From positions 620,001-684,000 of the forward strand of contig CAWUHX010000100.1 of the NCBI GenBank assembly GCA_963922205.1: DNA of 64,000 bases, in the 5' to 3' direction. Positions within the stretch are counted from its first letter, which is position 1. Every line of letters starts with the position of its first letter. Positions 1-64,000 of this stretch are shown piece by piece. The translations under genes and the position numbers were made by a program. Below the pieces are notes generated by a model, which saw nothing but the letters and a program-made list of their open reading frames with translations, was not told the origin of the DNA and ran no database searches. This DNA is from Romanomermis culicivorax. Its lineage: Eukaryota; Nematoda; Enoplea; Mermithida; Mermithidae.

Positions 1-651
1 CAGCTGGGGCTTGCAGCAGTCGATATTGATGAAAGAGTCCGAGGAATCGGTTTGGGCGACAGTTGTGTCATTGTTGGCCTGCGGGGCAGTGCTGGGCAGC
101 GGTATCTGAGATATAGCCGGCGCGCTAGCACATATGATGACGGGGATGATTGGATCTTGACTCAAAGGTGGCAGCACGAGTGAATTGGCCATTGCGGATG
201 CTGGGGGAATGAACGGTACCTGGGCTTGTGTGGTCCCATCCAACGCTGAGTTACTAAAAATAAACAAAGGTGGATTAGGGGGTGGGAGGCTCACCGTGGG
301 TATGGTTGATGATTGGGCAATATTTGTTGGTGGTGGCGGCAATATTTGGTCAGAATTCAGGGTGGGCCACGCAGCCATGGCTGCGTTAGGTGAGCTTGAT
401 CGTGAGGGAAAGCATGTGTGATCTGGCGGTGTGTGGCTTACTTTCGGCATCTTTTTCCAGAGGGTGTAATAACCTTTCTTGTAACCTTGGGCCCAACTAC
501 GGCATGGACAAATTTTGAAGTTGGGAACCGTATTCGGATGCAGCGCAACGGCGAGGAAAGAAAGTTTACAATACAAATGGTCACCAGTGTTGTATTTTGA
601 GGTATAGCCCAGGCTTTGAGTATCAGGTAGGAGTGGGATCCCATGGTTCAT
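1..651 (-). CDS. Partial ORF, FLYWCH-like start and proline-rich tail
   Basis: The frame opens at an ATG at 651 and has no stop before the window edge (217 codons read). An in-frame stop lies just upstream, at about 681-683. Residues 1-80 look like a degenerate FLYWCH zinc finger: a start reading MNHGIPLLPD, a CPC pair near residue 50, and VSHTPPDH near residue 74 in place of the usual His-x-His-Pro-Pro-Asp end. The tryptophan-cysteine core is not well kept. From about residue 85 the protein is rich in Pro, Ser and Asn (for example ILPPPPTNIAQ). FLYWCH domains in invertebrates often belong to Mutator-like transposases or proteins derived from them, so this is likely transposon-derived, but no transposase core is visible here. 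The assignment is tentative. Confidence 0.4.
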   Translation of the reverse strand, partial: MNHGIPLLPDTQSLGYTSKYNTGDHLYCKLSFLAVALHPNTVPNFKICPCRSWAQGYKKGYYTLWKKMPKVSHTPPDHTCFPSRSSSPNAAMAAWPTLNSDQILPPPPTNIAQSSTIPTVSLPPPNPPLFIFSNSALDGTTQAQVPFIPPASAMANSLVLPPLSQDPIIPVIICASAPAISQIPLPSTAPQANNDTTVAQTDSSDSFINIDCCKPQL

Positions 652-967
652 CCTTAATGTACATATTTCCCATGCCCATGCTTACCTCATTAGGTTAAAT
701 AAATGTACTTAAACCGGACACTAATTACCCTACACACTAAGGAAAGATGCTTCCTTAATTTGTCTCCCAAATTAAAATAAATGAAGAAGGAGATTTTTCT
801 CCAAATTTACCTTTGTACAAAATAACATTTACTAACAAAATGTAATGGTGCGAGAAGACAATAACCACTCCCACGCACTATGAGAAAATGAAAAGGAACC
901 TAGGTGTGCAGGGAGGCAGCGAGTACGAAAGTAAAATAACCAGTGCTGCATACATGATGAAAACAAT
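652..967. other. No recognised feature
   Basis: AT-rich spacer between the FLYWCH-like ORF and the gag-like relic. I see no convincing coding frame or repeat. Confidence 0.5.
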
Positions 968-3900
968 TTAACATACACTGAGAGAAAGAGCCAATGCACA
1001 TGTACCGACATGCGCAATAGTAAGACGACTGTGGATGGTCAGCATTGCTCGCTCCACTTGGTACTTGCTGGCCTCATGCGCAGAACGACAAAAAATGACA
1101 AAATCGGCGGAAACACACTGCAACACTTCCGCACTCCAACTAATAATACCAGGAGAGAACAGAGTTGCATTGGCAGAATTATCATGTTTAGGATCAGTTT
1201 GCACCATATTCGCAGATGGTAGGTGAGAAACTGATTCAGATTCTTGAGTAGGTTCAGGAGTATTAGAAATTGCAGTTTCAGATTGAGGAGCAAGTAATGC
1301 AAGAGGAGTAGAGGTAGTTTCAATAAAACGCCTATTGTTGGCAGAAAACTCGGCCCAAGGGTTTGTGAGAGCAGTCCCATTGGGGTAAGTGTGATACTCA
1401 ATAGGAAAATAAGTAGAATCATGATGAGGAGCAGAAGTAACAAGATTACAAACATGAGGATGGCAGTTAGCATATGTGTTAAAATACGAACCACCACTGC
1501 CATGGTAATAGGTGTTTTCTCTATTACTGTAGGTGCTTCTGTTGTTTCTCCAATTAGGGTTGATGCGAACATCATTGCCAAAGTTTGGATTGTAACGGTG
1601 TTGATACGTATTATCAGTATAAGGAACTACTTGATGACCAGAAGAAGATTGAGTTTGAGGATTAATGCGCTTTAATCATTTTTAGTCTGCAGTGTTGTGT
1701 GTGTTGCTTTTCTGAGCTTCACACCAATGACCTGTGGACTGGATGAATAGAGGTCAGTTAGGATCCCTACTCTGAGACCTATCATAACAAGGGCAAAAAT
1801 CAGAACAATTATCAGAACGTGAATGATCCTGGCTGCATGAGGCTGAAAAATCATGGTGAGGAGAATAATTGTGACTTATATTAGTCAGATATTGAGAGTG
1901 AGAAGGTTGAGACTCAAGAGTAAAAACAGGTTGCTTACGATTATGAACTCCATCAGGGATTTGCTGAAGAAGATCAGTAATCTTACCTACAGGAACAGTA
2001 GCTTCACTAAAAGATACTCTAGGTTTATTAGAAGTGGAATTATCAAAGTTACAATTAGGAGAATGTAAGTAAGGAAAACGTCTTCTATCATGACATCTTT
2101 GAGGAGAAGGAGTAGGAGGTTGAGTTTGAGACTGTGGATCAGCTTGATTGACAAGAATGGGTCATTCTGTAGTACCAATCTCAGCTTTCGTAGCTTCCAG
2201 AATCTTATGAGCTTTAGAGACAGCAGTGGCAAGTTGTTGAACAGTAGTAAATTCCTGCGCTTCATCACCAATTGAAGTTTGGTAGAAAACAGATATTTTC
2301 ATCAAAAATGTCTTGATGACTTTCTGATGGTGGAATTTCTGATCCTTATCAGGAAATAGAAGTTGAACATAAGTCATGACTCGGCTGAGAAAAGCAGCAG
2401 GGTTTTCCCCTGAGCTCAGTGTCATCGAATCTAGCTCTCATTTGAGACTCATCTTATCACATGTAGGAACCAGAGAGAACATTAACATATGCTTAGCTTC
2501 TTCATAATCGTTGATGTCCTGGATAGTTTCATTAGGAGCATCACAAGTTAGTCTGTGAAGTGCGCTTATCTTGACATAATTACTTAGATCAAAACCGAAC
2601 TCACTTTCGAGATGAATGAAAAAGCGCAGCAATTGCTTATCAGGAGTTGCTTCGTTAGTGTACAGAGGTTTCATATTCTTAACTATTCCCTCAATCCAGC
2701 TTTCCTCATCATGATGTGATGATTAGCAAATATCGGCAGTGTGATAACCATAATTATGTGGAAAGTTTAGAGGAGGATAATCTGAAAAACCAGGAGGAGG
2801 AATAGTATGTGAGGAATTGTGAGGTATCTTAGAAGTAGGTACATGCTCTTCTTCAATTATGGAATAATGGCAATGACTAGGAGGATTAGATTACTCAGAA
2901 TTGGGAGTTTTGAACTTAATTACAGGAGCTACAGCAGGTATGTGAGAACTTACAGGTACAGTACTAGTTACAGGTCGACTATGAGATGCGAGAAGTTGAG
3001 GTTGAGGTACAGAAATAGGAGGATTACTTAAATTACATACATGATTTACAGCAGATGAATTACCTGAGGTTGCAGAAATGAAAAGCTTAAACTGTTCCAT
3101 TGAACTAGTTAAAATGGCAGACATGCTAGCAGTTTGATTATCGTGCTTCCCCTGAAGTTTGTTTAGGAGTTGCAGATTCCTCTCCTCACTTTCTTGGGTT
3201 TTGTCTTCAACAAAACTGGGAATTTGAATAATGGTAGCAGTAGTGAGAATATTTCGTGTAACGAACTTAGTAGCTTCCGCCAGGGCAGTTAACTGCACCA
3301 AAGCTTCCACTCGAAAATTTTCAATCTTGGCCATACAGGCATCACTGATGCTTCTAGGCTGAGATTTCCTACTCTTACGAGGGCGAGAAGAGGACATTAC
3401 AGAATAATCAACATTTACAGAATCAGAATCAGAAGAGACAGGTTGTACAGAAGTTTTTTGAGAGCTAGAAGTAGCATGGTTGGATAGCAATGGCTGAATT
3501 TGCTAGGCTATGTTTGCTTGAGAACCAGTGACCCCAATAGGGGCAGTTGGTGATTGTAAAACCGGAGCTGCAACTGACTGAAGCATCAGTACCAAGGAAA
3601 CAGAATTAAGGGGTGTATTTTGAATTGAATTTAGAAGATTTATTATATAGGGTGAGTGAGTAGATAAATTTTGAGGTACCTGGGGGTAATTACTAGACCC
3701 TAAATTGTCTGACATTTGCATCTGATCCACAGAATCCTGAGGACCAGACGCCACCTGTGGTAGAGTGAGAGTTGATGGTGCAACTGCCTGTGCAACTGGC
3801 ACTGGTTGTGCAGATACTACATTACTTGAGGACCCAGAGGTGACTAGCGAGTTGCTAAGTGCAGTGGAAGCGACTAGTGAAACACTATTTGCCCATGGGG

Positions 3901-4024
3901 TACAAGGGATTTTTTGAGAGTTGGTTAGCATCTTATAAAAACTGGTAAAATAACCTAAGGCAGATGTCCAATGAGGTCCAGTCTCCAGTGTTCGTGACAA
4001 GTAAAGGAAACTAGGCCTCAACAC
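968..4024 (-). pseudogene. Decayed gag-like polyprotein of an LTR retroelement
   Basis: One reading frame runs from 4024 to 968 and is broken by in-frame stops, including those at 3503-3505, 2891-2893, 2723-2725, 2438-2440, 2162-2164 and 1754-1756, followed by others. The protein has a Ser/Thr/Gln/Pro-rich N-terminal half, a compact helical block (LLRFFIHLESEFGF near 2640, then RLTCDAPNETIQD) and a Ser/His/Cys-rich tail (CPCYDRSQ near 1775, GHWCEAQ near 1720) resembling the nucleocapsid end of Gag. The helical block aligns with the relic at 38.3-39.4 kb (FFIALENEFGLD, RLTCDGALNTIQD), which places both in one family. The TGA at 2438-2440 lies where the other copy has TGT (Cys). No protease or RT follows, so this is a gag remnant of an unidentified LTR family. 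The number and type of breaks rule out a working gene. Confidence 0.6.
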
Positions 4025-4545
4025 AGAGAAGGTAAGTACTAAAAGGGATCACCACTGTTATATATGTACTTATTTGGGAGACTCTCTATTGCTGATCCAT
4101 CAAAAATATTTGAGATTCAATTCAGAATTTAAATGATTTGGCAGGAGTTTTGAACCCAGAGGTTCAGACCTTAATACTAAGACTTACCTAGTGCTTGGCC
4201 GGGGCATGATCTCCCTTTCTTTCCACAAACGTGCAAAATTTTACTCAACAAATAAATATTCTAAATGGAGAAATTGCTGATTCCTCAATATGAAATAATC
4301 GGGCCACAATGGTAAAATTGTGCAGCGAGGAGTTTACCTGGCCAGGAAAAACACAATCCATAAAATTACAAAATGCTAATTCTGAATTACTGACCCTAAT
4401 TCCAGCACATGATGCAATGACTACACTAATTGCATCATCCAGTTTGAACATCGGTGAGATGCTTCAGACATGCTCATCTTTGGTTGTAAGGTGCAAGAAG
4501 TTGTAAAGTGACATTAAAACAGTTGTGGGAGACTGAAATGTCACT
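4025..4545. other. No recognised gene
   Basis: AT-rich spacer. Short open frames near 4245-4506 on both strands overlap each other and show no family signal. Confidence 0.5.
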
Positions 4546-4866
4546 ACAACACGCTCTATTGTCCCTGCACTCTATTGTCCTGCACTCTAATGTCCACACT
4601 CTAATGTCCCTGGGCTCTAATGTCCACACTCTAATGTCCCTGCGCTCTATTGTCCTGCACTCTAATGTCCCTGCGCTCTATTGTCCTGTGCTCTAATCTG
4701 CCTTCACTCTTTTGTCCTGTCCTCCAATGTCCCTGTGCTCTATTGTCCTGCACCCTATTGCCCTGCACTCTAAATTCTCTGCGCTCTAATGTCTGCACTC
4801 TAATGTTCCTGTGCTCTTATGTCGGTGCTCTAATGTCCACGCTCTATTGTCCCCCGCTCTAATGTC
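4546..4866 (+). repeat. Minisatellite, 13-16 bp CTCTAATGTCC/CTCTATTGTCC unit
   Basis: About twenty head-to-tail copies of a unit close to TGCGCTCTAATGTCC, alternating with TGCACTCTATTGTCC. Unit length varies slightly and the A/T at the centre alternates. The open frames across it (Leu/Ser/Cys-rich) are products of the repeat, not genes. The array ends where the inverted terminal segment of the 97-bp-repeat family starts (about 4876). Confidence 0.85.
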
Positions 4867-4875
4867 CGGTCATGC

Positions 4876-5690
4876 ATCAACCTATAATATACTTGGCCCC
4901 CAAATTTCATGTCCCCTCTCTAGAACAAAAATGGTAAGAGCTAGAACCTTCCGGTTTTTTCCATAGTTTTGGGCATAGGGGAAAACTATGGGGTGCCTTT
5001 TGTCATTTCGCCTCTATCTGCAGGTGGTGCTCTGTAGGGCCCCAAAAAACATGCAAAAAACGCACTTTTTAAGGTCCCCCAGTTCCACCATGCCCAGCAA
5101 TGGGTGTGCCATATCCAACTACCATACTTCGGCCTAAGCATCATGAGGGTGCAATCCAAATGTGATTTTTTATTTTTTTGAAATATGGCCTCAACTCAAT
5201 TAATGGTTGTCCTAAGTCCCGAGAACCATGAAATTTGGCAATTTTGTCTGGCTTCAAAAAAATAATTTTTTGCAGCATTTGTGCCCGAATTTTTTGCAGT
5301 TCCAATTGAACCAGTAGCCTTATGGGTTTCTTGAAGTGTAAAGGCTTTCGATCATGGGGAATTCAATGGAAGTGGTCACTTTACACAAAAAAAATCATCA
5401 TTAATGTGAATGAAGGTACTCCCATGACTTTTTAGAGGAAGAAGTTTTCGACCATTGGAATTTGATGGATGTGGTGATTTAATACAAAAAATTATCCCAA
5501 GTGTAAACCAGCATATTTTGGATGGGGTTTTTAACCACACTTAACTTTTTAACCCTACTTCCAAACTGTAATTCAGAATGGGATCGAAAGGGAAAGTAAA
5601 AAATATAATGCAGTACTTTTTGGCCTACCTGATTCGAAGGATGACTTGACATAAGTACGAAAGCTAGTATCAACCTATAACCACAAATCA
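4876..5690 (-). repeat. Inverted copy of the composite-repeat terminal segment
   Basis: This stretch is the reverse complement of the ends at about 8.85-9.61 kb and 15.2-16.03 kb. It shares the conserved AT-rich and G-rich tracts, for example CCTATAATATACTTGGCC at its outer edge, and it carries one or two degenerate 97-bp units near 5330-5540. It faces the LINE in the opposite direction to the copy at 8.5-9.6 kb. No coding capacity is seen. Confidence 0.75.
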
Positions 5691-5699
5691 GATAACAAC

Positions 5700-6010
5700 A
5701 TGGACGATTCTGATATCATCAAAGTTTTCCGTGATGGACCCCACATACCCAGCAAACCACACTTTCTAAAAATTTGCTGTTCAAAATCTGCCACTAAAGC
5801 TCAATTTATTAAATTGATAAACCAGGTAATAAAGCGGGTTGATGATTTTTTTAAATTTGTCTGCTAGGTCCGATTTATTGTATTTACAGCAAAAGGGACA
5901 TCACAAACTCATATCGGAAATGAGGAAATGCACCAGTCAAGGTGAACAAAATTTGAAAATTGATTATTGTCACGATTGTATTGTGTCAAAATTAGTTCCA
6001 TCCATTTATG
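5700..6010 (+). pseudogene. LINE ORF1 C-terminal remnant
   Basis: From the ATG at 5700 the frame reads IIKVFRDGPHIPSKPHFLKI, then a one-base frame change near 5866 leads into RSDLLYLQQKGHHKLISEM and GEQNLKIDY. The pattern (a Phe-Arg-x-Gly turn, Pro-x-Phe-Leu-Lys, then Asp-Leu and Gly-Glu-x-Asn-Leu) is typical of LINE ORF1 nucleic-acid-binding proteins. It lies directly upstream of the endonuclease frame, as expected. Only the C-terminal part survives. Confidence 0.6.
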
Positions 6011-6042
6011 CCTAGGTAGCAGCCCCCAAAGCAATTTCAGAT

Positions 6043-6603
6043 TTGAAACTTCTTAACTGTATTCTCTTCAACTCTAGAAATATTGTGTGCAAACTTGGTG
6101 AACTTAAAACATTACTTGATACCCAAGATTTCAATATTGTTTTCTGTACAAAAACACAGTTAAACAGTTGTGTAACTGACGGACTTTTGTGTAATCTGAA
6201 TGCTTACAATGTTTTCTGTAGTGATCAAGCAGGTTGAATCAGAGGTGGTGTAGCAATTTTCGCTGAAAAACATTTAAATTTACATGTACTCCCACTACGT
6301 ACAGATTTGTTTTTACCAAAAAAACTTTTGGTAAATCTTATTTCAGATAAGTCCACTTTGAAGTTACTGTTAGTTTACCATCCACCAAATTCTAATCCTG
6401 ACTATGATTCAAAGCTTTTTAACCTTCTCACTTGGATTTCAAATTAACGTCATGAAAATATAATTCCTGGTGATTTCAATCTTCCAAAACTTGATTGGAA
6501 AACCTTTTCATTTCCAGATTCAAAACTTTACACAGGATATTTTGATGCTTTTTCATCAACGGACTTATCACAACTGGTCACAACTCCAACACATGAAAAC
6601 AAG
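6043..6603 (+). pseudogene. LINE ORF2 endonuclease domain, 5' fragment
   Basis: One frame encodes an apurinic-type endonuclease. It shows a TKTQL block where the family has TETWL, so the catalytic Glu is replaced by Lys. It then shows GGVAIF near 6250, VYHPP near 6378 and PGDFNLPKLDW near 6467. Two in-frame stops (TGA 6235-6237, TAA 6445-6447) break it. The frame is cut at about 6603 by composite repeat DNA and resumes at 9624. This would have nicked target DNA for target-primed reverse transcription; this copy cannot. Confidence 0.75.
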
Positions 6604-8268
6604 AAAAAAGGAGAATATACTTGCTTCGACAGTTGCCATGGTAGAAAAAGAAGTGGACCAGATTTTTGAGAACTTGGGTCAAAGTTGGAAAATATTTACT
6701 TCCTATATATTGGATTTTCATTCTTTCTCAAAAAAATTGTCTATGTCTGTGAAAAAGTATATTCTGCAGCATCGTGCATTTTGTCCTTCAACTGGCATCA
6801 ACTACAGTAAAATTTTTCTATATGAAAATTATATGCACCTGACTTCAAGTGTAAAGAAATGGTAGACCAATAGGATTCTAACTCCCGATCAATTCAAAAC
6901 TCCTGCCTTTCACACTAGCTGAAAAATGCATATTATAGTCATTTTCAGAACTATAAAGGAACCTGAGGTTCGTTGCACTAACCCAACATGAGGATAATCT
7001 CAACATCAGAATTAAATTGATGATCCTGAGTTTAAGCTATTCACAATGTCCAAATTATTTTCTTCCAATGCACAAATCATACTCACTTCAGGATTAACTA
7101 AAACTGAGGTTTAAGTTCAGGTTTGGGAATTGCAGAAATTTTTATATTTATTTGCTTAAGAGATAAGAAAATTATGCCAAAATTTTAGTGCAACCGGACA
7201 GCTCGAGCAGGGGATAATCTCGACGTTGAGCTCATTATGATCCAGATGACATTCAAATTATACCGAACTTGAAATTAAACCGAGTGGCTTTTTTGTTCGC
7301 AATTACCTTGAGTTCGAGCTCAGACCCCTTTAGTGCAACTGGGATTTGGTTACAGTCATTGGGCACCAATCTGTAAATGGGATTTAGCCGTGCATATATT
7401 AGGGGTGTGCGCCAAATCCTGTATCTGGTTCTCCCCGACTCTACTCGCACTCCCACGGCAGCAGTACGACTTTTTTGAAAGCAAGATCAAAGCGACAAAG
7501 ATGGGTGAAATTGCTTCCCATTTGCAATTTCGCAAAAAGTGCTCTTTCTGCAAATTTCAGTTTAAATCCAAGAACTGTGAATGATGCTATTTTTTTCAAT
7601 AGTTGAATAGAAGAGAATAAATTTGTTTGTAGCATGTAATCAGTAGAACTTACGGAGTGAATTCTATATGACATGTTATATAAAATGAGTGAATGAAACA
7701 TATCTTGCACAATCGATTTAGTCCTTAGAAAACTTTGTGCTGTATCTCTTTTTTCTAAAAAAGCTGAGTGGGATTTTATTTGCCACTTTCCCTCAGTTGA
7801 TTCCTTTTGTTGACACCAAATTCAGTAAAAATGTCTAACACAGTTGGAAGCAAACATGTGTGAGAGGGGACATGAGGGTATAAACTTCCACAAGGGTTTT
7901 GGAACTGGAAAATTTGTGAACTGGAAACTGGAAATTTGGGAAATATGCAAAAAATTTGTTGGTCAGCTTTTTTTGAATTTTTTGTCTCACAAAATGCTAA
8001 AACACCAAGGTCCACGCCTGTACCCTCCTAAAAATTTCAGAGATGCACATTGGTTGGAAAGTGTGTTGATACAGAATATACTTTTTCACAGACATAGAAA
8101 ATTTGTTTGAGAAAGAATGAAAATCCAATATAAAGAAAGTGAATTTTTTCCAACCTTGACCCAAGTTCTCGAAAATCTAGTCCACTTCTTTTTCTAGCAT
8201 GGCAACTGTCGAAGCAAGTATATTCTCCTTTTTTCTGCCCCATCGGGGCATTTTCTAATAAACTAGTT
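6604..8268. mobile_element. TIR element, copy 1 (left end short)
   Basis: Closely similar to 12729-14467. The right inverted terminus (about 8060-8268) is complete and includes the GCCCCGATGGGGC palindrome. The left one starts about 33 bases in, fused to the LINE at 6604, so the ACTAGT end and the palindrome are missing there. The interior holds no recognisable transposase. Open frames shared with copy 2 (about 7356-7553 and 13403-13753) reflect DNA-level similarity. Confidence 0.7.
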
Positions 8269-9620
8269 CACCTCTTTTTAGTGGGCCTCAATCATGCACG
8301 AAAATCTTCATGGAAGCACATTGAAGTTTTAAATTCGGTCATCTTCACGTCAAAAAAAAATAAAAGACCATCTTCATGCTACGAATTCTCACTTCCTGCA
8401 AAAGTAAAAGATGTATAAACTGCATAGCACTTAAAAACATTGTAAACAGACTGAAAGGTGACCATACCTATTGAATTCCTCATGGTCTAAAATCCTTCAA
8501 CCCAAAAAATCGCAGAAATACCTTTGCTTACACTCGATATGAATTAGTGTGTAAAGTGATCACATTCATTAAATTCTCAGTGATCGAAAACCCCTCTCAA
8601 AGAAAATTTTTTTGCGTAAAGTGATCACATTCATTAAATTCCCAATGGTCGGAAACCCCTTCCACAAAAAAATCACGAAAATAGGCTTGGCTAAATCCAG
8701 AATAATTTTTTGTGTAAAGTGACGCATCCATTGAATTCCCCGCAGTCGAAAACCCCTTCCATAGAAAATCACAAAAATACGCTTGTTTACACCCAGGATA
8801 ATTCTTTTATGTAAAATGATCGCATTCATCAAATTCCGCGTGGTCGAAAACCCCTTCCGGCAAAAAAATCACGAAAATACGTTTGTTTACACATGGGATA
8901 ATTTTTGGTGTAAAGTGATCACATTCATTGAACTCCTCGTGATCAAAAATCTCCTCCACAACAAAATTACGGCAGTACGCTTGTTAACACTGTGGATAAT
9001 TTTTTTGTGTAGAGTGAGGACGTTCCCCGCGAAAAATCACGGAAATATGCTTGTTTACACCCGGCATAATTTTTCGTGTATAGTGACCGTGTCCATCAAA
9101 TTCCCAATAGTCGAAAACCCTTACAGCCCAATAATCCCAATAAGGCTACAGGTATATTTGAAATTGAAAAAAAAATTGGTAGTGCATTATGCTGCAAAAA
9201 ATAGTTTTTTTGAACCCATAAGTATTATATAACAAAATTGGGAAATGTGGCGTTTTCCGGGACTTTGGACAACCATATAATTGAATTGAGGCCATATTTC
9301 AAAAAAAAAAAAAATTCGCATTTGAGATTACACCCCCAAGATGCTTAGGCAGAAGTATGGAGGTTGGATATGGCACACTGATTGCTGGGCATGGTGGAAA
9401 TGGGGGCCTTAAAAAGTGCGTTTTTTACCTGTTTTTGGGGCCCCACCGAGCAGCACTTTCAGATAGAGGCGAAATGACAAGAGGCACCCCATAGTTTGCC
9501 CCTATGCCCGATATTATGCAAAAAACCCGAAGGTTCTAGCTCTTACCGTTTTGGCTCTAGAGGGGGGCATGAAATTTGGGGGCCAAGTATATTATAGGTT
9601 GACGCTGTCGCGCCACCTAT
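8269..9620 (+). repeat. 97-bp tandem array plus conserved terminal segment, copy 1
   Basis: About 8500-9130 holds roughly six imperfect units of about 97 bp (core GTCGAAAACCCCTTCC, then TTGTTTACACCCGGGATAA, then TGTAAAGTGATC). After it comes a conserved segment of about 480 bp ending CGCGCCACCTATGAT. The same order and end sequence recur at 14468-16046. The GTGTAAA and TTTACAC words flanking each unit junction can fold back on each other. Confidence 0.8.
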
Positions 9621-9623
9621 GAT

Positions 9624-11840
9624 GTTAGAGTCTGTCCACCATTTTCAAAGAGTGATCACAACACCATAAGTTTTAAAGTATGTTTTAATACAAATCACAA
9701 AATGCTAAAGTTTAGAAATTTTAACAAAGGAAGTTACGAGGCAATTGAAGCTGAGTTATCACTAGTTTCTTGATCTTTTTTCTCTATGTATTAATTCTGA
9801 AGAAATGTATCAAGTTCTTCTTGATGTTCTAACTCTCTGATTGATAAATATATTCCATTAATCAAGCGAAAATCTGTCAGATTTAAATATAACAAAAATA
9901 TTCAACACTTGCTATCCAAAAAGCTTAGATTATGGAAAAAAATATCAAAGATGCAAAAACCTTGCTAAAAAGCAAGCTTACCATTTTTGATGTAAACAAA
10001 TTCGATCAGAAGTGTTTAAACAACAACTAGCTGAAGAAAATCAAATTATTGCAAAAAACGACTCAAAGGCCTTCTATACCTTTGTAAACTCATGCCTGCG
10101 CTCTACTAGAGACCTATCCCCTATTGTACATCGGGATTCTAATATCATAGATAATAATGTGAAATGTGAAATTTTTAATGATTATTTTGCATCTGTTTTT
10201 ACACTGGATAATGACACTTTGCCTGAGTTCAAAAACCGATCGAACGTTGATCCATCATCAGTATCTTTCATATCATTCCAATCGTTTTAGCGGCCATAAA
10301 AAGCACCAAGCTATCCACAGCACTGGGACCCGACAATCTTTGTGCTTTTTTGATCAAAAAACTTGCTAGATGTTTGGCCCAACCACTTTCATCAATTTTC
10401 GAAGTTTCTTTCCAGATGAGCCACCTTCCCAAGTTATGGAATTTTGTAAACTGTTGTTCCTATTTTCAAAAAAGGTGACCCAGTCCTGGTTGAAAATTAT
10501 CGTCCTGTTTCCCTATGTTCAGTCCCATACAAAATTATGGAAAAAATTATTAATAATAAAATTTTAAGTTTCCTTCATCAGCATAACCTTTTAGCAGATC
10601 AACAGTTTGGTTTCCTAAAACATAGATGCGAACTACAGTTACTCAAGTGTAAAAACTCATGGTTAAATCAATTGGACAAAGGACACTCCTTAGACATAGT
10701 GTACATTGACTTCGCCAGGGACTTTAACTCAGTTTCCCATTCTAAGCTCCTTCTCAAACTTTCTAAATATGGTCTCTCTGGTCCCCTTTTAAGCTGGATA
10801 TCAAGTTTTCTTAAGAATAGATTTCAAAAGGTCAGAATTGGAAACTCTCCCTATCATCTCAGCTCAAAGTGTCTAGAGGTGTGCCCCAAGGTAGTGTACT
10901 AGGTCCAACTTTGTTTTTTTTGTACATAAATGACATTATTGACAATATCAAAAGTGAAATTTTTCTTTTTGCAGATGATCTGAAAATTTTCAATGTACCT
11001 ACAAATTTTATGATTCTTCAACAAGACCTTGATACTCCTTCAAATTGGTCTACTGCTTGGCAATTACCTATATCTACTACAAAAAGTTATGTCTTGTATT
11101 TGGGTACAAAAAACCCATCATGTCAATGTACACTTTGTTACCAACATCTCCCATCAAACGCAACTTGTGTTAATGATTTGGGAATTATATCTTTTAATAT
11201 GAAGTTTAAAGAACACTATAGATACATCGTAAAAAATGCCTACAATAGGTCTACTTTAATTTTCAAGTCTTTCGTCTCCCGTGAGAAAAATACTCTAGCA
11301 AAGACTTTCGTTACTTATGTACGTCGAATATTAGAATACTGTAGTTCAGTATGGAATCCGCATTTTTGGGCGGACGTAGGTTACATCGAAAATGTTCAAT
11401 GTAGATTTACCAGAAAGATTTTTGGTCATAAATCAGGTTTGCCCTATGATGACAGACTTCAAAGGCTAGGTCTACGCAAGCTTGATATTCATAGATTAGA
11501 ATCTGCCCTCTGTGCAATGTACAACATAATCCACAAAAAAACCATTCTAAATCCGGATGACTTTTTTGGTATAAACAACAATACGCGTTGTAATCATGAT
11601 CTAAGATTGACGATAAAGTCAGTTCATACCACTGCTTGCCAGTTTGATTTTTTTAACCATTATATTAATGTCTGGAACTCTTTACCTTTCGATATTGTTA
11701 ATTCTCCCAGTTTGCACACTTTCAAAGAAAAAATTAAACTTCTAAACTTTGATAATCGAATTGGGGGAGGGGTGCATGTAAGTTGTTACTTTTCAAGTAA
11801 CCTTTGCACCCTATTGCTGCATGATTTACCCATTTCTTGA
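9624..11840 (+). pseudogene. LINE ORF2 reverse transcriptase and C-terminus
   Basis: RT signatures occur in order across several frames: GPDN and Leu-x-Lys near 10330, IFKKGDPVLVENYRPVSL near 10470, QFGFLKHR near 10600, DIVYIDFARDF near 10700 (first catalytic Asp region), SRGVPQGSVLGP near 10873 and FLFADDLKIF near 10967 with the catalytic Asp pair. The C-terminal part (LEYCSSVWNPHFW, then LQRLGLRKL) is typical of CR1/Jockey-type elements. Stops or frame changes occur at about 9769, 10290 and 10866-10902. The last frame, 10869-11840, is open for 323 codons and keeps both FADD aspartates. Because of the upstream breaks the full protein cannot be made. Confidence 0.85.
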
Positions 11841-11975
11841 AATATTTACATTTCTTGCGAGTCGATTTACTAATCTTTTTCTTTATATGACATTATATTA
11901 TGTATTTCACTCTGCATTTCTGTTTCGTTCTGTTTTGTGTAACAGCAATAAATATTTTTCATTTCATTTACATTG

Positions 11976-12354
11976 ATGAAGCTAGTTTAAAAACTACTAA
12001 AAACTTTCACACGAGGTTGACAATCTACTGTATACAAAGGTAGCAGAAAAAAATTAAGTTCGCTTCAACAAAGCAATAGGGAGGGAGCGAGAGGTATTAC
12101 TGCGTCTGGTTCACACCCACCCTATAGCGTTAGCAACATAAAAGGTACCTACAGTAAACGTAGTAGCATGTTGACGTCATACAATAAACGCAACCACTTG
12201 CGCATCGCGTTGTTTGCGCGCGAAATTCAAACTGGCTATTCAGTTACGCATCGCGATTTCGGACGCGATGAGGAAAATTTAGTCAACCTTTGACCAGAGT
12301 GACCTGAACACTAACTTTACGAGTATAATGCTTGCGTTATATTTTAAAGAATAA
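11976..12354. other. No recognised gene
   Basis: Spacer downstream of the LINE. It includes a locally CG-rich patch (about 12200-12270, with GCGCATCGCG and GCGCGCGAAA). I cannot assign it to a family. Confidence 0.45.
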
Positions 12355-12728
12355 AGAACAAAGTAAATACTATCTTGTGCTGTGTTTAATCGAGTTTGGG
12401 ACCAGTGATCCTGCGAATGACCAGTGGTCAACCGATTGACCAATGGTCACTCAAATCAACGAACATTTTTTCGATGGAAAATCAGCCCATTAACTGGCAA
12501 TTTGAATGTTATCTAATATTCACTCAAGATTGGTGCCCAGAGGTCATCCGAGTGACCAGATCAGCTGACTGACCACTGGTCAATCAACTCGGCACACCTT
12601 TTCTTTGGTGGAGAATTAGCCTATAACTTCCGTTTTGTGGCTAGTGATCCGCATAAGATCCATGTCATATAATTATTCTGATGTAATGTAATGCAAAAGA
12701 ACGTGTACAAGATCCTGGCTAGATCTTC

Positions 12729-14467
12729 ACTAGTTTATTAGAAAATGCCCCGATGGGGCAGAAAAAAGGAGAATATACTTGCTTCGACAGTTGCCATGGT
12801 AGAAAAAGAAGTGGACTAGATTTTTGAGAACTTGGGTCAAAGTTGGGAAAAATTCACTTCCTTTACATTGGATTTTCATTCTTTCTCAAAAAAAATTGTC
12901 TATGTCTGTGAAAAAGTATATTCTGCAGCACGTGCATTTTGTCCTTCAACTGGCATCAACTACAGTAAACTTTTCCTATATGAAAATTATATGCACCTGA
13001 CTTCAAGTGTAAAGAAATGGTAAACCGATAGCATTCTAACTCCCGACCAATTCAAAACTCCTGCCTTTCACACTAGCTGAGAAATAGTGAGGGAGGCATA
13101 TTATAGTCATTTTCAGAACTACAAAGGAACCTGAGGTTCGTTGCACTAACCCAACATGAAGATAATTTCAACATCGGGATTAAATTGATGATCTTGAGTT
13201 TGAGCTATTCACAATGTCCAATTTATTTTCTTCCAATGCACAAATCATACTCACTTCAGGATTAACTAAAACTGAGGTTTAAGTTCGGGTTTGGGAATTG
13301 CAGAAATTTTTATATTTATTTGCTTTAGAGATGAGAAAATTTTGCGAAAATTTTAGTGCAACCCAACAGCTCGAGCTGGGGATAATCTCGACATTGAGCT
13401 CATTATGAACCGGATGACATTAAAATTATACCGAACTTGAGATCAAACTGAGTGGCCTTTTTGTTCGAGATTACCATGAGCTTGAGCTCAGACCCCTTTA
13501 GTACAACTGGAATTTGGTTACAGTGATTGGGCACCGATCTGCAAAAGGGAGAACAGAGTAAAGCATACAAAAACGCACCTGATTTAGGCCTGCCTATATC
13601 AGGAGTGTGCGCGAAATCACCTACCCGGTTCTCCCGGACTCTACTCGCACTCCCACGGCAACAGTACGACTTTTTTGAAAGCAAGATTGGAGCGACAAAG
13701 ATGGGTGAAATTGCTTCCCATATGCAATCCCGCAAAAAGCGCTTTTTCTGCAAATTTCAGTTTAAATCTGTGAATGATGCTCTCGAAAACTGTGAATGAT
13801 GCTATTTTCTTCAATAGTCAAATAGAAGAGAATAAATTTGTTTCTAGCTTGCAATTGGTAGAACTTACGGAGTGAATTCTATGCGATATTTCATATAAAA
13901 TGAGTGAATGAAACGTATCTTGCACAATCAATTTAGTTCTTAGAAGACTTTGTGCTGTAGCTCTTTTTCTAAAAAAGCTGAATGGGATTTTATAAGCCAC
14001 TTTCCCACATGATTCCTTTTGTTGACACCAAATTCAGTAAAAATGTTTAACACAGTTGGAAGCAAACATGTGTGAAAGGGGACATGGGGGTACAAACTTC
14101 CACAAGGGTTTTGGAACTGGAAAATTTGTTATGCAAAAAATTTTTTGGTCAACCTTTTTTTGAATTTTTTGTCTCACAAAATGCTAAAACATCAAGGTCC
14201 ACGCCTGTACCCTCATAAAAATTTCAGAGATGCACATGGTTGGTTGGAAGGTGTGTTGATGCACTCAGCTGCAGAATATACTTTTTCACAGACATAGACA
14301 ATTTTTTTGAGAAAGAATGAAAATCCAATCTAAAGGAAGTGAATTTTTGCCAACTTTGACCCAAGTTCTCAAAAATCTAGTCCACTTCTTTTTCTACCAT
14401 GGCAACTGTCGAAGCAAGTATATTCTCCTTTTTTCTGCCCCATCGGGGCATTTTCTAATAAACTAGT
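12729..14467. mobile_element. TIR element, copy 2 (1.74 kb, about 205-bp TIRs)
   Basis: Inverted termini of about 205 bp: 12729-12935 and 14260-14467. Both begin ACTAGTTTATTAGAAAATG and carry GCCCCGATGGGGC followed by CTTGCTTCGACAGTTGCCAT. The interior is unique AT-rich DNA without a transposase. It is directly followed by the 97-bp array, exactly as in copy 1, so the two parts may be one composite mobile unit. Confidence 0.75.
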
Positions 14468-16046
14468 TCACCTCTTTTTAGTGGGCCTCAACCATGCCCG
14501 AAAACTTTCATAGAAGCGCATTGAAGTTTTAAATTTGGTCATCTGCCCTTCAAAAAAGCAATAAAAAAACTTCAAGCAACGAATTCTCACCTCCGGCAAA
14601 AGTAAAGGATGTGTAAACCGCATATTACTTTAAAAACGTTGTAAAGATACTGAAAGGTGACCATATCTATTGAATTCCTCATGGTTTAGAATCCTTCAAC
14701 CAAAAAAATCGCAGAAATACATTTGTTTACATGTGTAAACTGACTCCATCCATTAAATTTCCCATGGTCAGAAACATCTTCCCTCGAAAATCGCAGAAAT
14801 ACATTTGTTTACGCTCAATATGAATTAGTGTGTAAAGTGATCACTTTCATTAAATTCCCAGTGGTCGAAAACCCCTCCCACATACAACTCACGAAAACAT
14901 ACTTATAATTTTTTTGTGTAAAGTGACACATCCATTGAATTCCCCGCAGTCGAAAACCCCTTCCATAAAAATCACGAAAAGACGCTTGTTTACACCCGCG
15001 ATAGTGTTTTTGTAAAATGATTGCATTCATCAAATTCTCCGTGATCGAAAACCCCGCCCACCAGGAAATCACGAAAATACGTTTGTTTACAACCGGGATA
15101 ACTTTTTGTGTAAAGTGATCGCATTTATCAAATTCCCTGTGGTCGAAAACCCCTTCCAGCAAAAAATCACGAAAATACGTTTGTTTACACACTGGATAAT
15201 TTTTGGTGTAAAGTGATCACATTCATTGAATTCCTCGTGGTCGAAAATCCCATCCACAAAAAAATTAGGGCAGTACGCTTGTTTACACCGTGGATGATTT
15301 ATTTGTGTAAAGTGAGGACGTCTATTGAATTCCCCGCAGTCGAAAACTCCACCACTGAAAAATCAGGGAAATACGCTTGTTTACACCCGGGATAATTTTT
15401 CGTGTAAAGTAAGGGCGTCTATTGAATTCCCCGCGGTCGAAAACTCCCTCCACTGAAAAATCACGGAAATACGCTTGTTTACACCCGGGATAATTTTTTG
15501 TGTAAAGTGACCGCATCCATCAAATTCCCAATGGTCGAAAACCCTTGCAGCCCAAAAATCTCAATAAGGCTACAGGTTTATTTGAAACTGCTAAAAAATT
15601 AGTAGTGCATTATGCTACAAAAAATTATTTTTTTGAACCCATAGTATTATATAACAAAATTGGGAAATTTGGCGTTTTCCGGGACTTTGGACAACCATAT
15701 AATTGAATTGAGGCCATATTTCAAAAAAAGAAAAATTCGCATTTGAGATTACACCCCCAAGATGCTTAGGCCGAAGTATGGAGGTTGGATATGGCACACC
15801 GATTGCTGGGCATGGTGGAACTGGGGGGCCTTAAAAAGTGCGTTTTTTACTTATTTTTGGGGCCCCACCGAGCACCACTTGCAGATAGAGGCGAAATGAC
15901 GAAAGGCACCCCATAGTTTGCCCCTATGCCCGATATTATGCAAAAAACCCGAAGGTTCTAGCTCTCACCGTTTTGGCTCTAAGGGGGGGGGGGACATGAA
16001 ATTTGGCGGCCAAGTATATTATAGGTTGACGCTGTCGCGCCACCTA
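14468..16046 (+). repeat. 97-bp tandem array plus conserved terminal segment, copy 2
   Basis: About 14700-15545 holds eight or nine units of about 97 bp like those at 8.5-9.1 kb. Then comes the conserved segment that ends GGTTGACGCTGTCGCGCC at about 16039. The longer array explains the greater length compared with copy 1. Open frames crossing it on both strands (about 60-125 codons) repeat every unit and are not genes. Confidence 0.8.
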
Positions 16047-16859
16047 TGATAACGAAATTAATGCAGATCTTGCACATGATCTTGCATAGTTACGAAGACA
16101 TTGCATGGATCATACAACAGTCCAATTTTAGTGACCTCCGATCTAGCAAGGATCTTGCATAGCACCTGACCATGTGCGGATCTTCTGTGGACCGCAAAGA
16201 CACTGTCGACAAGCAAGGATCATGTGTCAGTGAAGATCATCTATTAGACGCTGTGTAAGACGAACGCCAGGACTTGGTCCTGGGTTTTAGCATATTTGTT
16301 TAGTTTTTTGAAAATATTAGATCAAAATATCTGTTGTAAAGCCTAGTGAAGGTCATTTTGATGACAGTATGAATCTGCTAAAGGAATAGATCTGATTCTA
16401 TGGCTAGTGAATAATATATCTTTAGTAAAAATTACCAATTATTATTTTGATTTGAAAAATGTTACTGCTGAATTGTAGTTAGTTTAAAAATCCGTTAAAT
16501 TGTTTCAAAGTCCTGGAATAATCAGCTTTGGCTAAAATTTTATTTTCTATCATTTTTCAGTGAATTTTGATGATATAGACAGCAAACAAAAGCAAAAACA
16601 GCAGAAAAAGACAACAATAAACTAGAACTGTGAAGTTTCTACAGTAAATGAGCTACAATGGTTTAATTTTTAGGTTTACACACTTATTCGTTTGAACACC
16701 ATCAAAAACTCAAGAGACCTTTTATATTTACAGTAACCAATATTAAACCAATAAACTTCAAAATGAGACGGAGTAATCGGTTGACCTGATGGAGTGGTCA
16801 CTCATATGACCCGCAGTCTGCTTTTATTCAAAATTAGTCTGTGTGTTTGTAATGCTATC
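16047..16859. other. Interior of the outer TIR element, no gene
   Basis: Contains clustered GATCTTGCA and ATGATCTTGCAT words at 16060-16180, then plain AT-rich DNA. No coding frame is supported. Confidence 0.5.
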
Positions 16860-17235
16860 CATAAGAAAAAACGTCTTTTGATTTGAGTGACCACTGGCCA
16901 CTCACCAGGTGTGGTCACTTGGATGATCACTAGCCACAAAACGGAAGTTATAGGCCAATTCTCCACCAAAGAAAAGGTTTGCCGAGTTGATTGACCAGTG
17001 GTCAGTCAGCTGGTCTGGTCACTCGGATGACCCCTAGGCACCAATCTTGAGTGAATATTAGATAACATCCAAATTGCCAGTTGATGGGCTAATTTTGCAT
17101 CAAAAAAAATGTTCGTTGATTTGAGTGACCATTGGTCACTCGGTTGACCACTGGTCATTCGCATGATCACTTGTCCCAAACTCGATTTAACACAGCACAC
17201 ATAGTATTTACTTTGTTCTGTCACATTTTACGCCA

Positions 17236-18694
17236 TGTCACGTGTATGACAGGTTTATCTTGGGAGAGCTGGAGAGGTTTGGGTATCTCATCAGGTAATA
17301 CCGTGTTTTAGACGTCACATTGATGGTGAACCATATCAGATTGATCCTATTACAGTGAGTAATAGGCTGTGACTCCTGATGGATACTGGCATTTTCCCCA
17401 GGCTTCCCAAGTTGGCGTTGGGGCCTAACCTGGCAAATGGTGGCTATAGAGAGGTCTATAGTTGGTTCTCTTGTGTTGTCCTTGGGGTCTTGCTGTAGGG
17501 TAACAGACAACGCTGCCAGGCTAGGTGCGACAATCCCCGAGTCCTACTCAGTGAGAGTGGGGACAGGGTCACCCGTGAAGTGACCTAAATTATGGGACCC
17601 GATTTTGAACCAGACAGCCCCCCTTTAGCCCGAACCTGAGAGGTGGGGGCCCTACTTATCTGTGGAAACCTCGGGAAACCGACTTAGGAAGGATTTCCCA
17701 ACGAATAACCCACAAATAACAATAATCCCCTGAGAAGACTCACCTAGTCCTGTTTCTCAAGCGATTACGACGCAACGGGCGGCAAGTCCCTGGATGCTTT
17801 CGGTCTTCTGGCACTGGGAGCGGGGGATGCGATCCTCAAACGTCCTAGGCGGCGAGCGGCGGCGAGCGGCGGTGAGCGGGAGGGAGCGGGAGCGAGCGGG
17901 AGGGAGCGGGAGCGAGCGGGAGGCGAAACTCCAACGTTAAATTCACGAACCGGGGCGGTCGGACACCTGGCACTGATGGGCAGCGGGGTACTGTAGGCGG
18001 TGAGCGGCGGACGCAGTAAGGAATGCAAGGGTATGCAAATTTATTTAAAATAATAGGCGGCGGACGCAGTCAAGTATATAAAAATATGCAAATTGAGCAG
18101 GGCGGCGGACGCGGGTGACAACCGGACGAAAGCTTGGTGAACCCAAGAATGAGCGAAAAACTAAAGAAACATGTCCTTTTAAGGACATGTTTGGCTACAG
18201 CTGCAGCTTGGGCGGAGTTTCTCGGTGCTCAAGCTAACTTCTGCAGCTAGACGCGATGCAGAAGATGCCTATGAGCACATAGACATTTTTTCATTCACAT
18301 GCGTTTAGCACTGAGGCCGGCTGCAGTGCCTATGCTAAGCATATGAACGTCTTTAGCTAAAACTTCTTAGCTAGTCGTTTTGCGTAACAAAAACGACGCT
18401 AATTTTTGATGATAAGAGGTGCGTGAGCGCACCAAAAATAGCCATGTGCTCGTGGAGCACGACTGGCGGAAGTTTTTAGCTAAAGGGCCTACTGTAGCCC
18501 GCGTTTGTAAAGAAATAAAAATACAACAAAACGAAACATAGAAATGCATGAAAAATATAAAAACGAACGTAAAATGCATGTGTAAAAATGAAATAAACAA
18601 AAGCATGTTCGAGTAATAAACGAAACATGAAAAATAACAAAATGTCGGCATGATCAGGATCACGTGACGTTGGAGAATTGAGCGGCACGTGACA
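17236..18694 (-). repeat. Candidate 3' LTR (1459 bp)
   Basis: The boundaries come from a perfect 9-bp inverted pair, TGTCACGTG at 17236-17244 and CACGTGACA at 18686-18694, with the TG...CA ends expected of LTRs. The stretch lies downstream of integrase on the coding strand. It contains a 10-bp GAGCGGGAGG-type array (17849-17933). The partner 5' LTR is not in the window, so neither identity between LTRs nor a target duplication can be tested. Confidence 0.55.
17849..17933 (+). repeat. 10-bp GC-rich tandem array inside the LTR
   Basis: Eight to nine copies of a decamer grading from GGCGAGCGGC to GAGCGGGAGG. On the coding strand of the retroelement it reads as CCGCTCGCTC-type repeats. GC-boxes of this kind in an LTR could act in transcription, but that is only a possibility. 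Confidence 0.8.
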
Positions 18695-19213
18695 CGGCGG
18701 TCCTTCGAAAAAGGGCGTCCTCGTCCTTGCAGTGGTCAGTAGTGAGGTTTTGTACGGCGTGTCCGTGGTCGTAGGTCATTCCAAGGTGTGACGGCGGAAG
18801 TGGTCGAATAGGTCCGTTGGGTTGTCGGCGGGTGGCGCCTTCTTTGATCGTAATTCGTTCGGCGGTATGGTGACCGGAGGTTGTTGATGTGTGGAGTTGC
18901 CGACATTGAATATCCTGTGCGACAGTCTAGAACACAGAAAAGAAAAATTTTCAGGGCAAGATGTAGGCTATCGCAGAGGATGCGCCCCAGTGAGGTACAG
19001 ACTGTCGGGCTATCGCAGAGGATGCACCCTGTGAGGTGTAGGCTATCGCGTGCGGATGCGCCTAAGGCGTGACGCTTAGGTTGCTGAACGCTCTCTTCTA
19101 TCCGCTAAGATCCAGCATGGACAAGAGTGGATACTTCGTGAGGGGCACGGCGGTCCTTCGAAAAAGGACGTCCTCGTCCGTAAGCGGGGACAATGAAGAG
19201 AGTGCATCTTGAG
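18695..19213 (-). repeat. 3' noncoding region of the retroelement with repeats
   Basis: Between the stop codon and the LTR. A segment of about 33 bp (core CGGCGGTCCTTCGAAAAAGG) occurs at about 18694 and again at about 19147. Three imperfect copies of a GGCTATCGCAGAGGATGCGC unit lie at 18966-19062. I see no clean polypurine tract directly at the LTR edge, a weakness of the boundary proposed here. Confidence 0.55.
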
Positions 19214-22200
19214 TTACGGGTCGGGAACCTCTGCATCAAGATGGGGGTCAATCAGATTCGGTGTAAAGTCCCGGCTTATTGAAGGATACAATAAGGGTGC
19301 CGAATCTGTTGCCTGTGAAGTGGGAGGTGTATCCTCTGCTTCACTCGGTTGTTCAGGGGACACGTAAAGTCGAAGCTGGTTGACATGTACAGTGTCTTCC
19401 TGATCCATCTCGAGACGAAGTGTGACATTGGGATATGCCACACTTGTGACAAGGTAGGGCCCATCGTAGATGGGCAGCAATTTAGGAGTGAGTCCACGTT
19501 TGCTGGAGGTGCGCAGTTTGAGCACCTGATCCCCTACTTTGTACGAGACATCATGTGCCTTCCGGTCGTACGACCGTGCATAGGCTTCCTGTGCTTTCTC
19601 AATCCGACTCTGGATCAAGGTTAACGCATTCGTGAAATGACGTTTGACCTCCATATCATATGAGGAAACATTAATGATATGGGCCGGAGGGTTGAATGAG
19701 AGCGCGGCATCAACAGGGAGCATGGGTGTGCGACCGTACATGAGTTCAAAGGGCGAGTACCCTGTTGACTCATTCATGCTGATATTGACGGCAAACACAG
19801 CGTATGGTAGGTGTTCATCCCAATCAGTATGTCCTTGATGAACATACATACGTAGCCGTGTGGCTAGCGTCTGATTAGCTCTTTCCACTTCGCCGTTGGT
19901 CATCGGGTGATAGGCGGTAGAGTGGATTTTCTTCGTAGCGCAGATCGCAGTGATTTCAGTCATCAGTTTTGATGTGAAATCAGTGCCACGATCTGACTGA
20001 AGAATCTGCGGTGCCCCGTGCCGGCAGACAATTTGCGTTACAAACAGCCGGGCTATGGTGTGCACAGTGATGTCCGGAGTAGCAAAAGCTTCGACCCATT
20101 TCGTAAAGTAGTCGATAAAGACTACGATGAAACGGTTGCCAGCTTCGCTAGTGGTCATTGGTCCCATGCAGTCGACACCTACCCGGTGAAACGGTCCCGT
20201 TATGGTGATAGGTTTCAGGGTCGCAGTGGTTTTCTGTCGAGCGGGCTTATTCCGTTGGCAAAGATCACACCGCTGACAGAAGGACTTGACATCCCGACTG
20301 AGGGAGGGCCAGTGGTATCTGCGAGCAATGAGCCGCGCAGTACGTTTAGCACCGAGGTGTCCAGCTAAGATGTCATCGTGATGAGCCCGGATAATGGTAG
20401 TAACCATGGATTTGGGTATGACGATCTTATTGGACTCGCCTGTCCATTTCTGAAGAACGTTATCCAACAGATGGTAGCCTCGCACATCATTCTGGTCGCC
20501 CAGGGGCTTAAGAGAGCGAATGATGTCGGCTAACTCCGGATCCTCCAGCTGAGCAGTGAAAAGGTCGGGGTGCTGCGCACCGACGGATATCTCGGCATAA
20601 GACTCTGATCGTACCGGGCGCTCCGCGCCAACAGTGATCGTTGCTGAATTACTTGAACGCGCCAGGTGCTGCACACCATCGGTCAAGGTCCTTGATCTCG
20701 CCAGGTGCTGCGCACCATCGGTGATCATCATAACGTGCCCCTCAGGTCTGTAGAGGAGAGTATCATCAATACTCTGACCGGTGAGGGAGTTAGGATCCGG
20801 CAGGCGTGATAATGCGTCAGCATTACCATTAGACTGACCTTTTCGCGGCCGAATTGTCAGTTTGAATTCGGCGAGCGCGAGTCCCCACCGAGCGATCCGA
20901 GCAGAGGGGTTAGGCTTCTCCAACACTGCTTTGACCGCGGTATGGTCAGTCTGAATGACCACCTCGTGCTGGAAGAGGTATGGTCGAAAGTGCTTGACGA
21001 AATGGACAACAGCGAGAGTCTCCAGTTCTGTAATGGAGTAGTTTTTCTCGGCCGCTGTTAACCCTCGACTGGCGTACGCGACAGGATGGTCGTATCCATG
21101 TTCGTCTAACTGGCTAAGAACCGCTCCTATCCCCGAAATACTTGCATCAGTTTGAAGGATAAAGGATTTCGAAAAGTCCGGATGGCGCAGGATAGGAGGG
21201 TTGGTCAGCAGGCGGCGGAGTTCATCGAACGCCTCCTGCTGAGGTTTTGACCACTGGAAAGTAGTTTCCTTCCGTAAGAGCTTGGTGAGTGGCTCGCTGA
21301 GCCGGGCACAACCAGGGATGAAACGCCTGTAGTAAGACACGAGGCCTAGGAAGGACTTGATGTCTTTGGCGTTTTGTGGAATGGGTAGGTTTTGGACGGC
21401 GGCCAGCTTGGCTTGGTCAGGTTCTAGGCCGCTCTGTGAGATGCGATAGCCTAGGTATTCTACCTCTGAGTGCGAGAATTTGCACTTGCTCAGTCTGAGC
21501 TTCATTCCACCCCGGCGAAGACGGGCGAACACATCTGCCAGGCGCTCAAGCATTTGGGTGTGAGAGTTCCCGAACACCAAAATGTCGTCGAGATAAGTCA
21601 GAACCGTGCGCCATTGGATTCCAGTAAGGAGGAGGTCCATAAGGCGTTGAAATGTCCCTGGCGCGTTGCATAAACCGAAAGGTAAATAGTTGAATTCGTA
21701 AAGTCCAATAGGCGTATTAAAAGCCGTCTTTTCCTTATCCGCCTCGGCAATCGGGATTGACCAATAAGCGTTAGCCTGGTCAAGGGTAGTGAAATACTTC
21801 ATACCCTTGAGTGTGTCGAGGATGTCATCTATCCGCGGGAGAGGGTAGACATCCTTTTTCGTGACCTCGTTAAGACCACGAAAGTCAACACACATACGGT
21901 GAGAACCGTTTTTCTTGCGCACCAGGACAGTATTAGTAGCCCACGGAGACGTGCTGGGCCGAATAATACCTTTCTCCTGGAGCGCCTTGACCTCTTGCAT
22001 GATGAGATCTTTCTCCTTAGGTGAGGACCGGTAAGGAAAACGGCGGACTGAGCGGGCATCGCCCGTGCTGATTTCGTGCTGGACGAGATCAGTGGAACCT
22101 GTGTCCTTTTCATCAAGAGCATAAAGGTCGGCGTATGCAACCAGCAGATCGAGTAAGGCTGCCCGGTCCCGAGGGGAGATGTCCGGTGAGATTACAGCAT

Positions 22201-25200
22201 TGGCCTCGACCCACTGACGATCGAGGACGGTGTCTGAGTCGACCGGTGATTCCCGTGAGGGCTCACTATGCATCTGCACATGACCGATGGTCGTGTGCGG
22301 GTAGAGAACCACGGAATGAGTACTCGGGTTGACTACCTGAAGTGGTATGTGACCGTTGGTCACGGTACTCACGCTTCCAGCAAAATATACGTGTCTTTGA
22401 GATCCGGTGAGGTGCTTCGGAAAGAAGGCCACCTCAGGCACGTTCGTATAGATTGGTGGGACAGGGACAGTGAATCGTGTCATGGAGCGAGGCTCTAGAA
22501 TCACCAAGTCCTTCAGGGGCAAAGCGCCGCGCTCAGAAGGTGGACTGTGGATGAGACCGTCACAGGGGATTCTACTTTCCTTGAACTGGAGGAAGGATTT
22601 CTCCCAGTTCAAGCTGACACAATTGAACCGGCCAAGGAAGTTGGTTCCAAGGACCAGTTCAGCTGAACAGTTCTCCTGTATTTGGACCTGAATCCGTTCA
22701 GAGACATCAGCCACTGTAACTGTGATGTAGGCTGCTCCTAGCAGTGGGATCGGGGACCCATTGGCTGCGATAGGGCGTGCCCTGGTTGGTGATAGTGACA
22801 AGTTGGGCAGCTGGGCCGCTAACTTGTGGTCCAGGAGTGAGAAGACAGCTCCTGTGTCGACCAGCGCCTTCGCTTCTACCCAGTTGTTGAGGAGAACTTT
22901 GATATGGGGCGTCCGGATATCATTTGGGTAAAAAGCCGTGACCACATGACCGGAATCAGGTGTGGTGGCACCACTAGCGTGTTTGGTCTTACCGGACCGC
23001 TTTGGAATCGGCAGTCCCGTACGACGTAGAAGACCTACTAGAGCGTATCCGACGGAGGGTTCCGGGTCATTCAGAAGGGTGGACTCATCCTGCACTGTTA
23101 GTACGAGGTCTGAGTGATCCTTCGGACTCTGAGTAGCGCCTAGTGATTCAACCTCGGTGTCCGATAGCGGAGGCGCGTTTGGCACGGGTGATGTCGGAGC
23201 ATCTGAATCACTTGGCTCACGGTATCGGCCCTTCTCTAGCGTAACTGGAGAGGTTCCAGGCGGAGGTCGAGGGCAACCTGACCCGTGCAAGGTCGACAGA
23301 TGACGACTTGCCCTTCTAGAAGAGGCCCGGGATCCCCTAGTTGACCCACGTGATGATGCAACTGAGGAGGCCCGTGAGTGTGGCCGAGAGATGGACGAAG
23401 CCCTGGACCGCGATCGTGATCCCGACCTGTGTGAGTTTCGCGAGAGAGCACGGGTGTTCTCCCACCAGGGGTCGATCTGGTCAATCTCCGGCGTGGTCAG
23501 CAGGAGGGGTAATTCTACCACGTCCAGCTGACAAACATTACGTTGGTAGTCAAACATAATGTTCTTGAACTGTTCTAAGAAGTCCAGTCCGAGTATGAGG
23601 TCGACAGGTGCCCAGAAGGGAGACGTAGTCTTGCACACATGGAGATGTACATCGATCCGTGTGTTCGGCTGGCGGTTTCCGGGCAACATGATTTCATATG
23701 GTCCCGAAAGGATGGTATGAACGGCTTTACCATTGATGCTCATCAATGGGTTAAAGTCGTGATGTTGCTGGAACGCCATGACCGCCTTCGGACTTTCTTT
23801 AGCCAAGGCCTTATGAAGACGTGGGCTAATGATAGTGCGTGGGCAACCCGTGTCAAGGAACGCAGGAGTTTCCTTGGTGTCCAGCAGCACGACGAAGCAC
23901 GGTGTGATTCGGTCAAGCTGGGAGGGCACATCGTTTTGCACGTAGTGAAAACCGATCCAGCGTTGGACTTTACGGTAAAGACCCAACGGGGAGAAACGGC
24001 TAACAAACCGGACCTGTTTGCTCCGTAGACGGTAGCTGAGATAATAAGATACACCAAGATAGGCAAGGTATCCAGCACCGATCAGCATGGTCAGGGTAAT
24101 TAGGATGTTAAAGATCAACTGGACCGGCCCGCTCAGGACAGCATGCAAGCCCTGGGCGAGGGTGTGTTGTTGACCCGTAATAACATGGTTTGCTGCCAAA
24201 CCGACACCTTCCAGAGAGGCCTTGATGTCGGTTCCTACCCCTGCAAAGGCCTGGTAGATGGCGTCTGGTTGCAGGGATAGACCAGCGGTAAAGTTTACCA
24301 GCCGGTTTAATACCGCTTCAATTTGCTCAGTCTTGTAAACGTACTGTTTAAAGAAGGCAAAGTTTGAAGGGGTCATCGCCAACTGGTCATGGAAGAGCGC
24401 CGGTGCCTCAAAGTGAGTGATGTTGAAACGCTGCTTCCAGAAGAGTTCCAGTGGGATGTGGCTCACATGGACCGCGCCAGACTCAGTAAACCAGCCCGAG
24501 CGATTTCGGAAAATCCCTGTAAAGTGGTGATGACACAGCACAATTGGGCTAGATTTAATGAGATCCGGACCACCGGGAGTGGCGAAGTAGATGGTGCCGC
24601 CAACCTGTACAGGTAAGTACTTGTAGCAAACGTTCCCCACCCGGTACGAGTGATAAACGTAGGTGGCGTTGACCTTCTGACACGGCCATATTGTCAGCGC
24701 ATCGCCTGTGAATTCCGCCGTCAGGTCATTCCTCTGGAGGAATGCCCGGGCACCCAGGGTAGGGTCGAAGCGAAGCAGCTGCCAAGTCAGATCAAGATAG
24801 CGTTGAGCGTGAGAGCAGAGCTCAAGCCACGTGAACCGGAAACCGTTAATTTCCGACTCCTTGATCTGCTGAGCCAGATAGTTCAGTTTGGCATTGACAG
24901 GATCGGGACGGCTGTCCGTTGCTACTCTGAACAAGCTTTGGGTCATATTGTATCTCCCGTGGATGCGAAGGAGAAGACCCTGATCCGTCCGGACTGTGGT
25001 GGAACGTAGTTTCTGGGCACAGTTGGAAGACACGGGAGTTTCCCGGGATCTTGAGGGCAACCTGTAGATCATCGATGATGACGTGGTTCCCTGACATGGA
25101 CGCAGTGAATTTCCCTTGGGGTGATAATGACACTGCGCCGTGAAATTTTGTGCAGGCCAGACAATGACCCCGTCTAGAGTAGTGCACTGGCCTGCAGTGG

Positions 25201-25702
25201 GACTGCATCCACCTACATCGCCTAAGGTGCTTAGGGCCGTAGTGCCGTCCCACGAAGCGACTTGTCCCTCCTCGATGAAGAGGTTAGTCACTGTCTTGCA
25301 GACGTCGCTGCAGCACCATTCGTACATCACTTCCAATGTTTGGTTTGTGCTATAAAAGCCAGGGCGAATGCCGACAAGTTTTTGTGAACCAAACATCTTA
25401 GTGCGATGTGCTAGCGTGCATGCCGCAGGCGCTAAGTGCTGAGTGGTAATGACGTCTGCAGTGATGCCCCTAGAGCCGAAGAAACCAGTGTTGGTGCAGA
25501 CTTTGCGGGAGCGCAATGTGCATTTCCACGCTGTGGCTGTAATCGGGTCTGAGCTAGGGACATACACCGTAACATTCATGCGCCGCGGGCTCCATGAAGA
25601 TTGCGGTGGTTTACACTCTACACGCTGGGGTAACTCAAGTGGATGTCCGCTTCTTGAGAGACCGCAAAATTGATACTGAGCCGCCGGTGCTGACAAACTC
25701 AC
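19214..25702 (-). CDS. Env-like / protease / protease / RT / RNase H / integrase polyprotein
   Basis: 2162 codons without a stop. Residues 1-560 form an Env-like ectodomain with many Cys and about eight N-glycosylation sequons, then a membrane segment (about 524-556) and a basic tail. Protease 1 spans about 597-735 (DTG at 617-619, LILGLDFL at 702-709). An Arg/Ser-rich stretch covers about 755-800. Protease 2 spans about 931-1025 (DTG at 949-951, LVLGTNFL at 1016-1023). RT covers about 1225-1415 (VDFRGLN, FTTLDQANAYWSIPI, LPFGLCNAP, YLDD at 1370-1373). RNase H covers about 1505-1630 (TDAS, TELETLAVV, TDHTAVK). Integrase covers about 1770-2110 (HHCC finger; catalytic D1844, D1904, E1940; GPY at 2081-2083). 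An Env domain in front of pol in the same frame is abnormal. A signal-peptide-like leader lies just upstream in another frame. I took the first ATG; the true start is uncertain. Confidence 0.9.
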   Translation of the reverse strand: MSLSAPAAQYQFCGLSRSGHPLELPQRVECKPPQSSWSPRRMNVTVYVPSSDPITATAWKCTLRSRKVCTNTGFFGSRGITADVITTQHLAPAACTLAHRTKMFGSQKLVGIRPGFYSTNQTLEVMYEWCCSDVCKTVTNLFIEEGQVASWDGTTALSTLGDVGGCSPTAGQCTTLDGVIVWPAQNFTAQCHYHPKGNSLRPCQGTTSSSMIYRLPSRSRETPVSSNCAQKLRSTTVRTDQGLLLRIHGRYNMTQSLFRVATDSRPDPVNAKLNYLAQQIKESEINGFRFTWLELCSHAQRYLDLTWQLLRFDPTLGARAFLQRNDLTAEFTGDALTIWPCQKVNATYVYHSYRVGNVCYKYLPVQVGGTIYFATPGGPDLIKSSPIVLCHHHFTGIFRNRSGWFTESGAVHVSHIPLELFWKQRFNITHFEAPALFHDQLAMTPSNFAFFKQYVYKTEQIEAVLNRLVNFTAGLSLQPDAIYQAFAGVGTDIKASLEGVGLAANHVITGQQHTLAQGLHAVLSGPVQLIFNILITLTMLIGAGYLAYLGVSYYLSYRLRSKQVRFVSRFSPLGLYRKVQRWIGFHYVQNDVPSQLDRITPCFVVLLDTKETPAFLDTGCPRTIISPRLHKALAKESPKAVMAFQQHHDFNPLMSINGKAVHTILSGPYEIMLPGNRQPNTRIDVHLHVCKTTSPFWAPVDLILGLDFLEQFKNIMFDYQRNVCQLDVVELPLLLTTPEIDQIDPWWENTRALSRNSHRSGSRSRSRASSISRPHSRASSVASSRGSTRGSRASSRRASRHLSTLHGSGCPRPPPGTSPVTLEKGRYREPSDSDAPTSPVPNAPPLSDTEVESLGATQSPKDHSDLVLTVQDESTLLNDPEPSVGYALVGLLRRTGLPIPKRSGKTKHASGATTPDSGHVVTAFYPNDIRTPHIKVLLNNWVEAKALVDTGAVFSLLDHKLAAQLPNLSLSPTRARPIAANGSPIPLLGAAYITVTVADVSERIQVQIQENCSAELVLGTNFLGRFNCVSLNWEKSFLQFKESRIPCDGLIHSPPSERGALPLKDLVILEPRSMTRFTVPVPPIYTNVPEVAFFPKHLTGSQRHVYFAGSVSTVTNGHIPLQVVNPSTHSVVLYPHTTIGHVQMHSEPSRESPVDSDTVLDRQWVEANAVISPDISPRDRAALLDLLVAYADLYALDEKDTGSTDLVQHEISTGDARSVRRFPYRSSPKEKDLIMQEVKALQEKGIIRPSTSPWATNTVLVRKKNGSHRMCVDFRGLNEVTKKDVYPLPRIDDILDTLKGMKYFTTLDQANAYWSIPIAEADKEKTAFNTPIGLYEFNYLPFGLCNAPGTFQRLMDLLLTGIQWRTVLTYLDDILVFGNSHTQMLERLADVFARLRRGGMKLRLSKCKFSHSEVEYLGYRISQSGLEPDQAKLAAVQNLPIPQNAKDIKSFLGLVSYYRRFIPGCARLSEPLTKLLRKETTFQWSKPQQEAFDELRRLLTNPPILRHPDFSKSFILQTDASISGIGAVLSQLDEHGYDHPVAYASRGLTAAEKNYSITELETLAVVHFVKHFRPYLFQHEVVIQTDHTAVKAVLEKPNPSARIARWGLALAEFKLTIRPRKGQSNGNADALSRLPDPNSLTGQSIDDTLLYRPEGHVMMITDGAQHLARSRTLTDGVQHLARSSNSATITVGAERPVRSESYAEISVGAQHPDLFTAQLEDPELADIIRSLKPLGDQNDVRGYHLLDNVLQKWTGESNKIVIPKSMVTTIIRAHHDDILAGHLGAKRTARLIARRYHWPSLSRDVKSFCQRCDLCQRNKPARQKTTATLKPITITGPFHRVGVDCMGPMTTSEAGNRFIVVFIDYFTKWVEAFATPDITVHTIARLFVTQIVCRHGAPQILQSDRGTDFTSKLMTEITAICATKKIHSTAYHPMTNGEVERANQTLATRLRMYVHQGHTDWDEHLPYAVFAVNISMNESTGYSPFELMYGRTPMLPVDAALSFNPPAHIINVSSYDMEVKRHFTNALTLIQSRIEKAQEAYARSYDRKAHDVSYKVGDQVLKLRTSSKRGLTPKLLPIYDGPYLVTSVAYPNVTLRLEMDQEDTVHVNQLRLYVSPEQPSEAEDTPPTSQATDSAPLLYPSISRDFTPNLIDPHLDAEVPDP

Positions 25703-25812
25703 CCCCTAGAAACAGTGATGCTACCAAGGTCAATTTTATTGTCAAAAACAACTGTACAAACGTAATTTGTAAGTGTTCACTGAATTTCACAAATCTGGCC
25801 TGAGGGGCAGTG

Positions 25813-27090
25813 TCAGATTTCTTCTTCGTCGCTGTCGGACGAGATTGGTTCCTGGCCGGGGAAATCGAGGACCAATCCACCGCACGGGTGGATTTCCCGG
25901 AGGATACCGATTTTTGGCGACCGTGGGGCGACTGCCGTTGGGAACGGGGATTCCTCAACGATGCTGACATCTTCGTTAACCGGACATAAGGTCTCGTCGA
26001 CGGCCATGTGTTCGACGACGGGCGACTTGGTCGCGGCGGTCGGAGATGTCGTTTGGGCTGGTGCCGGCGATTTGACCTGGGCTGTTGCCGACGATGTATG
26101 TTGGGCTGTTGCCGGCGGTGTAGGATCATTTGCGGGTTCCTTGGCCGGGGGCGAGGGAAGCAGTAATGTCCATTTTCGTTGGCGATGTCGCGACAACAGG
26201 TGGTGCTGCTGCCGGTGATGTAGCGGCGGCAGCAGGCAGGAGGATCCGACTGGCCTGTTCGACTGCTCGGCGGACGGCATCGACTGAAGGCGAGGACGGC
26301 TCCCCGTCCAATAAGAACTTCTCGACGGGCGAGATGGTGATAGTCCCATTGGCAATGAACTCGAGTGCCCGTCGGGCGACGTCGGGTCGTAAGAGGCGCA
26401 TTGAGACAGGTGCTGCAAGCACGACGTCGGCGGCCGTGAGCGCTTCGACATTCGATGGCTCGTTGAGGAGAGTCCACGGCAAATGCGGGTATTTCTTGGC
26501 CAGGTCGACTGACCAGATGGCCAACATCGCGTCTTGGACGGGCGATGGCGCTGTGAACAAGAAATCGATAGAGTCGTGGACTGAGATAGATTCCTGGTTC
26601 CTACTCTAGGATCACCTGAAGAAGAAGGTAGTATACCTGACAAATTCATGGGCTCGACCTGGTCGAGGACTTCCGTAGCCGAATCCGTGGGGATCGAAGG
26701 CGGTGGTCCTGGAGGGACGATGCGGGCCGGTGGCGCCGAAGACGTCGTATTGGCGGCTGGAGCTGGCTCGGCAGTCTTAATTTTAGGAATGTGATACGAT
26801 GCGAGGATGTTAGCGTGGCCAACAAACTGCGGTGTCGTCGAGGGGTCCAGGGTGACCGGCATCGCATACTTTGGTGGTGGTGGTGGCAGCGGTATGTCCG
26901 ATACGTTTATCGGTACGGGTACCTGGGCTGCTTGGACCACTGAAAATCCAATACTGATTACGCAGACAGGATAACATTGTTGTGAAGAATCTGTCAGGTG
27001 TTCAGCAAGTGCCTCATCATCCAGGTCGAGAGGATCTGGATGAGGAGGGCCATCGGTAGCCCCAACGGCGTTGTTGCGGGCGTATGGGCT
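25813..27090 (-). pseudogene. Gag continuation, Pro/Ala-rich, frames broken
   Basis: After the zinc-knuckle region the coding frame shifts by one near 27030-27090. It continues through HPDPLDLDDEALAEHL into a proline-rich stretch (DIPLPPPPPKYAMPV near 26890). A second shift near 26570 leads to a helical segment ([35 protein letters not shown]). A third near 26150 returns to the earlier frame and ends in an acidic tail (SSDSDEEEI) at 25813. Two of the shifts compensate each other, which fits small indels or sequencing errors. The role within Gag is unknown; I recognise no Pfam-like domain. Confidence 0.6.
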
Positions 27091-27775
27091 GCCGATATTG
27101 GTTTCCTATCCCGTTGGGAGGGTGATAACCATTTCTTTGATGATACACATTTGTCCCCTGGGAGGAATAACCAGTATCTTGGTAGACATTCTCACCCGTG
27201 TTTGCCGGATTGCGCTGCGGACAGGCAGTTGATCGGTGCACTCGCACTTGACGACAATGAGGGCATGGCCTATCACATCGGTCCGTGGGGTGGGCACGTG
27301 TACGGCAAAAATAACAGCGACCACCGTTAGCGGCGTTGTTACCGGGAGCGGCACCGGTGGGACGCTGGGCCCGGCAGTCGGCGTCGCTATGTGTACACAG
27401 TCCGTGGAAGGAGCACGTTTGAAGGTGTGCTCCCGACGAGCGTCGCCCGGCGGACTGATTTGGTGTCGACGGCTGTGGAGGCGGCGTCTGTTGGATTGGC
27501 GTGGGTGCACGTTGCTGGGCCGTGAGCTTTGCTATGTGGGCCGTGAGCCTGGCCATTTCCTGTTTCAAGCGGCGAACCTCATCGGCGGAGGATGACGACG
27601 TTGGAGCGTTGCTCTGACGACCGTTTGCGCTTCTGTTAGGCGTTTCGGGATTATATTCGGCGTGTTTAGGTTCTGAAGAGAAAACGGCGTTAGATGGAGC
27701 AGTGTACCGGATCTCGTCCCGAAAGATTTGGGATTCTGCGTAACAGGCTGCCTTGAGTGTCTCTTCAAGAGTCGT
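27017..27775 (-). CDS. Gag C-terminal fragment with zinc knuckles
   Basis: Open frame entering from the N gap. After a coiled-coil-like stretch (EVRRLKQEMARLTAHIAKL near 27560) and a Pro/Gln-rich linker come Cys/His clusters: CSFHGLCTHSDADC near 27400, then CYFCRTRAHPTDRC and CPHCRQVRVHRSTACP near 27290-27190. These are CCHC-like nucleocapsid knuckles that bind the genomic RNA in related elements. The C-terminus is Gln/Tyr/Arg-rich. The N-terminal capsid part is lost in the gap. Confidence 0.8.
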   Translation of the reverse strand, partial: TTLEETLKAACYAESQIFRDEIRYTAPSNAVFSSEPKHAEYNPETPNRSANGRQSNAPTSSSSADEVRRLKQEMARLTAHIAKLTAQQRAPTPIQQTPPPQPSTPNQSAGRRSSGAHLQTCSFHGLCTHSDADCRAQRPTGAAPGNNAANGGRCYFCRTRAHPTDRCDRPCPHCRQVRVHRSTACPQRNPANTGENVYQDTGYSSQGTNVYHQRNGYHPPNGIGNQYRQPIRPQQRRWGYRWPSSSRSSRPG

Positions 27776-27875
27776 NNNNNNNNNNNNNNNNNNNNNNNNN
27801 NNNNNNNNNNNNNNNNNNNNNNNNNNNNNNNNNNNNNNNNNNNNNNNNNNNNNNNNNNNNNNNNNNNNNNNNNNN
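27776..27875. other. Assembly gap, exactly 100 N
   Basis: A run of 100 undetermined bases, the usual placeholder for a gap of unknown size. The retroelement enters on the left, while unrelated AT-rich MITE sequence begins on the right. Confidence 0.98.
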
Positions 27876-27891
27876 CACACTCTATCAGATT

Positions 27892-27916
27892 AAGCAGTGG
27901 TATCAACGCAGAGTAC
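27892..27916 (+). other. cDNA-cloning (SMART-type) primer sequence
   Basis: The 25 bases starting AAGCAGTGGTATCAACGCAG match, as I know it, the common SMART template-switching/PCR primer used for full-length cDNA libraries. They sit 17 bases after the N gap. This is vector or adaptor sequence, not genome. Confidence 0.93.
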
Positions 27917-28274
27917 TACAGGGTTGGCCAAGTTGGGGGGGGGGTCCCCCCAGGGTTGCAAAAACCAAACTTTTAAAATTTTGGTTTTTTAGTGGTTTTT
28001 TATGGTTTTTTAATGGTTTTTTTGGTTTTTCTATGGTTTTTTAGTGGTTTTTCCTGGTTAAATTCTTTAGAATGTTTGGTACATCAAAACAACTATGGAA
28101 AAAACTGCTGGAAGCTCACTGTATCATCTAAAACTAGTTAGGGAGCCTTAAAATGGCAGCTAGAAGTATTAATCTTATCGGAAGTGTCATTATTTTATGC
28201 TATAGGAAATCCCTATTATAGCAATAGAAATACAGTAAAAGTGGGCACATAAGAGAGGAACCATGAGTGAAGAA

Positions 28275-29756
28275 TAGGGATCGGCCGAGGGCTCGGCCTC
28301 GGCCTCGGCCTCGGCCGAGGATTGGTACCCTCGGCCACCCTCGGCCTCGGCCGAGGGTGTCGATCAAAAATGGCCGAGGCCGAGGATTATTTGCAACTCT
28401 AAAGCAAGTAGGATATTTTTGATGTAAAATGTTTACTGCATCAAAGCACTGTTTTTTTTCCACATTTGCACTATAATGTGGAAAAAAAAATCTGGAATGT
28501 GGAAAAAATTTTTGAGGTCTTTCCACAAATGTGGAAGAAAAATTTGGGGTTTTCATATTGAAAAGATGCATTTTGGTGCATTTTAGGAGGTCCAAATCCC
28601 TAAATTTTCCGGCGCTTCGCGCCGGTTATAACTTTAATAATCATCATTATTCATTAAGTAGCTCAGGCGCGGCTTTTATCATGTCTACTTTCATTTATCA
28701 CTTAATCTATAATAGTTTTCATCATCTTAAACGTAGTATCTCATGTTTTAATTGGTTATCTTCAACATTTTATCATAATATTTAATGAAGATTCGCATTT
28801 TTTCTTTTTGAGAAAGATGAATACACGTCAAGTCTCTAGGATTTATGATGCGATTATTTCTTTGCTAACGTAAAATCAATTCAAAAGCTTCTTGGAAATA
28901 TCTTTCGGAAAGTTATACTTTTCTTACTCATATATTTTCGACCAAGTTCATGAGAGTTTACAAATAAATTACAGATTTTAAAATTTTTCAAGTAAAATTC
29001 TAGAAATTACGACTCTTGAACACTAAATTGGAATCTAATTCTTGAAATAATGTTCGGAAAAATGATTTTCCAGCATCCCAGAATGTCAATATACCCAAAA
29101 AAATTTCCGGCGCTTTGCGCCGGAAAGTACCATCTTTTTTGGGCTTTCACTTGTCATCATAGAGGACTTGACCATTGATTTCTTGTGCAATTCAAGTCAA
29201 TTATGCTCTTGGATAGTTTGCTAGAAAAATTGTTCAACAACGCTTGTAGATTAGGCTTTTAGGTCGAACATTTCAATTTCTTCTCTAATTTTAATGAATT
29301 AACTTCTCTAAATACACCGGAAGGCTTGAAAAAGCCCAAAAACAGTGCGATAAAGCGTCTGTGAGCATTTTTAAGCCAAAAAACGGATTTTAAGACGAAA
29401 AAAAATTTTTTCCACATGTGGAAAAAAAATTTGACCCCTTTCCACATTTGTGGAAAAAAGTTCGTGGAAAAAAAACAGTGCATCAAAGTGACGGGTTGAC
29501 TCCATAAATTCTACAAAATTTGCATAGAAGACATCTTTGCGTTAATTTACCTATTTAGTGTTACACTTTTACAATAAATTTTTTACAATAAATTTTTTTA
29601 TGTTTTGAATTACTTGATGAAGATCATAAAGGCAAGAGTAAAGAAGTCTCTTATTAGTATTACCAGTGACCAGTGTATTAATATAATATCATGTTTAAAA
29701 AATCCTCGGCCTCGGCCGAGGCCGAGGCTTTTTATTTTACCCTCGGCCGATCCCTA
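28275..29756. mobile_element. GGCCGAGG element, filled copy
   Basis: Termini TAGGGATCGGCCGAGG at 28275 and the inverse, ending CGGCCGATCCCTA, at 29756, with heptamer-like CTCGGCC arrays next to each end. The interior (GTCGATCAAAAATGGCCGAG, then GGATTATTTGCAACTC) recurs at 51258-51827. That copy lacks the 1034-bp insertion present here at 28447-29480. No transposase. No matching target duplication found at the outer ends. Confidence 0.8.
28447..29480. mobile_element. hAT-like MITE, TTCCACAT-word type, 8-bp TSD
   Basis: 1034 bp with 17-bp perfect ends CACTGTTTTTTTTCCAC. It is flanked by the 8-bp duplication CATCAAAG (28439-28446 and 29481-29488). The unoccupied site is visible at 51380-51387, which proves the boundaries. 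Inside are paired TTCCACA...TGTGGAA words near both ends and two GC hairpins (28609-28625 and 29107-29123). No transposase. An 8-bp duplication and CA-starting ends fit the hAT superfamily. Confidence 0.9.
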
Positions 29757-30699
29757 ATCAAAACTCAAAAGAAATCAACTACAGAATTGTATCAATGCAT
29801 CACATATATACATATGCACAGAAAAGTTGAAATGACACAATTTTTAAGTAACCGTTTTCGATAAGATGGTTTTAAATTGATAGATTATTACATATGTTAT
29901 TAATATTACAAACTGCAGTTGAAGGTCACACATAGACATTTCAGATGTTTCCAAATTTTTGATTTTCAATCCTGTCTGCGAGCTATAACTACAGCAAATG
30001 GGTCTTATTATTATTCTCGTTTGCATGATAGATACATATTTTTGTAAGACTATTTTTACTCAGCGACGTCAAGTCACATAAAAATGAGCCACTCAAAAGC
30101 TCTTCTCTTTGTCAACCTACAGTATGCTTAACTGATCTGTATAAAATTTGATTATTGTTGTCTCATTTATATTTTGAAATTTCGAGCCAAGAAAATTAAA
30201 AAGGTTACTGTAACAATAGATTCAGGATATTAAACTCAATCAAATTCTATAACATTTTGATGATGATATGGATCAATGGATGTCACCCCGTATGGTCGAA
30301 GTACACTCCACGAAAGATTTAGCATCTACTTTTTTGTGAGCAAATTATAGCAAAATTGACTCATGTACTAAATGTGTGCTTGCAAGATGGATGCAAAGGA
30401 TATCGATTAATTTATATTACATCTTTTGAGAACAAAATGTAGCATAAAAATACCACTTTTTTCTACTTTGTAGTGAAGTCAATTCAACTAAATTAATTGT
30501 TTTGTTGATTTAGATAGACACCAAAACATGCCTAGAAGATCGACTAATGTGAAAAAACAGTTTCCCAATGATTTTGGAAAAAAACCAAAAAAACAGGGAT
30601 TTTCCAATTTTTTGGTTTTTTTAAAAAACCAAAAACCAAAAAACCAAAGCCTTGCCAACCCTGGTCCCCCCAATCCCCCTCCCCAAGTACAGGTATGCT

Positions 30700-31120
30700 T
30701 ACAGGTATGCCTGTATTATTGATATTTCTTGTATATTTCTTTGCATTTAATAAATTTCTTTTCTTCTTTTCTTTCAAGTTTAATATAAGATACTTTCACC
30801 GCATTCATTTGCATAAAAATCGTGCTTGCTCTATTTTCTCTAACCACGTCAGCGAGATAAGAAAAACTGATCTAAAAAACGGTTTCTGCGATCCGAAAAG
30901 AAATTGAATGCTTCGAAAATTCAGATATTTTTATAGACTTTTTGTCATGAAGTTTTCCTTTACTTTTCGGCCTCCTTTCCTAACAACTATATTAAAGATT
31001 AAATTAGGATGTCTTGTCTTAATTGTTTTCTCCTGAAAAAAGTTCGAAAGTCGCTTCACGTAGACTTTTGGTTTTCGCTCGCGTTCGAGACAAAGGAAAG
31101 TATTCAATATTAAACCCATT
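30700..31120. other. No recognised gene
   Basis: AT-rich DNA containing parts of the dispersed MITE families, for example a segment at 30830-30905 with AGCGAGATAAGAAAAACTG. No coding frame is supported. Confidence 0.4.
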
Positions 31121-31127
31121 GAATCGG

Positions 31128-31303
31128 CGCGAAGCGCTGAGAAAATTTTGCGTTTTCAGCCCTTAAAATGACTAAAAATCAAGGAAATTTAGCTTTGGAC
31201 GAGTCAAAAAATTTGTGCCAATTGGCACAAACGCTCAAAATTTTTTGTGCCATTCCAAATTTTTGTGTGCCTAAAACCATGTTTTGGTACGGAAAAAACA
31301 CTG
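31128..31303. repeat. GTGCCA-word MITE fragment
   Basis: GC hairpin CGGCGCGAAGCGCTG (about 31126), the palindrome GTGCCAATTGGCAC (31215-31228), further GTGCC words and an end AAAAAACACTG at about 31303. The order is the same as at 58498-58675, where the element is delimited by a target duplication. The left end here is not resolved. Confidence 0.6.
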
Positions 31304-31399
31304 AAAAAAACAAAAACATCCGTCATCATTTTGATTGGTGGAAAAATTTCATACCTTCAATTTAATTGGTCGAAAAGTTGTAGTCTACTCACTCCTTCC

Positions 31400-31520
31400 T
31401 AACCGTGAGTCCAAGCCTAAGTTCAGGCCTTAGCCTAAGCCTGAACCTAAGACTAAACCTAATCCTAAGCCTAAGCCTATGCGTAAACCTAAGCCTAAGC
31501 CTGAGTCTAAGCCCAAGCCA
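31400..31520. repeat. Degenerate interstitial telomere-like repeats (GCCTAA)n
   Basis: About fifteen hexamers of GCCTAA type with variants, for example AACCTAAGCCTAAGCCTGAG. The complement TTAGGC is the usual nematode telomere repeat. A shorter TTAGGCTTAGGCTTAGGG occurs in the other orientation at about 32213 and again at about 58206. Long open frames here encode Leu/Arg repeats and are artefacts. Confidence 0.75.
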
Positions 31521-32280
31521 GAAAATTTGCCAGAAATAACTGTAAAAATCGGTAAATTTTTTCGACCAATCAAAGTGATGACAGATCTCGCTTCGCAATG
31601 CTTTCTTTCGCTTCATGGTTTTTTTCCTCAATCGACTATTGGGGAATTTTTTTTTTGAATTGAGGAAAATTTTTTTGTACTTAGGCACCAATTTGAAGAA
31701 AAATTTTTTGATGGTTTTCTTTTCGGAGATGCATTTTACGCGTTATAAAATTAAAAATTGTTGAAATTTTCTGGCTCTCCGCGCCGGATTTTAATTATTT
31801 AATAATTTTTTTAATTCCAATGCGCGGTTAGGAAATTTCATACTAGCTAATGATTATAGCTTTTAATTATCAATATATTATGGATAAATGTTTGATCCTG
31901 TGTCGTTTTTTGAGAATTTGACGAAAAGCAAGATTTTTCTCGACTATTTTGCCAAAGTGTTTTTTGCGATCTTTAAAAAGACTTTGACATTTGTGTGATT
32001 AGAACATTTTGAGTCCAAGTGGGAATTCTTGCTGGTTGAAGAATAAAAATTCTTGATTGCTTTTCTAGTTTTTGTTTTGAATTGGACTAAATTTTATAAG
32101 TCGATTCGCGGCCTTCAGCCTAATTATTTTACATATGTGAGTTGTTTGTTAATTTTGAGTACGGATTTCTGTGACTAGTGAGTAGAAATTTATTTTTCTT
32201 TTAAAATTTTCCTTAGGCTTAGGCTTAGGGTACAACAGCTGCGCCTGTCTTAAACGAATATAGTGTTTATACTTTCTGGT

Positions 32281-32498
32281 GAATTTGTGTAGTGGTAAAC
32301 GCCACATAGGCTGGCGGACCAGGTTCGATTCTTGAAGTAGGTAGGATTTTTCTGTGGTGCCAAAGAGTATGTGACATGTGTGCAGATTTTATGCAAATGA
32401 TTTCCTGAATGCCATGAGTCCCTGGATTTTCGAACTGATCTGGATAGGCGGCATCAAGGAGTCTGAAAATGCCAGTTTGGACCATAATTAGGAAGGGA
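32281..32498 (+). mobile_element. tRNA-derived SINE, copy 1
   Basis: The head contains a polymerase III A-box-like stretch (TGTGTAGTGGTAAACGC) and, about 30 bp on, a B box GGTTCGATTCT (10 of 11 matches to consensus). A tail of about 160 bp without tRNA character follows. The same unit is present in reverse at 40372-40597. The anticodon arm does not form a normal cloverleaf, so this is a SINE head and not a working tRNA gene. Confidence 0.75.
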
Positions 32499-32639
32499 AC
32501 CGACTTTAAAAAATTCCCTTTAGCCTGCCCGACTGACAATTCATTGAATTCACTGAAAAATTCTTCTGTCTAGGAAATAAAAGTTAAAAAGGCTCATTCT
32601 CAAGCGTTCTAGAACTATGAATATCCTAGAAACATTTTC

Positions 32640-34440
32640 GGCGCCAGGCGCCGAACAAGTTACTCATACCAATTTTTTCATTTTCTCCTTCAAAACTCAG
32701 AAAATTTGGTTTTAAAAGCCTAAAACCGACGCGAATCAAATGAAATAAAAGAAAACCAGCTTTTAGTGGTTTTTCCGATAAAATTGAGCTAATTTATTGA
32801 TTTTAGAGTGAACAACCAAAAATTTATCTGTGCAACCAAAATTTTTCGCCAAGTTGCGCACTGCAACTTGGCCTTTGCAGAAGAAAAGCCCTGTGATCAA
32901 GTTCATACCTTATGTCAGATCAATTTTAAAATTCTATTTTTCATTGTTAGGTTTTTATCAAGGTTTACTGTTTGATTTACTTATGTCAATATTAGGTTGC
33001 TTTATGTCGTCAAAGAAATAAGTAAAGTTTATGCCGTTGAATTATTCTCTTGCTTGGGTCATGTAAACTCACTTAAACATTTATTTACAAGCAGGTCATA
33101 GGTCGAGTGTTTTTGCCAAAAAATGTCGTTTTTTGACGGAATAGGATGCAAGTTAATGAGAAACGTTTAAAAAACACATCAGAAATATTTTTGAGCGATT
33201 TTTATGCAAGGAAACTTTAAAAAATTGATTTTTCCTCATGAGGAAAAAATTTTTGGGGTTTTTCCTCAAATGAGACAAAAAGTTTTGAGCAAAAAAAACA
33301 CTGGTTCGCTTCGCACCAAGCTCCAAGCAGGGTTTTTTTGCACACACAGCAACCAAAGTTCGGGCTCTGCAACCAAATTTTTTCTGCCAAGTTGCATAGT
33401 GCAACTTGGAGCCTGACTACTCTTTTGACCAGGTTAAAGGGTTTTCTGTCCGGAGATGCATTTCTTTGCGTTCTAAAATAAAAAAAAGTGAAAATTTTCC
33501 GGCGCACCGCGCCAGCATTCAATTCATTCAGGCCCGTATTCAGAGGGGGAAGGGGGGAATTCCCCCCCCCCCCGTAAATTTTTTTTAGAAAACAATTTTC
33601 AGCAATGTGCTGGTTGGCCTTCTCAAGTCTCAAACTACTTGAAAAAGCCCAATTTGAGCAAATTTGAGAGATTCAGCTAAAATATACTCGTTCCCAAATT
33701 CCTAGTCGCTTGCCTAGTTTTTGAATTTTAGTTTGCCCAACTAAAAATTCATTAAATTCGCTGGAAAATTAAATCTTCTGTCTGGGAAGTAAAAGCTGGG
33801 AAGTTTATTTTTCCAGCGTTCTAGAATATTGGAATCGAGAAGAATTTTCGGCGCTGCGCGCCGAACAAGTTACTCTAATCTTAGTCATACTTACCTTTTT
33901 ATTTTCTCTCCAAACGCAGAAAATTGGGTTTTAAAAGCCTACCGACGCGAACCGAATGAAATATAAGAAAACTGGCTTTTGATGGTTTTTCCGATAAAAT
34001 TAAGCGAATTCATTGATTTTAGTGTGAGCAAACAAAACTTTATCTGTGCAACCAAAATTTTTCTCCAAGTTGCACATTGCAAGCTGGCCTGTGCGAAAAA
34101 ACCCCGCGCTCTAGATTACCGTTTTTCCCCTCGAACATTCTTTCCACATGAGAAATAAGCCCGCATTTAGAGGGGAAGGGGGGTAATCCGCCCTAAATTT
34201 TTTTACATTTGAAATTTTCAACAATATCATTGTACTTATACAATATAACAATTCACAAATTAAATTATCATATTTACATACTTTTCGTCAAACATAGAAT
34301 TTAGCCACTAATCCAGGCACACGTAAACAAACTGAGAATTAGTCGTCTTTACCGCTAAAATGATTTTCTTTTTATCCAGTAAATTTGGGAAATCCCCCCC
34401 CCTCCATGTTTAAAAATCCTGATTAGGGGTATGATGGGAA
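32640..34440. repeat. Cluster of word-hairpin MITE fragments
   Basis: Contains GTTGCA/TGCAAC palindromes (about 32870, 33390, 34070), a TTCCTCA...TGAGGAA pair (33233-33275) ending AAAAAAAACACTG near 33303, and GC hairpins at about 32639, 33500 and 33850. Two GGGGGAATTCCCCC-type tracts of a CCGTATTTAGAGGGG family lie at about 33540 and 34180. Boundaries of single elements are not resolved. No gene is seen. Confidence 0.6.
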
Positions 34441-36863
34441 CTGGGCATGAAATTTGTTTCCTCATTTTCCAAAACCTTCCACATTTTTAAAAATGTTCAT
34501 AGTGTGGCTACCGATGCTTTTTTATACATTTTAGAAGCATACCTCAAGCATATTGATGTTTTTGGAGTCAGAAACGTGCAGAATTGAGGAAAAAATTGAG
34601 AAAATTCTGCATGGGTTAGTCAAAATGAGCTGATGAATATATTGGTGTTCTACAGGAGCAGAGAAAGCATTTAAACGACAGAGTTCTCGTGAATTTATCC
34701 GCTATCAACATTTCTGTGTTTCCGATTAGAATTATCCAATTTTATTTAATTCTTAGTCCGGCGCGGTGCGCCGGAAGATTTTTGGATTTTCACTTCCTAC
34801 AACGCTGGAAAATGAACCTTCACAACGTTGAGAAATAGATTTAAATCAAACTGATAAAGTGCAATTCGTTTCCCATTCCGGCGCGAAGCGCCCGAAAAAT
34901 TTTCGAGTTTTAATGTTCTGAAACGCTGAAAAATAAATCTCTCTATCCAACAGAAATTCGTGAACAGAAGATTTTAAAATCACAGTCTATAATGATGTCT
35001 TCAATTTCCATCTTTATCAAATGCAAAAGTTCATGTGGCACATGTTTGAAAAATCCCACATCGAGAGAAAAAATTGAGGGAATGATGAAAAATTTCCGGC
35101 GAAATACTGACTGTTAACGATTAGAAAATGAAACAAGCTAACTTGATTAATAGAAATTGTTGAGCATTAATTGGTAAGTCGAAGTAGATAGGCTAACGGC
35201 TGTGCCTGATTGAAAATAGTGATTATTATTATACCCATGTGCGCCGGAAAATTTTGACATTTTGACCTTTTAAAGTCCTCCAAAACGTATTTTTTCGGTT
35301 TGGAATTACCCAAAATTTTTTCCACAATGTGAACCATACCCAAAATTTTTTTCCTCATTTCCAAATTTTTTCCTCAAAAGACCCCATTGGAGGAAAAAAT
35401 GGTCATCTCAAATGGGGTGTTTTGAGAATAAATTGGAAATGGGGAAAAAAATTTTGGGTACGGTTTTCATTGTGGAAAAAATTTTTGAGGAATTCATAAC
35501 CGAAAAGATGCGTTTTGGTGGAACTTAAAAAGTCAAAATCTCCAAATTTTCCGGCGCCTTGCGCCGGTCATTGGTAAATAATAATCACTATTTTCTATCA
35601 GGCGCATCCACTCCACTTACTAATTTATGCTCAACCATACATGTAACAGAGCCCTGAGGTCAGGGGGGGTTGGAGCACTTTTTCGGGGCCGGGGGTCAGT
35701 AATTCCCAAAATTTTGGGGGGAGGGGTCTCTGAAGGAATAAATTCGATTTTTTCACGAAAAAAGTTCGAAAAATGGTTCAAAAAATAGTAATTTTTGTCT
35801 AAAAAATGGTAATAAAATGTATTTATGGCGCGAAGGGCCGAGAAAATTGATGTTTTTGACCATTTTTTGTTCAAAAATTGACATTTTTCATCAAAAAATT
35901 AACATTTTTCAGTAATTTCCGACCAAAAGTATCGGGGTCCCTAGGGCTACCATATAGCTAGCCATAGGACTGGAAAATCCTGGGGGCGGTCGCCCAATGG
36001 CTATCCATATGGTCGACAATTTCTGGGAGTTCCCATAGCACTTCCCCCCCCCCAATTACATGTATGTGCTCAACAGTTTCTATCAATCAAATTAGCTCGT
36101 CGCATTTTCTAATCGTAAACAGTGTGTCGCCAAAAATTGAGATTTTTCATCAATTCTCTCAATTTTTTCTCTCGAAGCTTGGAATTTTTCAAACTTTCGC
36201 AACATGAATTCTTGTGTTTATTGAAGATGGAAATTGAAGACATCATTCTAGACTGTTATTTTAGAACCTCTGTTCACGAATATCTGTTGGAGAGATTTAT
36301 TTTCCAGCGTTTTAGAATATAAAAATTCGAAAATTTTTCTGGCGCTTCGCGCCGGAATGGGCAACAAATTACACTTCATCTGTTCGATTTTAATTTATTT
36401 TCCAACGTTGTAATGGTTGATTTTCCAGCGTTTTAGAAGTTGAAAAGCCGAAAAATTTTTCGTCGGCGCCGGACTAAGACTGTGAACGTCGGCGCCGGAC
36501 TAAGACTGCGAACTAAACCAAGAACTAAATAAAATTTCGGAACCACAGAAATGTTAATAGCGGATAAATTCGTGAGAATTCTATCGTTAATATGCTTTAT
36601 CCGCTCCTGTAGAACACCAATATATTCTTCATCAGCTCATTTCGACTAAAATAATCAGAATTTTCTAAATTTTTTCCTCATTTTTGCAGGTTTCTGACTC
36701 CAAAAACAACAAAATGCATGGGTATGCTCCTACAATGCATAAAAAAGCATCCGTAGGCACGTTATAAACGTTTTTAAAAATAAGAAAAATTTTTGGAAAA
36801 TGAGGAAAAAAATTTTGGGTCCGGTTCTCACGTAGAAAAATCTTCAAGGAAAAAACGGTGCTC
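34430..36863. mobile_element. Large imperfect palindrome, TTCCTCAT-word family
   Basis: Left arm from about 34430 and right arm to about 36863 are inverted copies of each other, with the centre near 35390. Matching pieces include GATGAATATATTGGTGTTCT at about 34633, inverted at about 36613, and AATTTTTTCCTCA words at both tips. GC hairpins sit at 34758-34774, 35551-35567 and 36339-36355. The right arm is interrupted by the MITE 35636-36066. The right tip reads AAAAAACGGTG, a variant of the CACTG end. No coding frame is seen, so it looks like a foldback element of the same superfamily as 28447-29480. Confidence 0.7.
35636..36066. mobile_element. MITE with CATACATGTAA ends, 8-bp TSD
   Basis: 431 bp. 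Ends CATACATGTAA and TTACATGTATG are flanked by TGCTCAAC at 35628-35635 and 36067-36074. It splits the right arm of the palindrome 34430-36863. The interior is G-rich near the left end (GGTCAGGGGGGG) and has no coding potential. It is similar in ends to the CATACCTGTAA family. Confidence 0.85.
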
Positions 36864-37076
36864 AGGATGATGGGGTCCGTCCGTGTTTTTTTCAGGTGAT
36901 AGTTCAATAGTTCGTATTCCGGAACGGATAGCTGTAAAAATACTTCACGTCGAAAATGTGTGATAGATTTCAGTAAGAAATTTTTGGTAGGAAAATTTCA
37001 GTAAGAAAAATCGGAAATCGTGTGATAGATTTCAGTAAGACTGATTCACTTCACGCCAAATGAGAAAACCCCGTAA

Positions 37077-37384
37077 AGGCCCTGCTATACTTCGAGATGC
37101 ATAGCAGCTCATAGCCGGCGCCGGTTTCAAGCTGCTTTACTTCGTCTTTTTGATAACGGCCGGCGCCAGTTGTCAATTTCGATTCAATCGGAATTTCTGA
37201 ACCATCACTAACCGCCGCTTATATTATAACATATGAAATATGGTGCGAAAAATGCATCTTGGTGTTTTATCATTTTTTCCTAGGTTTGTAGTAGCTATCT
37301 CACGGCCGGCACCAGATAAAGTATAGCGGCAAAAATTTAGGACTGGTGACGGCTGGCGCCGGCCGTCGAAGTATAGCAGGGCCT
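37077..37384. mobile_element. PIF/Harbinger-type MITE, TSD TAA
   Basis: 308 bp with perfect inverted ends AGGCCCTGCTATACTTCGA and TAA on both sides (37074-37076, 37385-37387). A 3-bp TWA duplication is the PIF/Harbinger rule. Internal GGCCGGCGCC-type palindromes are frequent. Non-coding. Confidence 0.85.
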
Positions 37385-38095
37385 TAACTATCATAGCGGT
37401 ATTTGAAATTTTTGGCTATAGTAAACTATGATACCAAAATGATAAAACGCGATTGATATTCAAATATTCCAATGCTATGTTGTATACAATTGATAATTAT
37501 GCAAGATTTTTTATAGTACACTGAAATGGGTTGCTTATTTGCTGAGATATATGTAATTAAAGGAAATATTTTTTATTTCGCAATTACTGTAGCAATGGTT
37601 CAACGAATTTCAATTTCTCTGCTGATGAATTTACATGAAATATGAGCCCCCAATCTGAATTCTCGCAGCATTTCATTTTGGTTTGAATCGTAAACCGTTT
37701 TCTCAATTATGTTGTGGAGCCCCGATCGACTTCAGTAAGCTGGTCAGCTTTTCAAAGTGATTCGCAAGAATGCATCGTTTCGGAGCTCAAAGTTGTTCAA
37801 AGTTGTCCAAAGGTTCACAACATCAAAGATTTCACTCGCAGCAAGTTTGTGATAAAGTCAGTTGTTGTTTCGTTTGTCTTAGTGAGCAGTCGGTTTTGTG
37901 AGATGCTCTGAGCATCGCTAGTAAATTGAAAACCCAGCATGTGTTCTAAGTTGAGTTAAACTATTTGGAAAATAGTTTGAGTATTCAGGTGAAACTTCTA
38001 GCGATTAAGATAGCACGGCCCGAGTTTCGGCATCTGAAAACCTTTGACAACCTGAGCGAAGATCCCTGGATAAATTGACACAGCGCTCTCTACAA
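37385..38095. other. Probable 5' LTR upstream part, otherwise unassigned
   Basis: AT-rich, then moderately GC. The final part leads into the direct repeat at 38096 and may belong to the same LTR. No gene is supported. Confidence 0.35.
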
Positions 38096-39597
38096 GCCTG
38101 TCAATCTCCTGCGTGCAATTATCGTTGCGTTGATTTCATCAAACACTCTGAGTGTTCCATTTCTAGCATTCCGCACGCTCTTCTACGTTCCGTACGTCTC
38201 TTCTAAAACGCGCGATAAATCATCAAGCTACACAGCTTAACTTTCGTCATCTATTTATTTTTCATGCACAATATAATTTGGTGACCGTACCAGCTCATTT
38301 AAAGATTGAGGAAACGCCGAAATTTGCAAAAATCCGAAAAATGGAGGAAAACCGCACGCGTCGCTCTACAGCGCTAGGTTATGAAAAAGGTTTCTATAAG
38401 AAACTAGCGAATCCTGATGATCGAGAAATCGAAAATTTGGACTGCGAAAACGCGAATCTACTGCTTCTCTACGAAGCAGATAAGCATGATTTCAATCTAC
38501 CACAAACGTCGGCTCCACAAAAAACCTGAAAAACTTCACAATCTCTATCTCCGAAAATCGTCAAAAATCAAAAATTCAACTTTCTATAACCGAAACCGAA
38601 AGAAACTGATCCTCGAAAAATCTTCGATAATGACGCGTACATCGACGTAATGCAAAAATGTGATGCCAAAATGATAAATTTTCATGGCGACGCTACGAAC
38701 GCGTTAAGCAAAATGGTTACAATAGCGACTCAGCATCGAAAAATACTCGAAGACTAAAAAACGGAAATCGAAGCAATGAGAGCTCAGAAAGAAAAGCTGT
38801 CAAAACCGAACGTCCCTGAAATCGAAAATATCGTGAGACCTATGAGCTCTTACGCTCAGTCTCTGAAATCAAATAAACCGAAAAACGCCACCAGCGATCG
38901 AAAAAGTCAACTTAGTTTTCGTGGTATAATCGATGACGATGATGATCTAATCATCCCAACACAAACATTTGACCGCTCTAACGCGCTAAATGCGCTAAAC
39001 TCTCAGATAAATTTTCCGTCTATCCCACCTTCTCAGGTGCATAGATCTTTCGCCGATTACAAAACGAGAATTAAGACTATCTGTAAAAAGATAGCGCCGC
39101 AAAAACTAGATAATTCGACCTGAAATCAACAAGTGTTGAAATTCTTCATTGCGCTCGAAAACGAGTTTGGCCTCGATGCGTCCGAGTATGTGAAACTTTG
39201 TACATTGTGTCGCTTGACCTGCGATGGTGCTCTGAACACCATACAAGATGTCCGATCCGATGATGAAGGGAAACAAATTCTGATGTTTATGAATGCACCT
39301 AATTGCGATCAAGATACACTCCAATGTGAGCTCCAGTCCATCGCTCTGTTTGAAACCGAAGATCCATCAGCTTTCTTGTACAGAATCAGTACCTACGTAC
39401 ATCCACTGTATTCTACGAGCCCGTCAATCTCCTGGCATACGATTATCGTTGCGTTGATTTGGTCAAACACTCCGAGTGTTCCATTTCTAGCGTTCCGCAC
39501 GCTCTTCTACGTTCCGTACGTCTCTTCTAAAATGCGCGATAAATCGTCAAGCTACACAGCTTAACTTTCGTCGTCTATTCTTATTTTTCATGCACAA
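38096..39597 (+). mobile_element. Deleted LTR element with gag relic between direct repeats
   Basis: A segment of about 176 bp (TCAATCTCCT ... CTACACAGCTTAACTTTCGT ... TTTCATGCACA) lies at 38096-38271 and again at 39419-39597, about 90% alike by eye. Just after the first copy comes TGGTGACCG (38279), a plausible primer-binding site. A gag-like frame fills the space between. The second repeat starts inside that frame, so gag's end, pol and the front of the 3' LTR are deleted. A solo or recombined non-autonomous derivative fits this. Confidence 0.65.
38278..39418 (+). pseudogene. gag-like relic related to the one at 1-4 kb
   Basis: A single frame with in-frame stops (for example 38527-38529, 39121-39123). 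It encodes a charged, coiled-coil-like N-terminus (KIRKMEENRTRRS), a middle part with an Asp run (GIIDDDDDLIIPTQTF) and the block LKFFIALENEFGLDASEYVK, RLTCDGALNTIQD, ILMFMNAPNCDQD. This block aligns with the minus-strand relic near 2.2-2.66 kb. Translation past 39419 runs into LTR sequence and is not Gag. The gene is inactive. Confidence 0.6.
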
Positions 39598-40371
39598 CAA
39601 TTATTTTTCCTTATATCATGGACATTGTGCGCTGATTTTAGCTTTAATCATGTTCATTTCGAATAAACATGCCTTTTGGCACAAAAAAATTAGAATAGCA
39701 CAAACACGAAAAATTTTGAGCATTTGTGCCAATTGGCACAAACTTTTTGGCTGATGATTTTTGGCTTGATTTTCTTGATTTTTAGGCACTCTAGAAGCTG
39801 AAAACGCAAAAATTTTTCGGCGCAGAGTTACTTACCCTTCTTTGGCGCAAACACGTGCGAATTCACTTCGGATAGTATGTATATTTGTATCATCCCAACA
39901 AACTTATATAGTTTCTTAGTGACCAGTGTGATTGGGAACCGAAATTCGTATTTTTGGTGTTTAATACAAATAGAAAAATTGAAAATTGTCACAATTTTTT
40001 TGATCAAACGGTTTTCAAAAAAACGTGGTTATATAATAGGGTAGATACGATTAGGCCTGTAGGCAGGGGGTTGGGGGTCCTGACCCGCCGAACTTTTTCA
40101 TTCGGAAAAAGTTCCTAGCTACAGGCCTGGCTGCGATTTTTACATGAATAAGTTCGGTAAAGGAATCTAGCTTTAATTATGTTTCGGCAGAAATTTCGAA
40201 TATGGTATCACTACCACGTCATTTTTCCGAAACACCTCTTTTTATGGCCTTTCAGATCAAAAACTTGGAAAAAATTTTTGAAAAAATGGTCGGAATTAAG
40301 CAGTAGTTCCAAAAAAACTTGGAAAAGAAATTTTCGAAAAATTTTCAAATTTTGACAAGTTTTTGCAATGC
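39598..40371. repeat. GTGCCA-word MITE fragment and spacer
   Basis: Carries GTGCCAATTGGCAC at 39726-39739 and the internal tail shared with 59390-59540 and 62.9-63.2 kb (for example ATTTTTGGTGTTTAATACAA). The small MITE 40053-40128 lies inside. No gene is seen. Confidence 0.5.
40053..40128. mobile_element. 76-bp hairpin MITE, AGGCCTGTAG ends
   Basis: Inverted ends AGGCCTGTAG and CTACAGGCCT with GGGGTC/GACCC and AAAGTTC-type pairing inside. No target duplication is apparent. Confidence 0.5.
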
Positions 40372-40597
40372 TTCCCTTCCCAATTATGGTCCAAACTGGC
40401 ATTTTCGGACTCCTCAAGATGCCAGCTATCCAGATCAGTTCGAAAATCCAGGGGCTCTTGGCATTCAGGAACTTATTTGCATAAAATCTGCACACATGTC
40501 ACATACTCCTGGTCACTACAGATAAATCCTACCCACTTCAAGAATCGAACCTGGTCCACCAGCCTATGGACTTAATGCGTTTACCACTACACAATAT
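40372..40597 (-). mobile_element. tRNA-derived SINE, copy 2
   Basis: Reverse complement of the SINE at 32281-32498. It has the same B box GGTTCGATTCT and the same tail (CCTGGATTTTCGAACTGATC, GGACCATAATT). It has a small insertion of about 7 bases between the A and B boxes. Two diverged copies confirm a dispersed family. Confidence 0.75.
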
Positions 40598-41360
40598 TCT
40601 TTTAATATTCCTTTAAGACCTTTGATACTATTTTAACTAACAACTTCATTTGGAAGAGCCTCAACAGCGCTGCGCTACCAGAAAAAATTTGTTTGGGGGC
40701 CCATCTCAGCTAATACCATATTCGACATTTTAGCCTATGTTTCTGTCAAACTTTTGGCATAAAACGTTTTTGAAGTTTCCAGTATGTTTCTGAGAAATAA
40801 CTTTTTGTGCCATTGGCTAAATTTCTTTTAGCCTTTTGTGCCAATTGGCACAAATGTCCGTGTTCAAAAAAACACTGCTTCAGGGTCTTATTGCACCCAA
40901 CAGCAACCAGATTTGGGGCTCTGCAACCAAATTTTTCTGATACGTTGCACAGTGCGAACAACACAAAAAAAATATTGAAAATTAGTTATGCAAATTTATG
41001 TGACAAAAATCTTTGGAAAAAGATTTCGATTTTTTCTCATCTATAACAGTACTTCCATTCTTCTTTTGTAAAATGTTTTTTTTTTCACTTTTTGCAACTC
41101 CAAAAAATAATTGTCAAAAGGTTTCTTTAAATTATTGTATGATTGATTATTCTATCCCGTCTATGTGTCTATATTGCTGATCTCTACATCAGTCCTCGTT
41201 TCTCTCTGACATAAAAATTAGTGATGATTTCGATTCTATTGACTTCAGAGAAGGTGAATTTTAATCATTGGTTTGGAAGCGGAATACCCAATTCTTTTCA
41301 TCTGTATTTTTTCCTAAACTAATCTAATCAGAATCATACTAATGCTTATTTATAGATATA
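40598..41360. other. Upstream region of the FBXW5-like gene with MITE debris
   Basis: Includes GTGCCAATTGGCAC (40839-40852), an end CAAAAAAACACTG (about 40882) and GTTGCA words near 40920-40950. A TTTATAG six bases before the ATG at 41361 looks like a splice acceptor. It could join a leader exon or, as is common in nematodes, a trans-spliced leader. Confidence 0.45.
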
Positions 41361-44300
41361 ATGTGCGATAAGATACCGGATTCAATTTTACTGCAAATCT
41401 TCCGCTTTTTGGAAAATTTTGTCGATTTAATGTCATCATCGCGAGTTTCCGCTCAATGGCATCGCGTTTCCATGGATGAATTTTTGTGGAAAAGGTGAAA
41501 ATTCTATTGTGTCTCTTAAAAAACTCATGTGACCTTGCCGTTTTTTTAGGCAATGATTTGTATAACAATTTTTGAATCGCTGAATGAACTCGTAGTAATA
41601 CTGTTACAAATTTTATGCGTTTTTTATAGACTTTTCATCAACGACTTTCGGCCGAATTTTTCGCCATCGAACTTGAATTTTTCGTGGCTAGAAGAATATA
41701 AACGCACAAAATACGAGGCTCCTGTGAAACCAGCTGAATCTCTGAATAATGGTCACTCGGACGAAGTGCTTCACGTCAGTTTTTCGCGCGGCGGGTCTAT
41801 TTTTGCCTCTTGTTCCAAGGATGGCTACATCAAAGTGAGAGAGAAGCTCTCTGTCGTAGGAAATATGTGCACACACAATCATTTGATAATAGGACGAGTA
41901 GTATAGGGTTGTGTGTTTATTCATTTGAAGCCGTGATCCAATCTGATTCAATAACTTTTTATTCTTACAAAGATTCCAGCTTGTTAATGAATTTTGCTCC
42001 ACGAGTTTCGTAATCAAAATAATTTTATTCGAAGTCGCAGCGTTTTAATCACTACAATTGTCGCATTCGTTGAATTTAGATCTGGATTAGCGAGTATCCA
42101 TGCAAATTAAAGTGTGAAAGAAATCTTAAAGATCAATTTGGCTGGATTTACCCCCAAAATTCTCAGTTCACCGATGCCGACGATTTATTATTGGTTTCGG
42201 GCGTAAAACCGAATTTTTCATCACTCGATCCTGCTAGCGGTGACATTGCAATTTTCAGGTTAGAAGCGAGTGAGCAAGAAGAGAATCGTTTTACTCTTTT
42301 TCGTCATAACGCTGTATTTTTCAGACGATTTAAGTTTCTGCTGCCGAATACCCATACGACCATATGATTTTTTCGGCTGCTGGTACGATAACGCGTGGTT
42401 TTTAAGCGGTGAATATGAATATATAGCCGAGGCGACGTCGGCGACGACGATTTTTTTATGTAAATCATCGCAGGAAGTGGAAAGTGAAAAGAAAAGGATT
42501 ACCGCACGACTGCATAAGTGAGTTATCCTCTCTCGAGATGATTATATTTTTGAGCACAAATCTTCATAACTCTGTTTAAAGTTAAATAATATTAGAATTA
42601 GCTTTTTCAAAGGAAACTACATTGAATCGAAAAAATTCCGTTTCACACCTACATACCTATTCTAATGTATTTGATCGTAAATCTTTTGATATCTTTTCTG
42701 AGATTTATAGGATGACTTCAAATATCAGAAACAACAACGTGCTTGTTAAATGGTTACATTTATAGATTTCTGAACTTGAATGCTTCATCTGTGCGTATGG
42801 TAGCAGTTGGTACGTACGTTTCTGATTGGCTCCGAAATACAACAGCTTTGATAAACGTCGCCACCGCTGATGCAAAAGAACAAAAAAAAGGTGAAAAAAT
42901 TGGAGCGTTTGATATCCAACATGTAAAATTATATATCAATTGAATTTTGATAATACTTGAATGCCGAGATCGCCTCAGGGTCAGAATAAAATTAGTGCGA
43001 TAATTTAAAAGGAATTTTCACAAGCATAATATTTTGAATTGGAGTTGATTATAAAAACTAAGAATAACAATCCCGAATCAAAACATTTATTTTCGCAAAA
43101 AATAATGATTTTATGACGATCTTGCCCACTTTGTCTTTGCACTTTTCTAATACTCAGTTGAATACCCTTTGCAGGTGATTTTTTATGCTGCATTTCGGGG
43201 ATGGGCGAATGTTCGACGTATCCTCCAGATAAGTTGCTCGTATTTACATGTGGTTCAAAAACTTACACGCCTCATCAGATTGGATTTAAAATCATACTCG
43301 GCTCTTTAGTGGCGTCAAAGTTAGACGAAGAAGTTATGTCGGATAAGCGTTTAGAATTGGTGAAAAACAGATTAAAAGTGATGAGGTAAGCTGTAAGATT
43401 ATTCGTACACGACTAAATCCTATAAAGGATAGCATGATTAACGGCGATCCTACCAAAGTGTAGGTGAAAAATTGCACATTGTCAGAATTTTGTCCTAACC
43501 CTTTACAACATGTTGGATTTTATTCTCTCTTCAGGGAGAATGACCAGTCGCTAGATGATTTACTAGAACAGCAATCCAATTTAACTCCACTGCAACAATT
43601 TTTCCAAAATATTGAACATCAAGCCGACAATTTAGACGAACAAAACGATGAACTGAATGCAGTAGCGCCCGATCAACTGAATGAAGATATATTGAGGGCG
43701 TTTTTTAACTTCCCAGATCATGTCATGGAGTTTAATGGACATATTACCGGTTTACGCCTCGGTCCCAAACATCGGGAATTATACGTTAACGTCAGGTCGT
43801 GGCCGTCCAGAGTAAAAATTTTGGCTTTGCAAACGTTGTTAGGATGCGTGTTTCATGTTCGACCGGGATCAAGTTTTCTCTGGATGGGCCTTGTTTAGTA
43901 GCCTCCTGTCTCAAGCACGGATTCTGAAGCTTACAAAGGCTCACTTGTATAATCTTTTTTCAGAGTAGTGAAAATTAGCATAGCACCACTTTAATTTGAA
44001 TAATGATTGTATTAATTTCAACGCTAATTTCTGTAAAGTATGTTTTTCATATTTGCGTCCATGAAAAATATTTATTGCCATATTTTCCAGATCACAGATA
44101 TCAGCGATCCCTGGCGACCGCCTCAAATATCGGAAGATATCGAAATACGTGTTGTCGAACTGGAAACGCTAACATTGCGGCATATTGTGTCATATACGGG
44201 TCACAAAGGCTATACGATCAACAGCGACTGTTTTTTCATATTTTTAGACGTCTCCGAAAACTACGTTGCCAGGTGAAAAGACCTGGAATAAAACCCCGTT

Positions 44301-45111
44301 TTTACCTTTGGTTTATAAGTCTGACTGTGTTCCAGATCAATGTTTGATTTGCGTTTCGGACTTATAAAATGAGAAGGTGGATTTCTGGTTATTATAATTT
44401 TTTGAGCGCCATTTAGATCCACTGTAGCTTTCATACCTGTAAGAGGGTCGACCAGTTTGGGGAGGGGTCGAAAAAAGTCGAAAATTTTCCCAAAAAATGC
44501 ATCTTTTTTGTCTAATTTTTCCAAATTTGGGATGTCTCCCCCAACCCCCCTCCCCAATTACAGGTATTGTAGTTTTCTCTTTATAAAATGCTTATAAATT
44601 CGAAAGGAAAAAAACAAGTACTACTTTTAATGCCGTTCACATAGAGCTTTTACCTTAGGATTTTTACGTGAAAAATAGACAATCTTCATTTGATTAAGCT
44701 TAGAAATTTCCAGCCCTAGCACAAAATCTCAACAATATGAAAAAACACTTGTGTTTTACTTTTATTATGTGCAAACATTTCAAGAAAAACGGAGTGCAGG
44801 TTATAAATCCATGCGCATTTTTGGAATTTTAATCCATTTTCGTTTACTCCAGCGGATCCGAAGACAAAAACGCGTATTTATGGGATAGGCGTTTCGGTCA
44901 TTTAATAAAAAAATTTAAACACGAGGCCGTTGTCAATTGTGTAGCTTTCCATCCTTCCTCGAAGAATACGGAAGAGTCTTCATCGACGGATGACAACTAT
45001 TTTCGCGATCAAATGATGGTTACGGCATCCGATGATAAAACTTTACGCATTTGGCGATCGAAGAAAGCTTTAGATTATTTCCAATCCTGCGAATCTTTGC
45101 GATCTTCGTAA
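41361..45111 (+). CDS. FBXW5: F-box/WD-repeat protein, FBXW5 type, nine exons
   Basis: Substrate receptor of an SCF (Skp1-Cullin1) ubiquitin ligase in the animal family. Exons: 41361-41494, 41630-41834, 42080-42258, 42325-42517, 42766-42890, 43175-43385, 43535-43811, 44091-44272 and 44853-45111, all with GT-AG introns. The F-box is in exon 1 (IPDSILLQIF ... SAQWHRVSMDEFLWKR). WD repeats follow: LHVSFSRGGSIFASCSKDG, then YDFFGCWYDNAWFLSGEY, GHITGLRLGP, DCFFIFLDVSENYVA, and finally TASDDKTLRIWRS before the stop. The order matches the animal protein throughout, so orthology is likely. Exon lengths sum to 1765, one too many. The reading frame breaks near 42341-42346 in exon 4 and is restored by removing one base, giving 587 residues. 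No other break is seen. Confidence 0.9.
44433..44569. mobile_element. CATACCTGTAA-type MITE in FBXW5 intron 8
   Basis: 137 bp between TAGCTTTC (44425-44432) and TAGTTTTC (44570-44577), an 8-bp duplication with one mismatch. Ends ATACCTGTAA and TTACAGGTAT, with GGGGAGGGG/CCCCTCCCC inside. It lies wholly within the intron 44273-44852. Confidence 0.75.
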
Positions 45112-46138
45112 TTCTTGGTCGATTTAACTAGCTATCACCGTGAGGCCAGGCCCAGGCATCTCCCAAAATGCATTATCAATAGAAAATTTTGCAATAGATA
45201 AAATTTTTTACGCTTAACAGGAAACAATTGCGTCTAATTCAATATTTTAAATTTTAAAATTCTTGATTCCAGAATGAATCTCGTTGTAACGTGATGTAGT
45301 CTTAACTTTGATTTTGTATTCTTTCTCGTATATCGTCTCGTTTTTGGTATCAGCTCTAGATTCGAGGTTCTGCTTATATGATGCGATTTAATGGGGACAT
45401 GGGTTTTTGGGAGAATGAGGGTCAACCAGCTCTTTACATGCGATTTCTCGATTGCAATTTTAAAGTGTAATTTGTGAATCCTTGGTTAAATAAACTCGTT
45501 GAGAAAAGCAGCACGGTCAAAAATCCGAGTCTCAAAATATCATTTACCTCCTGTAAGCACTGACTGTACTCACATTTTCGAAAATTATGTAAGAGATCGG
45601 GCATACATTTAAGCCTTAGTTGCATGCGTCTTATTGTTAATTTATTGTGCTTATTATTTGTAAATTATGCTCAATTTGTATGCGATGAAATCAGAACTCT
45701 TCATTAATCTCGTTTCCATCTTGTTGACTTCAAAGGCGTTGCGGTTGGCCGTATCCGAACCACACATGGCAATAGTCTGAAAAAAAGATAAGACTGGCAT
45801 GAGAATGAAGTCTTTGTTAAATGTCGCTTTTTCCTGATACTGCATTTGCTTTCATCTAGCACCGTTGCTTTATTGTCATTTGATTCAAGTATAAACAAAA
45901 GTATTCTGTGACGATGCACTAGAGGTGCCATCGTGCATTTTCCTCTAAACCCGTAGACTTGATCTTGTTCATCCAAGTCACCGGCCCAGACCTAGTGTTT
46001 GTGACGGGCTCTGCTGCAGTTGCAAAGCAAAACGATCCGTAGGAATCGGTGAGCAGACGACAGACATGCATCCCAGGTCAAAATCTTTCTTTTCGCGATT
46101 TGTTTGCTTAGTTGCTAAAGTCAACTTGAGAGAAAAGG
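45112..46138. other. No recognised gene; FBXW5 3' flank
   Basis: The 3' untranslated region probably occupies the first part. A minus-strand frame at about 45712-46080 (CFATAAEPVTNTRSG) might be an exon, but no partner exons or homology are evident. I leave it uncalled. Confidence 0.4.
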
Positions 46139-46990
46139 GATCTCCCCATTAGAGCAAAGCTCGAAAGAGCAAACCTCAAAAGAGCGATTCTCAACAGCGA
46201 ATCCCGAAAAATGAACAAATTTAACTAAAGATGTACAGGGAAAAATTAAAATTCCGAACAACTCTAATGATGCTAATATTTTGGATGCGATTTGCTGCAC
46301 ACATCAGAGGACCCACATACAGTCCAAACTATGTAAGGCATACAGCGTTATGTGATTGATCCAAGTAAGTTTGACACATTAATGTGTTTTGGTATCAAAT
46401 CAATATAAAAAATGGTTATGATATCAAGTTATCAATATCAAACTGTCCGAGCATCAAAAATCAGTTTTTGATACTTACATCGCACTGATTTTCTCGAATT
46501 CATTATGATGCAATATCATTTTTCATTCATCATACTTGCAAATAATATTCTCTGATGGAAAAACTACTTTCACTAAGATCCTTTTAGTTGATTTGTGAAC
46601 ATGCCTGAAAAATTTTTGGCTGGACTGGTCGTATCTCACTTTTACAATAGTTCGAGACTATTGTTGTTTGTTTTTGTTTGCTTCTTAAATTTTCATACTC
46701 GGTTTCAACTTATGTTTCTTTGTTATTTTTATACAGTTATTTCAATTTCTATTTGTTTCATTCCTTTTCGTTTCTCTGTGTTTCTTTCTCAATACAGCGG
46801 TTTTAATTTTACTCATTTGCATAAAAGTATTACTGAATTTTTAGCGTGTAGGACATGACACCCTTTAGATAGATTCTCACTTTTGGGCATTCGCTCTTTT
46901 GGGGTTTGGCTTTTTTAGGCATCACACTTTTGGGATTCTCCCTTTTGAGCTTCCCTCTTATGAGTTTCACTCTTTAGGGGTGAGATCAAG
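46139..46990. mobile_element. Possible TIR element with AAGAGNNAANCTC subterminal repeats
   Basis: Left 46139-46215 (GGATCTCCCCATTAGAG followed by AGAGCAAACCTCAAAAGAGC) and right 46865-46990 (its rough inverse, CTTTTGAGCTTCCCTC and CTCTTTAGGGGTGAGATC) pair imperfectly. Each arm holds several copies of a word of about 14 bases. No target duplication or transposase is seen. Confidence 0.45.
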
Positions 46991-47865
46991 GAACAGTGTC
47001 CGTTTACTATGCAGGTTACTTATTATTTGCAAGAACATCTTTTTGCGCGCCAAGGCTCATTTGGAAAAAATTTACTATAATGGTATGTGAAATTAAATTT
47101 TTTTCTCACAAGTAATCGAATATTCTAATACGAATGAAATTCTGCTAAACTCGGAGTTTTTGGAAAAAATGCAAAGTTAAAAACGGAAAAAAATTTGTGA
47201 GCTTATCACTGTATTCAATAAAAGAATTTTTCATACACGAGCTGAAAACAAACAAACCTATACTTTTCATAGATAACGTGGTCAGATTATTAAAATTCCG
47301 CGATTTGACACGCAATTATATCCAAATCAAAAGTGGATAAGCGTGATATGCTTTTCCTATTGTTTTAGCCACCCGGAAGAAATCCAGCTTGTAAAAATTG
47401 TTGGTCAAATATGGACTCACTTTTTTGGTTGTCGTTCCGACTGTTTTCCAAAGTAAATGTGCTCTTGATGATCCTTCTCATTGTCATTTTACTTATCAGT
47501 TTATTTTTTTGAATGAAAAGTTTATAACCATTTTATAAAAACAGAACAAGACAGCTCTGCTTTTTGCGAAAACTTATATATTGATAGTCGATCTTTATTT
47601 CTAAATGAGCCTTCGAACACAAAAAAATGCTCATGCAAACAGTATATAACTTGTATACTGCTGCCATTTTTTCTCAGATTGACTACTACTATTTGGACAA
47701 AGAAAACATGTAGGTACATGAGGCCTTTCAATCTCAAAAAATTTCAAATTTTTGCGCTATCTATATGGCGAAGAACCCATTCGCATTTTTAATTTTTTTG
47801 CAAATTAATACGTATAGTTGATGTAACATATGTGCAGCATTGTTTTCTGCACATAAATGACATGA
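46991..47865. other. No recognised gene
   Basis: AT-rich DNA downstream (on the minus strand) of the secreted-protein gene. Its 3' untranslated region would lie at the right end. Short frames near 47522-47737 have no support. Confidence 0.5.
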
Positions 47866-50800
47866 TCATAACCTTTTATCCACATAAACATTGGCTTTAC
47901 TGTTTATACAATGGAGATGCTGTCTGGGGCATTCGTTATCGGCGAAGCATTTCATATTCGAGCCCAATTTCCGGCATAGCTTTCCATCGAAAAATTCGTC
48001 AAGTTTGTCACAAAAACGCGTGCAACAGGCGTATTTTCTTTTCACAGTTCCGTCGTAATGGGCGAACGACCGGCTATTCGGCTGTTGCCCGCACTCCCAA
48101 CCGTGATCGTCGTAGAACAATGCATCGCCATTAGGGCATTTAGGGTTGTCGTATGGAGCTGAAAAGTAAAACAAGTGTGCTCCAAATGAAATGATGGGAA
48201 GAATAGGCAGGGATGGGACCCAAACATTAGAGTATGAAGATGTCGTCGAAGAATAAAAAATCCATAACGTTTGTATTAAGACGCCGAAGTTTGACCATTT
48301 TTGTTCAAAGCATGATCATTTCGCAAAAAAATCATTATAAGCTTTTTTCGTCAAGAATGCATTCCGAGCAGTCGTCATATATAATTTGCTAACTCTGGAG
48401 TGGTCGCCGTACGGCTAGCCTTATATGGTTCGACGATTTCTGGAGGCACTTCCCTCAAAGTCACATTCAAAAATAGCTTTCACAAGATTAAATTTTCCAA
48501 TAAAAGAATCTGACCGGAATAAAATGAAATATTAGCAAGTAACTTTCTGGTTCAGAATAAGCTATGATAAGCGAATTTTCACACCTTTCAAACATGATTT
48601 TATACTTACACCCTCTCCAATGAGCACTATTTGGCAAATCGGTTCTGGGACAACAATATCCATTTTGGCCAACGTTTGAGCCCTGATAGCCCACGCAATA
48701 AGAATTTTTCGGGCATTCGGAAGATAAGCTTCCAATTTTGCATTGGATGATGAAACCTGTTCGATTGACATCGGGTGGAAAATCGCCAACGCAAGAAAAT
48801 TCTGGAAAGTTAAAAAGTCCTCGGTCCGCATCCATATTCGGAAAAATCATGTATCTAAATCAGAAAATTTATCCATTTCGGAAAAATAGACATCTCAAAT
48901 ATACATAATGTTACTCATAATTTCATAAAAATTATCAGCATTATTAATCTCTTGATTCTGAGTTTAAATTTGATAACAATAAAATCTAGAAAAAAATCAG
49001 CTATAGTGTCTTTTATTAGAATTGAGTCGTACGGTAGAATATTATAAACTCTGAGGGCCGTATGCACGAACGCAGCTAACTTTAACACGTGTTAAGGACT
49101 TAAGCGGTGTCAGTTAACACGTGTTAAATTGCTAACACGGCAAGTGGTATGCACGAACGTGGGTTAATGGCCACTAATTCAGTGTTAAATTTCTTAACAC
49201 AGTGTTAGAAATTTTAAGCTGTGTTAAACCTGAAAATTTAACCTTTGGGGAAGGATAGATTTGTCAAAAAAACAACATAGCAAAAAATAGTCTTTCTTTT
49301 TTATTCATTTGAGTGAAATTTGCTTCTCTGATTCTGTTGTTTTTCTTGTAAATAGATTTCGATAAAAATCGTGAAAGAACTAACAATTTTGACGTAGAAG
49401 AACCCGATTTTTTATCGGAATACAGTTCCGAACCTGCTGACACTTTTGAAAATAAAAAAACTGATTCGAAATCGGTGCATGCGAAAAATTCAGCATGGGA
49501 TGCCATTGAGGAAGCGTTCAAATCTAACCCAAAAATTAACAATCTCTCCAAAGAGCAATTATGCGGTAAGTGGAGGAACTAAAAAGCGGTAATAGTTTTA
49601 CATTTGAATTTGATGTACTGTATCGCAGAGTTCTCAAGTGAAATCATACTGTAGATTAAAAGTGCTGCCACAATTCAACTCTGAAAATAATGCGAATTAA
49701 AGTGATCATTTATTTGTATTTACACTGGATACTCAAATTTGGTACCCATAAAAAGTATAAAAACTTTAAAGCACGACTACATAATTCCACCTTAGCTGAA
49801 GTAGTTAATTATAATAGCACGTTTTTGGCTACTCCTTGTACATTATCATTTTCATTTTCTTGAACCTGATCTTCATAATTTTGATCTTCAATATCCTCAT
49901 CAACAAAATCGTTATTCATTTTTGCAAAATTGTATAACACAACACTTGTGTAATGATTTAAATTTTCTTCCATTGAAGCAGTCAGTTGAATCGTTTTATT
50001 TTTGATAAGTTTGTATCTTATCCAAAATCCAGTATCAGAATATCTTTCAAGTGGATTTGTACGATTCGAAGAAGTCTTGGTTCGAACATAATGATCACTA
50101 TCCTCTTCATCCATATCTTCAAGAATGTCCAAAACAGCCATCACACAAAAGAAAAAAACCGAAGAAAAGTGCACTAACTCACCCTTAATCCTGGGGGAGG
50201 GAAGGATTAAAATCTCGTGTTGATTTAACACGGTGTTAGCACTAACTCACGTTCGTGCATACCGCTTAACTTTAACACCGCTTAAAGTGCTATTTTTAAC
50301 ACTGGATTAGCTTAAGTGGCGTTCGTGCATACGGCCCTAAGGAGTCCCTTCCACAATATGCCAGCTTGGTTATATTGTGTTTAACGAGGCGAATAAATTA
50401 AGAAAAAAAAGATTTCGGCCTCGATACAAGTTCACTATCTGTTCATCGATGCTGATTCGAAAATGAATACCATAGAAGATTCAAATACCTGTTTTAGCAC
50501 GGACGAAAGACCGGTACCGTCCCAACACCGCCACCGTCCCAACGCCGCCACCGTCCCAACTCTGCCACCATTCCAACTCCGCCACTTTCTTGTCCCAACT
50601 TTCGCAATCTTTCAAAAAGTTTATTTTTTGTAACACGTTAAACTTAACCAAATGTGCTTACTATCGGAACAGAAAATACAAATCCGGATCATTACGCGCC
50701 ACAATTATCACTAAATTACTCTTTAATTCCTGATTCATAAAATTTTCAATAGGACCAAAGTCACCCATGATTTGATTACACAAATTCGAATCAATTGACA

Positions 50801-53800
50801 ACAAGAAATGATAACAGACACTTATATTTGTATTTTAATGTGCAAAGCACACAGTTATTTTGGTAATATGCTAATGAAGTAAATTCCGGTCTCATGCTCA
50901 TTGTTCTATTTTTGGTTATTTCGGTAAAATCGTTTGTATAGTTAACTACGACTATACAAACGAAGATTATATAGATATACCATGTATTTATTGCTTTAAT
51001 GATAATATCAGTTTTTGCCATCTTATGAATTAGCAATGTCATGTTGTTAAGTTACAAAAAACTTTGTTACAAAAAACAAACTTTTTGAAAGATTGCGAAA
51101 GTTAGGACAAGAAAGTGGCGGAGTTGGGACAGTGGCGGAGTTGGGCTGGTGGCGGTGTTGGAACACGAAAGTGGCGGAGTTGGGACGGTGGCGGTGTTGG
51201 TACGGTGGCAGTGTTGGGACAGTGGCGGAGTTGGGGCACGATCGAAAGACCTAGGACTAGGGATCGGCCGAGGGCTCAGCCTCGGCCTCGGCCGAGGGTG
51301 TCGATCAAAAATGGCCGAGGCTGAGGATTATTTGCAACTCTAAAGCAAGTAGGATATTTTTGATGTAAAATGTTTACTGCATCAAAGTGACGGGTTGACT
51401 CCATAAATTCTACAAAATTTGCATAGAAGACATCTTTGCGTTAATTTACCTATTTAGTGTTACACTTTTTAATATAATAATGTGATGTGATGTGTGAGAA
51501 TATTATGTCTACCTATACAATGTAGCAGTTTTATTGTCACTATTGAAGGTGCGCTGTGTAGTATGTACTGTGTTTGTGTAGATTATCTTTTTCCGTTCGT
51601 ATTTCATTACATATGATTTCTTTAAAGATTCACTTTTCAGCAAAACTTATATACTCATTATTAGTCATTATCATGTCTGTAGTGTGGCAATTTTTCGAAA
51701 TTTGCGACAATGATGCATCAATGGCGAAATGTTTGTTATGTAAATCCTCGGCCACGGCCTCGGCCTCAGCCAAGCCGAGGATTTCAAAAATCCTCACCTC
51801 GGCCGAGGCCGAGGCTTTGTATTTTACCCTAGGACATTCTCTGCTGAAATGGCTTAGCTATCATCTGTTCTGTAACTAATGAAAGCAGAACTCTTAATCC
51901 TTAAAAACTTAGCACAAGAATTCCACGGTAAAAGCTCTGTATCAAATATAAGTCGAAGTCAGTAGTTATTATTCGGGCATTTCATAGAAGATTGACTATA
52001 TAGATCAGATACACTGACAGCAGCAAACTCAAAAATTAACTAAATTTTGACCGTCCAAGTAGTTTGTTATGAAAAGCACTGAACTATGTTTTTTTAATTG
52101 AAGTTACCTCGATAAAATGATATAGAAATATCATTTTATCGAGGTAACTTCAATTAATGGAATTTAACGACCGTCTCATCTTTTGAGATTGTTGAGTATA
52201 CCATGATATCCGCAAGAGCATTCATCTAATTTACCAGGACAGTAAATATCACAAAGGTAATCGAATCGGGATCCCATGCTCTAGTATGATGCCAATAACA
52301 ATCGAGATGTGCAATTAATTATTTTCGGGAGGAAAAGTTTAGATATGATGAAATTCCTGTTAGATTTTTGTTCCGAACATTTGTGAGCTTTAACATTTGG
52401 GGTCTTTCAGTGATTTACCAGCTGGCCATGAATACTAAATTCACCAAAGTCATAAACAAAACTCCCGTGCTCTAGAAAACGGAGAGTGAATGTTTTGTGT
52501 GATCGTTACTCTTGGTGATTCTTTCAATTCCAATTATTGTGAGCAACAAATTCAATTTTATGGACACAATTCAATTTTTCCTCATTGTGTGGTATTTCTT
52601 GATCTTTTTATTCATTGCCTCTTTTTTCAATTGTCGTCACATAAGAGGCTAAAAATCAACACGGATAGCGGCAATGAACCCACTTCCGCGTATAACGTGC
52701 CCAATTATGAAGAATATACACTGTCGCGAAATAGGCGGGTAGCGATTGCGAGCCCGCTCTATGCATCGCAGGATGCAACCCTAAGAGCACGGAAATTCCT
52801 AGCAATAAATGGAATGGTAGAAGTGGTGCACCTCTGGGATATTTCAGCGAGTAACAAAATCCGGCGATACATTTTCCCGGTTTTGGGCAATCGAAATGCC
52901 ATCTGCAAACACTATCGTCTCTTATCGACGGTCTGCAAGCTTTATTGTCACAAATTTGATCGTTTGGGCACGAATTCTGATCATTTTCGTCACAAGCTAA
53001 TAAGAAAAAAGTTCTAGCAATACGCAGAACATTGCGATCGAAACCCTTTTTAAAAGATATCAACTAAAACATGTAAAAATATAGAAATCCATGATCAAAT
53101 TTGCTTTCATTCACGGAACTTGCCAACGAATGCATGTAATCCAAAAGAGTCTGACTAAGTAGTACACAGTCTCTCCGAGCTTAAAACTTGCTCATCGACA
53201 GTGCAAGCAATGGAATACAAAGACTAATATATATTATCATGGTCAAAATCACAGATGCACCGAATCGATTTCAGTAAGTACTAAACGAAGAGCTTGCTAA
53301 TCTTATATAAATCAGAAAAAATTTTCTCGCCCGCAATTGGCAGGATTGACAAATCAATAATTTTCTCTACTAAAGCGGTCCAAAACTGTTTCAATGATTT
53401 TTTTCGTCGCATGAGCCAATGCACTTCTACCAAAACTACAGTCAATCCACTTCGAAATGATAGGCTCAGTGACAACCAAAAGAATAAGTTCAAGTTGACA
53501 CGCAATTTTAAATAGTGAAGAAGTGTATACTGTGAAAAACTGATAAATTTCCTCATAACGGCGTGAATATATCTAATACGTATGAAAACTTTTAGTTAAA
53601 TTAAAAAACTATAGCTTTAGAACAAAGTCCGAAGACTGCAACAACTTTTACGTGGACAGTTTTCTTAACCACTTGCTTACCTATGGAGAAGCAACGCCCT
53701 CCACCCATGCACCGACCTTGAACGCATGAGCCTTTTGTCGAACAGTAGGCGAACGGACCAGTTCCGACCGGCGTGGCCTTATAACACAACCCGGTGCTTC

Positions 53801-53912
53801 GATCGCAAATATGTCGGTCATTTTCGAGAGAAGGATCGATCGTAGAAAATACCAACGGCCATGACGTCAGCAGCGCCACAATGACGAACATAGGGCAAGA
53901 GTTCCGTGACAT
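47866..53912 (-). CDS. Cysteine-rich secreted protein, four exons
   Basis: Exons on the minus strand: 53912-53681, 52996-52832, 48801-48610, 48158-47866. Phases agree at every junction, giving 293 residues. The protein starts with a signal peptide (MSRNSCPMFVIVALLTSW, likely cut near residue 23). Then follow four cysteine modules: CDRSTGLCYKA...CVQGRCMGGGRC; an EB-module-like CPNDQICDNKAC ... CIAGFC; CPKNSYCVGYQ ... GYCCPRTD; and KYACCTRFCDKL ... CFADNECPRQHLHC. No membrane segment. The fold and role are unknown; the C-rich EB/GYCCP pattern is common in secreted or cuticle-associated nematode proteins. The donor of exon 2 (GTGCAC) is weak. Intron 2 is about 4 kb and carries several transposons. 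An alternative start at 53945 would add 11 residues and weaken the signal peptide. Confidence 0.75.
49351..49585 (+). pseudogene. Harbinger-associated Myb/SANT-like protein, fragment
   Basis: Frame reading FDVEEPDFLSEYSSEPADTF, then SAWDAIEEAFKSNPKINNLS and EQLCGKWRN before a stop. The Trp-Asp-x-Ile...Lys-x-Leu-x-x-Lys-Trp pattern is that of the trihelix/Myb-like DNA-binding protein that accompanies Harbinger transposases and helps bring them to the nucleus and ends. Only the first helices remain. Confidence 0.55.
49809..50140 (-). pseudogene. Harbinger transposase, fused N- and C-terminal remnants
   Basis: From MAVLDILEDMDEEDSDH the frame reads TNPLERYSDTGFWIRYKL (typical N-terminal region) and then jumps to VVLYNFAKMNNDFVDEDIED (typical extreme C-terminus, usually IL-HN-x5-ND). 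The whole DDE catalytic core between them is missing without a frame break. No transposition activity is possible. The upstream 30 codons to 50231 are probably noncoding. Confidence 0.6.
50513..51242. mobile_element. Foldback element with 9-bp TSD (Mutator-like)
   Basis: 730 bp flanked by CGAAAGACC at 50504-50512 and 51243-51251. The ends are arrays of a 16-bp-type unit, GTGGCGGAGTTGGGAC (right, about seven copies) and its inverse CGCCACCGTCCCAAC (left, about four copies), followed inward by a long inverted TTGCGAAAGTT...CTTTTTGAAAGA stretch. A 9-bp duplication and long inverted repeats fit foldback MULEs. No transposase. Confidence 0.8.
51258..51827. mobile_element. GGCCGAGG element, copy without the hAT insertion
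   Basis: Same element as 28275-29756. It starts TAGGGATCGGCCGAGG, and the site CATCAAAG occurs once (51380-51387) without an inserted MITE. The right end stops at TATTTTAC, so the last 13-16 bases of the terminus are lost, perhaps by deletion between two CCCT words. CCTAGGAC on both sides (51250-51257, 51828-51835) may be an 8-bp target duplication or a by-product of that deletion. Confidence 0.75.
52094..52157. repeat. Perfect 30-bp hairpin with AGAA loop
   Basis: Two perfectly complementary 30-base arms (52094-52123 and 52128-52157) around a 4-base loop; the left arm starts TTAATTGAAGTTACCTCG. It lies in intron 2 of the secreted-protein gene. The arms are too perfect for an old element. 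It may be a fold-back replication event, an siRNA/miRNA-like source or an assembly artefact. Confidence 0.9.
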
Positions 53913-56161
53913 TTCTTTGGAACGTGGATAATAAGAAAGAATCATGAGTAATCATGTGCCGAGCAACAAGCATGCTTTTTCCGACTATTAGGAAAATCGA
54001 TTTCCACGATATCGACGTGATATGCAATTTTAATGCATGTTACTTTGCATACACGATCGGGCAGGTGAAACAACAAAACAAACATGGTGCATTTCAATGC
54101 GATAATTGCTGGATGATTGTGGATCTAGTCATGAACGTTTCCTGTTATCAACATGGACTCGACTCACAATCATGCAGCCAAATTTCGAAGAAAACCGACA
54201 AAAAAGTCGACTATTTTCCGAACAAAAATCTAAAAAGAAAAATACACGAACGTTTTCTCATAAATAGATAAGGCCCGAAAAAGTACGTTACGTAAGCGAA
54301 TTTTCGCAAAACGGCAGCTATGTCTAAAAATACATCTCGTCAAATTTCATGATCCAACCTGCCCACGGAAGAAACGCCGTTCAAGAACTGTATTTTATTA
54401 CAAAAATTTATTTTCTATCCGTAAAATATTCCATTGATTGTTGTTTTGGTCAAAATTTACTGTATATTCATCAATATTGTAGCCTGGGAAAGTTAATTAT
54501 CGTCAAAAGGTGGGAAAAGAACCCAAAGAACTCAAATAATTTTTTCCTTCGTTTCTGCTTCAATCTATTTCTTAATTTTAAAAGAGTCTGTCATTATAAA
54601 GCAAGCATGAATTCGTTTATCGTGTTGTTTTTTCTATAATAAATTTTTCGTGAGGCAAGATTTTTCTGGCATCTGAAATGGTGATTCATGACTGACTACA
54701 TAAAAATATGTTAAACTTTTTCAACACATTCACTATTAAATCTTGAAATATAATTAATATATATATATATATATAAAACAAAAGGTTTCAATTTTGAGAT
54801 TATCACAAATTTACAAGCGTTTCATAGAATAGATCGTTCTCATTTCACATGTAGAGAAAAAACTTCCTTCACTTTTCTATGTTCAGCAGAATAATACAAT
54901 AATATGACAAAGAAATTCTGCCGGGTCAAAGTAACAATTGTTGAAAAATCCGAAGTGGCCGAATTTCGTTTCAAAATTTTGAATTCTGTTGCGGGTCAGG
55001 TCGACCCTTCTGGCGCCCAAGACTATCAGCCAAACTGCATTATTTAATTATATCGTCATCCATTTTTCTATAACAATGAAAAGTGTGTGGATTGCATTTT
55101 GACGACAAGGATGGTCATTGGTTTGTGATTGAATTCATATTACATTCGGTCAGTAAAGAAAAATCTTCGTAATCAGTTGAAAAAATCGTCATCGATATGC
55201 AGCACATTTTCAAGACAATCGCTAAAAAAACAAAATTACACGGTTTTTCGTTGTTCGACTTTCTTCATGCAACTATGACGCATAGAACGGGAAATTTTGA
55301 TTCGACTCAGCTGCACGTTTTTAGGCAAAAGCTGCGACAGTAAAAGCTCTTGTAAGCAGCTCCGAGGGCGGTGATTATTTTTTGTTAGTTTTCAATTTAC
55401 AAGCGTTTAAAAAAACACTATTGATACATACAACATACATGTACACATCAGCAAAAATCTTGTCCATGAGGGATAATTTATTTTTTCAAGACCCCGAATT
55501 CCGGAAAGATGTTCATTCAAATAAAAAACAAAATGCAAACACTTACTCTTTTTCATAAGTCGACTGGCAGAAATTAGGCTAACTCATTGAGAAAAAAGAG
55601 CTCGGCCTAAGATGCAGGTTTGCTTGCTCACCGATTTCTAGGAATTATTTTGCTTTCTGAGGCTCTTTCTCCTAATTTCCATAAAAAGTTTTTGATTTGA
55701 AAATCCCTTTGAACTTTCAGTAAAGGCATAAGAGTCATGCACAGGTGGTCAATAAGGGCTTTGGGCATCGATTGATATTCCGCATAATGGAAAGCTTGCT
55801 CCGGCCAGATAAATTTGAGGTTCTACTGGTTATACGGAAATATGCTGTGGGTCAGCTAGAATTCTGCACGCATTCAACAAGTGCTCTATATAGAAATAAA
55901 AGCCTACCGGATCTCAGAGAATATGTATGTACGCAGAAATGACAAATATTTGCTGTTGTCATCAGATTTTGTGCTGAAATCAGTAGAAAATCAAGTGATA
56001 CCGTATGATACAAATGTGAAAAATATATATGATTTACTGTAGGAATGTATTCAATATCATTTCAATATTTCAATTTCAATTGAGGTCGACGACCGCTCGC
56101 TCCGCTCCTACGGTTTATTGATCACGAAAAATACGGAATAAAATAAAAATCACCTACAGCA
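53913..56161. other. Divergent intergenic region
   Basis: 2.2 kb between the start codons of the secreted-protein gene (minus) and the capping enzyme gene (plus), so both promoters should lie here. A (TA)n run is at 54757-54774. No TATA element can be assigned with confidence. CACCTACAG just before the ATG at 56162 resembles a splice acceptor for a leader exon or trans-spliced leader. Confidence 0.5.
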
Positions 56162-59100
56162 ATGCCCCGACCATCAGCTAAAAAAGCGGAGTTGGGACCA
56201 CCACCTCGATGGCTCAAATGCCCGCGACACGGCAAAGTTATCGCTGGTAAGCAGCGTTTTTTTGTGCACGGGTGCCAATCACTGTTTTTTTTTCCCCAAA
56301 TCGTGCTTTTTCGGGAAAAAAAATTCGGAAAGGGGAAAAAAATTTTGGGCTCTTTCCCCATTTGGGGAAGAAAATTTTGGGGATCGGATACAGAAAAGAT
56401 GCATTTTGGTGCATTTTAGAAGGTCATAATCTCAAAATTTTCCGGCGCTTCGCGCCGATTATAACTTTAATAATCATTATTATGCATTACTAACCCCTGG
56501 CGCGGCTTTTAGCATGTCTACTTTCATTTATCATATAATCTATAATAGTTTTCATCATCTTGAACGTATTATTATCTCATGTTTTCATTGGTAATCTTCA
56601 ATATTTTATCATGATATTTAATGAAGATTCACATTTTTTCCTTTTGAGAAAGATCAATACGTCAAGTCTCTAAGCTTTTTGATGCAATTATTTCTTTTCT
56701 AACGTAAAATCAATTTAAATGCTTCATGGAAATATCTTTCGGAAATTTATACTCATATATTTTGGACCAAGTATGAGAGTTTACGAATAAATTATACTGG
56801 TTTTAAAATTTTTCGAGTAAAATTCTAGAAATTACGGCTTTTGAACACAAAATTCAAATCTACTTCTTGAAATAAACGTTCGGAAAATTGATTTTCTAGC
56901 GTCGCAGAATATCAATACCCAAAAAATTTTTCCGGCGCTTCGCGCCGGAAAGATTAACATCCCTTTTAGGTTCTCACTTGTCAACATGGAGGACTTAACC
57001 ATCGATTTCTCATGTAATTCAAAGTCATTATGCTTTTGGATAGTTTGCTTGGAAGTTTGTTCCAATGCTTGTAGATTAAACTTTGAACTCGAAAATTTCA
57101 ATTTTTTCCTCAATTTTGATGAATTAACGGGTCTAAAAACACCAAAAGGCTTGAAAAAGCCCAAAAACACGTAAATAAAGCGTCTGTGAGCATTTTTAAG
57201 CGAAAAAAACGACTTCGGGAAAATGGGGAAAAAAATTTTGATCCCTTTCCCCATTTGGGGAAAAGGCCCGGGGGAAAAAAAAAACAGTGGTGCCAATTGG
57301 CACAAACGGCCAAAAAATTTGTGCCAATGGCACAAAAAATTTTTTTTACTAGAAACATACTGAAAAACTGCGGAAAAGTTTTATGCCAAAAGTTTGATGA
57401 AAAGTTAACGTTTAAAAAAACGCATTACTTTTTTAGAAAAATCGTGCTCCTCAACCTATTTTTCAGCTAAAACATTTCAGTCAGATAAGAAAAAACTGTG
57501 CTAGAAAATATTTCACGACTACTCAAAAAGAAACGGAATGCTGAAAAAATTTAAATAACTCTAGAATTGTTCAGGAAGTTCAAATTGATTCGCTTCGATT
57601 TACGACGAATATGAATTATCGATATACATTTAGCACATACCTGTACTTGGGGGGGACCCCCTCCCCAACTTGGCCAACCCTGTACCAAAAATCATTTACC
57701 CCCCCCCCCACCCCCCCAGTTTGGAAAAAATTGAAAAAATTTGCCAAAAAGTGTGTGTTTTTTTGGCCTTTTTTGGGAAAAATTTCGACTTTTCTCTACT
57801 CCCCCCCCCCCAAAATTTCGGATTTACCCCCCCCCCCAACTGGTCGGAGGTCTTACAGGTATGATTTAGCAACACTGTAAAGACTAGGGAAAATAAAGTT
57901 AAAAATTGTGTAAATTTTCGGCCGAAATATTGTACCATTACTAACGATATCGATTTTTCTATTCGAATCAATCAAACACAAAAAGTAAGAATTTCAGTTT
58001 TGAACCCGAATTTGGCTGAATTAACAGAGAAGGGAATATTCAGAATTTCGGGTAAATTACGGATGGCAGTGGCCACCGCAAATTTTTTTGTGCCAAAGAC
58101 CATGTTTTGGCACAAAAAAAACACTGATTAGGGACGCGCTTTATTGTCGAAAGTCAACGAATTTGGAAATCTAATTTTAGTTTATTTTTCCTTTAAAATT
58201 TTCCTTAGGCTTAGGCTTAGGGTGTTGAGGCTCTTCCAAATTTTGACGCTTTGCTTTTCCCATGCATAATTTCACTTGTTCTTTCTTCCCTTCATCGTGA
58301 AAAACCCCAAAAACCGGCGTCAGAGAAATTTCGGCGTGGCCACCGCCATCCGTAAAAATTCCAGAATTTCTTCTCATTCATCAGTCATTGACAGTCTATA
58401 TAATGTGCTGCAACGATACTAATACACTGTTCGGAGAGAAATCGTTTGCGTCCGGGTGGGTCAAAAATAGGAATAGGAAATATTATGTTCATTGACTCGG
58501 CGCGAAGCGCCGACAATTTTTTGTATTTTCAGCCTCTAAAACGTCTGAAAATTAAGGAAATTTAATGTTTGACTAGCCAAAAATTTTGTGCCAATTGGCA
58601 CAAACGCTCAAAATTTTTTGTGCCATTCCAAATTTGGTTGTGCCAAAAACCATGTTTTGGCACAAAAAAACACTGCTGGTAAGGTAAACACTATTTTGTT
58701 CCCTCCGGCCTTTTCCCCACTGTTTTTTCCACATTTGCACTAATGTGGAAAAAAATCTGGAAAGTAGAAAAAATTTTCGAGGTCCTTCCACAAATGTGGA
58801 AGAAAAATTTGGGGTTTTCATACTGAAAAGATGCTTTTTGGTGCATTTTAAGAGTTCTCCAAATCTCAAAATTTTCCAGCGCTTCGCGCCGGTTATAACT
58901 TTAATAATCATTATTATTTATTACCAAGCTCAGGCGCGGCTTTTAGCATGTGCCAAAACATGGTTTTTGGCGCGGCTTTTAGCATTGTGCATTTAGCACA
59001 TTTAAAATTTTAGCACTCAGTTTAGCATTTAGCACATTTAACATTTTAGCACTCAGTTTAGCATTTAGCACATTTAACATTTTAGCACTCAGGCGCGGCT

Positions 59101-62100
59101 TTTAGCATTGTGCCAAAACATGGTTTTTGGCACAAAAAAATTTGGAATGTCGCAAAAAATTTTGAGCGTTTGTGCCAATTGGCACAAAATTTTTGGCTGA
59201 TCAAACATTAAATTTCCTTGATTTTTAGACGTTTTAAGGACTAAAAATGCAAAAAATTGTCGGCGCTTCGCGCCGAGTCAATGAACATAATATTTCCTAT
59301 TCCTATTTTTGACCCACCCGAACGCAAACGATTTCTCCTCGAACAGCGTATCAGTATTGTTGCAGCAAGATTCATACGCTGTCAATGACTGATGAATGAA
59401 AAGAAATTATGAATATTCTCTGTTCATTCATTCAGATTCGGATTTAAAACTGAAATTCTTACTTTCTGTCTTTATTAACTCAAACAGAAAAATCGATATC
59501 ATTGGTGCAATGTTTGGACCGAAAATTCACACAATTTTCCACGTTATTTCCTCTAGTCTTTACATCGTTCTTGAATATTATATAGATATTCGTAGTCGAA
59601 AATTTAATCAATTTGATCATCAATTCTAGAACCTTAATTTTCTCGGCATTTCATTCCTTTTTGAGTCGCCGCGAACTAGTTTCTTGCACAGTTTTTCTTA
59701 TCTCACTGACATGATTAGCTGAAAAGTAGTTTAGGCTCGGCACGATTTTTACAAAAAATTAATGCGGTTAAACTTAGCTTTAATTTATATTTTTATCAAA
59801 CTTTTGGCCTAAAATCTTTCCACAGTTTTCAGTATATGTTTCTCGTAGAAAAAATTTTTTTGTGCCATTGGCACAAATTTTTTTTGACCTCTTGTGCCAA
59901 CTGGCACAAATGTCCGTGCTCAAAAGAAAAGCTGCTTTTGACTCATAGCTTTTCGGTCAAATTTATGAAAAATTACGAACAAAATTTTTCGAATGATAAA
60001 TTTCTAGAAATTACGATTTATGAACACAAAATTTAAATCTAATTTTTGACATATACATTTAGAATGATTATCAGATTGCTTTAAAAAGCTCAAAAACAAT
60101 TGAATAAAGCGTTTATGAGCATTTTCAAGCCAAAAAACGAGGATTTTAAGACAATTTTAAGACTCCAAAAATTTTCTATATGTGGAAAAAAAGTTGACAT
60201 CTTTCCACATTTGCGGAAAAAAGTTCGTGGGGGAAAAACAGTGCTTTTCTCCAAATGGGGAAAGGGGTCAAATGTTACTTGAATTGTCAAATAATTAATT
60301 TTAAAATTTTTTCATTTGAAAAATTTGTTTAGAAATGAAAATGTTCTGTCAGAATAGTAAATGTGGCATCTTATCGAGTAAATTTTGTCTAACATAAATA
60401 TAATAAATTGATTTATCAGTCGATAAATTTAAACCAGGCGTTGACATTGACAGTCAAAAACTACATATATAACGTATGTTCTACTCCCCATTGTGGAGCG
60501 ATACAAATATTTGTATATAAACAATTCTTAACACCAATCTGAATATGTTTCAGGTAAATTCATTCCAATGAAAACACCGCTCTGCGATGTGTATGATGAT
60601 CAAGTGCCAGAAACGTGCCGCTTCTATGTTCCTATGGTTTTTAATGTATTCAAAAATCACGTGAGTTCGGAATTTGTGTACTAGAAACCATACCTGTAGT
60701 TATATTGGTGGACCATACCTAAAAAGTGTAATCGTATAGGTACATAGTTGGCGGTAACCGCTCAAAATTTTCAGCCGCCTGATTCATTCCCCCACCAAAT
60801 AGGGCTAAAATTAAGCAAAAATGTACTTTTGGTCGAAAATGAATTTTGGAAAAAACGTCGTTTTTTGGATCTTCGCATCAAAATAAGCACTCTGTCTATA
60901 TTACTTTTCAAGCGGATTTAAACAATGTGCCGATATGCTCCTGTTTTTCACCAGCAACAGAGTGTCGTCAACCAGATAGAAGACCAAAAATGTCAGCTAG
61001 AAATCCCGTTTTTCGTACATTCGGGCAAAGCAACGAAAATCATATCAATTTCGAGCTAGAAGCAGGCAACCAAAATTTGAAAATCTGCCAGCCAACCATA
61101 AATTCGGATTCTGCAATCAAAAAGAACTTCTGCCTTTACCCAGCACTATTTTTAGTAAAAAGCGTAAATTATGAGTATGCTTTTTTCATTTTCCTTGCAA
61201 AACACATTTTTTAGCGTTTGCTCATCTCCAATAATATCATAAAATCAGCTTCTTTCTCTAAAATTATCTACCACGATACCTAACCAGTGGGGGCTCTTAC
61301 AGTCTTAGTGGTATGCTCCAAAGACCGCTCGGTTATTTGACTGGCGTTTAATAAAACTAGATAAGATGATTATCCGATCTTGAGGACGCCTCACCATCCT
61401 ATTAGCATACATGCACATAAGGGAGTAGGGGGTAAACCGTCCCACCTGATACCCTGGACGCCCTCCCTATCCCGAAAAAATTGTCAAACACCCCTCCTAT
61501 ACTATTTTGAAGGCAGTTTTTTAATGCGTATTATGTATGATAAACGGGCATGTGGAGTTTTTTTCTCACTCACATTCAGCCCTCCTCGATGAAAAGTCTG
61601 AGGATCTTTCGCTAGAAAATTCTTGCCGTTCATGTCTGCTTGTCGGGCATTCGTAAAAGATAAGAGTTTTCGAAAGATTTGCAAAGAATTGAATCAATTA
61701 CCCTTGAACTATTGAAGTTTTAAAGCTTTAACATTTATTTAGGGAAAAATAGGCTTTTGGATAGATTTGACGAACACTGATAGATTTTACGATAAAGATG
61801 ACGTCGAAAAGTGTGGCGCTACTTATTACAAACTGCTGTGTAAAGGGTATTCATATTTGGACGTATTATGCCTATGTACTCAGTGGAACATTTAATTACT
61901 TATATTTTAGTCATGGCGAGTGTCCTAGCGAGGACAAAACTAGATTATTTATCCACGCTTGCAAAGTATTCGTTAAAAATAATCCAGACAGCCTTATAGG
62001 TACGTTTTCGCCATTAAACAAGAGTAATATTTATCATACTTTCACATGGATGGTTTTGGGGGTCTGAGCCCACAGAAAATTCTTGCTAACCCCAGCAGAT

Positions 62101-63956
62101 TTGGCCATCTCAACATTGATCAAGAAGAGGACGGAGGAAAATGCGAAAAAATGAAGAGAAAGATGTCCAAGCGGATAGTTCCATATATTTGACTAATATA
62201 GATAGAGGAATATGCTTTTTGTATATTGAATGAGCTTTCTTTTTGTCATCAAGAAAGAAAATCTTTTTATACCAACCCCTGTCTTGGTTGACCCTAGCAG
62301 AATATCCATGCTGTGCATCTATAAAATTCACCCATTTTTTAGCTGTTCATTGCACGCATGGTTTTAATAGGACTGGATTTTTAATAGCCGCTTATCTAAT
62401 TGAAGAAAAATCATGGAGGTAGGTTCACTGAATGTGTTTATTGAAGATTTTAGGAACATATTTCCAATTGTTCATTTGTTCGAGATATGTTTCTCAAATA
62501 TAGCGCCGAAGCTGTCGTCCAAGCATTCGCAGAATCGCGACCTCCGGGCATTTATAAACAAGATTATCTGGAGGAACTTTTCAAAAGATATGATGACGTT
62601 AAAGAAGCTCCTCTAGCACCAGCGTTGCCTGACTGGTGCGATGGTAAGGCATTTTGTATTTTTGCCAAAATTCCATCAATGGGAGTTGCTCCAACATCAG
62701 AAATGTAGCCACGTTTTCGCGTCCATTCTTTAGTAGTACTACTACATATTTCTGCATCTGTTCTCGTGCCTGGTGCATGTTCGCTTTCTTGCAAATAATA
62801 TAATTATAATATAATAAATAATTTAATATTTGGATAATAATAATAATCCACAAAAATAATTTGGAATGGCACAAAAAATTTTGGGCGTGTGCCAATTAGC
62901 ACAAATTTTTTGACTGGTCGAATTCCGAATTTCCTTGATTTTCGTTATTTTAGGAGCTGAGAACGCAAATTTTTTTCGGCATTGAATAAGTACAATTACT
63001 TTTATTTGTCTAGAACCTGAGCGAACTGTATTCGAATAGTATATTTTTATGATCACAACAAACTTTTAGGTTGGCAACGACTGATGAATGTATAGATATT
63101 GTTAACTTTCACTGTTCGTTCAGTGTGATAAGTGATTGGGAATCGAAATTTTTATTTTTGGTGTTTGATTCGAACAGAAAAATTGACATTGTTGGCACAA
63201 TTTTTTAACCAAAAATTTACGCGACACGACTTCTGGTTTAATTTTTACCGGACAAAGCAATTATAGACATACTTCATTTATTTACATCGGTGTTTGGAAG
63301 AAATTAGTTGCCGAAAATTAAAGAAAAATATAAGCTGCCTCAGAAATTCTATAAAAATATCTCAATTCTTGCAGCATCCATATTCCATACCTGTAATTGA
63401 GAAGAGGTTGGGGGAACTCCCCAACTTGTCCAACCCGATACCCAACCCCCTCCAAACTTGGAAAAGTTGGGAGAAAAATTGCCTCTTTCAGGAAAATTTT
63501 CGGCGTTTTTCGACCCCCCCCCCAAATTTCGGGTTTACCCCATACCTGTAAGAGTTTAAATGTAAAAAAATTTAGGGGGTAATTCCCCCCTTCCCCCTCT
63601 AAATACATGGGCGTGAAACTAACTTGTTCATTTTCATTTACTACATCATGCAAATAACTTATTGCTTGTTTTTCAGTGCGAAGATAAATGTTTACTCACA
63701 ACCTGTTACTATTTCTATTTTAGAATCAGAAGCCGTTCTGAATGATCAAGAAGCAGAATCTAGTCAACAACGAATTTCCACCAAAACCGTAATTTTAGGT
63801 TTCCTGTGCGCAGTGAAATTGTATAGAATATATCAATTGATTTTATTCGTAGGGCGTCGTTTGCGTCGAAGGGATTCCATCCGCGAAAATTGTTACAGAT
63901 CCCTCTAAAGTTAGACAAGTCCGACAAAAGTGTTCTCAGTTTTGCCGCTGGAATAA
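56162..63956 (+). CDS. RNGTT: mRNA capping enzyme, 5' part (RNA triphosphatase domain), runs off the window
   Basis: Bifunctional nuclear enzyme that removes the gamma-phosphate from nascent mRNA and adds GMP. Exons: 56162-56246, 60554-60660, 61743-61846, 61911-61999, 62343-62418, 62504-62643, 63724-63788 and 63853 to about 63956. All phases agree and all introns are GT-AG. Exon 1 gives [18 protein letters not shown], then [22 protein letters not shown], the Cys phosphatase signature [10 protein letters not shown] (exon 5), [19 protein letters not shown] and ALPDWCD. After an acidic linker, [13 protein letters not shown] and KCSQFCRW lead into the guanylyltransferase domain, which lies beyond 64000. 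Every expected triphosphatase block is present and intact. Intron 1 is about 4.3 kb and is mostly MITEs. Confidence 0.93.
56280..57289. mobile_element. hAT-like MITE, TTCCCC-word type, 8-bp TSD
   Basis: 1010 bp, ends CACTGTTTTTTTTTCCCC and GGGGGAAAAAAAAAACAGTG, flanked by GTGCCAAT at 56272-56279 and 57290-57297. It is inserted in the GTGCCAATTGGCAC palindrome of its host element. It has paired TTCCCC...GGGGAA words at both ends and GC hairpins at 56442-56457 and 56932-56948. The order of parts matches 28447-29480, where the words are TTCCACAT instead. Confidence 0.9.
57636..57863. mobile_element. CATACCTGTA MITE, 8-bp TSD
   Basis: 228 bp with ends CATACCTGTA and TTACAGGTATG, flanked by ATTTAGCA (57628-57635 and 57864-57871). 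Internal C-runs and a CTTGGCCAACCCTGTACC block are shared with the element ends at 27917 and 30680. No coding potential. Confidence 0.85.
58718..60243. mobile_element. hAT-like MITE, TTCCACAT-word type, with inserted GTGCCA material
   Basis: Ends CACTGTTTTTTCCACATTTG and GGGGGAAAAACAGTG; flanks CTTTTCCC (58710-58717) and CTTTTCTC (60244-60251) differ at one base. The outer parts match 28447-29480. The middle (about 58950-59900) is GTGCCA-type sequence with its own GC hairpin at about 59262 and GTGCCAATTGGCAC at 59172-59185. It is inverted with respect to 58030-58675. It lies in intron 1 of the capping enzyme gene. Confidence 0.8.
58979..59095 (+). repeat. 36-bp tandem repeat, about three copies
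   Basis: Unit CATTTAGCACATTTAAMATT followed by TTAGCACTCAGTTTAG, repeated three times inside the MITE 58718-60243. GCGCGGCTTTTAGCAT flanks it on both sides. Confidence 0.85.
60661..61742. other. Intron 2 of the capping enzyme gene
   Basis: Begins GTGAGT and ends TTTATTTAG. A 122-codon open frame at 60846-61214 is present, but it is out of phase and lacks homologues I can recognise, so I treat it as noncoding. Confidence 0.7.
62644..63723. repeat. Intron 6 of the capping enzyme gene with MITE fragments
   Basis: Starts GTAAGG and ends CTATTTTAG. It holds a GTGCCA-word fragment (about 62860-63250, with GTGCCAATTAGCAC and the tail ATTTTTGGTGTTTGATTC). CATACCTGTAA-type ends occur at 63387 and 63541 but in the same orientation. 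A GGGGGTAATTCCCCC tract lies at about 63573. No gene is seen on the other strand. Confidence 0.6.
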
Positions 63957-64000
63957 GTGACGTTCATTTCATCTATTGCTGAGATAAAAACAGTACACTT

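What the first reader, a model, noticed from the sequence alone, without database searches (positions are those of the whole stretch)
19214..25702. Retrotransposon with an Env-like glycoprotein placed before pol in the same open frame
In vertebrate and insect env-bearing LTR elements env lies after pol and is made from a spliced RNA. Here a Cys-rich, multiply N-glycosylated ectodomain with a C-terminal membrane segment (residues about 1-560) is followed without a stop by protease, RT, RNase H and integrase. Translation would give a membrane-anchored polymerase precursor, with Pol on the cytoplasmic side. I know of no described family with this order. The ectodomain's general pattern brings class III-type fusion glycoproteins of invertebrate negative-strand RNA viruses to mind, but that link is inference.
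Basis: partly seen in the sequence, partly recalled or inferred. Interest (0 to 1): 0.9.

Follow-up and report, generated by a model that had tools for sequence, protein, structure and literature searches.

The report
Retroelement with fused entry protein and polymerase
A virus-like jumping gene in this genome encodes its membrane-fusion (entry) protein in the middle of one long reading frame, directly ahead of its copying enzymes, instead of as a separate gene at the end, and related elements share this order.

Summary
Confirmed and extended. The minus-strand ORF 19214-25702 encodes a class III fusion glycoprotein, a membrane anchor, two retropepsin-like domains, RT, RNase H and integrase without a stop. 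It is part of a Ty3/gypsy-type LTR element of about 16 kb. In 22 of 22 scored copies this stretch has no stop; in 20 of 22 the frame runs 3092-3100 codons, and in the copy read it begins with Gag. A second family in this genome has Gag, a hydrophobic leader, Env and protease in one frame. Eight further database proteins have Env ahead of RT and integrase. Class III identity rests on PF24664, profile matches only to herpesvirus gB in the PDB and a modelled domain matching gB. Env and RT divergence covary; every domain has dN/dS below 0.4. Inferred mechanism: leader and anchor put Env in the ER lumen and leave Gag and Pol in the cytosol, so Pol is tethered to Env until protease frees it. An overprinted frame between Gag and Env is selected as coding. 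A key paper could not be read.

The parts
17219..18694 (-). 3' LTR of the window copy
   Evidence: about 95% match to the LTR of copy C362; LTR ends TG...CA in other copies
18695..19213 (-). untranslated stretch between stop codon and 3' LTR
19214..25702 (-). Env-PR-RT-RNase H-integrase open frame, 2162 codons
24014..25702 (-). Env: class III fusion glycoprotein, aa 1-563
25127..25552 (-). part of Env whose model matches the gB fusion domain, aa 51-192
24467..24898 (-). PF24664 Monjiviricetes_fusion match, aa 269-412
   Evidence: E 1.6e-12, 46.6 bits, cut-off 27
24050..24148 (-). hydrophobic membrane anchor, aa 519-551
23483..23917 (-). extra retropepsin-like domain (PR1), about aa 596-740
   Evidence: dN/dS 0.08 for aa 590-740; only weak match to DDI1
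22958..23482 (-). Ser/Arg-rich linker
22628..22897 (-). canonical protease (PR2), aa 936-1025
   Evidence: PF13975 E 1.6e-9
21440..21922 (-). reverse transcriptase, aa 1261-1421
   Evidence: PF00078 E 7.5e-35; Ty3 nearest in PDB
20864..21253 (-). RNase H, aa 1484-1613
   Evidence: PF17919, PF17917
19904..20419 (-). integrase, zinc-binding and core matches, aa 1762-1933
   Evidence: PF17921, PF00665
25701..25772 (-). hydrophobic leader in front of Env (approximate; out of frame with Env in the window copy, in frame in copy C24)
25813..26581 (-). overprinted frame B between Gag and Env (approximate; disturbed in the window copy)
26582..27775 (-). C-terminal part of Gag with a zinc knuckle (approximate; disturbed in the window copy)
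27776..27875 (.). 100-N assembly gap; no element sequence found beyond it

Best explanation
It is a Ty3/gypsy-type LTR retroelement that captured a class III fusion glycoprotein of the chuvirus/mononegavirus/gB kind and carries it in frame between Gag and Pol. Shown: order Gag - hydrophobic leader - Env ectodomain - TM anchor - protease(s) - RT - RNase H - integrase in one open frame, kept between families. Inferred: the internal leader acts as a signal peptide and the C-terminal helix as a stop-transfer anchor, so that Env is lumenal while Gag and Pol stay cytosolic on one two-pass precursor (or on an Env-Pol precursor where Gag is separate, as database protein P0010 suggests). Pol would enter budding particles through its tether to Env rather than through a Gag-Pol fusion, and retropepsin, brought together by Env and Gag assembly, would release it. 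A separate frame-B product is made from the overprinted stretch between Gag and Env, probably from a spliced RNA.
For: Open frame of 3092-3100 codons in 20 of 22 scored copies; Gag with a zinc knuckle at its start in the copy read, and nine more 5' pieces align to that one over about 5 kb at 96.6-98.2%. Second family: Gag-leader-Env in one 999-codon stretch, part of a 2573-codon frame. Eight database proteins with PF24664 ahead of RT and integrase; hydrophobic leader upstream of the fusion domain in 8 of 8 and zinc knuckles upstream in 6 of 8; P0010 starts with a leader directly ahead of Env. Class III identity. dN/dS: Env ectodomain 0.34, TM/tail 0.07, PR1 0.08, PR2 0.04, RT 0.03. Env and RT distances over nine proteins correlate, r 0.74, permutation p 0.0008, and 14 Cys columns are kept in 9 of 9. 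RT nearest to Ty3 in the PDB. LTR pairs 97.2-99.9% identical in five copies.
Against: No RNA, protein or particle data. In the window family the stretch between Gag and Env is selected in another frame (dN/dS frame B 0.22, frame A 2.37), so a Gag-Env-Pol product would hold an unselected spacer, and Env-Pol may come from a spliced RNA instead. P0009 and P0010 show no zinc knuckle upstream of Env. The AlphaFold model is poor overall (mean pLDDT 46.6, pTM 0.32) and TM-scores against viral models are at most 0.28 among the 50 listed. A fixed Env:Pol ratio would be unusual for a virus (recalled).
Confidence: 0.68

Rival explanations
1. Env-Pol is made from a spliced subgenomic RNA (Gag AUG or a leader exon joined to an acceptor just before the leader peptide). 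Gag is then separate and only Env-Pol is a fusion.
For: In the window family the stretch in front of the leader is selected in another frame that ends in a stop. An acceptor-like CAG lies just after that stop, and no frame-A ATG lies between it and the end of the piece in Env. P0010 begins at the Env leader.
Against: In the second family and in 6 of 8 database relatives Gag zinc knuckles and Env share one frame. Across the overprinted stretch frame A has 0 stops in 10 of 10 copies while frame C has 3-7, and only 2.7% of 2000 codon shuffles leave frame A open.
Confidence: 0.3
2. The fusion is an accident of one family or of the assembly: a glycoprotein insertion that happens to be in frame, without function.
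For: The window copy itself is damaged upstream and lies at an assembly gap; 5 of 10 fetched loci of other families have frames that end in or just after Env.
Against: The same order in 22 of 22 copies, in other families of this genome and in eight database proteins from several sources, with purifying selection and covarying Env and RT.
Confidence: 0.02

Closest known systems
Anakin, BEL/Pao elements of mosquitoes with a chuvirus glycoprotein (PMC7642597, passages seen)
   Same: LTR element with a captured chuvirus-type glycoprotein.
   Different: Described as BEL/Pao; here RT is nearest to Ty3. The passages state a position downstream of the polyprotein for Roo, Tas and Cer-7; for Anakin itself I saw no statement of position. 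Here Env lies between Gag and protease in the same frame.
Envelope-carrying gypsy elements (errantiviruses) of insects, some with type III fusion glycoproteins (PMC13172572, passages seen)
   Same: Ty3/gypsy-type elements with an envelope, in some cases of class III.
   Different: [quoted passage not shown] here the order is Gag, Env, Pol in one frame.
TelKA elements of bdelloid rotifers (PMC5408684, passages seen)
   Same: LTR elements with an envelope from negative-strand RNA viruses.
   Different: Class I (paramyxovirus F-like) glycoprotein as ORF3; the passages place such ORFs downstream of pol.
Herpesvirus gB and chuvirus/mononegavirus class III glycoproteins
   Same: Profile and fold of the Env part.
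   Different: In those viruses the glycoprotein is a gene product of its own (recalled); here it is fused to retroelement Gag and Pol.

Membership tests
Ty3/gypsy (Metaviridae) | Pol order protease-RT-RNase H-integrase | tested here: met
   Pfam order and in relatives
Ty3/gypsy (Metaviridae) | RT nearest to Ty3-type RT | tested here: met
   Among PDB sequences Ty3 is best, E 3.2e-91, next other entry 5.3e-59; no tree with other LTR groups was made
Ty3/gypsy (Metaviridae) | LTRs with TG...CA ends and 4-6 bp target duplication | tested here: met
   LTR pairs in six copies examined, one of them partial; TG...CA; identical 4-bp flanks seen in 2 of 6
Ty3/gypsy (Metaviridae) | GPF/Y module at the end of integrase | tested here: inconclusive
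   GPY seen by eye in the translation; no model was run; the hallmark is named in PMC12440569
Errantivirus | env as third ORF behind pol | tested here: not met
   Env lies ahead of protease
Anakin-like BEL/Pao elements | BEL-type RT | not tested
   No BEL reference was compared; RT nearest to Ty3 in the PDB
Class III fusion glycoprotein | sequence profile of the class | tested here: met
   PF24664 over its cut-off; 23 of 23 PDB sequences up to E 1 are gB, best E 6.2e-4 (the one named ORF8 is listed as KSHV gB)
Class III fusion glycoprotein | fold | tested here: met
   [not shown]
Class III fusion glycoprotein | membrane fusion activity | not testable with these tools
   needs protein work

The most novel reading that the evidence does not exclude
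An old and diverse lineage of retrovirus-like elements packages its polymerase by covalent linkage to the entry glycoprotein (Gag-Env-Pol or Env-Pol polyprotein spanning the membrane) instead of by a Gag-Pol fusion, and has used the junction of Gag and Env as a slot for added modules (RRM, dUTPase, helicase, or an overprinted accessory gene).
Probability: 0.45. Interest if true: 0.88.

Novelty: new variant of a known kind. Interest (0 to 1): 0.8.

Why it matters
In the passages that I saw, where the order is stated, env lies behind pol. This lineage has Env ahead of Pol in the same frame and has kept it so while Env diverged to 32-56% and RT to 36-71% identity between nine proteins. If it is translated as it reads, it is a different answer to how a retroelement gets its polymerase into enveloped particles and how it balances Env against Pol, and it makes both questions testable in a natural system.

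Tried and rejected
[quoted passage not shown] PMC12440569, introduction and part 1 of 3 of the results read). Rejected: frame B as a homologue of the stretch before Env in relatives; its scores do not stand clear of shuffles (P0002 46 with 92 of 300 as high; P0003 58 with 18 of 300; P0004 35 with 41 of 300). No canonical slippery heptamer between 4091 and 4200 of the C24 piece. The first LTR comparison found nothing because the leader is about 3.7 kb long. The Env piece alone gave no convincing PDB match (best E 0.11, bacterial adhesins). The Env-only profile search reached no stand-alone glycoprotein, only one 309-aa fragment, P0005 (only the 7999 candidates sharing most words were scored). 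PR1 against PR2 does not beat all shuffles (50, largest shuffle 52), against the proteases of P0002-P0004 it does. No tRNA was found in the window, and the primer-binding site was not assigned. The host was not identified: the nematode SL1 leader gave 0 exact matches, the rRNA and telomere searches did not complete. One search was a useless query. Dropped from counts: P0005 (fragment) and P0011 (PF24664 as its only Pfam match, near its C-terminus).
Full report
Observation. [quoted passage not shown] In the own genome (359 Mb, 595 contigs) 22 copies were scored out of 13374 first-look candidates; 22 of 22 cover the 2162 aa at 97-100% identity with no stop. In 20 of 22 the open frame is 3092-3100 codons; the exceptions are the window copy (2163) and one other (2439).

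Whole element. Six copies were examined for LTRs. Five show a pair of about 1.45 kb, 97.2-99.9% identical; in the sixth 690 bp align and the 3' copy runs into N. By the coordinates the copy on C24 spans about 16.2 kb. Order: 5' LTR; a leader that I compute at about 3.7 kb for C24, without a frame of 150 codons or more in 5 of 6 copies, the sixth having one of 151; one long frame; about 0.5 kb; 3' LTR. Ends are TG...CA. Identical 4-bp flanks were seen by eye in 2 of 6 copies. No purine-rich tract is evident just before the 3' LTR. The window copy has its 3' LTR at 17219-18694; its Gag stops at the N gap 27776-27875, and of the pieces of C362 compared none matches beyond the gap. Three one-base length differences from C24 disturb the upstream frame here.

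Order conserved. PF24664 gives 68 scored matches in the own genome (of 2320 first-look candidates), all over the cut-off, and rings in 0 of 14 control genomes. Of ten fetched loci five (L044, L045, L048, L049, L050) run from Env into protease in one frame; in L041, L042, L043, L046 and L047 the frame ends in or just after Env. Env identity to the window family is 35-45%; L043, L044, L046, L049 and L050 are one family among themselves (85-99%), as are L042 and L047 (94%). For L049 the upstream piece shows Gag related to the window Gag (28%, E 5e-46), zinc knuckles, a hydrophobic leader and Env in one frame. Database searches gave ten distinct proteins. Eight (P0002-P0004, P0006-P0010) have PF24664 ahead of RT and integrase matches in one ORF. 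Two were set aside: P0005, a fragment, and P0011, with PF24664 near its C-terminus as its only Pfam match. Pfam finds a protease between Env and RT at E 0.01 or better in 6 of 8; P0006 and P0010 have a DTG motif there. Zinc knuckles lie upstream of Env in 6 of 8 (not in P0009 and P0010), a hydrophobic stretch in 8 of 8. P0010 starts with that leader, so there Env-Pol is an ORF of its own. Env and RT distances over nine proteins correlate (r 0.74, p 0.0008) and 14 Cys columns are kept in 9 of 9, which fits one capture followed by long common descent. The two trees agree on the pairs P0002-P0003 and P0001-P0008 and their union, but not on all deeper branches.

Selection. Pooled over eight copies (the best-scoring ones, so not a random sample), dN/dS is 0.34 in the ectodomain, 0.07 in the anchor and tail, 0.08 in PR1, 0.11 in the linker, 0.04 in PR2, 0.03 in RT, 0.22 in RNase H (few changes) and 0.06 in integrase.

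Overprinted frame. In ten copies, between Gag and Env, 42 of 69 variable sites fall on third positions of another frame. From 4138 to 4902 of the C24 piece dN/dS is 0.22 in frame B, 2.37 in A and 1.72 in C; frame A has no stop in 10 of 10 copies, frame C has 3-7. Synonymous codon shuffles leave A open in 2.7% of 2000. So B looks like a real protein of 240-260 aa, while A appears to be kept open without being conserved, as a translated spacer would be. The copies are related, so this is moderate evidence. Variable sites place the change of frame between about 4136 and 4152, next to an acceptor-like CAG; the first ATG in frames A or B after it is that of B at 4192, kept in 10 of 10. A spliced RNA is my preferred reading; no canonical slippery heptamer was found nearby. 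No homologue of B was found in P0002-P0004.

Two proteases. After the anchor the window family has a retropepsin-like domain (DTG and ILG motifs, recalled as hallmarks) and a Ser/Arg-rich linker before the canonical protease. The domain beats all 300 shuffles against the proteases of P0002-P0004, not against PR2, and has no counterpart at that place in P0002-P0004 or in the families of this genome aligned. P0008, the nearest relative (RT 70%, Env 46%), has several protease-like stretches too.

Mechanism. Leader and anchor imply a two-pass precursor: Gag inside, Env outside, Pol inside (standard signal-peptide and stop-transfer rules, recalled). That would link all three at a budding membrane and carry Pol into particles through Env; release would need protease. 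This is inference; no expression data exist here.

Literature. Ten searches showed, in listings and in the passages that I opened, no description of Env between Gag and Pol; 'gag-env-pol polyprotein' gave 0 papers. PMC10084718 (passages) reports no clear evidence of capture of Jingchuvirales glycoproteins by Gypsy or Copia elements. [quoted passage not shown] PMC10309623 (passages) on Cer1, PMC12992720 and PMC12859917 (passages) gave nothing on this order. The most relevant paper, Chary and Hayashi 2025 (eLife 108449), is not held, so a prior description there cannot be excluded.

Noticed in passing
window about 25813-26581, minus strand: Overprinted frame B between Gag and Env, selected as coding (dN/dS 0.22) where the long frame is not; 255-263 codons in the six copies listed.
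   Followed up: partly
window 22958-23917, minus strand: Extra retropepsin-like domain plus Ser/Arg-rich linker between Env and the canonical protease; nearest relative P0008 also has several protease-like stretches.
   Followed up: partly
database proteins P0002, P0003, P0006, P0009: Different modules ahead of Env: RRM (P0002, P0003), dUTPase (P0006), superfamily 1 helicase (P0009).
   Followed up: no
G000:C180:404-17640: Three PF24664 matches spaced 8365 bases apart, each with one TGA inside, as in a tandem array.
   Followed up: no
G000:C336:294899-321622: Two copies of the element in the same orientation about 20.2 kb apart.
   Followed up: no
loci L009-L034, upstream pieces: A leader of about 3.7 kb between 5' LTR and the first Met of the long frame, without long frames.
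   Followed up: no
window 14651-15581: Tandem array of about 98 bp units, related to sequence at about 7.8-9.6 kb of the window.
   Followed up: no
window 31398-31535: Degenerate CCTAAG repeat resembling the nematode telomere unit (recalled); host not identified.
   Followed up: partly
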